Source of the DNA: Campylobacteraceae bacterium
GTDB lineage: Bacteria; Campylobacterota; Campylobacteria; Campylobacterales; Sulfurospirillaceae
Length of the DNA stretch: 46,520 bases
Assembly (NCBI GenBank): GCA_027050775.1
Contig: JALUBH010000043.1
Span: forward strand, 1-46,520
Direction: 5' to 3'
Both the position numbers and the translations under genes were made by a program. The notes below the pieces were generated by a model. That model searched no databases and had not been told where the DNA came from. It saw only the letters and a program-made list of their open reading frames with translations. Positions 1-46,520 of the stretch are shown piece by piece. Each line of letters opens with the position of its first letter. Position 1 is the stretch's first letter.

Positions 1-846
1 TACAAGTTTTAAATCTTTCATAAACTCTTTCTGGTTTTTAGATGCTACATACTTAAGTGAATTTCTAATTTGATGAACGATACAAAGTTGTACTTCAGTT
101 TTAGGGAATATAGTCTTTATAGCTTCTGGAAAGCCTTTCAAGCCATCAACTGAAGCTATAAGTATATCTTTCAATCCTCTATTGTTTAAATCTGTTAAAA
201 CACTCAACCAGAAGTTGGCTCCTTCATTCTCACTAAGATACAATCCTAGTATCTCTTTTTTACCTTCCATGCCAACACCTAGTATTGTATATATTGCTTT
301 AGATATATATTTACCACCATCTTTGATTTTATAATGTATGGCATCAAGCCATACAAAAGGATATATACTTTCCAATGGTCTTGCTTGCCACTCTTTTACT
401 TTAGTTATGATTTTATCTGTTACAGCACTTATGGTTGCTGTTGAAATTGATACTTGGTAGATCTCTTCAATATGAGTAGATATATCTCTATAGCTCATTC
501 CTAAGCCATACATTGAGAGTATTTTCTCTTCTATTTCATCGCTGATTGTTGTTTGATGTTTTTTTATAAATTGTGGTTCAAATGTTCCATCTCTGTCTCT
601 TGGAGCTTCAAGTTCAAAGTTACCTGCACTGGTAGTTTTAATAGTTTTTTTATTTACGCCATTTCTTCGATTACGATTGCCTCTTAGAACATCATCTGCT
701 ATATGTGATTCTATCTCTGCTTCTAGTGCAGCTTCTGTGAGTTGTTTTATAAGTGGAGCCAACAAGCCACCTTTGCCTGTTAGCTTTTTTCCACTTTTAA
801 ATTCCTCTAGTATTTCATTGAAGTCTATGTCTAAATTCTCTCTCAT
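1..846 (-). CDS. IS256-family (mutator-type) transposase, C-terminus cut by window edge
   Basis: The minus strand from ATG at 846 is open to the window edge (about 282 codons of a usual 390-410). The translation begins MRENLDIDFNEILEEF and contains the family landmarks: GNRNRRNG near residue 57, PRDRDGTFEP near 80, the first catalytic Asp in WLDAIHYK, the second in SVDGLKGFP, and the conserved C-IVHQIRNS segment. The third catalytic residue (Glu) would lie in the missing part. It catalyses DDE-type cut or copy transposition of its element. It is intact as far as visible, so the copy may be active. Confidence 0.9.
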   Translation of the reverse strand, partial: MRENLDIDFNEILEEFKSGKKLTGKGGLLAPLIKQLTEAALEAEIESHIADDVLRGNRNRRNGVNKKTIKTTSAGNFELEAPRDRDGTFEPQFIKKHQTTISDEIEEKILSMYGLGMSYRDISTHIEEIYQVSISTATISAVTDKIITKVKEWQARPLESIYPFVWLDAIHYKIKDGGKYISKAIYTILGVGMEGKKEILGLYLSENEGANFWLSVLTDLNNRGLKDILIASVDGLKGFPEAIKTIFPKTEVQLCIVHQIRNSLKYVASKNQKEFMKDLKLV

Positions 847-899
847 TGTCAATCCTTTTTGATATTTTATCAGATTGACACGGAATTTCTAACACACCC
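1..899 (-). mobile_element. IS256-family insertion sequence, partial
   Basis: The element runs off the left edge. Its 5' end lies near position 899, just outside the transposase start, where the sequence TGGGTGTGTTAGAAATTCCG (minus strand) probably forms the terminal repeat. The boundary is inferred, because the other end and the target duplication are outside the window. It sits about 5 bases from the stop codon of the neighbouring toxin gene. Confidence 0.7.
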
Positions 900-904
900 A
901 GAGA

Positions 905-1180
905 TTACTTATCAACCCACTTATAAATATCAAGTATAGAGATTCTATCTTTTTCATCTTCAATAAAATAAGTAATAGTGTAGCCTTTGAAGACCATATC
1001 TCTTACATTCTCATCAAGGTGGTTTTTAGATTGTTGGAATTTATGAGGAAAGTTTACCAAATTATTGATTTTATTATCCAACTGACTTTTAAACCTTAAG
1101 GCTCTATTCCTACTATCCTTCGCAATGAAAGACAATATTACTTTTAGGGCTATGGAGTATTCTCTTTTTCTAACAATCAC
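905..1180 (-). CDS. RelE/ParE-family toxin
   Basis: This 91-residue basic protein has the RelE/ParE fold pattern: an N-terminal helical hairpin (ILSFIAKDSRNRALRFKSQL), then FPHKFQQSK, VRDMVFKGYTITYFI and a C-terminal ILDIYKW strand. Toxins of this family inhibit gyrase (ParE) or cleave mRNA on the ribosome (RelE); the VRDMVFKGY strand is closest to ParE-type members, so ParE is the better guess. It lies 3 bases after its partner antitoxin gene, forming a two-gene module, and its stop lies only about 5 bases from the end of the IS256 element. Confidence 0.8.
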   Translation of the reverse strand: MIVRKREYSIALKVILSFIAKDSRNRALRFKSQLDNKINNLVNFPHKFQQSKNHLDENVRDMVFKGYTITYFIEDEKDRISILDIYKWVDK

Positions 1181-1183
1181 TAT

Positions 1184-1441
1184 TTACAGCGACTTTAAAA
1201 ACTCATCCATGTCTTTATCATACTCTTTTTGATTTAGGAGTACGGCGTTACCATTTTTTACATCCATAACAGCCCTTGCAACTCTTCTCTTAGCTTCATC
1301 TTTTGATATTTTAGGGTATCCATCATCCAAGGATAGTTTGACAAACTTAACAAAATCACTTAAAAGACTTTGAGTATCATTTCCATACTCAGCAGATATA
1401 AAACTCTCAATTTCAGGATTATTGATTTGAATTGTTTGCAT
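1184..1441 (-). CDS. Antitoxin partner of the ParE/RelE-like toxin
   Basis: I choose the ATG at 1441 (85 residues, MQTIQINNPEIESFISAEYG...). A TATAAT element at 1475-1480 would put transcription initiation inside any longer reading from 1474, and GGGAG lies about 10 bases upstream of 1441. The N-terminal strand plus helices resemble a small DNA-binding antitoxin, and the acidic C-terminal half (KEYDKDMDEFLKSL) would wrap the toxin. It probably neutralises the downstream toxin and represses the shared promoter. The exact antitoxin family is not recognised; function is inferred mainly from gene order. Confidence 0.7.
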   Translation of the reverse strand: MQTIQINNPEIESFISAEYGNDTQSLLSDFVKFVKLSLDDGYPKISKDEAKRRVARAVMDVKNGNAVLLNQKEYDKDMDEFLKSL

Positions 1442-1474
1442 GATGTGGTTTCTCCCTTTCAATTTCTTAATCAT

Positions 1475-1480
1475 ATTATA
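1475..1480 (-). promoter_or_regulatory. -10 element of the toxin-antitoxin operon
   Basis: TATAAT on the minus strand, directly before the ATG at 1474. A transcript starting about 7 bases downstream fits the antitoxin start at 1441, not 1474. Confidence 0.55.
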
Positions 1481-1554
1481 TCAAAAAAATTATTTGAACA
1501 AGATTCCCAACTAATAGATGGATAAATTTTTTCTCGTTCCATCTCTCTTAACTC

Positions 1555-1583
1555 GTTCCACCTCTCCTGAGGTGGAATGCATA
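1555..1583 (+). repeat. REP-like hairpin, copy 1
   Basis: TTCCACCTC (1556-1564), loop TCCT, GAGGTGGAA (1569-1577) form a perfect 9-bp stem. The 29-base unit 1555-1583 recurs exactly, inverted, at 1665-1693. Together with the adjacent transposase remnant this looks like the REP pair (BIME-like) mobilised by a REP-associated tyrosine transposase. Confidence 0.75.
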
Positions 1584-1664
1584 TGTTTGTTGTAAATTGA
1601 TTATTGTCTTTTGCTTTTTAATTTATCTTGGAGTATATCGTTGTGTTTGTTGTGTTTGTTTGGG

Positions 1665-1693
1665 TATGCATTCCACCTCAGGAGAGGTGGAAC
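1665..1693 (-). repeat. REP-like hairpin, copy 2 (inverted)
   Basis: This is the exact reverse complement of 1555-1583: stem TTCCACCTC/GAGGTGGAA at 1671-1679 and 1684-1692 with loop AGGA. It starts 4 bases beyond the truncated end of the transposase gene, so it marks the element's end or the truncation point. Confidence 0.75.
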
Positions 1694-1696
1694 AAG

Positions 1697-1987
1697 TTAA
1701 AGTGGACCAACTCTTTTATATTTGTGATTAAAATACATACTATATCTTGAGTTGATTTTTTGCATGATGATAGACAAGTTCTCATTTTTTATTTGCATAA
1801 GTAAGTGATAATGATTATTCATTAAGCAATATGAGTATATTTCAAATTCATAATCTTGTGCCGCATCTTGAAGAATCTCTAAAAATTTTAGATTATCATC
1901 GTCAACATTAAAAATTAAATTTCTTGCAACTCCAAGATTTATGATATGATAAAATCCATTTTTCTCTATTCTCGATTTTCTTGCCAT
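1697..1987 (-). pseudogene. REP-associated tyrosine transposase (Y1/HUH), C-terminally truncated
   Basis: Ninety-six residues match the N-terminal half of REP-associated transposases: MARKSRIEKNGFYHIINLG, then the HUH metal-binding segment NNHYHLLMQ, then SRYSMYFNHKYKRVGPL. The family is usually 180-250 residues; the next expected block (GPLFQGRF...) and the C-terminal catalytic tyrosine helix are absent, and the frame stops at 1697. Such proteins move single-stranded REP palindromes. This copy cannot catalyse the reaction. Upstream, GGGTCAGAGCTTTAC (around 2037-2051, minus strand) resembles the conserved 5' leader I associate with this element class (memory, not checked). Confidence 0.8.
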
Positions 1988-2134
1988 CTTTAATTTTAAC
2001 TCTTTTTGTTTTATTGTAGCTATTTTTAGTTAAAAGTAAAGCTCTGACCCTGCTATTTTTTGTTATTGTTATTTTTTTATGGAGCATAGCAGGTGACTCT
2101 CCTTTTACTTTGAAAGCAAAACTTTCAAATAGTT

Positions 2135-3025
2135 TTACGGTTCTTTTCTTTCACTTTGTATAAATTCCAAAAAAAATGCAAGAAATACAGAAAGTATCAA
2201 ACCAGTTATAAACGCAACAACTACGATGAGCCTTTTCTTTGGTTTTACTGGTTTATCAAGTTCTTCTATGCTACCAATAATTATTGTTTTATGAATTTTC
2301 AAAGGAGAAATAGAGAGTTCTATACTATTTTGAGTATTTCTTAATGCATAAATTTTATTTATAATATTATTGAGTTCAGTCTGTTTTTTACCTATTTCTA
2401 TGGAATATATTCCCGCCAATGCTGCACTTTGTTTTGAAATACTTAAGAGCTTTTGCTGATAATTTTTTAAATCTTCTTCGATTTTAGGTACAAGCTGTTG
2501 ATTGCGTTTCAAATCACCAATTGTCAAAGCTAAACTCTTTTTCTGTGTTTGTATATAAATATCAATCTCTCTATTTTGTACTTTTTTAAGATACTCTATA
2601 ACACTTTCAAGTTTCTTTTTTGCAGAAGCATTATTGTAACCCCTAGCTGTTACAACAAGTAAGTTTTTTGACTTTTTGGGAAGAGTAATGGCGTGTACAA
2701 GAGGATACTCTCGTTTTTTTCCTTTTACATTCACTCCATAAATAAATGAAAGTTTCTGTTTCAAGTCATTTGCATTTTGTACAGCTTTTTTATCTATCTG
2801 TGCGAGTTCAATAACTCCCTTTGCCTCATAAACAGGTCTTACCAAAAGCACATAAGCCAATGCTGCAAGTGTAACAACTCCTGTAATCAACCAAATGAGT
2901 CGCTTTCTCTTTCTTAAAACTGCCCATAACTCTCGTAAATCGATCTCATCTTCTTCAACTGAATTATAAGGCATAACCATTATCGGTTGTTGCTCTTTGC
3001 CCATAGCGTCATTCTTCTTTTGCAT
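2135..3025 (-). CDS. wzz: Wzz-family polysaccharide chain-length determinant
   Basis: The protein has 296 residues with the classical layout: cytoplasmic N-terminus containing EDEIDLRELWAVLRKRKR, a first membrane helix at about 43-62, a long coiled-coil periplasmic domain (residues 65-260) and a second helix near 266-285. The Pro/Gly-rich ELDKPVKPKKR motif immediately precedes the last helix, as expected. Proteins of this family set the modal length of O-antigen or capsule chains in the inner membrane. It follows the remnant of a sugar transferase by 26 bases, so it was probably part of a polysaccharide operon of which little remains here. TTTGAAAG-N5-CTTTCAAA just downstream could be a weak terminator. 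Confidence 0.85.
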   Translation of the reverse strand: MQKKNDAMGKEQQPIMVMPYNSVEEDEIDLRELWAVLRKRKRLIWLITGVVTLAALAYVLLVRPVYEAKGVIELAQIDKKAVQNANDLKQKLSFIYGVNVKGKKREYPLVHAITLPKKSKNLLVVTARGYNNASAKKKLESVIEYLKKVQNREIDIYIQTQKKSLALTIGDLKRNQQLVPKIEEDLKNYQQKLLSISKQSAALAGIYSIEIGKKQTELNNIINKIYALRNTQNSIELSISPLKIHKTIIIGSIEELDKPVKPKKRLIVVVAFITGLILSVFLAFFLEFIQSERKEP

Positions 3026-3051
3026 CTATAGTTTTCCTTTGTTTTTATATT

Positions 3052-3195
3052 TCAATACGCGCCCTCACGAAAGAGTACCACTTTTACTGTTTTAAAGAGT
3101 ATGACTATGTCTAGTCATAAAGACCAGTTCGTCACATACCATTTATCTGTTTTTACTCTATATTCATAGTCAGTATCACTTCTTCCGCTTACTTG
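3052..3195 (-). pseudogene. Remnant of bacterial sugar transferase (C-terminus only, in-frame stop)
   Basis: Read on the minus strand, 3195-3052 encodes the typical C-terminus of undecaprenyl-phosphate sugar-1-phosphate transferases: QVSGRSDTDYEYR, DKWYVTNWSL, stop, LDIVILFKTVKVVLFREGAY. The stop (TGA, 3115-3117) replaces the conserved Trp of NWSLWLD and is in frame, so one base change closed the frame. The N-terminal membrane segment and catalytic core are gone. Its end lies 26 bases before wzz, matching normal polysaccharide-operon order. The fragment is fused in frame to the HepT-like reading frame upstream. Confidence 0.8.
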
Positions 3196-3498
3196 CTTGC
3201 AAAATATATTAATACCCTCACTAAGACTCATCCCATACTGCTTAAATACCTCCAATGCACCTTTCCAATCCACTTGAGGATATTTTTTCAAAAGTTCATT
3301 CTTTGTAATTTTATCTATATTTTTAAGACTTTCCCCTATCGCGATGAGTTTCATACAGATAGAATCCGACTTTTCCATTCCCTCGGGAGAGTCAAGAAAA
3401 AAATCACTGCTATCTACCGCTTCAAATCTTACAAGAACAGTATTGGTAGCATCTAAAATCTGCTCAAGCAATTCACGCATAAGTGATTTATCATACAT
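3115..3498 (-). pseudogene. Chimeric HepT-like toxin fragment (HepT + RelB-like + sugar-transferase pieces)
   Basis: This 127-codon frame is a mosaic. Residues 1-80 (to KKYPQVDWKG) match HepT/DUF86 toxins. Residues 82-103 (EVFKQYGMSLSEGINIFCKQV) look like the N-terminal helix segment of RelB/DinJ antitoxins. Residues 102-127 are the sugar-transferase end described separately. The HepT RX4-6H RNase motif, which should follow the WKG segment, is missing exactly at the first junction, so it cannot be an active HepT RNase. It starts inside the end of the MntA-like gene. Whether the chimera is expressed is unknown. Confidence 0.7.
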
Positions 3499-3780
3499 AA
3501 ATAGCTTCTTTATCTATTCTTTTTTAAGATAGGGATTCATTCTGTTTCTAAGTCTTACTATATCTACACTTTTATGAAAAAGATTTTGAAGCTCTTCTTT
3601 GATGTGGACAAGCATAAACATATCAGGAGTTTTTGTTTGTATGCAAATATCTACATCACTTGATTCTTTTGCTTCACCACAAGCAACTGAACCAAATATG
3701 CCTATGCTTTTGATACCGTATTTGTCAAGATTGTTTTGTTTATATTGTGCTAATAGGTTTAAAATATAATCACGATTCAC
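3491..3780 (-). pseudogene. MntA-like minimal nucleotidyltransferase (antitoxin of HepT), frameshifted near its end
   Basis: The signature IFGSVACGEAKESSDVDI (GSX10DXD) identifies a MNT-domain protein, which in MntA/HepT modules AMPylates and silences the HepT toxin. The start is GTG at 3780, with AAGGAG five bases upstream. As written the frame stops at 3514 after 88 residues (PYLKKE). One extra A in the A6 run (3520-3525) would continue it as RIDKEAIYV with a stop at 3491-3493, the normal family ending, overlapping the hepT start by 8 bases. I therefore treat it as a single-base frameshift. The catalytic core is untouched, so activity may remain. Confidence 0.75.
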
Positions 3781-3882
3781 AGTAACTCCTTCTATTTTAT
3801 CCCATTATTTTGGGCTTTGTAGTGAAACATCAGCAGAGAAATTCGCACTCTTTCTTTGCGCCTTCTTGCAAATCTCTACACG

Positions 3883-3888
3883 ATTATA
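3883..3888 (-). promoter_or_regulatory. -10 element downstream of ffh
   Basis: TATAAT on the minus strand within TTGGATATAATCG, about 100 bases before the MntA-like start. The untranslated leader (3781-3882) is long for a two-gene toxin module and may have belonged originally to the gene that normally follows ffh. Confidence 0.45.
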
Positions 3889-3928
3889 TCCAAAAAAGAC
3901 AAAGCTAAAAAGCAAGTAATGACGGTGA

Positions 3929-5272
3929 TTATCTCGGTATCCCTTGTCTTTGTGATTGGGATAGCATATTTTGCAAATCTTGCATACCCCTTTTGCCTGA
4001 AAATTTCTTAGCCATTTTGGCTGCATTTTTAAACTGCTTCAAAAACCTGTTTACTTCCATCTGTGAAAGACCTGCTCCTTTGGCTATTCTTCTTTTTCTA
4101 CTGTTATTTAAAAGTGCCGGCAATTCTCTCTCTTTTTTAGTCATGGAACCTATCATGGCTTTTATTCTCTTCATCTCCACAGAATTTTCTAAATCCATAT
4201 CTTTTAATTTTCCTGCCATTCCGGACATGCCCGGAATCATGCCCATGATGGACTTCATGCTTCCTAGTTTTTTCATTTGATCCATCTGGGCAAGAAAATC
4301 ATTAAAATTAAATTCACCTTTTTTTATCTTGCTTGAGATTTTTTTAGCTTCTCTCTCATCTATAATGGCGCTTGTTTTTTCAGCCAAAGTCTCCAAGTCA
4401 CCCTCGCCCATCAATCGATTTACGATACGATCACTCACAAATAGCTCTAAATCAGCTACCTTTTCACCTGTACCTATAAAACGAAGCGGTATACCAACTA
4501 GTGAAGCGATACCAAGGGCAACTCCACCTTTGCTATCACCATCATATTTACTTAAAATAACGCCGCTTATACCTATTTTCTCATTAAATGAATTTGCACT
4601 TCTAACTGCATCTTGTCCACTTAACGAATCAGCAACATAAAAAATTTCATCGGGACTCAAAGCTTTTTTTATGCCATCTAATTCACCCATAAGCTCATCA
4701 TCTATGGCTAATCGTCCTGCGGTATCGACTAACACAACATCATAAAGACCTTTTTTTGCCTCTTTTAATGCATTTTTTGCAATTTTTACCGGATTTTTTT
4801 CATTCTCATCGAAAAAAAGATCAATTTCATTTGTTTCGCAAAGCTGTTTCAGCTGTTCGATTGCTGCTAACCTTTGCAAATCACAAGCAGCAACTAGAAC
4901 TTTTTTTTGCCTAAGCTTTAAATAGTTTGCTAGTTTTATGGTAGTTGTCGTCTTTCCACTTCCTTGAAGACCGGCCATCAAAACTACAGTAGGCGGTTTT
5001 GATGCGTAAACAAAACCTTGATTTCCCGGCGCTGTTAAGAGTTCGGTAAGATTTGATTTTAGTGACTTTAAAAAATTTAACTGTCCGATGCCTGCTGTCT
5101 TCGTCTCTATCTCTACTTTTTTCAAAAGTTCTTTGACGACTTTATGGTGAACATCTGCTTTTAGCAGGGATCTTTTTAGAGTATCGAGTGCTTTCTTCAA
5201 TGACTTTTCGTCATCTGCAAACCTAATTTTATTTATAGCACTCTTAAATGAGTCTGTCAAAACACTAAACAA
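3929..5272 (-). CDS. ffh: Signal recognition particle protein Ffh
   Basis: This 447-residue SRP54 GTPase binds SRP RNA and signal sequences and delivers ribosomes to FtsY at the membrane. The N domain (1-85) is followed by the G domain with P-loop GLQGSGKTT at 101-109, VDTAGR, SKYDGDSKGG and the GTGE motif. The M domain contains Met-rich segments (LGSMKSIMGMIPGMSGM) and the RNA-binding region around LLNNSRKRRIAKGAG. Length and motifs are normal. In Campylobacterota ffh usually precedes rpsP-KH-rimM-trmD-rplS; here it is followed by toxin-antitoxin and polysaccharide debris. Confidence 0.97.
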   Translation of the reverse strand: MFSVLTDSFKSAINKIRFADDEKSLKKALDTLKRSLLKADVHHKVVKELLKKVEIETKTAGIGQLNFLKSLKSNLTELLTAPGNQGFVYASKPPTVVLMAGLQGSGKTTTTIKLANYLKLRQKKVLVAACDLQRLAAIEQLKQLCETNEIDLFFDENEKNPVKIAKNALKEAKKGLYDVVLVDTAGRLAIDDELMGELDGIKKALSPDEIFYVADSLSGQDAVRSANSFNEKIGISGVILSKYDGDSKGGVALGIASLVGIPLRFIGTGEKVADLELFVSDRIVNRLMGEGDLETLAEKTSAIIDEREAKKISSKIKKGEFNFNDFLAQMDQMKKLGSMKSIMGMIPGMSGMAGKLKDMDLENSVEMKRIKAMIGSMTKKERELPALLNNSRKRRIAKGAGLSQMEVNRFLKQFKNAAKMAKKFSGKRGMQDLQNMLSQSQRQGIPR

Positions 5273-5362
5273 ATCAACTCCTTATTTCTTCATATTAAAG
5301 GATGTGATGATACAAAAATATTGCTTTATCTTCAATAAAGAAATATATTAACAATTTTTTAC

Positions 5363-5368
5363 TATAAT
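5363..5368 (+). promoter_or_regulatory. -10 element of the 5399 lipoprotein gene
   Basis: TATAAT preceded by a T-rich stretch, the usual Campylobacterota vegetative promoter shape, about 30 bases before the TTG start. No clear -35 box is seen, as is usual in this group. Confidence 0.5.
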
Positions 5369-5398
5369 GTTATCCTTAAAAATGGAAAAGGAAAAATA

Positions 5399-5923
5399 TT
5401 GAAAAAATTGACACTTATAATTTTGGCATTAGGCACCCTAATATTTGGTGGCTGCAGTGATAAAAAGGTAGAAAACCCAAATACACAAAACATCAACTCT
5501 CTCACAAGAGTCATAACAGTTGGTAAAATGTTTCAAAATATCACACTAAAAGATCAGTTTGACAAACCTGTCAGCCTAAGCGATAAAACCAAAAAGGTGA
5601 TATTTGTTTTTAAAAAAGCAACAGGTCATACTGCTAGAGCCCTACTTGACGCAAAGTCAGATGACTATCTTTTAAACAAAAATGTAGCTTTCATCGCCGA
5701 TATAAGCGGTATGCCCTCCATCATAGCTTCTATGTTCGCCATACCTGATTTGAAAAAGCATAAATACCCCGTAATGCTTATAAGAGATGAAAAAATATCT
5801 GCAAAATATAGAAATGATAAGTATGAAGACTATATAGCAATCATCAGTTTAAATAATTTTAAAATCACAAAAATAACACTTGTAAGCACAGAGAAACAGC
5901 TTGAAAAAGTTTTAGGGCAATAG
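5399..5923 (+). CDS. Predicted lipoprotein with thioredoxin-like fold (peroxiredoxin-type)
   Basis: The TTG at 5399 is chosen because AAAAGG lies just upstream and the product then begins with a complete lipoprotein signal: MKKLTLIILALGTLIFGGC, lipobox FGGC, mature end Cys19. Residues 45-170 follow a thioredoxin-like pattern (GKMFQNITLKDQFDKPVSL..KKVIFVFKKATG..., then YPVMLIRDEK), but the CXXC is absent: the position after the first strand reads KKATGHTAR. A redox catalyst is therefore unlikely; a structural or binding role in the periplasm is possible. The gene lies head-to-head with ffh and directly precedes the MATE gene. Confidence 0.7.
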   Translation: MKKLTLIILALGTLIFGGCSDKKVENPNTQNINSLTRVITVGKMFQNITLKDQFDKPVSLSDKTKKVIFVFKKATGHTARALLDAKSDDYLLNKNVAFIADISGMPSIIASMFAIPDLKKHKYPVMLIRDEKISAKYRNDKYEDYIAIISLNNFKITKITLVSTEKQLEKVLGQ

Positions 5924-6017
5924 AATAAAAAAAGATGTTGACTTAACCAAAGGCTCGATAAAACAACATATAAAAAATATTGCTATACCCTCATCTATCG
6001 GGTATTTTTTTCATACT

Positions 6018-7262
6018 ATGTTCAATGTGACAGATACATTTTTTGCCGGCAAGATTTCAACTCAATCCTTGGCGGCACTCTCACTCACTTTTTCGATATT
6101 TTTTATCATCATCGCAATAGCTGGGGGTATGAGTCAGGGAGTAACTGCTCTGATAGGAAATGCTCTTGGTGAAAAAAACAAGGAATACACAAAGCAAATC
6201 ATATGGCACTCATTGATAATATCAATTTTTTTATCTATTTTCCTAAGTGTCTTAGGGCTACTTGTATCACCTTATCTGATGAAACTGCTAGGCGCAGAAG
6301 GTAAGTACCTAGGCACTGCTTTGTCTTATATAAATGTTATACTGTTTGGCTCTATATTTTTTGTCGGAGCTTTTTTCTCAAATGCTATGCTTAACTCCAT
6401 AGGAAACACAACCGCTTTTAGAAACTTCTTGCTTATTGGTTTTCTTTTAAATATAGTACTAGACTATTGGTTTACAAAAGGTGGCTTGGGTCTACAACCT
6501 CTTGGTATAAAAGGGATTGCATTAGCCACAATCATAATAGAATTTTTGGGGATGATTTATCTTTTGACAATTCTAAAAAAATCACACCTACTACAAAATA
6601 TGCCAAAATTCAAGTACAACAGAAATATTATAATATCTTTTCTAAAACAAGGATTGCCACCTACTGTAAATATGCTTCTTATGGCTTTTGGCATGTTTAT
6701 AATCACATACTATATATCTGTATTTGGCAAACATGTAGTTGCAGCTTATGGTGTTTCTATCAGAATAGAGCAAATATTTTTATTGCCTAGTATCGGCATA
6801 AATGTGGCTGTTCTTTCCATAGTGGCACAAAATAATGGTGCAGGCCTACATAAACGCATCAAAGAGACTGTGATTCTAGCTCAAAAAATTGGGATAGCTA
6901 TCTGGATAGTAGGAATCTTTTTTATATATGTTTTTGGTGAATATCTCATGGGTTTTTTCACGCAAGACAAAGAGGTTATAAAGGCCGGTTTAGGCTACTT
7001 GTACGCCGCAGGAACATCATTGTATGCTTACATGTTGGTTTTTATAAATATATCATTACTTCAAGGCATCAAAAAACCAGCCTTACTTGTATATCTTAGT
7101 ATCTTTAGACAACTCATAATTCCCATAGCCCTTTTTAGTTTACTGAGTTTTTTAAAAGCACCTCTATTTTTCTATTGGTGGAGTATAGTATTTGTCATAT
7201 GGTGTTCCGCTTTTTTTATGCTTTGGTATGCAAAAAAAGAGCTAAAGCTATTAAATCTATAG
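6018..7262 (+). CDS. MATE-family multidrug/Na+ exporter, start codon unclear
   Basis: Twelve hydrophobic segments and the MATE landmarks are seen (GGMSQGVTALIGNALGEKN, LFGSIFFVGAFFSNAMLNSIGNT, ASYGVSIRIEQIF-like AAYGVSIRIEQIF). It would export cations or drugs using a Na+ or H+ gradient. The ATG at 6018 begins at the end of helix 1. The conserved family N-terminus DLTKGSIKQHIKNIAIPSS lies upstream in the same frame, from about 5937, but no ATG, GTG or TTG precedes it; the only plausible initiator is ATA at 5925, two codons after the preceding stop region. A mutated ATG is the simplest explanation. The 3' end abuts a truncated PLP gene. Confidence 0.8.
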   Translation: MFNVTDTFFAGKISTQSLAALSLTFSIFFIIIAIAGGMSQGVTALIGNALGEKNKEYTKQIIWHSLIISIFLSIFLSVLGLLVSPYLMKLLGAEGKYLGTALSYINVILFGSIFFVGAFFSNAMLNSIGNTTAFRNFLLIGFLLNIVLDYWFTKGGLGLQPLGIKGIALATIIIEFLGMIYLLTILKKSHLLQNMPKFKYNRNIIISFLKQGLPPTVNMLLMAFGMFIITYYISVFGKHVVAAYGVSIRIEQIFLLPSIGINVAVLSIVAQNNGAGLHKRIKETVILAQKIGIAIWIVGIFFIYVFGEYLMGFFTQDKEVIKAGLGYLYAAGTSLYAYMLVFINISLLQGIKKPALLVYLSIFRQLIIPIALFSLLSFLKAPLFFYWWSIVFVIWCSAFFMLWYAKKELKLLNL

Positions 7263-8134
7263 AAGATAGATTAAAATCAAATATAAAGATAGTTTTATTA
7301 GAAAGCGTAGGAAATCCAGGGTTAAGACTCCCTGATATCAAGAAAATTACGGATTTATGCAAAAAATACGAAACACTCCTAGTGATAGACAATACAACAA
7401 CGCCCATTTTGGTTCAACCACTGAATCTAGGAGCAGATATAGTAGTACACTCTAGCACTAAAAATATGAGTGGACACAGTGCCGCACTTGGAGGAGTTGC
7501 AGTTTTTAGGAGAGTGAACGAGACAAACGAGAAACTTCTAAATCATAAATATGAAGATCTTCACAGTATAATCGAAAAAGCGGGTAAAAAATCTCTAATT
7601 GTAATCTGCAAAAAAAGAGCTTTAAGAGACATAGGCATGAGTGCAAATGCTTTTGGTTCATTTTTAACACTTCTTGGTCTAGAAACATTAGGATTGAAGA
7701 TCAGAAGAGTCAATGAAAGTGTAGCAAAAATAGCCAAGGTGCTTGATAAAAAACTTCCAAAACACATAGTTGTAAATCATCCTTCTTTAGCAAAAAGTAT
7801 AGATCTTGAAAACTACAACAAGTTTTTCAAAAATGGCTGTGGCCCTATTTTCACCATAGATGCACAAACACAAAAGAGTGCTTTTGAGCTTTTAGACAAT
7901 CTTTTGCTTGCAACTCAAACTGCAAATATAGGTGATAACAGAACTTTGGCACTCCATATGAAAAGTACAATTTATAGAGATTTTGATGAAAAATCAAGAA
8001 AATTTTTGGGTATAGCAGATGGATTGATACGCGTCTCTGTCGGACTTGAAGATCCGCAAGATATTACAAATGACTTTCTTAAAGCTACTACGGGGGAATC
8101 ATATGCCTTAAAACTCACTGATGATATAATATAG
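7235..8134 (+). pseudogene. Cys/Met-metabolism PLP-dependent enzyme, 5' third missing
   Basis: From about AIKSIEDRLKSNIKIVLLES the frame matches the C-terminal two thirds of the MetB/MetC/MetY family (cystathionine gamma-synthase/lyase or O-acetylhomoserine sulfhydrylase). It includes GNPGLRLPDI, VIDNTTTP, the PLP lysine in SSTKNMSGHSA and GLIRVSVGLEDPQDI. Family members are 380-430 residues; about 110-130 N-terminal residues are absent, so the substrate-binding N-terminal arm is lost. The frame is open back to 7175 but only by overlapping the MATE gene out of frame. It looks like a deletion that fused the end of the MATE gene to the middle of this one. Confidence 0.75.
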
Positions 8135-8152
8135 TGCGTAAGGTCAGTTATA
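8127..8152 (+). repeat. Dispersed repeat copy A (TAGTGCGTAAGGTCAGTTA)
   Basis: This short motif recurs inverted at 8874-8893, degenerate at 8931-8957, as a palindromic pair at 25971-26010, and at 26097-26120. Here it overlaps the PLP gene's stop codon and precedes the startless secreted-protein frame. Confidence 0.55.
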
Positions 8153-8557
8153 TTTATTCTACTTGATTTTGCATACTCAGCAAAAAATATCAGAGCTGAT
8201 GTAACAGGTGCCAGAGCCAATAAAAACAACTTTTCAGTAACTATAAAAAGTGATGAAATAGGATGCAAGCAGTATGCAAACTGGTGGGAAGTGCTAGATA
8301 AAAGTGGCAATTTAATATACAGAAGGGTACTGTTTCATTCCCATTCAAATGAACAACCATTTACAAGATCAGGAGGACCTGTAAAAATTACACCAAACAA
8401 AATTGTATATATTAGAGCTCACATGAATAATGTGGGGTATGTCGGCGATATTTTTAAAGGGAGCATTCAAAACGGATTTGCTAAAGACACAAACCCTCCA
8501 AACTTTTCAAATAACATAGAGTCTCTAAGACCACTCCCTAGGAGATGCTGGTTTTAA
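8138..8557 (+). pseudogene. Secreted protein of unknown function, 5' end lost
   Basis: The frame is the same as that of the preceding PLP gene and continues after its stop: VIFILLDFAYSAKNIRADV looks like the end of a signal peptide with a cleavage site after YSA. It is followed by a compact domain (QYANWWEVLDKSGNLIYRR, HSNEQPFTRSGGP, VYIRAHMNNVGYVGD). No ATG, GTG or TTG occurs in frame before residue WWEV, so the start and the beginning of the signal peptide appear to have been lost at the repeat at 8127-8152. I recall uncharacterised secreted proteins with this WWEVLD...SGGPV pattern but no function. Confidence 0.6.
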
Positions 8558-8558
8558 A

Positions 8559-8792
8559 CTATTTAAACATCTCTTTTTCTTTTTTCTTTTTAGCATATTC
8601 ATCACAATGTTGATACTGCCTCGCTATAATATTTCTTCTGAGCACAGAACAATACCACACAGCAATCAGTGCCAAACTTACATAAATATAGGTCACAAAT
8701 TCTCCCATATCAAAGATCCAGATTGTTTGTAATAATATCAACAATAATAATAGAATTATACCAATTTGCAATAAAAAAAATATATTTGGCAT
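8559..8792 (-). CDS. Small membrane protein, unknown function
   Basis: Starting at the ATG at 8792 (MPNIFFLLQIG...), the product has 77 residues with two hydrophobic helices (about 4-24 and 33-52) and a basic tail ending KKKKEKEMFK. A longer GTG start at 8852 adds 20 residues but has no ribosome-binding site. No family is recognised. It lies between inverted copies of the dispersed repeat (8127-8152 and 8874-8893), convergent with the broken secreted-protein gene, ending two bases from it. Confidence 0.5.
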   Translation of the reverse strand: MPNIFFLLQIGIILLLLLILLQTIWIFDMGEFVTYIYVSLALIAVWYCSVLRRNIIARQYQHCDEYAKKKKEKEMFK

Positions 8793-8873
8793 CAAACATC
8801 CACAAAAATGTCTTTTTTCACTACTTTTCACTACAAAACCCTTATTAGTCACTTAAAAAATCAACCTGTTTTT

Positions 8874-8893
8874 ATTAACTGACCTTACACACA
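8874..8893 (-). repeat. Dispersed repeat copy B (inverted)
   Basis: On the minus strand TGTGTAAGGTCAGTTAAT differs from copy A (8127-8152) by one base over 16. The two copies face each other across 740 bases. Confidence 0.55.
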
Positions 8894-8930
8894 ATAATAA
8901 GCAAAGCTAGAAAAAGCAGGACTCCAGGGA

Positions 8931-8957
8931 AATAGTGCGGTAAATATCAGTTATTAG
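8931..8957 (+). repeat. Dispersed repeat copy, degenerate
   Basis: ATAGTGCGGTAAATATCAGT matches copy A except for four bases in the middle. It lies in the 227-base gap between 8853 and 9079, which otherwise holds no convincing gene. Confidence 0.4.
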
Positions 8958-9079
8958 ACTTCTTGCATAGCCCTCAGAGTCTCAGAGGACCTAAAAATGC
9001 TAAGATTGCGCAAGTGGGTCATTGTATCATAATAGTTTTAAAATAACTGTACTATTTTTAGTCATAATAAAAGGCCTAA

Positions 9080-9556
9080 TTAAACTTTTCTCCAGCCGTG
9101 CATTTTTTTTGCTGTAACAACTTCAGTATTTTCATTTAAATCTATGCTGTTAATGGCAACATAATTTGTCTTCTCTAAGATTTCAAAATATCTTTGAATC
9201 TGCTCTTTTCTTACAAAAACCAAAATGTTACCCGCATTTTTCATCACTCTATATATCTTTTTGAAAACCACTTCTATGTCTTCTCTTTCACTTATGTCTA
9301 CGCATAAAAAGAGAAAATCATACAAAATGGAGAAATTATTATATTTTGACTGCTCAAAAGAGAACTTTTTTATTTTTATATGTTTATCACTTTGGGATTG
9401 ACTATCTCTTAGCACCTTTACATGTAGAGATGCTTCTGCTTTTTTACAAAAAGCACCCAACTGTTCAACAAGCTTATCTTGAGAATCCTCAATGATAGCT
9501 ATATTTAAACCGGGATATGGCGGTATTATGTCGAAAAGAAGTCCAAAATTTTTCAT
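9080..9556 (-). CDS. Conserved small protein, possible methyltransferase-like fold
   Basis: The 158-residue product has alternating strand/helix segments (NIAIIEDSQDKLVEQLGAF, SILYDFLFLCVDISE, IYRVMKNAGNILVFV) like the second half of class I SAM-dependent methyltransferases, in particular the late motif where a product-release strand follows RVMKNAG. The glycine-rich SAM-binding loop of motif I is not visible, so catalysis is doubtful. It overlaps the preceding gene by four bases (ATGA) and is the last gene of the long minus-strand run starting at cheZ. Function is inferred only weakly from fold pattern. Confidence 0.6.
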   Translation of the reverse strand: MKNFGLLFDIIPPYPGLNIAIIEDSQDKLVEQLGAFCKKAEASLHVKVLRDSQSQSDKHIKIKKFSFEQSKYNNFSILYDFLFLCVDISEREDIEVVFKKIYRVMKNAGNILVFVRKEQIQRYFEILEKTNYVAINSIDLNENTEVVTAKKMHGWRKV

Positions 9557-9849
9557 ATCTCGTGCAACTCCTTAAATTTGTATGCTTCTACAATATCGTC
9601 TACATGTATCTGCGATGGTGCCACTAAGACATCAATTCCTTCATTTAAAAACTCCTCTACATCTTCATCCACACTCCTTACAATCACAAAATCGATAAAA
9701 TCATCTATACTATTTTTATTATCAAAAAATGAGTATTTCTTGATAAAACCCGCATCCATCTCAACGACTATCCAACACTTCATATCTTCCAAAGATACGA
9801 TTTTGGCATCTTCATAGCTCTTCTCATCAATTGGTATAAGTAAAATCAT
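9553..9849 (-). CDS. Conserved hypothetical protein, dinitrogenase-cofactor-like fold possible
   Basis: The 98 residues (MILLIPIDEKSYEDAKIVSL...) show the strand order and the late motif VDEDVEEFLNEGIDVLVAPSQIHVDDIVEAY, reminiscent of the NifX/NafY/NifB-C-terminal cofactor-binding fold, where a short acidic protein holds a metal cluster. The resemblance is weak and no cluster-ligating residues can be named. It lies 8 bases after the pseudouridine synthase gene and is translationally coupled to the next gene. Confidence 0.6.
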   Translation of the reverse strand: MILLIPIDEKSYEDAKIVSLEDMKCWIVVEMDAGFIKKYSFFDNKNSIDDFIDFVIVRSVDEDVEEFLNEGIDVLVAPSQIHVDDIVEAYKFKELHEI

Positions 9850-9857
9850 AAAATTTC

Positions 9858-10589
9858 CTAATCGAGTCTTGAAAACTCTTTTGGCTCAGGACTTGTAAAT
9901 TCATAATTTAAAAGGGAAATTTTATGAGCATGAAGCATAAGCCTCTTAAACTCCCTGCCTCCATATAGTGTATCTCCTAGTATAGGAAATCCCAAGCTTT
10001 TAAGATGGACTCTTATTTGGTGTGTCCTGCCTGTTTCTATCACCACTTTTACTTTTGATTTTCTACCCTCAACCATCAACGGCTCTATATGTGTTATAGC
10101 TTCTTTTCCATTTTTGCTGACTTTACTAAAAAAACTATTGCCCTTTTTAATGGTGATAATAGCCTCTTGCACATCTATAGGCTCAACCACCTTTCCATTT
10201 ACTATCGCTATGTACTCTTTATAAACTCTCTTGTGTCTAAACTCCTCTATGGCTTTTTTGGCGAACTCTTCATCTTTTACCAAAAGCACAACTCCACTTG
10301 TTCCCTTGTCTAGCCTATGCAAAAGTTTTGCATCAAATTTCTTTTCAACTTCATCGGAAGTTAGAGATGCAGGTTTGTCAACTGCTATTATCTTTTTGTC
10401 TTCAAATATGACTCTTATCTTTGCAAGTTTTTCAACTCTAAATTTTGAATCAGCATCTATTTCACCTCTTGCAACTGCCACTTTTCTGCCTTTACAGAAA
10501 ACCAAGCCTCTATCTATCATATCTTTGGCTGCTCTATTTGAGATACCCTCTTGAAGCGCCAAAAGCTTATAAGCTTTTTCTTTTATCAT
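9858..10589 (-). CDS. RluA-family RNA pseudouridine synthase
   Basis: This 243-residue enzyme isomerises specific uridines in rRNA or tRNA. An S4-like RNA-binding region (about 1-50, ISNRAAKDMIDRGLVF) precedes the catalytic domain; the catalytic Asp is in LLHRLDKGTSGVVLL, the other motifs being VDKPAS, YKEYIAIV, GRTHQIRVHLKSLG and GDTLYGG. RluA versus RluC/D type cannot be fixed from the sequence alone. It lies 4 bases after waaA. Confidence 0.92.
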   Translation of the reverse strand: MIKEKAYKLLALQEGISNRAAKDMIDRGLVFCKGRKVAVARGEIDADSKFRVEKLAKIRVIFEDKKIIAVDKPASLTSDEVEKKFDAKLLHRLDKGTSGVVLLVKDEEFAKKAIEEFRHKRVYKEYIAIVNGKVVEPIDVQEAIITIKKGNSFFSKVSKNGKEAITHIEPLMVEGRKSKVKVVIETGRTHQIRVHLKSLGFPILGDTLYGGREFKRLMLHAHKISLLNYEFTSPEPKEFSRLD

Positions 10590-10593
10590 TTAA

Positions 10594-11727
10594 TTATACC
10601 TTTATCTCTTTTAGTAAATCTTCCATCTGCATAGTCTGTTTGATTTTTGCACCCTTTAGTGAATCAAAATCTACGCAGGAGAGTTCCTCCGCTTCACATA
10701 TCTTTATATTTTCAACTGATGAAAAGAGAACTTTTTGGTTAAAAATATATGGGCCACTTATGACTTTATTTTTGAAATAAGACGGTTCAAGGGGATTATG
10801 TCCGCCTATGCCGTCCTTAAAAGAACCACACAGTACAACTACATCACTGATAGCATACAGATTTATCAACTCTCCCATCTTGTCACACAGCATTATATCT
10901 TTATCTAGGTTTTCACTTTCACTCAATTTTCCAAAACTTAAAGCCTTGTCTCTAGAGAATTTTTGCAGAAAAATCTCTACACTTTTAAATCTTTCGGGAT
11001 GCCTTGGCACAACCAATATCATATCATTGCACTTAAGGTTTTTCAAAACCAACTCTTCTTCTCCCTCATGAGTACTTGCTAGGATTACAACTCTTCTATT
11101 TGGTTTTTTATATATTTTTGATACTTTTGGTTCTATGCCCGCTTTTATATTTCCACCTATTCTTACATCTTTTGCACCTAGTTCCTCAAGCCTATTTTTG
11201 TCAATTTGACTCTGCGAAAAAACTACATCTATATTTGAAAAAATCCACCTATAAAGCCAAGCAAATTTTCTATATCCTTTATACGAATTATCTGAAATTC
11301 TAGCATTTATAAGAATAGTTTTAACTCCTTTTGCTTTTGAAACAAAAAAGAGCATAGGCCAAAGTTCCGCTTCAGTAACAACCAATACTCTGTGTTTCAC
11401 CGTCCAAAAAGGTAAAAATACTTCAAAAGGGAGGTATCTAACATCACAACCCTCAATATCTCTTGCTTTTTTAAACCCTGTTTGGGTTACAACACTTATA
11501 TCTGTATTTTCCTGCCCTAAAGCTTTTATTAAAGGCTCTATAGAAGTTACTTCTCCTAAGGAACAAGCGTGAAACCAGATATTTTGATTTTTAAACTTTG
11601 GATTGTTTATTAAAAAAAATCGTGCGGGAATGGATAGATTAAATTTTTTTTTAAAACTAAGACATAGAAGAATTGGTATCGCCATCAAGTACAAAAACGA
11701 TACCAATATATAGTAAACTAAAGCCAA
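10594..11727 (-). CDS. waaA: 3-deoxy-D-manno-octulosonic acid (Kdo) transferase
   Basis: This 377-residue inner-membrane enzyme transfers Kdo from CMP-Kdo to lipid IVA in lipopolysaccharide core assembly. It has one N-terminal membrane helix (5-23), then WFHACSLGEVTSIEPL with the conserved catalytic Glu, VTQTGFKKA, EAELWPMLF, NARISDNSYKG, LASTHEGEE, VPRHPER and GGHNPLEPS near the C-terminus. The start is TTG at 11727, two bases after the preceding stop, consistent with coupling. Length is a little short of E. coli WaaA (425) but usual for this group. Confidence 0.95.
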   Translation of the reverse strand: MALVYYILVSFLYLMAIPILLCLSFKKKFNLSIPARFFLINNPKFKNQNIWFHACSLGEVTSIEPLIKALGQENTDISVVTQTGFKKARDIEGCDVRYLPFEVFLPFWTVKHRVLVVTEAELWPMLFFVSKAKGVKTILINARISDNSYKGYRKFAWLYRWIFSNIDVVFSQSQIDKNRLEELGAKDVRIGGNIKAGIEPKVSKIYKKPNRRVVILASTHEGEEELVLKNLKCNDMILVVPRHPERFKSVEIFLQKFSRDKALSFGKLSESENLDKDIMLCDKMGELINLYAISDVVVLCGSFKDGIGGHNPLEPSYFKNKVISGPYIFNQKVLFSSVENIKICEAEELSCVDFDSLKGAKIKQTMQMEDLLKEIKV

Positions 11728-11729
11728 TA

Positions 11730-12452
11730 TTACTCTTCGTTTTCCTGTTGCTTTTCTTTATATAGTATTCTGCCACAATGAGGACATGTAACTATATCTT
11801 CCTCTTTTATCACAGCAGAATATACTTTGTCATTGATTCTCATAAAACAACCATAGCATGCTTGTTTTCTAACAGGCACAACAGTAGTATTTCCTGCCCA
11901 TTTTTTAATCTTTTCATAAAATGTTAAGATTTTTTGATCTATCTTGGATACAAGATTTTGCTTATGATTATAAACCTCTTCTTTCTCTTTTTCTATAGCA
12001 GCTAGTTCATCTGCAATATCTGCTCTTATCTCTTCAACCTCTTTGGAGGAAGCTTCGAGTTTCTCTTTTGCTTCTTCTATAATCAAATCTCTAGAGTCAA
12101 TAAACTTACCCAATCTCTCTATCTCTTCATTTGCAAAATCACTCTGCTCTTTGGCAATTTCCTCTTCAAGTTGTAAAGCTTTTGCCTCTCTAGCAGTTTT
12201 TACGATAGCCGCTTTTTTTGTCAACTCTTTGAGTTTTTCAGAAAGCTCAGCAAGGTGAAGCTCATTTTTACTTCTTTTGAGCTTTGCCTCTTTTATCTCA
12301 TCTTCAAAAGATTCTATCTCTTTTTTTATTCCATTGTCTTTTTCTAAAGCTACATTCAAAGCTTTTTTAATGCTCTCAACACGGGGTCCGAAGCCATCGA
12401 TACTCTTATCTATCTCTGACAACTCAATCAACTGTTTTAAATACTTATTCAT
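11730..12452 (-). CDS. Coiled-coil protein with C4 zinc ribbon (CT398/HP0958-type)
   Basis: A long charged coiled coil (about 20-170) is followed by a zinc ribbon with four cysteines: CYGCFMRIN and CPHCGRILY near residues 195-225. The homologue HP0958 in Helicobacter pylori (FlgZ) binds RpoN and flaA mRNA and is needed for flagellar gene expression; such a role is plausible here but not shown. The 240-residue length is normal for the family. Its start lies 53 bases after the NIF3 gene's stop, the gap containing a sequence resembling the dispersed repeat. Confidence 0.85.
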   Translation of the reverse strand: MNKYLKQLIELSEIDKSIDGFGPRVESIKKALNVALEKDNGIKKEIESFEDEIKEAKLKRSKNELHLAELSEKLKELTKKAAIVKTAREAKALQLEEEIAKEQSDFANEEIERLGKFIDSRDLIIEEAKEKLEASSKEVEEIRADIADELAAIEKEKEEVYNHKQNLVSKIDQKILTFYEKIKKWAGNTTVVPVRKQACYGCFMRINDKVYSAVIKEEDIVTCPHCGRILYKEKQQENEE

Positions 12453-12505
12453 CTAATTTTTATCCTTTTATAAACCAACCTTGCACACAAAGTGCTAAAG
12501 ACCGG

Positions 12506-13228
12506 TTATTTATACTCAAATGGGTTTTTTGAATTTGACATTATAACCTTTAATGGAAAATTTTTCAAATATCCACTTAAACACTCGCCAAAAAATCTCT
12601 CACTCTCAAAATGATTTATATCTACAAGAGAGAGTCCATTTTCTCTTGCCTCAAGTGCCTGATGGTACTTAAAATCACCACTCAAGAAACAATCCGCATC
12701 TATCTTGCTAATCAAATCGCCACCGCTTCCTGTTGTAATAGCGCAATCTTTTATGTATTTTTTAGCTATTGTAACTCTCAAATGCTCTATTTTCAAATTT
12801 TTCTTAACATTCATACATATCTCTTCCAAAGAAGAGTTTGCTCTAAAATAACAGACAAATTCATCACTTGATATGACATCATACCCTAAAATATCAGATG
12901 CAACATATTTATTGAGATGTGTCTTATCGAAGTTTGTATGCATAGATATTAAAGAGATATTTTTTTGAATCATTTTATAGATTAGATTTGTTGGATAAGA
13001 TGAGTAATCTATCTTTTTAATCCCTTTAAATATAAGCGGGTGGTGCGTGATAATGAGTGAATTTTCTTCTATATTTTCAATCAAATCACTATCTATATCA
13101 AGACTTAAATAAATACTATTTACATCTAAATCAAAATCACCAACCAAAAGCCCGCTGTTGTCCCACTCCTCTTGGAGAGAAAATGGACTCAATTCGTTTA
13201 AAAAATCATATATTTGCTTAATTTGCAT
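12506..13228 (-). CDS. NIF3/YbgI-family dinuclear metal protein
   Basis: The 240-residue protein has the family's metal-site motifs: [22 protein letters not shown], and the C-terminal VDINHFESE with the ligating His and Glu. Members were annotated as GTP cyclohydrolase type 2, but their physiological reaction is uncertain; they form toroidal hexamers with a bound metal pair. It overlaps the end of glyQ by 11 bases, so the two are probably co-translated, as in related genomes. Confidence 0.9.
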
Positions 13229-14081
13229 TCAAACCTTCTTTATACTCCAGCGCACATCCTTTAGCTAACTCCCTAATTTTAAGTATATAGTTTTGTCTTT
13301 GCGTCACAGAGATAGCTTTTCTAGCATCCAATACATTAAAAGTATGAGATGCTAACAAGCAATAATCATAAGCAGGAAGAGGTAGATTTTTTTCTAGACA
13401 TCTTTTACATTCATTGCCTGCGTTATTAAACTGCTCTTTTAGCATCTTCACATCTGCTACTTCAAAGTTGTATTTTGAAAACTCATACTCGCTTCTTTTA
13501 TGAACATCCCCATAAGTTGTCACCCCATAAGCGTTTTCATTCCATACTAAATCAAAAACAGAATCTTTGTTTTGTAAGTACATGGCCAAACGCTCAACAC
13601 CGTAAGTTATCTCAACCGAGACAGGGTGACAAGCAATACCGCCAACTTGCTGAAAGTATGTAAACTGGGTTACCTCCATACCATCAAGCCAAATCTCCCA
13701 ACCAAGACCCCAAGCTCCAAGTGTCGGTGATTCCCAGTTATCTTCTATAAACCTTATATCATGCTTGCCCAAGTCCAACCCTAAAGATTCTAAACTTTTA
13801 AGATAAAGCTCTTGAATATTATCAGGGCTTGGCTTGATCAAAACCTGAAATTGATAATAAGCTCCAAGTCTGTTAGGATTTTCTCCATACCTTCCATCAG
13901 TAGGCCTTCTGCTTGGTGCAACATATGCCGTAGCCCAAGGCTCATCTCCTAAACTTCTCAAAAAAGTAGCATTATGAAAAGTACCGGCACCTGCTGGAAA
14001 ATCATAGGGTTGCACGATAGTACAGCCCTCATTTTGCCAAAATGACTGCAATTTCAATAACATTTCACTAAAAGTCAACAA
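13218..14081 (-). CDS. glyQ: Glycyl-tRNA synthetase alpha subunit
   Basis: At 287 residues it is the standard bacterial alpha chain that, with GlyS, charges tRNA-Gly. Landmarks: [91 protein letters not shown], and the C-terminal [12 protein letters not shown]. The glyS gene is not in the window. It starts 19 bases after the DUF3972 gene and overlaps the NIF3 gene. Confidence 0.97.
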
Positions 14082-14100
14082 TTTTTTATCCTTTATCTTA

Positions 14101-14574
14101 TCATTTTTTATAATTTTCTACGGCCCTATTCCACATAAGTTTGTATTTTCTTCTTGTAAACTCTAATTCCAATTGAGTCTGTTTCAACTGCTCAGTCAGG
14201 GTTTCAACAACTTTTCTATCTTCATCATATAACTCTTGCATAGAAAAAAGCGCCTCTTTCAAAAATCTATTTTCACTCTTAAGAGCCTCTAGCGTTTCAT
14301 CCTTTGCATCTAAAACTTTTTCATGTAGATTTAAAATAGTTCCTATGGTTTTTTCTATGAAATCTGCTCCGGCTAACTGATTTACTCCCGCATTTGTGAC
14401 TATTTCACTCTTAGATAATGGCATGATGGAGTATGTCGCTCTATTTGCCTCTATAAATCTTTTACCATTTTCCTCTTTGACACTCAGCTTTCCTTTTCTT
14501 ATCATGTCTTCAATCGTACCAATATCCAAGTGGATAAGTTTGCTAAATTCATCGATTTCAAGCCAAGTTTGCAC
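14101..14574 (-). CDS. DUF3972 family protein
   Basis: Residues 1-60 ([43 protein letters not shown]) form a helix-turn-helix-like module similar to small MerR/excisionase folds. A long coiled coil (85-150) follows, ending [16 protein letters not shown]. The family is restricted to Campylobacterota and has no known function; the architecture suggests a DNA- or protein-binding adaptor. It is 9 bases downstream of purE and 19 upstream of glyQ, the arrangement usual in this phylum. Confidence 0.85.
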
Positions 14575-14583
14575 AATAAATCC

Positions 14584-15078
14584 TTATATTAAAGACTCTA
14601 TAGAGATAGAATCTGTTTCAACTTTTTTTGCTTTCAAAACTCTGTCTTCTTGCAATTTTACATTTAACTCTCTGTCCTCGAGCGCTAAGATTTGCATGGC
14701 AAGATAAGCACTATTTACCGCTCCAGCCTTTCCTATGGCTACAGTTGCCACAGGCATACCTCCTGGCATCTGCACGGTTGAGAGAAGAGCATCCATACCA
14801 TTTAGGGCTGAAGCCGACATCGGCACACCAATAACCGGTTTGGTAGTCAAAGATGCTACTACTCCTGCCAGATGAGCCGCCATACCGGCAGCTGCAACAA
14901 AAACTTGCGCGCCTTTTTTTTCAGCCTCAGCTACATACTTATGAGTCCTATCCGGACTTCTATGGGCGGATGACACTATCACTTCATACATCACACTAAA
15001 TTTCTCCAATATCTTTACGCACTCTTCCATCACCGGATAATCACTTTTACTTCCTATTATAATCGATACAAATTTCAC
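14584..15078 (-). CDS. purE: N5-carboxyaminoimidazole ribonucleotide mutase
   Basis: PurE class I converts N5-CAIR to CAIR in purine synthesis. The motifs are clear: [25 protein letters not shown] (catalytic His region), [47 protein letters not shown]. The length of 164 is normal. A 203-base gap with hairpin repeats separates it from the U32 peptidase gene upstream, so it may have its own promoter or the repeats may affect readthrough. Confidence 0.96.
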
Positions 15079-15088
15079 ATTTACTCCT

Positions 15089-15289
15089 ATTTTACTGTCA
15101 TCTTTACAAGGAAGTGAATTCCTTGTAAATTCACGCTCTACTAAAGCACAACCTACGGTCGTATGATTTTATTTTACTGTCATCTTTACAAGGAAGTGAA
15201 TTCCTTGTAAATTCACGCTCTACTAAAGCTAGACCTTACGGTCAGAAACCTTTGTTTTACTGGATAAATTCACACGCTCTACTAAAGTT
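15089..15289 (-). repeat. 82-bp tandem repeat with alternative hairpins
   Basis: A 59-base core occurs identically at 15089-15147 and 15171-15229 (period 82), with a shortened third copy at 15254-15289 that overlaps the U32 gene's stop. Each complete core holds two overlapping palindromes: TTTACAAGGAA-GTGAA-TTCCTTGTAAA (11-bp stem) and GTGAATT-N7-AATTCAC (7-bp stem). They share bases and so exclude each other. The spacer parts (CTACGGTC, CTTACGGTC) are also related. Confidence 0.85.
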
Positions 15290-16538
15290 TTCTTCTTAAA
15301 AATGTAAAGGCCGGTAAAGCTTTTGGCAATATTATAGCATTTGCATTTCCACTATGAATAGAGCTATATATCTTGCCTTTTTCACTTTGTAGTTTTTTAA
15401 ATTCTATATGCCATTTGCCCTCTTTTTTAAAAACTCTGCCAAATTCATTTTCTATCTCTTTTATATTTTCATCCGGCAAAACTAACTCATACACGGCACT
15501 TGGTTCCAATTTGTCTTTTGATAAACATCCTTTTCCATCTTCACTTACCATAGCACATACTTGATGCGTACCCTCGCTTATAGAGTCTTTTAGATTTTGG
15601 GTGTCATTTTTTTCAAATGGTCTCTTAACAAGATATCCATCATTAAATCCTCTATTTTTTGTACTATTTAACTCTGCTTCATATATTGAAGCATTAAACT
15701 TCTCTTTATAGTAGTCATCTATCGCTTTTTTATATGTCTTAGTCGTTATCCCGACATAATATGTACTTTTTGTTCTGCCTTCTATCTTTAAAGAGTCGAT
15801 TATACCACTATCTAAAATAGTATCTACATGAGCACTTAGATTTAAATCTTTGGCATTCATTATGTGAGTGCCTTCTTCGCTCTGTTCTAACTTAAAAAGA
15901 GTCCCGCTATCTTCATTTTTCGCATACATAGTATACGGAAATCTACAATCATTTGCACAACTACCACGATTTGAAACTCTACCGCTTTGAAGAGAACTTA
16001 TAAGGCATCTGCCGCTGTATGCAAAGCACATAGAGCCGTGAACAAAAACTTCAAGCTCAAGCTTGGGCAAATATTCCTTTATCTTTTTTAAATCCTTGAG
16101 ACTCACTTCTCTTGCGGCTATAATCCTCTTAACACCCAAATCCCAATAAACCTCAGCATCAAGATAACTCAGCACATTTGCCTGAGTGGAGAGATGAATC
16201 GGTATTTCAGGAGCAATCTCTTTTATAAGCTTTATAACTCCCGGAGCTGCTACTATAAACGCGTCCGGATTCATAAGAGCTACTTTTTGCACATGTTTCT
16301 TCAGTAGCTCAATTTGAGAATTAAAAGGAAAGCCATTTACGGTAACATACAGTTTTTTGCCCTTAGAATGGGTATAGTTGATAGCCTCTTCAAAACTCTC
16401 ATATGTAAACTCTTTTCCGCTTCTGAGTCTTAGAGAAAAATGACTCACGCCTGCATATATCGCATCTGCACCATAAGCAAGCGCTATCTTTAACTTCTCA
16501 AAATTTCCCGCCGGTGAAAGTAGTTCTACTCTACCCAT
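15282..16538 (-). CDS. U32-family peptidase / tRNA hydroxylation protein (TrhP-like)
   Basis: The 418-residue protein has the U32 core: ELLSPAGNFEKLKIALAYGADAIYAG, GKKLYVTVN, VHGSMCFAYSGRCLISS (U32 signature), RGSCANDCRFPY with cysteines proposed to hold an iron-sulfur cluster, MNAKDLNLS and SLKIEGRTKSTYYV. Related E. coli proteins TrhP (YegQ) and RlhA add hydroxyl groups to tRNA U34 or 23S C2501; the TrhP type is the better guess. Its ATG follows the cheZ stop without a gap, so the two are probably coupled. Confidence 0.88.
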   Translation of the reverse strand: MGRVELLSPAGNFEKLKIALAYGADAIYAGVSHFSLRLRSGKEFTYESFEEAINYTHSKGKKLYVTVNGFPFNSQIELLKKHVQKVALMNPDAFIVAAPGVIKLIKEIAPEIPIHLSTQANVLSYLDAEVYWDLGVKRIIAAREVSLKDLKKIKEYLPKLELEVFVHGSMCFAYSGRCLISSLQSGRVSNRGSCANDCRFPYTMYAKNEDSGTLFKLEQSEEGTHIMNAKDLNLSAHVDTILDSGIIDSLKIEGRTKSTYYVGITTKTYKKAIDDYYKEKFNASIYEAELNSTKNRGFNDGYLVKRPFEKNDTQNLKDSISEGTHQVCAMVSEDGKGCLSKDKLEPSAVYELVLPDENIKEIENEFGRVFKKEGKWHIEFKKLQSEKGKIYSSIHSGNANAIILPKALPAFTFLRRKL

Positions 16539-17291
16539 CTATTTCTTTTTACCTAGACTCTCGATGATAGCCTCTATCTCGTCAGTGCTCACCAAATCTT
16601 CTGTATTGTCATCTCCATGAATATGAACAGCAGAGCCTACTCTTTTGTCGTCATCTATACTTCCCTCAAAAAGAAGGCTTATGTATTTTGAAAGAGCTCT
16701 CATCACATTTATAACTCTCTCGATTTTTTGCCTATGTATGTCTTGATACTGCATGATGTCCATCGCTGTCATGACCTCATCTTCTCCTGCTTGAGCATTT
16801 GATTTCATGGTTTCAATTTTTTCTTTTATCTCAATATTGTCTTCGAGAACAGATTTGAACTGGGCGATATTTGGAAATTTTTGTACCAATTTTTGAAAAA
16901 GAGTTATATTTGCATCAATTTTTACAAGAACTATATCCATATCAGCTTCCATATCCATCAAGACATTATTGACTTCGTCTAGCTTATCAAAAATTTGTGT
17001 GGCTTTTACCTCAGAATCTTTAGTCACATCATCTAGTTGGGTAACCATTTTATGATCATCTGTCGGTGGAGGCGGAGGCCAAGCCATATTTGCATCTGCT
17101 TTGTATTCGTGGATATCCTTTTGGTTGTCATCTCTATTTTCTATATCTTCACCATTTTTTACATCTTCTTTGATAACTTTCCCCAACTCTTTATCCTCAC
17201 TCTCTTCGCTTTCGCTGGGTGCTGATTGTGTTTCCGTATCCAAATCATCCAAATCACCGGCCATCAATTCATCAAGCTCTTCTTGTGTCAT
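16539..17291 (-). CDS. cheZ: Chemotaxis phosphatase CheZ, Campylobacterota type
   Basis: I start at the ATG at 17291, six bases after GAGGAG; the ATG at 17297 abuts that site. The 250-residue product has a long acidic, low-complexity linker (PPPPPTDD near residue 80), then a four-helix-bundle hairpin with the catalytic segment QYQDIHRQKIERVINVMRAL, matching the Gln-containing CheZ active site that removes phosphate from CheY-P. It ends in STDEIEAIIESLGKKK, a CheY-binding peptide like that of E. coli CheZ. The N-terminus TQEELDELMAGD also resembles the FliM CheY-binding peptide. Confidence 0.88.
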   Translation of the reverse strand: MTQEELDELMAGDLDDLDTETQSAPSESEESEDKELGKVIKEDVKNGEDIENRDDNQKDIHEYKADANMAWPPPPPTDDHKMVTQLDDVTKDSEVKATQIFDKLDEVNNVLMDMEADMDIVLVKIDANITLFQKLVQKFPNIAQFKSVLEDNIEIKEKIETMKSNAQAGEDEVMTAMDIMQYQDIHRQKIERVINVMRALSKYISLLFEGSIDDDKRVGSAVHIHGDDNTEDLVSTDEIEAIIESLGKKK

Positions 17292-17322
17292 AAACATCTC
17301 CTCTAAAATGAGTTTTATCAAT

Positions 17323-17328
17323 ATTATA
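17323..17328 (-). promoter_or_regulatory. -10 element of cheZ
   Basis: TATAAT on the minus strand, 31 bases before the chosen cheZ start. It lies back-to-back with the plus-strand TATAAT at 17341-17346; the two promoters are only 12 bases apart, so they probably compete for polymerase. Confidence 0.5.
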
Positions 17329-17340
17329 TAGAACTTTTCA

Positions 17341-17346
17341 TATAAT
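17341..17346 (+). promoter_or_regulatory. -10 element of the PHP phosphatase gene
   Basis: TATAAT 21 bases before the start codon at 17368, with AAAAGG as ribosome-binding site between them. Confidence 0.5.
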
Positions 17347-17367
17347 TTTACTTTAAAAGGAAAAATA

Positions 17368-18147
17368 ATGACAATTGACCTGCATAATCACACTCATTTG
17401 TGCAATCACGCTACGGGAAGTATCGAGAGCTTCGCACAAAAAGCTATAGAAAAGAAAATTGATATCTTTGGTTTTAGTGACCATGCTCCTATGAATTTTG
17501 ATCAAAAATACCGTATGAATTTTGAAGAGATGGAAAACTATGAAAAAGAAGTCCTACATGTAAAGAAAAAATATAAAGATAAGATAGAGATACTTTTAGG
17601 ATATGAGGTTGATTTCTTGGATGGATATATCGATAATAGAGTTTTAGATGCAAATGTTGATTATTTGATTGGCTCAGTTCACTTTTTAAACAAATGGAGT
17701 TTTGATAATCCGGAATTTATAGCAGTTTATCAAAGCAAAGATATAGATGATGTATGGGAAGACTATTTTGCTGCAATTAAAAAGATGGCAAAGAGCAATC
17801 TTTTTGAAATAGTAGGGCACATTGATTTGGTAAAAATTTTTAAATTTTTACCAAAAAAAGATATAAAACTCATAGCAAAAGAGGCTCTAAAAGAGATAAA
17901 AAAAGCCGGTATGATAGTTGAAATAAATAGTGCAGGCTATAGAAAACCTATCTTAGAACCATATCCATCTCCAGATATAATGGAGCTTTTAGTGGAGTTT
18001 GACATACCCATAACATTTAGTTCAGATGCACACAAAACAGAGGAAATAGGATATAGACTTGAAGACGATATGCAATATGCAAAATCATACGGGTATAAAA
18101 AATGTGCTGTTTTTAGGAATAAAGAGTTAGAGATGATTAATTTTTAA
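17368..18147 (+). CDS. PHP-family histidinol-phosphatase (HisK/HisJ type)
   Basis: The protein has 259 residues. Metal-ligand motifs of the PHP domain are in order: DLHNHTHLCNHATG (7-16), FGFSDHAP, GYEVDFLDGY, GSVHFLNKW, IVGHIDLVKIF and FSSDAHK. It would hydrolyse histidinol phosphate in histidine biosynthesis, the job of the monofunctional PHP enzymes in bacteria lacking the bifunctional HisB phosphatase. It is divergent from cheZ and upstream of glnA but not necessarily co-transcribed with it. Confidence 0.88.
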   Translation: MTIDLHNHTHLCNHATGSIESFAQKAIEKKIDIFGFSDHAPMNFDQKYRMNFEEMENYEKEVLHVKKKYKDKIEILLGYEVDFLDGYIDNRVLDANVDYLIGSVHFLNKWSFDNPEFIAVYQSKDIDDVWEDYFAAIKKMAKSNLFEIVGHIDLVKIFKFLPKKDIKLIAKEALKEIKKAGMIVEINSAGYRKPILEPYPSPDIMELLVEFDIPITFSSDAHKTEEIGYRLEDDMQYAKSYGYKKCAVFRNKELEMINF

Positions 18148-18218
18148 GCACAAAATAAAGTGTAATATATAGATAATTTAGATAAAATAAACTAAAATAA
18201 AATTTACAAGGAGTGCAC

Positions 18219-19649
18219 ATGGGCAAGTTTGTCAATAGTGTGGAAGAGTTTTTTGAGTACTGCAAAGAAAATGAAGTAGAATTTGTTGATTTCCGTTTTA
18301 CAGATTTAAAAGGTACTTGGCACCATCTATCATATACCACAGGTGCGATTGATGAAGATTCATTTAAAAATGGTATTCCGTTTGACGGCTCAAGCGTAGA
18401 TGCATGGCAGCCAATTAACGAATCGGATATGATTCTTATGCCTGAAGCCGAGTCAGCTTTTTTAGATCCTTTTACAGCCGATCCGACTATCATAGTCTTT
18501 TGTGATGTATATGATATATATAAAAACGAACTGTATGAAAAATGCCCAAGAAGCATAGCCAAAAAAGCGGTAAAATATCTAAGCGAAACTGGTATAGGTG
18601 ATGTAGCCTATTTTGGACCTGAAAATGAATTTTTTATCTTTGATGATGTAAAAATCAGAGATGAGATTAACTGCTCTTCTTATGAAGTTGATTCTGAAGA
18701 GGGTGAGTGGAGTGACAATAAGTCATATCCGGATGGTTTTAATAGCGGCCACAGGCCAAGAACAAAGGGTGGTTATTTTCCTTGTCAACCTACCGACTCT
18801 ATGGTAGATTTGAGAGCTGAGATGGTGCAGGTTCTTGAGCAAGTTGGTTTAGAAACATTTGTGGTCCACCACGAAGTTGCTCAAGCCCAAGGTGAGATAG
18901 GTGTAAAATTTGCTTCACTAGTAGAAGCTGCTGATAATGTACAAATATATAAGTATGTTGTCAAAATGGTAGCCCACCTAAATGGCAAAACTGCTACATT
19001 TATGCCAAAACCACTATATGGCGACAATGGAAATGGTATGCATGTACACCAATCAATCTGGAAAAATGGAAAAAATATATTTTACAAAGCCGGAGAGTAT
19101 GCAAATCTAAGTGATGCGGCTAGACACTATATAGGCGGTGTTTTAAAACACGCACAAAGTGTGGCGGCATTTACTAATGCGAGCACTAATTCATTTAAAA
19201 GATTGATTCCCGGATTTGAAGCCCCTTCAATTCTAACTTACTCTTCACAAAACAGAAGTGCAAGTTGTCGTATCCCTTATGGCTCAAATGAAAAATCTGT
19301 TCGTGCAGAGATGAGATTTCCTGACTCAACTGCTTGCCCATATCTTGCTTTTACAGCACTATTGCTAGCTGGAATTGATGGCATTAAAAATCAAACAGAA
19401 CCTGTCGGACCGATGAATGAGGATCTGTTTGAATTGAGTCTTGATGAGATTAGAGAAAAAGGAATAGCTCAGATGCCTCATACTCTAAGAGAAGCGCTAG
19501 AAGCTCTTTTGAAAGATCAAGATTATTTAGAGCCTGTTATGACAGACAATTTAATCCACACATATAAGCACTATAAATTTGAAACACAAGTTTGGCCAGA
19601 CGAAGGAAGACCAACAGCGTTTGAATTTAAATCAACTTACTCTTGCTAA
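18219..19649 (+). CDS. glnA: Glutamine synthetase type I
   Basis: I choose ATG 18219, five bases after AAGGAG; the GTG at 18213 lies inside that site. The 476-residue enzyme ATP-dependently condenses ammonia with glutamate. Motifs: [56 protein letters not shown] (ATP site), [19 protein letters not shown]. At the usual adenylylation site (NLYDLP) it reads EDLFELS near residue 401: the Tyr is Phe, as I recall for H. pylori GlnA, so control by GlnE-type adenylylation is not possible. It ends in a strong hairpin. Confidence 0.97.
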
Positions 19650-19654
19650 ATATA

Positions 19655-19684
19655 CTAAAGTAGAGGATATTTCCTCTACTTTAG
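19655..19684 (+). terminator. Hairpin terminator after glnA
   Basis: CTAAAGTAGAGGA - TATT - TCCTCTACTTTAG, a perfect 13-bp stem six bases after the glnA stop. The U-run after it is poor, so it may act mainly to protect the mRNA end. Confidence 0.7.
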
Positions 19685-20017
19685 GACTCTTTGGATATTC
19701 AATGGAAAATTTAATAGAAAATTGACGATAAAATCACCATTTTTATCATTAAAATCGACAGTTTTTACAATATAAAATAATAGAGTTAATTTATAAGTTT
19801 TATATCTTTTTTATATGATAAAATATAGTTACAAAATGACACACTTTAAACAAAAATCTATTTTTTTTACCCATAATATACCGCTTTGTGGTAAATTTTC
19901 GATAATATTTATCTGAAGTTTACAAAGGATACTTTTTGTTGAGCCTATATATTCACAATGAACTTTAAAAAAGTTTTTATACTAAGCTAAAAGTAACCAC
20001 AAAAATGGAGATAAATC
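19685..20017 (+). other. 333-base intergenic leader before the ETF operon
   Basis: No gene is seen. The region is strongly AT-rich, with a hairpin GATAAAA-N6-TTTTATC near 19730-19750, a -10-like TATGAT at 19814-19819, and an inverted TACC-N7-GGTA at 19879-19893 that could be an operator. GGAG at 20007-20010 is the ribosome-binding site for the next gene. The length suggests that the operon is regulated separately from glnA. Confidence 0.4.
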
Positions 20018-21673
20018 ATGGAAAGCGAGAACAGCCTTTTAGTAGATGTCCTTATTGTCGGAGCTGGACCTTCTGGCTTGAGCACTGCTATACACCTTGC
20101 GGATAAATTAAACAAAGACAGTATAAAAAAGCGGATAATGCTAGTAGATAAAGCAAGTGAGATTGGAGCACACACACTCTCTGGCACATTAGTCAAAGAA
20201 CAAGCTCTAAAAGAGTTACTAAGCAGTGAAGAGTTTGAAAATCTTCCGGCAGAATGCAAAGTAACTAGAGACGATACGGTAAAATTATCACAAAAAGAGT
20301 ACAAAACCCTACCATTTCATCCGCCCTACATGAATAATATAGGAAACAAAATAGTATCATTATCTGAAGTTTGCAAATATCTAGCAGATATAGCTACAAA
20401 AAAAGGGGTAGAGATATATCCTGGTTTTTCTATATCCGATTTACTATACAAAGACGATAAAATTATTGGTGTAAAATGTTCAGACACAGGTTTAAGTAAA
20501 GATGGTAAAAAAGAGAAAAATTTTCAAGAAGGCACAAAAGTTTTTGCAAAACTAACAATATTGGCTGAAGGCAGCAGAGGCTCTTTGGCGAAAAAAGTAA
20601 AAAACAGATTTGCTCTTAGAGCAAATTCAAATCCACAACTATACTCCATAGGTATCAAAGAGATTTGGGATATAAAAAATGAAAATATCAAAGAAGGTGA
20701 AGTATTTCACACCTTTGGTTATCCTCTCGAAGGCGATGAATTTGGCGGAGGCTTTATATATGGCCTTGGAAACAACAGAGTTGAACTTGGTTTTGCTATA
20801 GGATTAGACTACAAAGACCCTACGCTTGACCCACATGCTCTTATGCAAATTTGGAAACAACACCCATTTTTAAGAAAGATTTTGGAAGATGGAAAACTAC
20901 TAGAGTATGGAGCAAAAACTATACCGGAGGGTGGATGGAATTGTATATCTAAATTATACACTGACAATCTTCTCATTGTAGGTGATAGCGCTGGATTTGT
21001 AGCTATGCCGGCACTTAAGGGCGTACATCTCTCAGTCACATCAGGAATGTGCGCGGCACAAACGGCTTATGAAGCATTAAAAGTTGATGATTTTAGTGAA
21101 GCTAGCCTCTCAAACTATAAAAAACATATAGACGAAAGCCGAATCAAAAAAGAACTTTATCCTGTTAGAAATTTTAGAGCGGTTATGAGTGAAGGTCTTT
21201 TTATAGGTGGTTTTAAATTTGGTATACAGCTGATAACAAATGGTTTTTGTCTACTTACTCCTCATCTTCAAAAAGATAGCCTTAGCACTAAAAAAATCAA
21301 AGACTTCAGTGGTAAATTTTTTAAAGAAAGATTTAAAGGTAAATTAGAGTTTGATAAAAAACTGACTTTTGATAAAGACAGTAGTGTCTTTTATTCCGGT
21401 ACGCACCACGATGAAGAGCAACCTTGTCATTTGGTTGTAAAGGATATGGATGAGTTCAAAAGAATCAATATAAACGAGTACGGTATGCCTTGTCAGCACT
21501 TTTGCCCGGCAGCAGTTTATGAAGAGCATATAGACAAAAACGGTGAACACTCTTTAAAAATACATCCTGAAAACTGTATCCATTGCAAGACTTGCGATAT
21601 AAAGACGCCAAATGACGCAATAACTTGGAACCCACCTTACGGCGGTGATGGTCCACAATACCAAAATATGTAA
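20018..21673 (+). CDS. Electron-transfer flavoprotein:quinone oxidoreductase
   Basis: This 551-residue membrane-surface FAD/[4Fe-4S] enzyme passes electrons between ETF and the quinone pool (menaquinone in this phylum). The FAD site is IVGAGPSGLSTA at 13-24; ASEIGAHTLSG, ILAEGSRGSLAKK and LIVGDSAGFVAMPALKGVHLS follow the ETF-QO/FixC pattern. The C-terminal ferredoxin-like domain carries the cluster cysteines in CQHFCPAAVYE and NCIHCKTCDIK and ends NPPYGGDGPQY. It is first in a three-gene operon; the fused ETF begins 19 bases later. No acyl-CoA dehydrogenase gene is nearby. Confidence 0.93.
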   Translation: MESENSLLVDVLIVGAGPSGLSTAIHLADKLNKDSIKKRIMLVDKASEIGAHTLSGTLVKEQALKELLSSEEFENLPAECKVTRDDTVKLSQKEYKTLPFHPPYMNNIGNKIVSLSEVCKYLADIATKKGVEIYPGFSISDLLYKDDKIIGVKCSDTGLSKDGKKEKNFQEGTKVFAKLTILAEGSRGSLAKKVKNRFALRANSNPQLYSIGIKEIWDIKNENIKEGEVFHTFGYPLEGDEFGGGFIYGLGNNRVELGFAIGLDYKDPTLDPHALMQIWKQHPFLRKILEDGKLLEYGAKTIPEGGWNCISKLYTDNLLIVGDSAGFVAMPALKGVHLSVTSGMCAAQTAYEALKVDDFSEASLSNYKKHIDESRIKKELYPVRNFRAVMSEGLFIGGFKFGIQLITNGFCLLTPHLQKDSLSTKKIKDFSGKFFKERFKGKLEFDKKLTFDKDSSVFYSGTHHDEEQPCHLVVKDMDEFKRININEYGMPCQHFCPAAVYEEHIDKNGEHSLKIHPENCIHCKTCDIKTPNDAITWNPPYGGDGPQYQNM

Positions 21674-21692
21674 AACTTGGGGGAGTTAAGAG

Positions 21693-23630
21693 ATGACAAC
21701 GATAATTAGTTTAATGAAACAAGTTCCACTTCCATCACAAATGAGAATGGGAGAGGATGGATTGATGGACAGAACAAAAGCAAAATCAATCATAAATATA
21801 GACTGTTCTTTTGCGCTAGAAGCAGGATTGCAGTTAAAGTCTATGTTGGGCTCCGCAAGATTAATAGTCTGTTCTATGGGTCCACCATCATTTGAGCAAT
21901 CTCTCAAAAAAGCCATATCTATGGGTTATGATGAAGCATATCTGCTTTCAGATAGAAAACTAGGTGGTTCCGATACTTTTGCAACCGGGCTTGCTATATC
22001 CACCATGTTAAAGCATTTAGGATTTGGCAAAGGTGCAAATGAGGATTTTATCATAGTTGCAGGCCGTCAGACAAGTGACGGAGATACAGCACATGTACCA
22101 TCTCAAGTCGCTCAAAATCTTGGTATTCCACAAGCTACATTCATAGAAAATGTTGAATTTAAAGATGAGCATGTAATCGCAAGAAGGATTATAGAGGGCG
22201 GATATCAGATTCTCAAACTTCCAAAACCTTGCACACTATCCTTGACGCCAACCGGTATACCTCCGAGAAGACCTAGCCTACTTGGAGCAGTAAAAGCAAG
22301 AGATGCAAAGATAACTGTTCTGAGTGTGAGTGACATAAATTTAAGTGATGAAAAGATTGGACTCAGCGGCTCTCCTACTATAGTAGCAAAAGTTGTAAAT
22401 ATCAAAAGTGAAAGAGCTCCTGTAATTATGAGTAAAGGAGAAGATGTATCGGCGTTGGTTGACAATCTGATAGAAAATATAAAATCCGGCAAAAATACTC
22501 TTGAAAAAAAAGAAAAAAAAGAGGTGAAGAAAAAAAGCATACCTGAAGGATATGAAAGAGTTGATTTTAGGGACGGTGCTAGTGGAATCCTTACTTGGGC
22601 TGAGCTTGCAAACGGCAAGATAACCAGACCATCTCTAGAGCTTTTGACTCCTGCTAAAAATCTCGCAAACTCTCTAAAGGAGGGAACAAAAGTTAGAACA
22701 GTTCTTATAGGTCACAATGTAAAAGATTTAGCAAATGAGCTGATTTTTCATGGAAGTGATGAAGTTATAATTATAGATGATGAAAGACTCGAAGAGTATA
22801 GAATCCTACCTTTTTCATCAATATTTGCACAAGTTATAAAAAAATACAATCCTGAAATCAGCTTGTTTGCAGCCACAACCGCAGGACGAGAACTAGCTCC
22901 GAGAACTGCTGTAAAAACTCAAAGTGGTGTTACTGCCGATTGTACAGGACTAGAAATAGGCGAGCATATAGACAGGAAAAATAAAAAAGTTTTTGCTCCA
23001 ATACTCGAATCAAGAAGACCAACCTACGGAGAGTCTAAACTCGCTACAATTCTAGGTTTTCACTGTCCACAAATCTCAACAGCAAGAGCTGGAACCTTTG
23101 AAGTACCAAAAAGAGATGAAAATTTAAAAGGTAAAATTTCTACATTTAAGCCAAAATTAGATGAAGAAGACTTCGTAACAAAAATCATAAAAACAGTTAG
23201 AGGAGATGGTGGCTTGGCAAATCTTTTTGAAGCAGATGTTATCATATCAGGAGGAAGAGGAACAATATGTGACGATATGAATCTCATAAAAGAGTTGGCA
23301 AGAGAACTAAAAAAACAAGGAGTCAATGCCGAATATGCATCTAGCAGACCTATGGTAGATATAGGCATAAGCGAATACGCAAGGCAAGTTGGCCAAACCG
23401 GAAAAACCGTCAGACCTAAAATATATGTAGCTGTTGGTATATCAGGAGCTATCCAACACCTTGCAGGAATGAAAGAATCAGAGACGATTATCGCTATAAA
23501 CATCCACCCAAATGAAAGTATTTTTTCAAGTGCTGATTTTGGACTTGTAGGGGATTACAGTGATATAGTGCCCGAATTAATCAGCAGGGTTAAAGAGGGC
23601 TTTACATTTGGGGTAAAAAAAGGGGAATAG
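21693..23630 (+). CDS. Electron-transfer flavoprotein, beta and alpha subunits fused (EtfB-EtfA)
   Basis: One 645-residue chain. Residues 1-265 are EtfB: LMKQVPLPSQMRMGEDGLMDR, the nucleotide-binding VAGRQTSDGDTAHVPSQ near 124-140, TPTGIPPRRPSLLG. A Lys/Glu linker (about 268-285) encoded by A-rich DNA joins EtfA: WAELANGKITRPSLELL, GRELAPRTAVKTQSG, RPTYGESKLATI and the FAD loop VGQTGKTVRPKIYVAVGIS, QHLAGM. The DGDTA motif is more like Fix/bifurcating ETFs than the DDD motif of classical AMP-binding ETFs, so a second flavin in the beta part is possible. It accepts electrons from or donates to the ETF-QO encoded just before. Confidence 0.93.
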   Translation: MTTIISLMKQVPLPSQMRMGEDGLMDRTKAKSIINIDCSFALEAGLQLKSMLGSARLIVCSMGPPSFEQSLKKAISMGYDEAYLLSDRKLGGSDTFATGLAISTMLKHLGFGKGANEDFIIVAGRQTSDGDTAHVPSQVAQNLGIPQATFIENVEFKDEHVIARRIIEGGYQILKLPKPCTLSLTPTGIPPRRPSLLGAVKARDAKITVLSVSDINLSDEKIGLSGSPTIVAKVVNIKSERAPVIMSKGEDVSALVDNLIENIKSGKNTLEKKEKKEVKKKSIPEGYERVDFRDGASGILTWAELANGKITRPSLELLTPAKNLANSLKEGTKVRTVLIGHNVKDLANELIFHGSDEVIIIDDERLEEYRILPFSSIFAQVIKKYNPEISLFAATTAGRELAPRTAVKTQSGVTADCTGLEIGEHIDRKNKKVFAPILESRRPTYGESKLATILGFHCPQISTARAGTFEVPKRDENLKGKISTFKPKLDEEDFVTKIIKTVRGDGGLANLFEADVIISGGRGTICDDMNLIKELARELKKQGVNAEYASSRPMVDIGISEYARQVGQTGKTVRPKIYVAVGISGAIQHLAGMKESETIIAINIHPNESIFSSADFGLVGDYSDIVPELISRVKEGFTFGVKKGE

Positions 23631-23632
23631 AA

Positions 23633-25903
23633 ATGTACAAGGTATTAAGCAAAAAATATCTCTCACCTACTATAATATCTATGGATTTAGAAGCACCATT
23701 GGTCGCAGTAAAAGCACAACCAGGACAGTTCTTAATCGTAAAACTAGACGAATACGCAGAGAGAATTCCTCTGACTATTTGTGACTACGATAGAGATATC
23801 GGAAGTGTAAATATAATCTTCCAAGTAGTCGGCGAGAGCACAAGAGATATGGAAAAAGCTGAAGTAGGAGATTACTTTGAAGATGTAGTTGGTCCTCTTG
23901 GTCAGCAATGTGAATTTTTAAATGAAGACTTGGAAGATCTTAAAAATGAACATTTTGTATTTATAGCAGGTGGCGTCGGTGCAGCTCCTATAAACCCTCA
24001 AGTCAAATGGTTTTGGAAACACGGCCTAAAGATGGATATTATTTTAGGAGCCCGTTCAAAAGGATTACTGATACTAGAAGAGGAGTTTAAAAAATATACT
24101 CCAAATGTCCATATATGTACGGATGACGGCTCATACGGCGTACATGGAAATGTTACTGATGTCTTAAAAAAACTTGTCCTAAGCGACAAGAAAGAGTTTA
24201 CACAAGCTGTTGCCATTGGACCTATGATCATGATGAAATATGCAACAATTATGACAAAAAAACTTGATATTCCTACTATTGTAAGCCTTAACCCTCTTAT
24301 GGTAGATGGAACAGGAATGTGTGGTGCATGCCGTGTTGAAATAGATGGAAAAGTCAAATTTGCCTGTGTGGATGGACCAGAATTTGATGCTTTTAAGGTA
24401 AATTTTGACGAGGCTCAAAGTCGCCTTAGAATGCGCCAAGAAAATACACTTGTAGATGAACACGAAAACGATGAATGTCCAATAGAACATGAAGAAGTTC
24501 ACGATGCTAAAAAACGAGCACTCCCCTATACGAGAGAAGCGGAACATAGAGCACACAACTTTGATGAAGTAAATCTTGGATATACCTTTAAAGAGGTTGT
24601 CGAAGAAGCAAACCGATGTTTTTTGTGCAAAAAACCAAAATGTGTCAGCTCTTGTCCTGTTGGTATAGATATACCCTCTTTTATAAAAAAACTAAAAGAA
24701 GAAGATATCGAGGGAGCTGCTAGTATATTGTTGTCACATACAAAACTAGCTTCAATCTGTGGTCGGGTCTGCCCGCAAGAAAAGCAATGTGAGGGAAGCT
24801 GTATCTCTGGTAAAAAAGGAGAGCCACTTGCTATCGGACTTTTAGAGAGATTTGTAGGTGACTGGTCGCTTCAACACATGGAGACAAAAGTACCAAAGAA
24901 AAATGGTAAAAAAGTCGCCATAGTTGGCAGCGGACCTTCCGGACTTGCAGCATCTGCACAACTATCCGAATTTGGCTATGAGGTTGATGTTTTTGAATCA
25001 TTGCATAAATTAGGTGGTGTTTTAGCATATGGAATTCCGGCTTTTAGACTACCAAAAGAGATAGTAAATGCAGAGATAGATAGAATCAAAAAACTTGGTG
25101 TCAGATTTCATACAAATGTAGTAATCGGTAAGACCATAACCATTGATGAACTTTTTGATGAGGGCTTTGAGGCTGTTTTCATAGGAAGTGGTGCAGGATT
25201 TCCTAACTTCCTAGGAATCAAGGGAGAAAATGCGATGGGCGTCCTCTCTGCAAATGAGTTTTTAACAAGAGTAAATCTTATGGGCGGCAACAAAAAGGAT
25301 TATCATACTCCAACTACAATAGGCAAGAAAGTTGCCGTCATAGGTGCAGGAAATGTCTCTATGGACTCAGCAAGAGTTGCGAAAAGGCTTGGAGCAGAAA
25401 CAAATATTATCTATAGAAGAAGTTTTGAGGACATACCTGCTCGTGCCGAAGAGACAGCGCATGCAAAAGAGGAAGGTGTAGGCTTTCATCTTTTAACAAA
25501 TCCTGTAGAAATTTTAGAAGATGACAAAGGTAGAGTCAGAGGGCTCAAATGTGTCAAAATGGAGCTAGGAGAGCCTGATGAAAGTGGCAGAAGAAGACCG
25601 ATAGAGATAAAAGGCTCAGAATTTGTCTTAGAAGCCGATACTGTTATTATCTCAATAGGCACCAAACCAAATGATTTAGTAACATCAACAACAGAGGGTA
25701 TGGCAATCACACCAAAAGGCACAATCATCATAGAAGAAGACAAGTCAACAGCAACAACAAGAGACGGAGTCTTTGCAGGAGGAGACATAGTAACCGGAGC
25801 TGCTACAGTCATACAGGCTATGGGAGCTGGCAAACAAGCGGCAAAAGAGATAGACGAGTATATAAAAAACAAAGAATCAAAAAATTCAATAGTACACACA
25901 TAA
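23633..25903 (+). CDS. Fused NfnA-NfnB-like flavoprotein (NADH-dependent ferredoxin:NADP oxidoreductase / GltD type)
   Basis: The product has 756 residues. Residues 1-280 are the NfnA/SudB/DHODB-electron-transfer module: RIPLTICDYD (FAD), IAGGVGAAP (NAD), DGTGMCGACRV...FACVDGPEFD ([2Fe-2S]). Residues 285-756 are the NfnB/GltD module: two [4Fe-4S] motifs (NRCFLCKKPKCVSSCPVG, ICGRVCPQEKQCEGSC), FAD GSGPSGLAASAQL at 431 and NADPH-site VIGAGNVSMDSAR near 568, ending DIVTGAATVIQAMGAGKQAA. Separate NfnAB bifurcates electrons from NADPH to ferredoxin and NAD. This chain starts 2 bases after the ETF stop, so the proteins are probably made together. A glutamate-synthase role is possible but no gltB is adjacent. 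Confidence 0.92.
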   Translation: MYKVLSKKYLSPTIISMDLEAPLVAVKAQPGQFLIVKLDEYAERIPLTICDYDRDIGSVNIIFQVVGESTRDMEKAEVGDYFEDVVGPLGQQCEFLNEDLEDLKNEHFVFIAGGVGAAPINPQVKWFWKHGLKMDIILGARSKGLLILEEEFKKYTPNVHICTDDGSYGVHGNVTDVLKKLVLSDKKEFTQAVAIGPMIMMKYATIMTKKLDIPTIVSLNPLMVDGTGMCGACRVEIDGKVKFACVDGPEFDAFKVNFDEAQSRLRMRQENTLVDEHENDECPIEHEEVHDAKKRALPYTREAEHRAHNFDEVNLGYTFKEVVEEANRCFLCKKPKCVSSCPVGIDIPSFIKKLKEEDIEGAASILLSHTKLASICGRVCPQEKQCEGSCISGKKGEPLAIGLLERFVGDWSLQHMETKVPKKNGKKVAIVGSGPSGLAASAQLSEFGYEVDVFESLHKLGGVLAYGIPAFRLPKEIVNAEIDRIKKLGVRFHTNVVIGKTITIDELFDEGFEAVFIGSGAGFPNFLGIKGENAMGVLSANEFLTRVNLMGGNKKDYHTPTTIGKKVAVIGAGNVSMDSARVAKRLGAETNIIYRRSFEDIPARAEETAHAKEEGVGFHLLTNPVEILEDDKGRVRGLKCVKMELGEPDESGRRRPIEIKGSEFVLEADTVIISIGTKPNDLVTSTTEGMAITPKGTIIIEEDKSTATTRDGVFAGGDIVTGAATVIQAMGAGKQAAKEIDEYIKNKESKNSIVHT

Positions 25904-25914
25904 CCCCCCCCTAT

Positions 25915-25951
25915 GAAAAAGTTGGAGATCAAGTGGAACTCCAACTTTTTC
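25915..25951 (+). terminator. Terminator of the ETF-Nfn operon
   Basis: GAAAAAGTTGGAG - N11 - CTCCAACTTTTTC: a perfect 13-bp stem starting 12 bases after the stop codon, its 3' arm ending in a T-run. Confidence 0.8.
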
Positions 25952-25970
25952 CATTAAAAACTCACTAATT

Positions 25971-26120
25971 ATATAGTGCATAAAGTTAATTAAAAACTGA
26001 CATTACGAACTTTTTTCTCGAAAAGTCCTACTTTTCGCAAGTTTCAAGGGGGTTGTAGAGACTTTAGTCCCTGCAACTTTTAAGAGCTTTGCTCATTGTA
26101 GTGCGAAAGGTTAGTTAAAA
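25971..26120. repeat. Structured intergenic element bounded by dispersed-repeat copies
   Basis: The block begins TAGTGCATAAAGTTAATTA and ends TAGTGCGAAAGGTTAGTTA, both related to copy A at 8127. An inverted partial copy (on the minus strand TTCGTAATGTCAGTTTTT) follows the first. Inside are the hairpins CGAAAAGT-CCT-ACTTTTCG (26020-26038) and a stem pairing TTGTAGAGACT with AGTCCCTGCAA, perfect if G-U pairs are allowed. The right copy contains the stop codon of the PBP1A gene. No protein is encoded. Confidence 0.6.
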
Positions 26121-28040
26121 AATTAATCCTCCATTTGCGCCACTGTTTTGAGGAGTGTCTACTTTAGGCAACGGTGATATATCGGTAAAGTAATATCTTC
26201 TGTTTCCAACTGTTTTATACTTTACACCCTTGGGAATATAAAATTTTCTTTTTGTTTGTGGATATAAGAGTATATAGTTTTTTACAAAATTAGCAAAAGA
26301 CGGAGCGGCACTTCTACCACCTGTCTCTCTTTTTCTCATTGGTGAATTGTCATCATTTCCAAACCAAGTGATTACTTCTATATCAGGAGTAAAGCCACAA
26401 AACCAAGCATCTACATATTTGTTGGTAGTGCCTGTTTTTCCTGCAACTTGAACATTTTTGACCTTGGCTTTTCGCCCTGTACCTCTTTTGACAACCTGCT
26501 TTAAAATATCAATCATCAAATATGCTTGCGAGGGCGTTGTTATCTCTTTTTTTTGGACACCAAAACTTTGGGTATCCCCAAATTTATTTACTATTTTTGT
26601 TATCAATCTTGGTTTTACTCTCTGTCCATAATTTGAAAATGTAGTATAAAATCCTGCAAAATCATAAGGCGAGATTCCAAAACTTCCCAAAGCCATTGAA
26701 AGATCATAAGGCAATTTTTTAAAACCTTCTCTACTTAAATCTTTATATACACTATCCATACCCAAAGCGTTCAAGAGATTTATGGTTGCTAGGTTTCTTG
26801 AATGAACTAAGGCATTTTCAAGAGTAATCATACCCTCAAAATTTTCTTCATAATTCCTAGGTTTCCACTCTTTGTCATTTTTCTTATCAACAAAAACTCT
26901 GGAAATATCCGGTATCTTTGTTTGTCCATTGTAACCAACATTTAGAGCGTGAAGGTATATAAAAGGCTTAAAACTACTTCCCGGTTGCCTTCTGCTTTGT
27001 GTAGCACGGTTAAAATGACTCTTTTGATAGTTTATCCCACCAACCATAGCCAAAACATCTCCCGTTTTGTTATCAAGCACCACCATGGCTCCATTTAGTT
27101 CAGAGTTATTACCATCTTTATTTCTTTTGACAATCGCATTATAACCAAGCATTAAGGATTTTCTCGCCAATTGTTGTAATTTCAAATCTATACCGAGGTA
27201 AATTTTATATCCTCCTGTCTTAAGGTCACTAAGTTTGGGGCTCAACCTCTTAATAACTTCATCAACAACATAAGGAGCCTTATTTTTTGTCAGAGTCTCA
27301 TCATAGATTATCGGGTGCTCTTGTATTGCTTTTTTATATTGGTGTTTATTTATCCAGCCTAAAGAATACATCCTGTGCAACACTCTGTTTGCTCTGCTAA
27401 GAGATAGATCCAAATGTTTTGTCGGATCATAAGCACTAGGAGCTCTTGGGAGTCCAACCAATATAGCTATCTCTTTAAGACTCAAAGCATCTAAGTTTTT
27501 ATTAAAATATCCAAGAGCTGCTGTCTTGACACCATAATAACCATGACCAAAATATACCTGATTGAAGTATCTCTCAAGTATCTGCTCTTTTGATAATTCA
27601 CTCTCTACTTTATATGCTAAAATTGCTTCATCCAATTTTCTTTTGATGGTTTTTTTTCTTGAAAGCACGGTATTTTTGATTAATTGTTGGGTTAAGGTGC
27701 TTGCACCTTCAACTAATTTCATGGCTCTTATATCTTTAACAAGCGCTCTAAATATAGCTTCAAAATTGATACCGCCATGCTCAAAAAAAGATGTATCTTC
27801 TATCGCTACCAATGCCTCAATTAAACGAGGTGGAAGATCATCATATTTGACATATATTCTATCTTCCTTATCGAAGACATTTGCTATCAATTCACCATTT
27901 CTATCAAAGATTTGTGTTGTCAGCCTAGGTTTATAATCTATAATTTTATAGGCATCAAACCTAATATTCGCGTATAGATAAAAAAATTCACCAACTACCA
28001 AAATAGCTACTATAAAAATGGATGAAATAAAATATTTCAC
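26115..28040 (-). CDS. pbpA: Penicillin-binding protein 1A (glycosyltransferase/transpeptidase)
   Basis: This 641-residue class A PBP polymerises and crosslinks peptidoglycan. One N-terminal helix (4-24) anchors it; the GT51 domain has EDTSFFEHGGI and EGASTLTQQLIKNT; the transpeptidase has SSFK in RRQPGSSFKPF, SRN in VHSRNLATINL, and KTGTTNKYVDAW. Length and motifs are complete. It is the last gene of the operon beginning with alaS, 13 bases after the ABC ATPase gene, and its stop lies in a dispersed-repeat copy. The symbol pbpA is used loosely; mrcA-like is equivalent. Confidence 0.94.
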   Translation of the reverse strand: MKYFISSIFIVAILVVGEFFYLYANIRFDAYKIIDYKPRLTTQIFDRNGELIANVFDKEDRIYVKYDDLPPRLIEALVAIEDTSFFEHGGINFEAIFRALVKDIRAMKLVEGASTLTQQLIKNTVLSRKKTIKRKLDEAILAYKVESELSKEQILERYFNQVYFGHGYYGVKTAALGYFNKNLDALSLKEIAILVGLPRAPSAYDPTKHLDLSLSRANRVLHRMYSLGWINKHQYKKAIQEHPIIYDETLTKNKAPYVVDEVIKRLSPKLSDLKTGGYKIYLGIDLKLQQLARKSLMLGYNAIVKRNKDGNNSELNGAMVVLDNKTGDVLAMVGGINYQKSHFNRATQSRRQPGSSFKPFIYLHALNVGYNGQTKIPDISRVFVDKKNDKEWKPRNYEENFEGMITLENALVHSRNLATINLLNALGMDSVYKDLSREGFKKLPYDLSMALGSFGISPYDFAGFYTTFSNYGQRVKPRLITKIVNKFGDTQSFGVQKKEITTPSQAYLMIDILKQVVKRGTGRKAKVKNVQVAGKTGTTNKYVDAWFCGFTPDIEVITWFGNDDNSPMRKRETGGRSAAPSFANFVKNYILLYPQTKRKFYIPKGVKYKTVGNRRYYFTDISPLPKVDTPQNSGANGGLIF

Positions 28041-28053
28041 TTATAAATCTCCT

Positions 28054-28749
28054 CTATTTTCTAAATGCTCTTTTTTCGAACCCTGATAATATCAATTCTC
28101 TTGTATAGCTGTTTTTAGGGTTGTTCAAAACTTCTTTCATATCACCATCTTCCAAGATTCTTCCTTCTTTTAAAATCCCTACTCTTTGACATAAATTCTC
28201 CACCGTAGATATATCATGAGTTACAAACAGCATATCAAAATTATCTAATTTTTGCAATTCTTTAATCAACTTCAAAATACCATTTTTACTCTCTTTATCT
28301 AGGGCTGTAGTCGGCTCATCAAGAAGAAGAAGCTTTGGTCTTACACAAAGTGCCATAGCTATAATCACCCTTTGAAGTTGCCCTCCACTAAGTTCAGATG
28401 GAAATCTATATATCAGATCTTTATCTAGCCCCACTAACTCCATATATCTAATTATTTCTTCCTCTTGTATAAAAAACTGTTTTTTTATTTTTGTTAAAGG
28501 AGAGAGCGCAGTAAAGGGATTCTGAGGTACTATAGATACTGTTTTTCCTCTTTGGAGCTTATAATCACAATCAATCTGCAAAGAGAACTTAAGATTATCT
28601 GGTAACATGCCTAAAAAAGCCTTCAGTGTTAAGCTTTTTCCACTACCGCTTTGTCCTATGATAGCATAAGATTTTTGATTTTCAAAGGATACATTTAAAA
28701 GTACTTTATCTATACTTTCGACAATCAAGCTTCTACATGTAAGACTCAT
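28054..28749 (-). CDS. ABC transporter ATPase of the peptide/nickel (DppD/NikD) group
   Basis: The 231 residues contain Walker A GQSGSGKSLTLKAFLG, the Q-loop in VPQNPFTALSPLTK, signature LSGGQLQRVIIAMAL, Walker B KLLLLDEPTTALD and the H-loop VTHDIS. It resembles DppD/NikD-type ATPases, but no permease or binding-protein gene is in the window, so the partner is encoded elsewhere. It overlaps the start region of bioF's stop (ATGA, 4 bases), so it is translationally coupled. Confidence 0.88.
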   Translation of the reverse strand: MSLTCRSLIVESIDKVLLNVSFENQKSYAIIGQSGSGKSLTLKAFLGMLPDNLKFSLQIDCDYKLQRGKTVSIVPQNPFTALSPLTKIKKQFFIQEEEIIRYMELVGLDKDLIYRFPSELSGGQLQRVIIAMALCVRPKLLLLDEPTTALDKESKNGILKLIKELQKLDNFDMLFVTHDISTVENLCQRVGILKEGRILEDGDMKEVLNNPKNSYTRELILSGFEKRAFRK

Positions 28750-29840
28750 TTCACGCTCTCTTTTAAGTACTCACATAATCTCTCGAACTCTTGAATATCT
28801 ATATTTACCCTCGGAATTATCCTTAAAATCGGCTCTTTTACAGTCGGTGGTCGAATAGCTCCAACACTAAAGCCCTGCCCTGCCAACTCCACTTTATATT
28901 TTAGAGCATCTTGCGAAGTTCTTACACTGTATGGGCAAATCAAACCATCGATTTTTACTTTAAAATAGCGCATATAAATCTTTTTTCTTTTAGTTATCTC
29001 CCCAAAGAACATATCCCTTTTTTCTTGCACATAAAGCAATCCAATCCTAGCCAATTCAACATCAAAAAGAGATGGAGCGGTAGCGTATATTAGAGATTTT
29101 GCTCTGTTTTGAAGATATTCTTTTATATGATTGCTACATAGTATATATGCACCATAACTCCCTAATGCCTTTCCTAAAGTCCCCATTTTTATATGATACT
29201 CCGTAGGCTCTATATCAAATAAATCAAAAACACCGAGTAGATTTTTTCCAACCACCCCCACACTATGTGCCTCATCCACTATAAGCAAAAATTTATATTT
29301 CTCACATAAGTCAAATATCTCTTTTTTAAGTAAATCTCCCCCCATGGAATAGATACCCTCAACCGCAACAATCACTCTTTTGAAATTATTTTTTTTAAGT
29401 ATATCTTCCAAATTTTCCATATCATTATGCTTAAAACAGAGAACTTTTGAATTTAAAAGCTTTGATCCTAAAACCCCACTTGCATGGTACTCTTCATCTA
29501 AAATAAGCAAATCTTTTTTTCTCGGAAGAGCCTCTATAAGTGCAAGATTTGCCAAAAATCCACTACCTGCAACAATGGCACTAGAGAAACCGTTCAACTC
29601 ACAAAGATAATCTTCAAAATTTTTATGGATCTCGTGGTATCCGTTTACCATCAAGGAAGCTTGTGGAGCATGTATTTTGTATCTTTGCAAACTTTCGCAG
29701 GTACTCTTTAGCAGGGGTTTAACTTCAGCTAGCCCAAGATAATCATTTGATGCAAAATCAATCAAATTTGAATCTTTTAAACTTCTATCTCTAAAAAGAT
29801 TTGATTTTTTTATCGCTTTTAATTCATTTGAATACATCAT
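28746..29840 (-). CDS. bioF: 8-amino-7-oxononanoate synthase-like PLP enzyme
   Basis: This 364-residue alpha-oxoamine synthase-family protein has NDYLGLAE (N-terminus), SGFLANLALIEAL, DEEYHASG, EGIYSMGGDLL, VDEAHSVGVVG and the PLP lysine in GTLGKALGSYG. BioF condenses pimeloyl-ACP or -CoA with alanine to form KAPA in biotin synthesis. No other biotin gene is adjacent, and the related Kbl and HemA enzymes share the fold, so the biotin role is likely but not proven. It overlaps maf by 17 bases. Confidence 0.85.
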   Translation of the reverse strand: MMYSNELKAIKKSNLFRDRSLKDSNLIDFASNDYLGLAEVKPLLKSTCESLQRYKIHAPQASLMVNGYHEIHKNFEDYLCELNGFSSAIVAGSGFLANLALIEALPRKKDLLILDEEYHASGVLGSKLLNSKVLCFKHNDMENLEDILKKNNFKRVIVAVEGIYSMGGDLLKKEIFDLCEKYKFLLIVDEAHSVGVVGKNLLGVFDLFDIEPTEYHIKMGTLGKALGSYGAYILCSNHIKEYLQNRAKSLIYATAPSLFDVELARIGLLYVQEKRDMFFGEITKRKKIYMRYFKVKIDGLICPYSVRTSQDALKYKVELAGQGFSVGAIRPPTVKEPILRIIPRVNIDIQEFERLCEYLKESVK

Positions 29841-30390
29841 CTAACTCAATAAAGGGCATAAGCCTCTCTATACTCAGCCCCATAGCCGTACTTTGTAAAC
29901 CTATGACTTCTTTTATATATTTTTTACAAAAGCCCTCAACCATGCAGGCACCTGCCTTTCCCTTCCACTCATCACCATCCAAATAAGCTTCCAATTTATC
30001 CATATCAAAAGGTTTAAATAGGTATTTTGTAGTACTTAGGTCTATAAACTCCATCTTTTTTGACTTGTAAATCATACAAGTTAAGATAGAGACACTGTTC
30101 CCACTTTGTCTAAGTAAAATCTCTTTTGCATCTTCTTTGTCTTTTGCCTTTCTTAAAATCAAATCATCTGCACAAACTACCGTATCTGCGCACAAAACAG
30201 GAAAGTCTAGATTATGTTTTGACAAATATGCTCCAATCTTTCCTTTTGTAGCGTGATAAACAAAATCTTTTGGATTACTATATCCCAAAGAATCCTCGTC
30301 AAAATCAATACTTACTTGAGAAAACCCTATAGCATGTCTCTTTAGTATTTTTGCACGGGTTGGTGATTTGGAAGCTAGGATTAATCTCAT
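29824..30390 (-). CDS. maf: Maf-family nucleoside triphosphate pyrophosphatase
   Basis: The 188 residues show the family signature LILASKSPTRAKILK at the N-terminus, then VCADTVVCADD, KAKDKEDAKEILLRQSG and EWKGKAGACMVEGFCKKYI. Maf proteins hydrolyse non-canonical or modified NTPs (dTTP/UTP or m7GTP types) and are associated with septum inhibition when overproduced. The subfamily cannot be fixed here. It ends inside the start of bioF and begins next to the membrane-protein gene's stop. Confidence 0.9.
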   Translation of the reverse strand: MRLILASKSPTRAKILKRHAIGFSQVSIDFDEDSLGYSNPKDFVYHATKGKIGAYLSKHNLDFPVLCADTVVCADDLILRKAKDKEDAKEILLRQSGNSVSILTCMIYKSKKMEFIDLSTTKYLFKPFDMDKLEAYLDGDEWKGKAGACMVEGFCKKYIKEVIGLQSTAMGLSIERLMPFIELDDVFK

Positions 30391-30888
30391 CTACATATCT
30401 TTTATTATTATACCAAAGTATACTGCTATCAGCGAGACAATAAGATTTAAAGGAATTAAATATTTTACAATAAGTATTATATTTTCCTGCGCAACTAGAA
30501 AATCTTTTTGTTTATATGCTTTTTTAGCGTTTAAATATTTCTTGTACATATAAAGAAAATTAAATGAGAGAAATATCCATAATGCCTCTTTTATATGTAT
30601 CATTATAAATACCGTAGGATTTCCATATTCAAATCCCATACCAATATTCATAAAAAAAGATGCTGAAAGTATAATGAGCATTATAAGAATCAAAAAGACA
30701 TTAAACCTTTTTAGTATTTTGAGGCAATTTCCACACCTAAACTCCACGCCCTCCAGCTTTTTAGCAACAGGTCTAACTATGAATATAAGAGCAAACATAC
30801 TTCCTATCAAAATAGATGCACTTAAAATATGCAAAAATATAATCAGAGTTTTATAACTCTCAAATATATCGGTTGTCAAACCATACAT
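30391..30888 (-). CDS. Conserved four-helix membrane protein (CopD-like)
   Basis: The 165 residues have about four hydrophobic helices (near 14-36, 62-84, 95-113, 137-160). Histidines fall inside or at the edge of helices (IIFLHILSASILIG, IMIHIKEALW), as in CopD-type and small cytochrome-like membrane proteins that may bind heme or copper. RCGNCLK holds a CXXC between helices 1 and 2. No function is assigned. It lies 46 bases downstream of alaS and abuts maf without a gap, the order seen in several Campylobacterota. Confidence 0.7.
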   Translation of the reverse strand: MYGLTTDIFESYKTLIIFLHILSASILIGSMFALIFIVRPVAKKLEGVEFRCGNCLKILKRFNVFLILIMLIILSASFFMNIGMGFEYGNPTVFIMIHIKEALWIFLSFNFLYMYKKYLNAKKAYKQKDFLVAQENIILIVKYLIPLNLIVSLIAVYFGIIIKDM

Positions 30889-30934
30889 AAGATACTTTCA
30901 AATATGGGCACTTCTGAAAACCTGATACTCATAA

Positions 30935-33484
30935 TTATAAAATAGCCTTTGCATACTCTAAAGCTACCTTTTTTGCCTCTTCTATCATCTGTGGCTTCTT
31001 ACCTCCTGCTTGGGCAAAGTCATCTCGACCTCCACCACCTCCACCAACCACAGGAGCAACTTTTTTGATCCATGCACCGGCTTTTATAGGGGCATTTTTA
31101 ACACCGCTCGCTATAAGCACTTTATCCCCTTTTTTCTGAAAAAGCAAAACCGCAACACTCTGTTTCTGATTTTTCAAATCATCAATGCTCTTTTTTATAT
31201 CTCCTGCTTTAAGCTCATCAATTATAAGTTCAACTCCATTTATATTATTTGACTCTACAGTTTTTCCGGTATTTGCACTGAACGCTTCTACCTCGGATTT
31301 CAACTCAGCTATCTCTTTCTTAAATCTCCCTATTCCTGCAAAGACATCTTTGTGTTTTACTTCTTCTTTTACTTTTCTTAGCATATCTCTAAAGTTTAGC
31401 GCATAATTGTATGCACTTTTGCCACACACTGCTTCTATTCTTCTTACACCCGCACTCACACCACTCTCTTTGGTGATAAAAAAGCTTCCTATATTTGCAC
31501 TATTTTTCACATGTGTTCCACCACAAAGCTCAACACTTACATCGCCAAAAGAGACAACTCTCACTTCATCTCCGTACTTTTCACCAAACAAAGCCATAGC
31601 GCCACTCTTTTTGGCATCATCTACATTCATCACCTTTGTCTCTTTTTCGATACCTCTAAAAATCACACTATTTACAAAACTTTCCACTCTTTGCAACTCT
31701 TCTAAACTCATAGCTTTTGGATGTGAAAAATCAAATCTCAATCTGTTTTCTTCTACAAGTGAACCGGCCTGTGCTATATGATCACCCAAAACTTTTTTTA
31801 GTGCACTTTGCAAGATATGAGTTGCAGAATGATGTTTTTCTATCTCTTTTCTATTTTGAGCCACTTCTACTTGCAAGGTATCGCCAATTTTTACAACACA
31901 AGAAAGCTCTACATGTGAGAGATTTAAATCAAAAAACTTTTTGGTATCCGTTACTTTACCACACTCTTTTATCTCTCCAATATCTCCACATTGACCACCA
32001 CTTTGAGCATAAAATGGAGTTTTATCTAGCATAATCCAACCACTTTTATCTAAACTTTTGACTTCTTTAAAATCATCATCCAAAAGTGCCAAAATCTTTG
32101 AGTTTGCTGTTGTTGCTTCATACCCTATAAACTCATTTAATCCAAACTTTTCAAGCAAAGGTTTAAAATCACCATGAGCCACACTGTCACCACTGCCTTT
32201 CCATGAGGCTTTGGCTCTTTGCCTCTGCTCTCTCATCAAATCATCAAATTTTTCTACATCAACGCTTAAATTTCTTTCTCTTAGCATATCTCCTGTCAAA
32301 TCAAGTGGAAACCCATAGGTATCATATAGTTTAAAAGCCACAACTCCACTAAAAATCTCTTCTGTATTTTGCAACTCCTTTTCAAAAAGCTCAAGTCCAA
32401 GAGATATAGTAGATAAAAATCTTTCCTCTTCTAACTTTATTTGCTCGCTTAAAATATCTTTTTTATCAAGCAAATAGGGATACTGCTTTCCCATTAAACC
32501 ACATAAAGTATCTAGTAGTTTATACATAAACGGCTCTTTTATACCAAGCAGATAACCATGTCTTACTGCTCTTCTTAGTATCCTTCTTAAAACATACCCT
32601 CTACCTTCTTTATCGAAGTTTACTCCTTGGGCAAGCAAAAAGGAAACCGAGCGTATGTGGTCGGCTATAACCCTATAGCTAGCACCGCTCTCGTAACTAT
32701 ATGACTTCTGACATATCTCTTCAACTTTGCGAATCAAAGGCATAAACATGCTAGAATCATAGTTGCTATAAACACCCTCTTTTACAGCAATTACTCTTTC
32801 TAAACCCATGCCTGTATCGATAGATGGTTTTGGGAGCGGCGTAAATTTACCATCCTTGTCTCTTTCGTACTGCATAAAAACTAAGTTCCAAATCTCCAAG
32901 AATCTATCTCCATCACCGCCAAGATAGTCCTCTTTTGTGTTAAAATGTTCACTGCCCTGGTCATAAAAAATCTCACTACAAGGTCCGCAAGGTCCGGTAT
33001 CTCCCATCTGCCAAAAATTGTCTTTATCTCCAAATCTTTCAATTCTATCTTTTTGAACATATTTTTGCCAGATAAGTTCAGCTTCATCATCATTATCATG
33101 TACTGTTACCCAAAGTCTCTCTTTTGGAAGTTTTAAAACTTTAGTGATAAACTCCCATGCATATTTGATAGCATCCTCTTTAAAATAGTCTCCAAAAGAA
33201 AAATTTCCCAACATTTCAAAAAAGGTATGATGTCTTGCGGTATAACCAACATTGTCCAAGTCATTGTGTTTTCCACCTGCTCTTATGCAAGTCTGTGCAC
33301 TTGTGGCTCTTGGAGGATTTGGTCTTGGAATCTCTCCTGTAAATATAGATTTAAACGGAACCATTCCTGCATTGACAAAAAGAAGTGTTGCATCTTCGGG
33401 AACCAAAGGCGCACTCTGCGTTAAAGTATGCCCTTTGTCTTCAAAAAACTTTAAATATTGAGCTCTTATATCCATAAAATTCAT
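30935..33484 (-). CDS. alaS: Alanyl-tRNA synthetase
   Basis: This 849-residue enzyme charges tRNA-Ala. Aminoacylation domain: [71 protein letters not shown]. Editing domain: [13 protein letters not shown] and the zinc-binding site with [19 protein letters not shown]-Ala domain: [16 protein letters not shown]. All are present, so the gene is intact. It begins the minus-strand operon that ends with PBP1A and is divergent from the DegT aminotransferase. Confidence 0.97.
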
Positions 33485-33635
33485 CCTAAATATTAATAAT
33501 AGATATTATTTTACCCAAAAGGCTTTTAAAGTAGTATAAGTTTCTTAGTATTTACCCTCCGTTGACCTTCACATTTTATACTTTCATCAACATATTTTGA
33601 GTAAAATACAAAATTATAAACTATAAGGCAAATTA

Positions 33636-34736
33636 ATGAAATTACCATTTATAGATCTCAAAGCTCAATATGAACTATACAAAGACGAGATCAACAAGGA
33701 AATCTTAGGTGTATTAAACTCAACACAATTTATACTCGGTCCCCAAGTCAAAAAATTAGAAGAAAATCTCGCAGATTTTACCGGCTCAAAGCATGTTATA
33801 GCTTGCTCATCCGGCACAGATGCTCTTCTTCTGGCTCTTATGGCACTAAATATAAAAGCCGGAGATGAAGTAATCACAACTCCTTTCACATTTATCTCTA
33901 CCGCTGAAGTCATAGCGCTTGTGGGAGCAACTACAGTATTTGTAGATATAGATGAAAAGACATACAATCTAAATCCAAATCTTTTAAAAGAGAAAATTAC
34001 TTCAAAGACAAAAGCTATCATACCAGTCTCTTTATATGGGCAACCGGCTGATATGGACGAGATAAACAACATAGCAAAACAACATAATATTGCGGTGGTA
34101 GAAGATGGCTGTCAAAGTTTTGGAGCAACCTACAAAAATAAAAAATCATGCAATCTAAGCGATATAGGTTGTAGCAGTTTTTTTCCTTCAAAACCCCTTG
34201 GATGTTATGGTGATGGTGGAGCAGTTTTCACAAATGACGATATCCTTGCAAAAAAAATCAGAACTCTTAGCAACCATGGGCAAGAGGAGCGATACAAACA
34301 TAAATACATAGGCATCAATGGCAGACTAGATGCTCTACAAGCTGCAATATTAAATGTGAAAATAAAACACTTCAAAGACGAGGTAGCAAAAAGAGAAGAG
34401 ATAGGTAAAAGATACAACGACCTCTTAAGAGACAGCAAGGTAACACCACCTTCCATCAAAACAGACAGAACAAGTGTATTTGCGCAATATTCAATACGAT
34501 ATAAAAAAAGAGATGATTTAGCTTCACAATTAAACCACGCTGGAATTCCCACTGCTGTTCATTACCCTATATCCCTACATCAGCAAGAAGCATTTGCATA
34601 CTTAGGATACAAAGATGGTGATTTTCCTATAAGCGAAAAAATTTCAAATGAAATTATGAGCCTGCCAATGAGTCCATTTTTAACAAAAGAACAGCAGGAT
34701 TTAGTTATAAACAGCATAAAAAGGATAACAGAATGA
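33636..34736 (+). CDS. DegT/DnrJ/EryC1-family sugar aminotransferase
   Basis: This 366-residue PLP enzyme transfers an amino group to a keto-sugar nucleotide for surface polysaccharide or glycoprotein. Features: IDLKAQYELYKDEI, ACSSGTDALLLALMAL, TTPFTFISTAEVI, VSLYGQPADM, EDGCQSFGATYK, the PLP lysine in FFPSKPLGCYGDGGA, and AGIPTAVHYPISLHQQ. It is closest in pattern to WbpE/WlbC-type enzymes making UDP-2,3-diamino sugars. It overlaps the next gene by 4 bases (ATGA), and that gene encodes the matching WbpB/WlbA-type oxidoreductase. Confidence 0.9.
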   Translation: MKLPFIDLKAQYELYKDEINKEILGVLNSTQFILGPQVKKLEENLADFTGSKHVIACSSGTDALLLALMALNIKAGDEVITTPFTFISTAEVIALVGATTVFVDIDEKTYNLNPNLLKEKITSKTKAIIPVSLYGQPADMDEINNIAKQHNIAVVEDGCQSFGATYKNKKSCNLSDIGCSSFFPSKPLGCYGDGGAVFTNDDILAKKIRTLSNHGQEERYKHKYIGINGRLDALQAAILNVKIKHFKDEVAKREEIGKRYNDLLRDSKVTPPSIKTDRTSVFAQYSIRYKKRDDLASQLNHAGIPTAVHYPISLHQQEAFAYLGYKDGDFPISEKISNEIMSLPMSPFLTKEQQDLVINSIKRITE

Positions 34737-35641
34737 AAAATATAGCACTCATAGGCCTAGGCTCCATGGGCAGAAATCATCATAGAATTATAAACAGTAT
34801 CAGTGGATTTAAACTGGTTGCAATCTGTGATGTTGTAAAAAACGATGATTACAAGGAGCCGTTTTATTCTAGTGTTGATGATATGTTACAAAGTGAAGAT
34901 ATTGATGCTTGCGTGATAGTAGTCCCAACCTTTTTGCACAAAGAAGTAGCCATAAAGTGTCTTGAAAAAGGCAAAGATATATTTATAGAAAAGCCTGTCG
35001 CTTCTACTACTGAAGAGGCAGACGATATACTAAGAGTTGCAAACAAAATGGGTGCAAAAGTTGCCGTAGGCTACATAGAGAGATTCAATCCTGTAGTATC
35101 CGCTTTAAAAGAAGAGATAAAAGATCAAGAAATCTACAGCATAGGCATCACTAGAGTTGGTCCCTTCCCTCCTAGAATTGCAGATGTAGGAATTTTAACA
35201 GATTTGTCGGTGCATGATATCGATTTAATCCGTTTCATCTCCCAAAGAGAGATTGTCAAAACAAATATATACCGTTCGAGAAAAATACACAACCACCACG
35301 AAGACAATGCTATACTCTCATTTAAACTTGAACACGATATAGTCGCGAGTGTTACTACGAATTGGCTAACACCTTTTAGAAAAAGAACTATAGAAGTGGC
35401 AACAAAAGAGTCATATTTTGAGGCAGACTTGATGGCACAAGACCTTACGGAGTATTCAGAATATCAAAAAAATAACTCCTATGTTATAAGAAAATGCATG
35501 GTCAAAAAAGAGGAACCTCTCCTTAGAGAACAACTTGCATTTCTAAATTTCTTAGAGACTGGAGATAGAGGTGGGTTAAGCACTATCGAGGACAGTATAA
35601 TAACGCTGGATATTTCAGCTAAAAAAAGGATTATAGACTAA
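34733..35641 (+). CDS. Gfo/Idh/MocA-family sugar oxidoreductase
   Basis: The 302-residue product has an N-terminal Rossmann motif IALIGLGSMGRNHHRII (4-20), CVIVVPTFLHKEVA and FIEKPVASTTEEAD with the Glu-Lys-Pro motif, and VGYIERFNPVV. The C-terminal half is the substrate domain (DLSVHDIDLIRF). With the aminotransferase it fits the 3-position oxidation-then-amination of UDP-GlcNAcA (WbpB plus WbpE). The substrate is inferred from the pair, not proven. It converges with the PBP gene, overlapping it by 4 bases. Confidence 0.88.
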   Translation: MKNIALIGLGSMGRNHHRIINSISGFKLVAICDVVKNDDYKEPFYSSVDDMLQSEDIDACVIVVPTFLHKEVAIKCLEKGKDIFIEKPVASTTEEADDILRVANKMGAKVAVGYIERFNPVVSALKEEIKDQEIYSIGITRVGPFPPRIADVGILTDLSVHDIDLIRFISQREIVKTNIYRSRKIHNHHEDNAILSFKLEHDIVASVTTNWLTPFRKRTIEVATKESYFEADLMAQDLTEYSEYQKNNSYVIRKCMVKKEEPLLREQLAFLNFLETGDRGGLSTIEDSIITLDISAKKRIID

Positions 35642-37401
35642 GGATTTGGGGTCAAATACCCCTCTTCCACCAATGTCTCTACAATTTGCCTAAATACCGG
35701 TACAGCAGTTTGTGATGCATAATAAGAGTACTTCTTTTTTGGATTTCTAACCAATACACCTATGGTATAGCTATGTTTAGCATCATTTGCAAAACCAAAA
35801 AATGAACTATTATAATTTTGGCTATATCCACCTCCTTTGGCTATATGAGCCGTACCTGTCTTGCCACCAATTTGTAGGCCTTTATAAATAGCAGCTTTGC
35901 CTGTTCCTTTTAAGACGGTTCTAATAAGAATTTTCTTCATTCTTTGAGCTACAGGGTTTGAAATAACTTGTTTTTGAGGTAAAACATCAAATTGGTTTGA
36001 TTTACCATTTTTAAGTGCAAATCTATCTGCAATTTTTGGAGTAACCTCTCTGCCATTATTATTAAATATATTATATGCTTTCAGAAGCTGCATAAAAGTA
36101 ACTCTCAGTCCATATCCATATCCAACTGTTGCCTTATATATTTCAGACTTGAACTTATACAAAGGAGGTATGTCTCCTCGTGCTTCATAAGGCAAATCTA
36201 TACCAGTTTTGAAAGTAAATCCAAAATTTTTTAAGCCTTGATAAAATTCTATCGGGTTTAGATTCTGAGCAAGTTGTGCCATACCTACATTGCTTGAATG
36301 CACTATAACATCTTCAGCACTCAGCCAATCATACTTATGCGAATCTCTGATTATTTTTTTGCCTATTCTATATTTTCCACCATAAATCCTAACCAAATCA
36401 AACGGATTTACTTTTTTCGCTTTAAGCAAGAGCGAGAAGGTAAAAGGTTTCATAACTGAACCAGGCTCATATAAATATTCTATGGCTGTAACATTTAAAG
36501 AAGGATAATCAACTCTTCTGATAAAATCCGGGTTATATCTATTGCTCGAAGCTAAAGCCAAAATTTTACCCGTTCTGCTATCCATAACACAAGCTACTAT
36601 TTCATCCGCATTTAAATACTTTTTTTTATCATCGATTATCTTCTCTATCATTTTTTGAAGTTTTAATGAGACATTGAGATATATGTTGTAGCCGTCTATC
36701 CTTTTTGTAAAAATACTGCTTCTATCCAATATAACAACATTTGAAATATCTCTTTTCCCTTGCAAAATCGAGTTTTGTATGGGAGCTAGCTTATCTTCAT
36801 AATATTTCTCTAACCCTTTGACGCCAACCACTTTTGTCATAGATTTTTCTTCAACCTTTCGGATGTAACCTATCACGGGAGTAAGGGTATCGACGGCTGG
36901 ATATATTCTTTTTTCACCACTTTCCATTACACTCATACCATGCAGAAACGACTCTTTTGTTTTTGGATTTTCATAAGCAACAAAAACCCTCAAAAGATAT
37001 AGTTTTCTTGCTAAATTTTTTAGATATTTTGCTCTTTTTGAATCAACCTTATAAGAGAGAACAACATTTCCAAAATGAGAATTAATGATTTTTAAAACTT
37101 TTTTAGGATTATCCCCACTATATAAAGAGTAGAGCTTTATAAATAATTGCTTTTTATCAGGGTCTATATTTCTAGTGTCAAGCATAACTTTGTAGAGTTT
37201 TTTACTTGTAGCAACCCTAAAACCGTCTTTACTTATTATGTCACCTCTAAGAGCATGATTTACCTCTTTATGAATCAAAGAAGGCAACTTTCTTTTAACA
37301 CTAGACCAATAAAAGTCAGCTCCTAAAAAAAGTATAAATCCAAGAGTAACGATAAAAAATAAGAAAATTATTTTGTAAGTTTTGGGTTTGGTATTTTGCA
37401 T
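35638..37401 (-). CDS. ftsI: Class B penicillin-binding protein (FtsI/PBP3-like transpeptidase)
   Basis: This 587-residue monofunctional transpeptidase has a single N-terminal anchor (about 9-29), a PBP dimerisation domain with RGDIISKDGFRVA, and a transpeptidase domain with the SXXK motif YEPGSVMKPF, SXN in VHSSNVGMAQ and KTGTA in GGKTGTAHIAKGG. It crosslinks septal or elongation peptidoglycan; the division role is favoured by proximity to ftsW and murG. It is co-directional with fliE-flgC-flgB upstream (15-base gap to fliE), an arrangement known in this phylum. Confidence 0.88.
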   Translation of the reverse strand: MQNTKPKTYKIIFLFFIVTLGFILFLGADFYWSSVKRKLPSLIHKEVNHALRGDIISKDGFRVATSKKLYKVMLDTRNIDPDKKQLFIKLYSLYSGDNPKKVLKIINSHFGNVVLSYKVDSKRAKYLKNLARKLYLLRVFVAYENPKTKESFLHGMSVMESGEKRIYPAVDTLTPVIGYIRKVEEKSMTKVVGVKGLEKYYEDKLAPIQNSILQGKRDISNVVILDRSSIFTKRIDGYNIYLNVSLKLQKMIEKIIDDKKKYLNADEIVACVMDSRTGKILALASSNRYNPDFIRRVDYPSLNVTAIEYLYEPGSVMKPFTFSLLLKAKKVNPFDLVRIYGGKYRIGKKIIRDSHKYDWLSAEDVIVHSSNVGMAQLAQNLNPIEFYQGLKNFGFTFKTGIDLPYEARGDIPPLYKFKSEIYKATVGYGYGLRVTFMQLLKAYNIFNNNGREVTPKIADRFALKNGKSNQFDVLPQKQVISNPVAQRMKKILIRTVLKGTGKAAIYKGLQIGGKTGTAHIAKGGGYSQNYNSSFFGFANDAKHSYTIGVLVRNPKKKYSYYASQTAVPVFRQIVETLVEEGYLTPNP

Positions 37402-37415
37402 TAATTAAACGGTTA

Positions 37416-37709
37416 TTAGATTTGCGTTCTTATTATCTCTTTATATGCATTTAGTGCTTTATTTCTTACCTCTAGCATCATCTTCATGCTCAGTTCGGCT
37501 TTGTCTATAGCAATAGCAGCCTGATGCAAATCTTTCACTTCACCTGTTGCCATATCAGACATAGCTTTTTGAGCATTCTCTTGAAGACCATTTACTTCAG
37601 AGATGCTGCCTTCCAACACTTTTGAAAAGTCTTTAGTATCATTTGTGCTAGTTTTATTTGTGCTAGTATTGTTTAATAATGATGAAATACCATTAACACT
37701 GTTTTGCAT
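37416..37709 (-). CDS. fliE: Flagellar hook-basal body protein FliE
   Basis: The 97-residue protein has an N-terminal variable region (Ser/Thr/Asn rich), then DFSKVLEGSISEVNGLQENAQKA and the conserved HQAAIAIDKAELSMKMMLEVRNKALNAYKEI. FliE joins the MS ring to the rod. It lies 3 bases after flgC, and the three genes share the sigma-54 promoter upstream of flgB. Confidence 0.93.
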   Translation of the reverse strand: MQNSVNGISSLLNNTSTNKTSTNDTKDFSKVLEGSISEVNGLQENAQKAMSDMATGEVKDLHQAAIAIDKAELSMKMMLEVRNKALNAYKEIIRTQI

Positions 37710-37712
37710 CTC

Positions 37713-38207
37713 TTATCCTCTTAAAATATCTATAGCACTTTGAGCCATAGTCTTTGCACTTTGAAATGCGGCTACATTTGCCTGATAAGCTCTTGTAGCT
37801 TCTATTAAGTCTGACATCTCTATCACCGGATTTATATTTGGGTATGCCACATAACCGTCTTTGTTTGCATCTGGACTAGATGGATCATATTTCATCTTAA
37901 AAGGACTCTCATCTCGAACAACTTTATCAACAACCACACTCATTATAGCAGGATTTGCATCCTCCTGTGCAGATGGATCATCTAACGGATTACTGAATTT
38001 TAGCATATTGTTATTGTCATCTATCTGAGAGTTTAATATTTTATCAAAATTTTTAGCTCTAAATACAACTTCCCTTCTTTGATATGGTCCACCTTCGCTA
38101 GTTCTTGTAGTATTTGCATTAGCTATGTTTGAGCTAATGACATTCATTCTAAACCTTTGTGCAGAGAGTCCGTATCCACTTATATCAAAGCCACTTAAAA
38201 ATGCCAT
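37713..38207 (-). CDS. flgC: Flagellar basal-body rod protein FlgC
   Basis: The 164-residue rod component carries the shared N-terminal rod motif FDISGYGLSAQRFRMNVISSNIANANTTRT and the C-terminal helix DLIEATRAYQANVAAFQSAKTMAQSAIDILRG. Both termini form the coiled helices that pack the proximal rod. It lies 8 bases after flgB and 3 before fliE. Confidence 0.95.
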   Translation of the reverse strand: MAFLSGFDISGYGLSAQRFRMNVISSNIANANTTRTSEGGPYQRREVVFRAKNFDKILNSQIDDNNNMLKFSNPLDDPSAQEDANPAIMSVVVDKVVRDESPFKMKYDPSSPDANKDGYVAYPNINPVIEMSDLIEATRAYQANVAAFQSAKTMAQSAIDILRG

Positions 38208-38215
38208 TTTTACTC

Positions 38216-38647
38216 CTAAATCTTTCCTGAAGCATCTAAAACACTTCTGAAAATTGCACTATCTTTTTTTAGCGCAGCAGTCAATGCACTATACATCACC
38301 GCATTTTTGCTCAATTCTGTTGTTTCAACATCTAAATCAACCGTATTTCCATCATTTCTCTGAGTTTGTCCATCTCTTAGATAGATAGTTTCCTTTTGTC
38401 TATCAGTATCAATAAGCCCACTTAGATGTGCACTATTTGTCTTTGCCATTTTTAATGTCTTTTGACTGTCTGTATCGAAGATTTGTCTCTCTTTTTGAGC
38501 CAAAGCCGTCTCAAAATCTATACCTCTTGCTTTGTAGTTGGGAGTGTCTATGTTTGCAATGTTTGAAGCTATCAACTCTTGTCTAATACTTCTAGCATTT
38601 AGACCATCTGCCAACAATGAATAGGCTTTGCTTATCTCAAAAGACAT
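38216..38647 (-). CDS. flgB: Flagellar basal-body rod protein FlgB
   Basis: The 143 residues include SLLADGLNARSIRQELIASNIANIDTPNYKARGIDFE, the rod-protein signature, and a C-terminal helix KNAVMYSALTAALKKD. FlgB forms the proximal rod. It is the first gene of the flgBC-fliE operon and has a clear sigma-54-type promoter 40 bases upstream, which fits the middle-class flagellar gene control known in Campylobacter and Helicobacter. Confidence 0.94.
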   Translation of the reverse strand: MSFEISKAYSLLADGLNARSIRQELIASNIANIDTPNYKARGIDFETALAQKERQIFDTDSQKTLKMAKTNSAHLSGLIDTDRQKETIYLRDGQTQRNDGNTVDLDVETTELSKNAVMYSALTAALKKDSAIFRSVLDASGKI

Positions 38648-38684
38648 CTTTTCCTCACTTCTTCAAATTTTCATGCTAAACATA

Positions 38685-38701
38685 AAGCAAAAAGTATTCC
38701 T
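38685..38701 (-). promoter_or_regulatory. Sigma-54 promoter of flgBC-fliE
   Basis: Minus strand AGGAATACTTTTTGCTT: GG at -24 and GC at -12 separated by ten bases, with the TTGCTT tail typical of RpoN sites. The flgB start is 40 bases further on. Confidence 0.75.
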
Positions 38702-38765
38702 ATATATGTAAAAGCATTCTCTTAATACTTTTTTTGTACAATAAAGAAAAAAAATAAAGATTGAT

Positions 38766-39926
38766 ATGCAAACAGATAAAACACTATTTATTCTTAGCTC
38801 ATTTTGTATATTTGTAGGCATTGTTTTTTCACTTTCATTGCCTGTTTTTACAAATATATACTTTAACTACTCAGAATTTCATTTTTTCATTAGACAGTTT
38901 GGTGTTGGTATGCTGTCCATATTTGTGATGTGGTCACTTTCTAGACTAAATCCTGAAAAAAGTTTGACATTTATAGGCTTTAGTATATTTCTTGTCTGCC
39001 TTTTTCTTATGGGTATTATGCACTATCTTCCTGAAAGTTTAGTTACAAGTGCAGGCGGTGCAAAAAGATGGATAAGACTTCCTGGCTTTTCATTGGCTCC
39101 TATTGAGTTTTTTAAAGTTGGTTTTGTATATTTTTTAGCTTGGAGTTTTGCTAGGAAATTAGATGAAAAAAAGAAAGCATTGAAAGACGAAGTCAAGCTC
39201 ATACTACCCTATGTAGTCGTTTTCATCCTCGTTGTATATTTGATAGCAGTTATGCAAAATGATTTAGGGCAAGTTGTAGTTTTAGCTCTTACTCTAGCCA
39301 TTATGTTACTTTTTGCGGGAACCAGCATCAGGCTTTTTATGATTTCCCTTGTCGGCTCTTTTTTAATTTTTGCGATTGCCATATTTACTTCAGAACATAG
39401 AATTTTGAGAATAAAAGTTTGGTGGAGCACCATACAAAATATGATCCTTTCATTTTTGCCTCAAAGCATAGCTAAAGTTCTAAGAGTTGAGGGAGTGCCT
39501 GAACCATATCAGATTTCAAATTCTCTAAATGCTATAAACCATGGCGGACTTTTTGGGCAAGGTATAGGCTCGGGATCATTTAAACTCGGTTTCTTGAGTG
39601 AAGTGCATACTGACTTTGTGCTAGCAGGAATCGCAGAAGAGACTGGATTTATCGGGATTTTAATAATAACACTAGCTATATTTTTTATAGTTTACAGAAT
39701 ATTTAAAATCGCAAACAGAAGCCAAAATAGAGTTTATTACCTCTTTAGTGTTGGAATTGGACTTTTAATAGTTTTTTCATTCCTTATGAATGCATATGGA
39801 GTGACATCCCTTACACCTATAAAAGGTATCGCTGTACCATTTCTTAGTTACGGTGGAAGCTCTATCTTAGCACTTTCTATCGGTATAGGCATGGTTCTAA
39901 TGGTAAGCAAAAGAGCAAAATTATGA
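38766..39926 (+). CDS. ftsW: SEDS-family lipid II polymerase FtsW
   Basis: The 386 residues with about ten membrane helices polymerise lipid II for septal peptidoglycan with a cognate class B PBP. Landmarks: GGAKRWIRLPGFSLAPIEF, GQGIGSGSFKLGFLSEVHTDFVLAGIAEE (catalytic region), and C-terminal PFLSYGGSSILALSIGIG. RodA is the alternative, but the overlap with murG and the PBP on the other side favour FtsW. It overlaps murG by 4 bases (ATGA). Confidence 0.9.
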   Translation: MQTDKTLFILSSFCIFVGIVFSLSLPVFTNIYFNYSEFHFFIRQFGVGMLSIFVMWSLSRLNPEKSLTFIGFSIFLVCLFLMGIMHYLPESLVTSAGGAKRWIRLPGFSLAPIEFFKVGFVYFLAWSFARKLDEKKKALKDEVKLILPYVVVFILVVYLIAVMQNDLGQVVVLALTLAIMLLFAGTSIRLFMISLVGSFLIFAIAIFTSEHRILRIKVWWSTIQNMILSFLPQSIAKVLRVEGVPEPYQISNSLNAINHGGLFGQGIGSGSFKLGFLSEVHTDFVLAGIAEETGFIGILIITLAIFFIVYRIFKIANRSQNRVYYLFSVGIGLLIVFSFLMNAYGVTSLTPIKGIAVPFLSYGGSSILALSIGIGMVLMVSKRAKL

Positions 39927-40930
39927 TAGCACTTACTGGCGGCGGAACAGGTGGACACCTATCTATAATACGAGCCTTGAAAAATGCTCTTAATAGCAAA
40001 GGAGTAGAGCCCATATATATTGGCTCAAATAAAGGACAAGATAAAAATTGGTTTGAAGATGAAAATGGTTTTAGTCAGAAATATTTTTTGGATTCGCAGG
40101 GAGTAGTAAACAAAAAAGGTTTTCAAAAACTCTCAGCCCTTGCACAGATATTAAAATCATCCTCTACATGTAGAAGAATTTTTAAAAATAATGGTGTAAA
40201 AAACTTGATATCAGTTGGTGGCTACTCGGCTGCCCCTGCTTCCTTTGCAACAATAGGAAACAATGTAAACCTATATGTACACGAACAAAATGCAGCAATA
40301 GGAAGACTAAATAAGATCCTGAAACCATTTGCAAAAGAATTTTTCAGTTCGTATGATAAAAAAAGCAGAGTTAAAGATTATCCTATAGATTTATCATTTT
40401 TTAATAAGAGAAAAGAGATAACAAAACTTCAAACTATTATTTTTTTAGGTGGCTCACAAGGTGCTAGAACTATCAATGAATTAGCCATGTATTTAGCACC
40501 ACAATTACAAAAAAATAGCATACAAATTATACATCAAACAGGAAAAAATGAATTTACAAAAATAGATAATTTCTATAAAAAAAACAACATCAAAGTAGAT
40601 GTTTTTGACTTTTCACTAAATTTAATAGATAAGATTTCCAGAGCTGATTTTGCCATAAGCAGATCAGGTGCTAGCACTCTGTGGGAGCTTTGTGCACTTG
40701 GAATTCCAACACTTTTTATACCATATCCTCATGCAGCAAATGATCACCAATACTACAACGCTAAAACATTAAGCGACAAAGGAATAGCCCTATTAAAAAG
40801 AGAGAGTGAAATAGATACAAAAAATATCTTGAAAGAGATAGAAAGCTTGGATTTAAAATCTATCTCAAGTAGATTAAAAAACGAAATAAAACAAGAAGGT
40901 GCAATTAAAATCATAGAGTCTATAATCTAA
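39923..40930 (+). CDS. murG: UDP-GlcNAc:undecaprenyl-PP-MurNAc-pentapeptide GlcNAc transferase
   Basis: This 335-residue membrane-associated GT28 enzyme makes lipid II. The nucleotide-loop LTGGGTGGHLSIIRAL is at the N-terminus, SVGGYSAAPASFA and HEQNAAIGRLNK follow, and the C-terminal donor site is GGSQGARTINEL plus SRSGASTLWELCALGIPTLFIPYPHAANDHQ. Length is normal for Campylobacterota. It converges with the chloride-channel gene, 2 bases apart. Confidence 0.95.
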   Translation: MIALTGGGTGGHLSIIRALKNALNSKGVEPIYIGSNKGQDKNWFEDENGFSQKYFLDSQGVVNKKGFQKLSALAQILKSSSTCRRIFKNNGVKNLISVGGYSAAPASFATIGNNVNLYVHEQNAAIGRLNKILKPFAKEFFSSYDKKSRVKDYPIDLSFFNKRKEITKLQTIIFLGGSQGARTINELAMYLAPQLQKNSIQIIHQTGKNEFTKIDNFYKKNNIKVDVFDFSLNLIDKISRADFAISRSGASTLWELCALGIPTLFIPYPHAANDHQYYNAKTLSDKGIALLKRESEIDTKNILKEIESLDLKSISSRLKNEIKQEGAIKIIESII

Positions 40931-40932
40931 GA

Positions 40933-42324
40933 CTATTTTTCAGTGCATTGTTTTTCTGTTGTATGAGATGTAAAATCCTTCAAATTTCCTTTAAAAATAT
41001 TTTCTTGTCCCAAGTACAAACTGTATCCAAAACTTCCTAAATAACTCGTAATCACAGCAGCTGTCATAGGAATTACAACATCATCATGGCTCATCTCTGT
41101 AATCATAACTATAGCAGCAAGCGGTGTTTTTGCAGCTGCAGAGAGTGCTGCTCCCATGCCAGCCAAAGTAAACATCACTAACTGTCCCGGAAAAATATGA
41201 CCAAATATATTTCCAAGAGCTGCTCCTATAATCAATACAGGCAGTATCAATCCACCGGGAATACCAAAACCAAGAGTAAAGCTAGTTATCACTATCGCAA
41301 AAATAATTATAACTACATCTGTGGAGATAGGAAAATTCATCTGTGCCATATTTGAGAGAATTTTCATATTTACCGGGGCTGAAAGAACATCTATATTATT
41401 TGTTATATAAAATAATCCTAGCATAAAAGGAATCGCTATCAAAGAGCCAATAAATGGCCTTCTGTCTAATGGTATAATTTTTGCGATCTTAGCAAAAAAG
41501 TGGAATATAAGTGTATATATATAGATAACAAGAGAGATTATAAATCCCATGGCTATGATATAAGGTATGCTATCTAATGTCCAAACGGCTTTACTTGTTA
41601 ATTGTATAAAAGCATGGTTGCCTCTAAAAAATGAAAAAGTCAGATAGCTCACGATGGAAGCGACTATCATAGGAACAAAAGGACGATAATCAAAATCATA
41701 CATATTTTCAAGCTCCATCGCAAAAATAGAACTTCCGAGTGGGGCTTTTAGCAGCGCTCCCGTAAATGCCCCTCCACCTATAAGGCCTAGCATATTTTTA
41801 AATCTTTTTCCAAATCCATATGCCTTCCCGACCCACTCGCCTATACCGATTCCTAGGAAAAATGACGGTCCCTCACGACCTGCTATGAAACCTCCTGAAA
41901 GTGTAAGAACAGATATAATCACTTTATATATCAAAGATTTTATAGTTAAATATTTTGTAGTTTTTAAGTGTAAAATAGAAAAACCGATTCCAGGGCCCCC
42001 TACTTCCGGATTATTTTTGATTGCTTGTCCTGTTAAGATAGCCACCAATAAAGGGTAGATAAAAAGATATATGATGTTTGTTGATAAAAAATTATTGATG
42101 TTCACTAGGACCAAATCCATTAAAGAAGCGATGATACCTGTCGTAATCCCAACAGCGATAGCAAAAGGCAACCATCTGCCTAAGAAAAAAAGTATAGATA
42201 TAGAATCAATCTTTATATTTAATGGACATAGACTATCTTTGCAGACATTTTTAAAATGTTTAAAAACTTGTATGTTTTTATTACCAAAAATCAACCAAAC
42301 AAAGAAATCTCTTATTTTTTTCAT
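40933..42324 (-). CDS. ClC-family anion channel/antiporter, GPGIG selectivity variant
   Basis: I choose ATG 42324 (463 residues), six bases after AGGTG. It has about ten membrane helices and the ClC motifs GREGPSFFLGIG (gating Glu, as in H+-coupled exchangers) and GIPGGLILPVLIIG. The first selectivity loop, GSGIP in most members, reads GGPGIGFS here: the Ser is Pro. In plant CLCa a Pro at this place gives nitrate preference, so nitrate/H+ exchange is conceivable. No CBS domain is present. The gene is convergent with murG and precedes a tRNA. Confidence 0.9.
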   Translation of the reverse strand: MKKIRDFFVWLIFGNKNIQVFKHFKNVCKDSLCPLNIKIDSISILFFLGRWLPFAIAVGITTGIIASLMDLVLVNINNFLSTNIIYLFIYPLLVAILTGQAIKNNPEVGGPGIGFSILHLKTTKYLTIKSLIYKVIISVLTLSGGFIAGREGPSFFLGIGIGEWVGKAYGFGKRFKNMLGLIGGGAFTGALLKAPLGSSIFAMELENMYDFDYRPFVPMIVASIVSYLTFSFFRGNHAFIQLTSKAVWTLDSIPYIIAMGFIISLVIYIYTLIFHFFAKIAKIIPLDRRPFIGSLIAIPFMLGLFYITNNIDVLSAPVNMKILSNMAQMNFPISTDVVIIIFAIVITSFTLGFGIPGGLILPVLIIGAALGNIFGHIFPGQLVMFTLAGMGAALSAAAKTPLAAIVMITEMSHDDVVIPMTAAVITSYLGSFGYSLYLGQENIFKGNLKDFTSHTTEKQCTEK

Positions 42325-42395
42325 AATTATCACCTATTGAATTGTCACAATAGTATCACATTCTTTCTTAAATTGTATTGTAGTCGACAAGAAGA

Positions 42396-42472
42396 TGGCG
42401 CGCCCAGAGCGATTCGAACGCCCGACCGCTGGTACCGCAAACCAGTGCTCTATCCAGCTGAGCTATGGGCGC
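42396..42472 (-). tRNA. tRNA-Arg (anticodon GCG)
   Basis: The minus strand folds as a complete cloverleaf: acceptor GCGCCCA/TGGGCGC, D arm GCTC..GAGC, anticodon stem CTGGT/ACCAG with loop TTGCGGT, variable CGGTC, T arm GGGCG-TTCGAAT-CGCTC and encoded CCA. Bases 34-36 are GCG, reading CGC (and CGU) Arg codons. Bacteria mostly use ACG with inosine for these codons, so the G34 form is worth noting. Confidence 0.92.
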
Positions 42473-42516
42473 ACGCCAATAATAAGGTCGGTATTATACC
42501 CTATTTTTTATAAAAA

Positions 42517-43413
42517 TCAAAGAGATTTCTTCTCTTTTTTCTGCTGAATTAATAAACCAAACACAATTAAAATAAGCCCTATAAAAGTTGAAGGCAAAAT
42601 CTTCTCCCCCAACCAAAAAATATATAAAGACCAATAATAAACAAGGAGATATAAATATAAGATTTGCAATCTTCGAACTACTATTTGTCAACTTCATGGC
42701 ATTCAACCAAAAAACATAAGTAACTCCCATCTCAAAACAACCTATATACAAAGAACCTAACACCCCATAGAAATTTGGCTCATAAGACTTGGAGAAGAGC
42801 AACATATATACAGAGATAAAAAACAAACCGCTAACAAAGCTCACAAACAATCCAATTACTAAATCAACATCTAGTTTTGTACTGTATATCCAATAAATAG
42901 ACCATAGAACAGTAGAAGAAAAAGCCAAAAATACTCCCTCTTTTGAGCTAAAGTCAAAGCCAAAAATGTTACCCTTTGTAGATATAATTAAAATGCCCAC
43001 ATAGCAGATGATAGAAGCTAAAAAATCATATAAGCTAAGTTTATGTTTTAAAATAAAAAAAGATAGGTAGCTAAGTGTCAATGCCCATGTGCAATTTATT
43101 GGCTGTGCAATTTGTGCGGGAAGCAAATCATATGCTTTAAATAATATCAAGTAATACAAAAATGGATTTATTATGCCTAAAAGAATCAATTTTATATACT
43201 CATTCCTTGCATAAGTAAACAAAAGTTGAAATTTTTTATCTTTTTGGATAAGAAACAATAATACAATTACAGAAAATAGTACTGAATAAAAAAGTAATTG
43301 CAAAGGCAAAAAATAGTTTAAAGTAATTTTAAATGCACTTGTAACTGTAGACCATAAAAAACTGCTATCATACCAAAAAAATAAGATTTTTTCTGGTTAG
43401 TTACTCTTTTCAT
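42517..43413 (-). pseudogene. EamA/DMT-family transporter, two frameshifts
   Basis: The central 250 residues (from MPLQLLFYS at 43309) are an intact stretch of a ten-helix drug/metabolite transporter. The true N-terminus (MKRVTNQKKSYFFGMIAVF, from ATG 43413) lies in another frame: adding one base to the A6 run (43356-43361) joins it as AVFLWSTVTSAFKITLNYF. Near the 3' end, removing one base from the A6 run at 42615-42620 restores IYFWLGEKILPSTFIGL and the stop at 42517. Both changes are single homopolymer indels. As written the protein loses its first helix and its last. Confidence 0.75.
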
Positions 43414-43475
43414 TGCAAATTATACTACAAATTTAGCAAGCTTTAGATAAAATCCATAAAAACATAAGGCACAAA

Positions 43476-44330
43476 ATGAATGATAAAATAATAGCATACC
43501 AAGGTGTTGAGGGCGCTTACTCACATCTTGCCTGTAAAAATGCTTTTCCAAAATCTATCTCAATCGCTTGTGAAAGTTTTGAAGATGCTATGAAACTAGT
43601 GAAAAACAAAACTGTTGATTTTGCTATGATTCCTGTTGAAAATTCTACAGCAGGACGAGTAGAGGAGATATATAGACTAATCCCGAAATCATCACTTTTT
43701 ATAGTGAGTGAGCATTTTGAGCCGGTAAATCATTGTCTTTTGGGTATAAAGGGTAGCAAGATAAAGGACATCAAATATGTGGGTTCGCACCCACAGGCTC
43801 TTGCTCAATGTTATAGAAATATCATAAATTTAAACTTAATAGCTGTTGCCAAATTTGATACTGCAGGATCCGCCAAAGAGATAAGTACTAAAAATGACAA
43901 AAAATACGCCTCTATCGCTTCAAAATTAGCTGCTAATTTATATGGCTTAGAGATTTTAAAAGAGCATTTTGGAGATCTAAAAGGAAATGTAACAAGATTT
44001 ATAATACTCTCAAGAGAAAATACGATACCAAAGTACGAGAAAGATAAAGAGTACATCACATCACTTATATTTCATGTTAGAGATATTCCTGCGGCTCTCT
44101 ATAAAGCCCTAGGAGGTTTTGCAACAAATAGCGTGAATCTGCTAAAGCTTGAAAGTTACTCTATGGCTGGCTCCCTACAAGTAAGTAGATTCCACATAGA
44201 TATAGAGGCTCACCCAAAAGAGAAAAAACTAAAACTAGCAATAGATGAATTAAATTATTTTGCAAAAGAGATAAAATACCTAGGTGTATATAAAAAACAC
44301 GAGGGCAGAGAAAATTACAAATTACTATAA
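43476..44330 (+). CDS. pheA: Prephenate dehydratase, stand-alone alphaproteobacterial type
   Basis: The 284 residues form a PDT domain (YQGVEGAYSHLACKNAFP, PVENSTAGRVEEIYRLI, SHPQALAQC, NVTRFIILSR) plus a C-terminal ACT domain (LIFHVRDIPAALYKALGGFA, LLKLESYSMAGS, FHIDIEAHPKE). It converts prephenate to phenylpyruvate. The ESY/DIEAHP pattern is that of the alphaproteobacterial single-domain enzymes; many Campylobacterota use a chorismate mutase fusion instead, so acquisition by transfer is possible. The ACT domain suggests feedback by phenylalanine. A decarboxylase gene for the product class follows 9 bases on. Confidence 0.9.
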   Translation: MNDKIIAYQGVEGAYSHLACKNAFPKSISIACESFEDAMKLVKNKTVDFAMIPVENSTAGRVEEIYRLIPKSSLFIVSEHFEPVNHCLLGIKGSKIKDIKYVGSHPQALAQCYRNIINLNLIAVAKFDTAGSAKEISTKNDKKYASIASKLAANLYGLEILKEHFGDLKGNVTRFIILSRENTIPKYEKDKEYITSLIFHVRDIPAALYKALGGFATNSVNLLKLESYSMAGSLQVSRFHIDIEAHPKEKKLKLAIDELNYFAKEIKYLGVYKKHEGRENYKLL

Positions 44331-44339
44331 GGAGTCAAA

Positions 44340-46012
44340 ATGACTTTAGGGAATTTACTTATTGATGTAATCAAAAAATTAAATGTTAAGCATGTTTTTG
44401 GTGTTCCCGGAGACTATAACTTAAGATTTTTGGACTACATCGTAGAAGATAGTAAAATTAAATGGGTTGGAAATTGCAATGAATTGAATGGTGGCTATTC
44501 TGCTGATGGATATGCTAGAGAAAACGGTACCGGTGCAGTCTTGACAACATCTGGCGTTGGCGAGCTAAGTGCAGCAAATGCAATAGCAGGGTCTTTTGCT
44601 CACAATATACCAGTTTTGCATATTGTTGGATATCCAAATAGCAAAGTAATTGATAGAGGTATTCCTGTTCATCATACATTGGCAAATTTTCAAAAAAATA
44701 GTTTTTTAGAATCTTTCAAATCAATTTGAGGAGCTACAACTATCCTAACTGAGTTTAATTATCTAGATGAAATTCAAAGAGTTATACTAAATATGCTCAC
44801 AACAAAAAAACCAAGTTACATTGGAATACCCAGTGATTTAGTTGATATGGAAATTACAAATACTATAAAAGAGATTTCATTTCATACTGAAAATGGCGAC
44901 ACTTCCTTTGTATCAGAAATTGGAGATGAAATCATAAGAAGATACTCTATAGCCACAAAACCAATCATGTTCCTAGGAATAGACACAGTAAGATTTGGCT
45001 GGAGAGATAAAATTCTCAATATACTGCAAAAAACTAATGCAAAATTTGCCACTTCACTTATGGGAAAAACAATCATCAATACACCAGATATGGTTGAAAA
45101 CTATCTTGGCATATATGCTGGTGAATATAGCAAAGATGGCATGGCAAAACTGATGCAAAACTCAGATTGCATCATATCCATAGGAGCTGTTCAAACCGAT
45201 GTAAATAGTGGTGCTTTTACAGAACGTGGTATAGACCATAATAACACAATAACACTAAAACCAAAAAGTGTCAAAATTGGAGAAAAATACTACTTTGGTG
45301 TAAATATTGGAGCTCTCTTAGATTACTTGTTGGAAAATATAAAACCAAACAAACAAAATAATATAAATTTTACAATTAAAAAAACAATCATAAATACAAA
45401 TATATACAAAACCAATAAAAACAAGCTAAATCAAAAAGAGTTTTGGAATATAGTTGCGCAAGAAATCATAAAAGAAGAAGATATTGTAGTTGCTGAAACC
45501 GGCTCATCACTACTAGGACTATTGCATCAAAATTTAGCACCAAAAGCCGATTTTGTATCGCAAATCTTATGGTCATCTATAGGATACTCTCTACCTGCAG
45601 CAGTGGGTACAGCTATCGCATCTCCACACAGAAGAGTATTACTTTTTATTGGTGATGGTTCATTACAATTAACAGTCCAAGAGTTGAGCCTTATAGCAAG
45701 GTATAAGCTAAATATAATCGTATTTATTATAAATAATAGTGGCTATACAATCGAAAGAGCAATACACGGTCCAAAACAAATATACAACGACATAGACTCT
45801 TGGGACTATCTAAATTTAGCAGAATCTATCGGTCTAAAAGATACTTTGAGCATAAAAAAATTTAATGAATTAATAGAAAATCTAAATTTTATCAATAAAA
45901 AGGACCAAAGGTCATTGAATTATTTTTTGATAGATTAGATTATCCTCCGCTATTAGAACACCTATCAAAAAAATTAAAGTTTGAAGCAGGAAGTAGAGTT
46001 GAGCACTTATAG
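44340..46012 (+). pseudogene. Indolepyruvate/phenylpyruvate/pyruvate decarboxylase (TPP enzyme), inactivated
   Basis: Homology to PDC/IPDC runs through the whole span: VFGVPGDYNLRFLDYI, NELNGGYSADGYAR, TTSGVGELSAANAIAGS, HHTLA, and the TPP site FIGDGSLQLTVQELSLIA...NNSGYTIERAIHG. An in-frame TGA at 44727-44729 interrupts it after FKSI, in the same frame as the rest. Near the 3' end one missing A in AATAAAAAGG (around 45894) shifts the frame; restoring it yields GPKVIELFFDRLDYPPLLEHL and the stop at 46010-46012. The enzyme would decarboxylate a 2-oxo acid such as phenylpyruvate. Two lesions make a pseudogene likely. Confidence 0.82.
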
Positions 46013-46072
46013 CCAATAATTGGGGATGTTTTGCATTCCCACCACATCTTTTCTACCTCAAGCCACTAAAGA

Positions 46073-46118
46073 AATAATAAAAATAAGAAATTTAAAATAA
46101 TAAAAATAAGGGATTTAA
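46073..46118 (+). repeat. 23-bp tandem duplication
   Basis: Two adjacent 23-base AT-rich units (46073-46095 and 46096-46118) differ by two bases (AAGAAATTT versus AAGGGATTT). They lie between the decarboxylase pseudogene and the 5S rRNA 3' end; on the rRNA strand they supply T-runs that may serve termination. Confidence 0.6.
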
Positions 46119-46137
46119 AGCAAGAATTAAATCCAAG

Positions 46138-46256
46138 AATCCGGCAGCGACCTACATTTCCACAACAGTAAGCTGCAGTATTATCGGCGATGAGTTGCTT
46201 AGCTTCTAGGTTCGAAATGGGACTAGGCGTTTCCAACTCTCCATAGCCACCGGAAA
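46138..46256 (-). rRNA. rrf: 5S ribosomal RNA
   Basis: The minus strand reads TTTCCGGTGGCTATGGAGAG, then CCCATTTCGAACCTAGAAGCT and AATGTAGGTCGCTGCCGG, the conserved loop B/C and terminal helix of bacterial 5S rRNA (about 119 bases). The terminal helix pairs CCGGTGGC-like and GCTGCCGG ends. It follows the 23S gene of the same operon, whose end is at the right edge. Confidence 0.93.
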
Positions 46257-46504
46257 TCTTGAAGTAAATCTATATTATTGAGTTTTTATATAGCTTAAAT
46301 GTGAGACTCAGACCTACGGGAGGATTTGTCTCTAAGTTTAAGTTATGTAAAAACTCAGATAAATTTACTTCAAGACTCTTGGTTCTTGGAAGTTTATATA
46401 TTGTTAAGTCAACAAAGGCAAATTAAAACAATTTGACATAGATTTCTCTATCGTCTTGCGCCTCTCTTATTATACTTAATAAGAAAGTGATACAATCGAA
46501 TATA
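46257..46504 (-). other. 23S-5S internal spacer with long processing stem
   Basis: The spacer contains a long imperfect hairpin (46258-46374): outer arms CTTGAAGTAAAT / ATTTACTTCAAG pair perfectly, then GAGTTTTTA / TAAAAACTC, then GAGAC / GTCTC near the apex. It abuts the 5S start and probably guides RNase III-type processing. No tRNA is found in the spacer. Confidence 0.65.
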
Positions 46505-46520
46505 AAAAAGTAAGCCAAAC
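46505..46520 (-). rRNA. rrl: 23S ribosomal RNA, last bases only
   Basis: GTTTGGCTTACTTTTT on the minus strand matches the usual 3' end of Campylobacterota 23S rRNA (…GTTTGGCTTA). Only about 10-16 bases are inside the window; the exact end is uncertain. Confidence 0.5.

Follow-up and report, generated by a model that had tools for sequence, protein, structure and literature searches.

The window, that is, the whole stretch of 46,520 nucleotides analysed here, carries a gene for a CheZ protein (cheZ) and, directly downstream of it, a gene for a U32 peptidase, for which the name trhP has been published (Table 1). The CheZ protein matches the NCBIfam family NF041271 (Phos_CheZ) with an E value of 5.8e-68 over its full length, residues 1-249 lying on profile positions 1-242. 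At 229 bits it falls short of the curated cut-off, 350, a level reached by 27 of 397 genomes of the phylum. The Pfam family PF04344 (CheZ) does not match the protein significantly (E 1.3), though it picks up this gene in a congeneric genome (G061, E 2.3e-4). Among 34 genomes searched with PF04344, no CheZ was found in the 28 genomes without an NF041271 match, and the two matches obtained (G061 and G021) are genes which NF041271 also finds. FliM is present in G016 and G018 (genus g17) and in the genomes of family f9, where neither NF041271 nor PF04344 matches a CheZ; the f9 FliM is divergent.

Table 1. Features of the cheZ locus, in positions of the window (residue numbers refer to CheZ).
Feature	Positions	Strand	Basis
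U32 peptidase gene (trhP), directly downstream of cheZ	15282..16538	-	PF01136, E 9.6e-78
cheZ, campylobacterotal CheZ, 250 aa	16539..17291	-	ORF and NCBIfam NF041271 Phos_CheZ match
N-terminal FliM-like peptide TQEELDELMAGD, residues 2-13	17253..17288	-	Conservation, FliM matrix, model
Acidic low-confidence (disordered) linker, residues ~14-77	17061..17252	-	pLDDT, poor column conservation
WPPPPPT proline run at the linker end, residues 71-77	17061..17081	-	Near-invariant in alignment
Hairpin helix 1, residues 78-138	16878..17060	-	AlphaFold2 model
Hairpin helix 2, residues 143-209, with invariant MDIMQYQDIHRQKIERVINV	16665..16865	-	Alignment and AlphaFold2 model
Catalytic DxxxQ, D184-I-H-R-Q188	16728..16742	-	Alignment to DLTGQ of E. 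coli CheZ
C-terminal CheY-docking peptide STDEIEAIIESLG, residues 235-247	16551..16589	-	FliM matrix, model, E. coli alignment

When a profile of 36 relatives is used, the DIHRQ stretch of the protein aligns with DLTGQ of E. coli CheZ, and D184 and Q188 are invariant in the 36-row alignment. The corresponding catalytic residues of H. pylori CheZ are given as D189/Q193 in PMC11237671, according to which dephosphorylation of CheY-P by this enzyme has been shown. The full-length match, the U32 neighbour, the DIHRQ stretch and the C-terminal dock are all held in common with the H. pylori-type CheZ (NF041271), and nothing essential differs. On these sequence grounds, we take the protein to be the campylobacterotal CheZ, a predicted CheY-P phosphatase. 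With the E. coli type (PF04344), it shares the aligned DxxxQ and the C-terminal CheY peptide, and its model also has a long hairpin and a C-terminal helix; unlike E. coli CheZ, it bears a FliM-like peptide at the N-terminus. E. coli CheZ is the only protein from outside Campylobacterota in this comparison, and absence of the peptide in other phyla is not claimed.

The AlphaFold2 model (mean pLDDT 71.9, pTM 0.46) arranges the protein as an N-terminal peptide, an acidic disordered linker, a helical hairpin, a short linker and a C-terminal peptide. The hairpin (78-138 and 143-209) is long and confidently modelled, whereas pLDDT falls below 50 at residues 14-59 and 61-65 of the linker, about residues 14-77, of which 30% are D+E. 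A short helix is modelled at residues 3-11, within the N-peptide (MTQEELDALMAGD; MTQEELDELMAGD with the start Met, residues 1-13), and a further helix at residues 236-247 in the C-peptide. In a structure search with the model, the matches listed comprised generic helical hairpins only and no solved CheZ; neither was a solved CheZ of the PDB among the matches listed in sequence and profile searches. The sequence-only reading had described two CheY-binding-like peptides joined by a long acidic linker. Both peptides and the linker exist; however, the linker lies between the N-peptide and the hairpin and is not simply a joint from peptide to peptide. The WPPPPPT run directly before the hairpin is near-invariant in most campylobacterotal CheZ and takes a different form, short and FPLP/FPFP-like, in one family (f7), which we infer to be Arcobacteraceae.

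Outside the hairpin, no piece of CheZ is as conserved as the N-peptide. In the 36-row alignment, M1, T2, Q3, E4, E5, L6, D7 and L9 are the same in every row, and beyond them conserved columns are almost absent up to about residue 70. That alignment was drawn from a search which had MTQEELDE among its seeding patterns and is biased toward the motif, so that the main counts were taken from loci found by HMM instead. These comprise 91 CheZ proteins (the protein of the window, L002-L031, L112-L141 and L142-L171); most genera contribute a single protein, but two genera account for 30. Of the 91 proteins, 84 carry the motif at the start Met, two have the form MNQEELDAL[VL] and five have none. Conservation in Campylobacterota CheZ had been proposed as a check on the peptide, and it holds throughout the phylum, with 86/91 proteins retaining it. 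Searched for as DNA, MTQEEL[DE]x[LIMV] turns up in 271 of 397 genomes of the phylum (backward control, 0). By hand count, it covers 266 of the 288 non-f7 genomes that have a CheZ match; the other five of the 271 are three f7 genomes (with the hit in a short paralogue in two of these) and two genomes without a CheZ match. Position 8 is Glu in the protein of the window, Ala in 137 and Ser in seven of 145 genes selected by the MTQEELD motif itself.

Where the enzyme decays, the N-peptide is lost together with the active site. Three proteins (L139, L140 and L141) are encoded still next to the U32 gene, yet they have lost both end peptides along with the DxxxQ region. The state of the motor differs among them: in the genus of L140 (g54), none of three genomes tested has a FliM match, in the genome of L141 (G222) FliM is degenerate, and in that of L139 (G062) FliM is intact. 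Since G062 keeps an intact FliM although its CheZ has decayed, the N-peptide is lost with the enzyme and not only with the motor.

The C-terminal peptide of E. coli CheZ and the N-terminal peptide of FliM share one common face of CheY. The sequence-only reading had likened the C-terminus of the present protein to the first and its N-terminus to the second, and both likenesses are borne out. The C-peptide aligns with the E. coli CheZ C-terminus in the profile of 36 relatives. For the N-peptide, an independent scoring matrix was built solely from 11 distinct FliM N-peptides and was compared with 48,657 control windows, whose 99.9% quantile is 6.5 bits and whose maximum is 11.7. The N-peptide (residues 1-13) scores 13.6 bits and the C-peptide (STDEIEAII) 12.2 bits, whereas E. 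coli CheZ scores high at its C-terminus only (14.3 bits). Among the 86 CheZ proteins retained after L139, L140, L141, L169 and L171 were left out of the 91, all 86 N-ends and 76 C-ends exceed the 99.9% control level. A chance likeness is ruled out by this comparison of the FliM-trained matrix with the control windows.

Position by position, FliM (SQEEIDALL) and CheZ (TQEELDELM) of the same genome share a nine-residue pattern, S/T-Q-x-E-I/L-D-x-L-L/M. In the CheZ N-peptide outside f7, Leu and Met replace the Ile and Leu of FliM. The bait also differs in its carrier: the FliM peptide sits on the motor switch, whereas the CheZ copy is found on the phosphatase, at its first residues. Among 50 FliM stretches, 47 have LSQ[ED]EID, one has LSTDEINALL and two, from f9, could not be matched to the FliM of this genome. 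A loose DNA pattern occurs at 19 places in the genome, where only FliM and CheZ have the full motif at the N-terminus. The EIDALL peptide of FliM occupies the groove of CheY at alpha4/alpha5 and has been proposed as a first-step capture site; the same source describes such bait so far for the switch proteins FliM and FliY and quotes a Kd of 27 uM for a FliM peptide (PMC9126983). A FliM-like dock on CheZ, if real, would extend EIDALL-type bait to a phosphatase. No description of the N-terminal motif was found in the open literature searched, outside which fall the 2010 and 2015 papers on H. pylori CheZ and the paper on ChePep.

Published deletions in H. pylori bear directly on the role of the peptide. 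As reported in PMC11237671, CheZ without its N-terminal region (residues 1-39 in one strain) keeps phosphatase function and normal biofilm initiation, whereas truncation of the C-terminal region (by 12 residues in one strain) or changes of D189/Q193 abolish the role of CheZ. Since phosphatase function survives the loss of residues 1-39, the N-peptide does not serve as another essential dock for catalysis, a job done by the C-peptide. In the H. pylori assays at least, the role left to the N-peptide is a non-catalytic one. The same source calls the function of the N-terminal region unknown, despite the near invariance of the first CheZ residues in a phylum which includes major gut pathogens.

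The f7 family departs from the general scheme in its linker. Its 16 CheZ proteins start with MSMSQEEIEALM or close variants, and the f7 N-end reads SQEEIEALMNG. The linkers are 98-201 aa long and contain 37 matches to the FliM matrix, distributed over 15 of the 16 proteins. Shuffled linkers give a mean of 8.4 matches in 200 shuffles (max 17) and of 8.0 in 500 shuffles (max 18). Reversed linkers give 17 matches, which are attributed to the acidic and partly palindromic character of the motif, and the folded parts give 10. With stricter thresholds, the observed, reversed and shuffled numbers are 23, 7 and 2.9 at 8 bits and 15, 5 and 0.6 at 10 bits. Many of the internal motifs fall, by eye, into about three aligned columns, and the matrix matches predict two to six docks per chain. 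In non-f7 CheZ (L170 being counted here as non-f7), no extra linker motifs beyond chance were found, with six matches vs 5.1 in shuffled linkers. In all 16 f7 loci cheZ is adjoined by cheY, as in the published CheYz-CheZ arrangement of Arcobacter. There, as stated in the same source, the F3 chemotaxis class has been lost, cheYZ has remained next to the flagellar genes, and the proposed FliM binder is CheYz (PMC9321776).

The f7 family also has short second CheZ-like proteins of 123-155 aa (L169, L170 and L171), which contain the active-site helix and the C-terminal peptide. One of them, L170 (155 aa), has both end peptides joined by a short linker, its N-end being MTQEELDALMAG. The other two are without the N-motif, though they keep the active-site helix and the C-peptide, which indicates that CheZ-like proteins can manage without an N-peptide.

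The presumed ligand is also encoded in the genome. Its CheY (L248) shows 50% identity to that of E. coli and, with positions assigned by hand count, retains W58, Y106 and K119, published as FliM-binding residues. By the same hand count, Gly stands at the aligned position 91, where E. coli CheY has Lys91, a lysine published as a FliM contact.

With some confidence, though not a high one, the N-peptide is read here as a second, non-catalytic dock for CheY or CheY-P that would serve capture or competition. Each CheZ chain would have two CheY docks, one at each end. The C-terminal helix corresponds to the established CheZ dock, from which CheY-P is passed to D184/Q188, whereas the N-terminal helix (TQEELDxLM) would be a dock of the FliM type, dispensable for catalysis, at the end of a flexible acidic tether. 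The N-dock would probably bind the alpha4-beta5-alpha5 groove of CheY, which is the FliM-type site, with a preference for phosphorylated CheY. Its likely use would be capture, by which local CheY-P is raised around CheZ before it is handed over to the catalytic dock; alternatively, CheY-P would be kept away from FliM. For the Arcobacter-like f7 proteins, the tether would have turned into a string of docks. The motif, its conservation, its FliM likeness and its loss along with the active site are observed, whereas we infer binding of CheY by the N-peptide, its dependence on phosphorylation and its use in capture or competition. The sequence-only reading, in which two such peptides could tether CheY-P or let CheZ compete with the flagellar switch, is supported in part. 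The multiplication of the motif in f7 and the position of cheZ beside cheY in 16/16 loci are counted as support for this reading, whereas the Gly at position 91 of CheY, the absence of the N-motif from L169 and L171, the 17 matches in reversed f7 linkers and the H. pylori 1-39 deletion are counted against it.

Docking on a receiver or partner other than CheY, such as CheV, the receiver of CheA, or ChePep, is an unlikely alternative, in which the N-peptide would place CheZ in a complex without catching CheY-P. Dependence of polar CheZ placement on ChePep in H. pylori, as given in PMC7750401 and PMC11237671, would agree with such a role, as would the binding of C. jejuni CheO to CheZ, CheA, FliM and FliY (PMC9665402). 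This is opposed by the persistence of the motif in f7, which fits an Arcobacter that has lost the F3 class and yet still has cheY beside cheZ. Moreover, the region for polar placement was reportedly found to be central and not N-terminal in a 2015 study of H. pylori CheZ.

It is still less probable that the N-peptide acts inside CheZ or on the motor and never meets CheY, either mimicking the C-peptide or occupying a surface of CheZ, FliM/FliN or CheO in autoinhibition, oligomerisation or placement. The undiminished phosphatase function after deletion of the N-region in H. pylori (PMC11237671) is compatible with this, as is the model, in which the N-peptide forms a short helix of its own with packing that is beyond judgement. 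However, neither the position-by-position likeness to FliM (S/T-Q-E-E-I/L-D-x-L-L/M) nor the repetition of the pattern along the f7 linkers would be expected of an internal contact. Finally, a constraint on translation start or mRNA structure, with a peptide of no binding role, would explain why the conserved stretch starts exactly at the start codon, but it is highly improbable and was set aside, because codon choice at synonymous third positions is highly variable (four codons for Thr and six for Leu in the 145 genes chosen by MTQEELD) while the protein is invariant, so that conservation acts on the protein, and because f7 realises the same pattern with different residues (MSMSQEEIEALM).

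With the CheY dock as the preferred reading of the N-peptide, a look-alike which is kept throughout the phylum and multiplied in one family suggests that CheZ may catch CheY as the motor does. A more tentative extension, for which the odds are judged slightly unfavourable, regards Campylobacterota CheZ as a multivalent catcher of CheY-P with look-alikes of the motor bait, and the f7 linker as a string of docks of the FliM/CheZ type. As part of this extension, and equally tentatively, the basic state would be two docks per chain, or four per dimer if the protein is dimeric. If it is true, the f7 docks would lie at the N-end, at up to four internal sites and at the C-end, and one CheZ could hold many CheY-P molecules. 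It could then make the signal threshold sharper and, in cells with five CheY-like proteins, compete with FliM. With docks ranging from two to about six, the f7 strings form a natural series for studying how valence shapes the sharpness of a response.

The gene neighbourhood of cheZ is likewise conserved. The U32 gene adjoins cheZ in 138 of 149 non-f7 loci, a count which sets aside the 16 f7 loci and six with degenerate or short proteins and includes 80 loci from the MTQEELDE-seeded search. The cheZ-trhP order has been published as conserved in Campylobacterota (PMC9321776). The two genes are conserved neighbours, and their pairing is outside the proposed mechanism. The gene for the CheY of this genome (L248) adjoins a PrmA-like ORF, as published for Campylobacterota.
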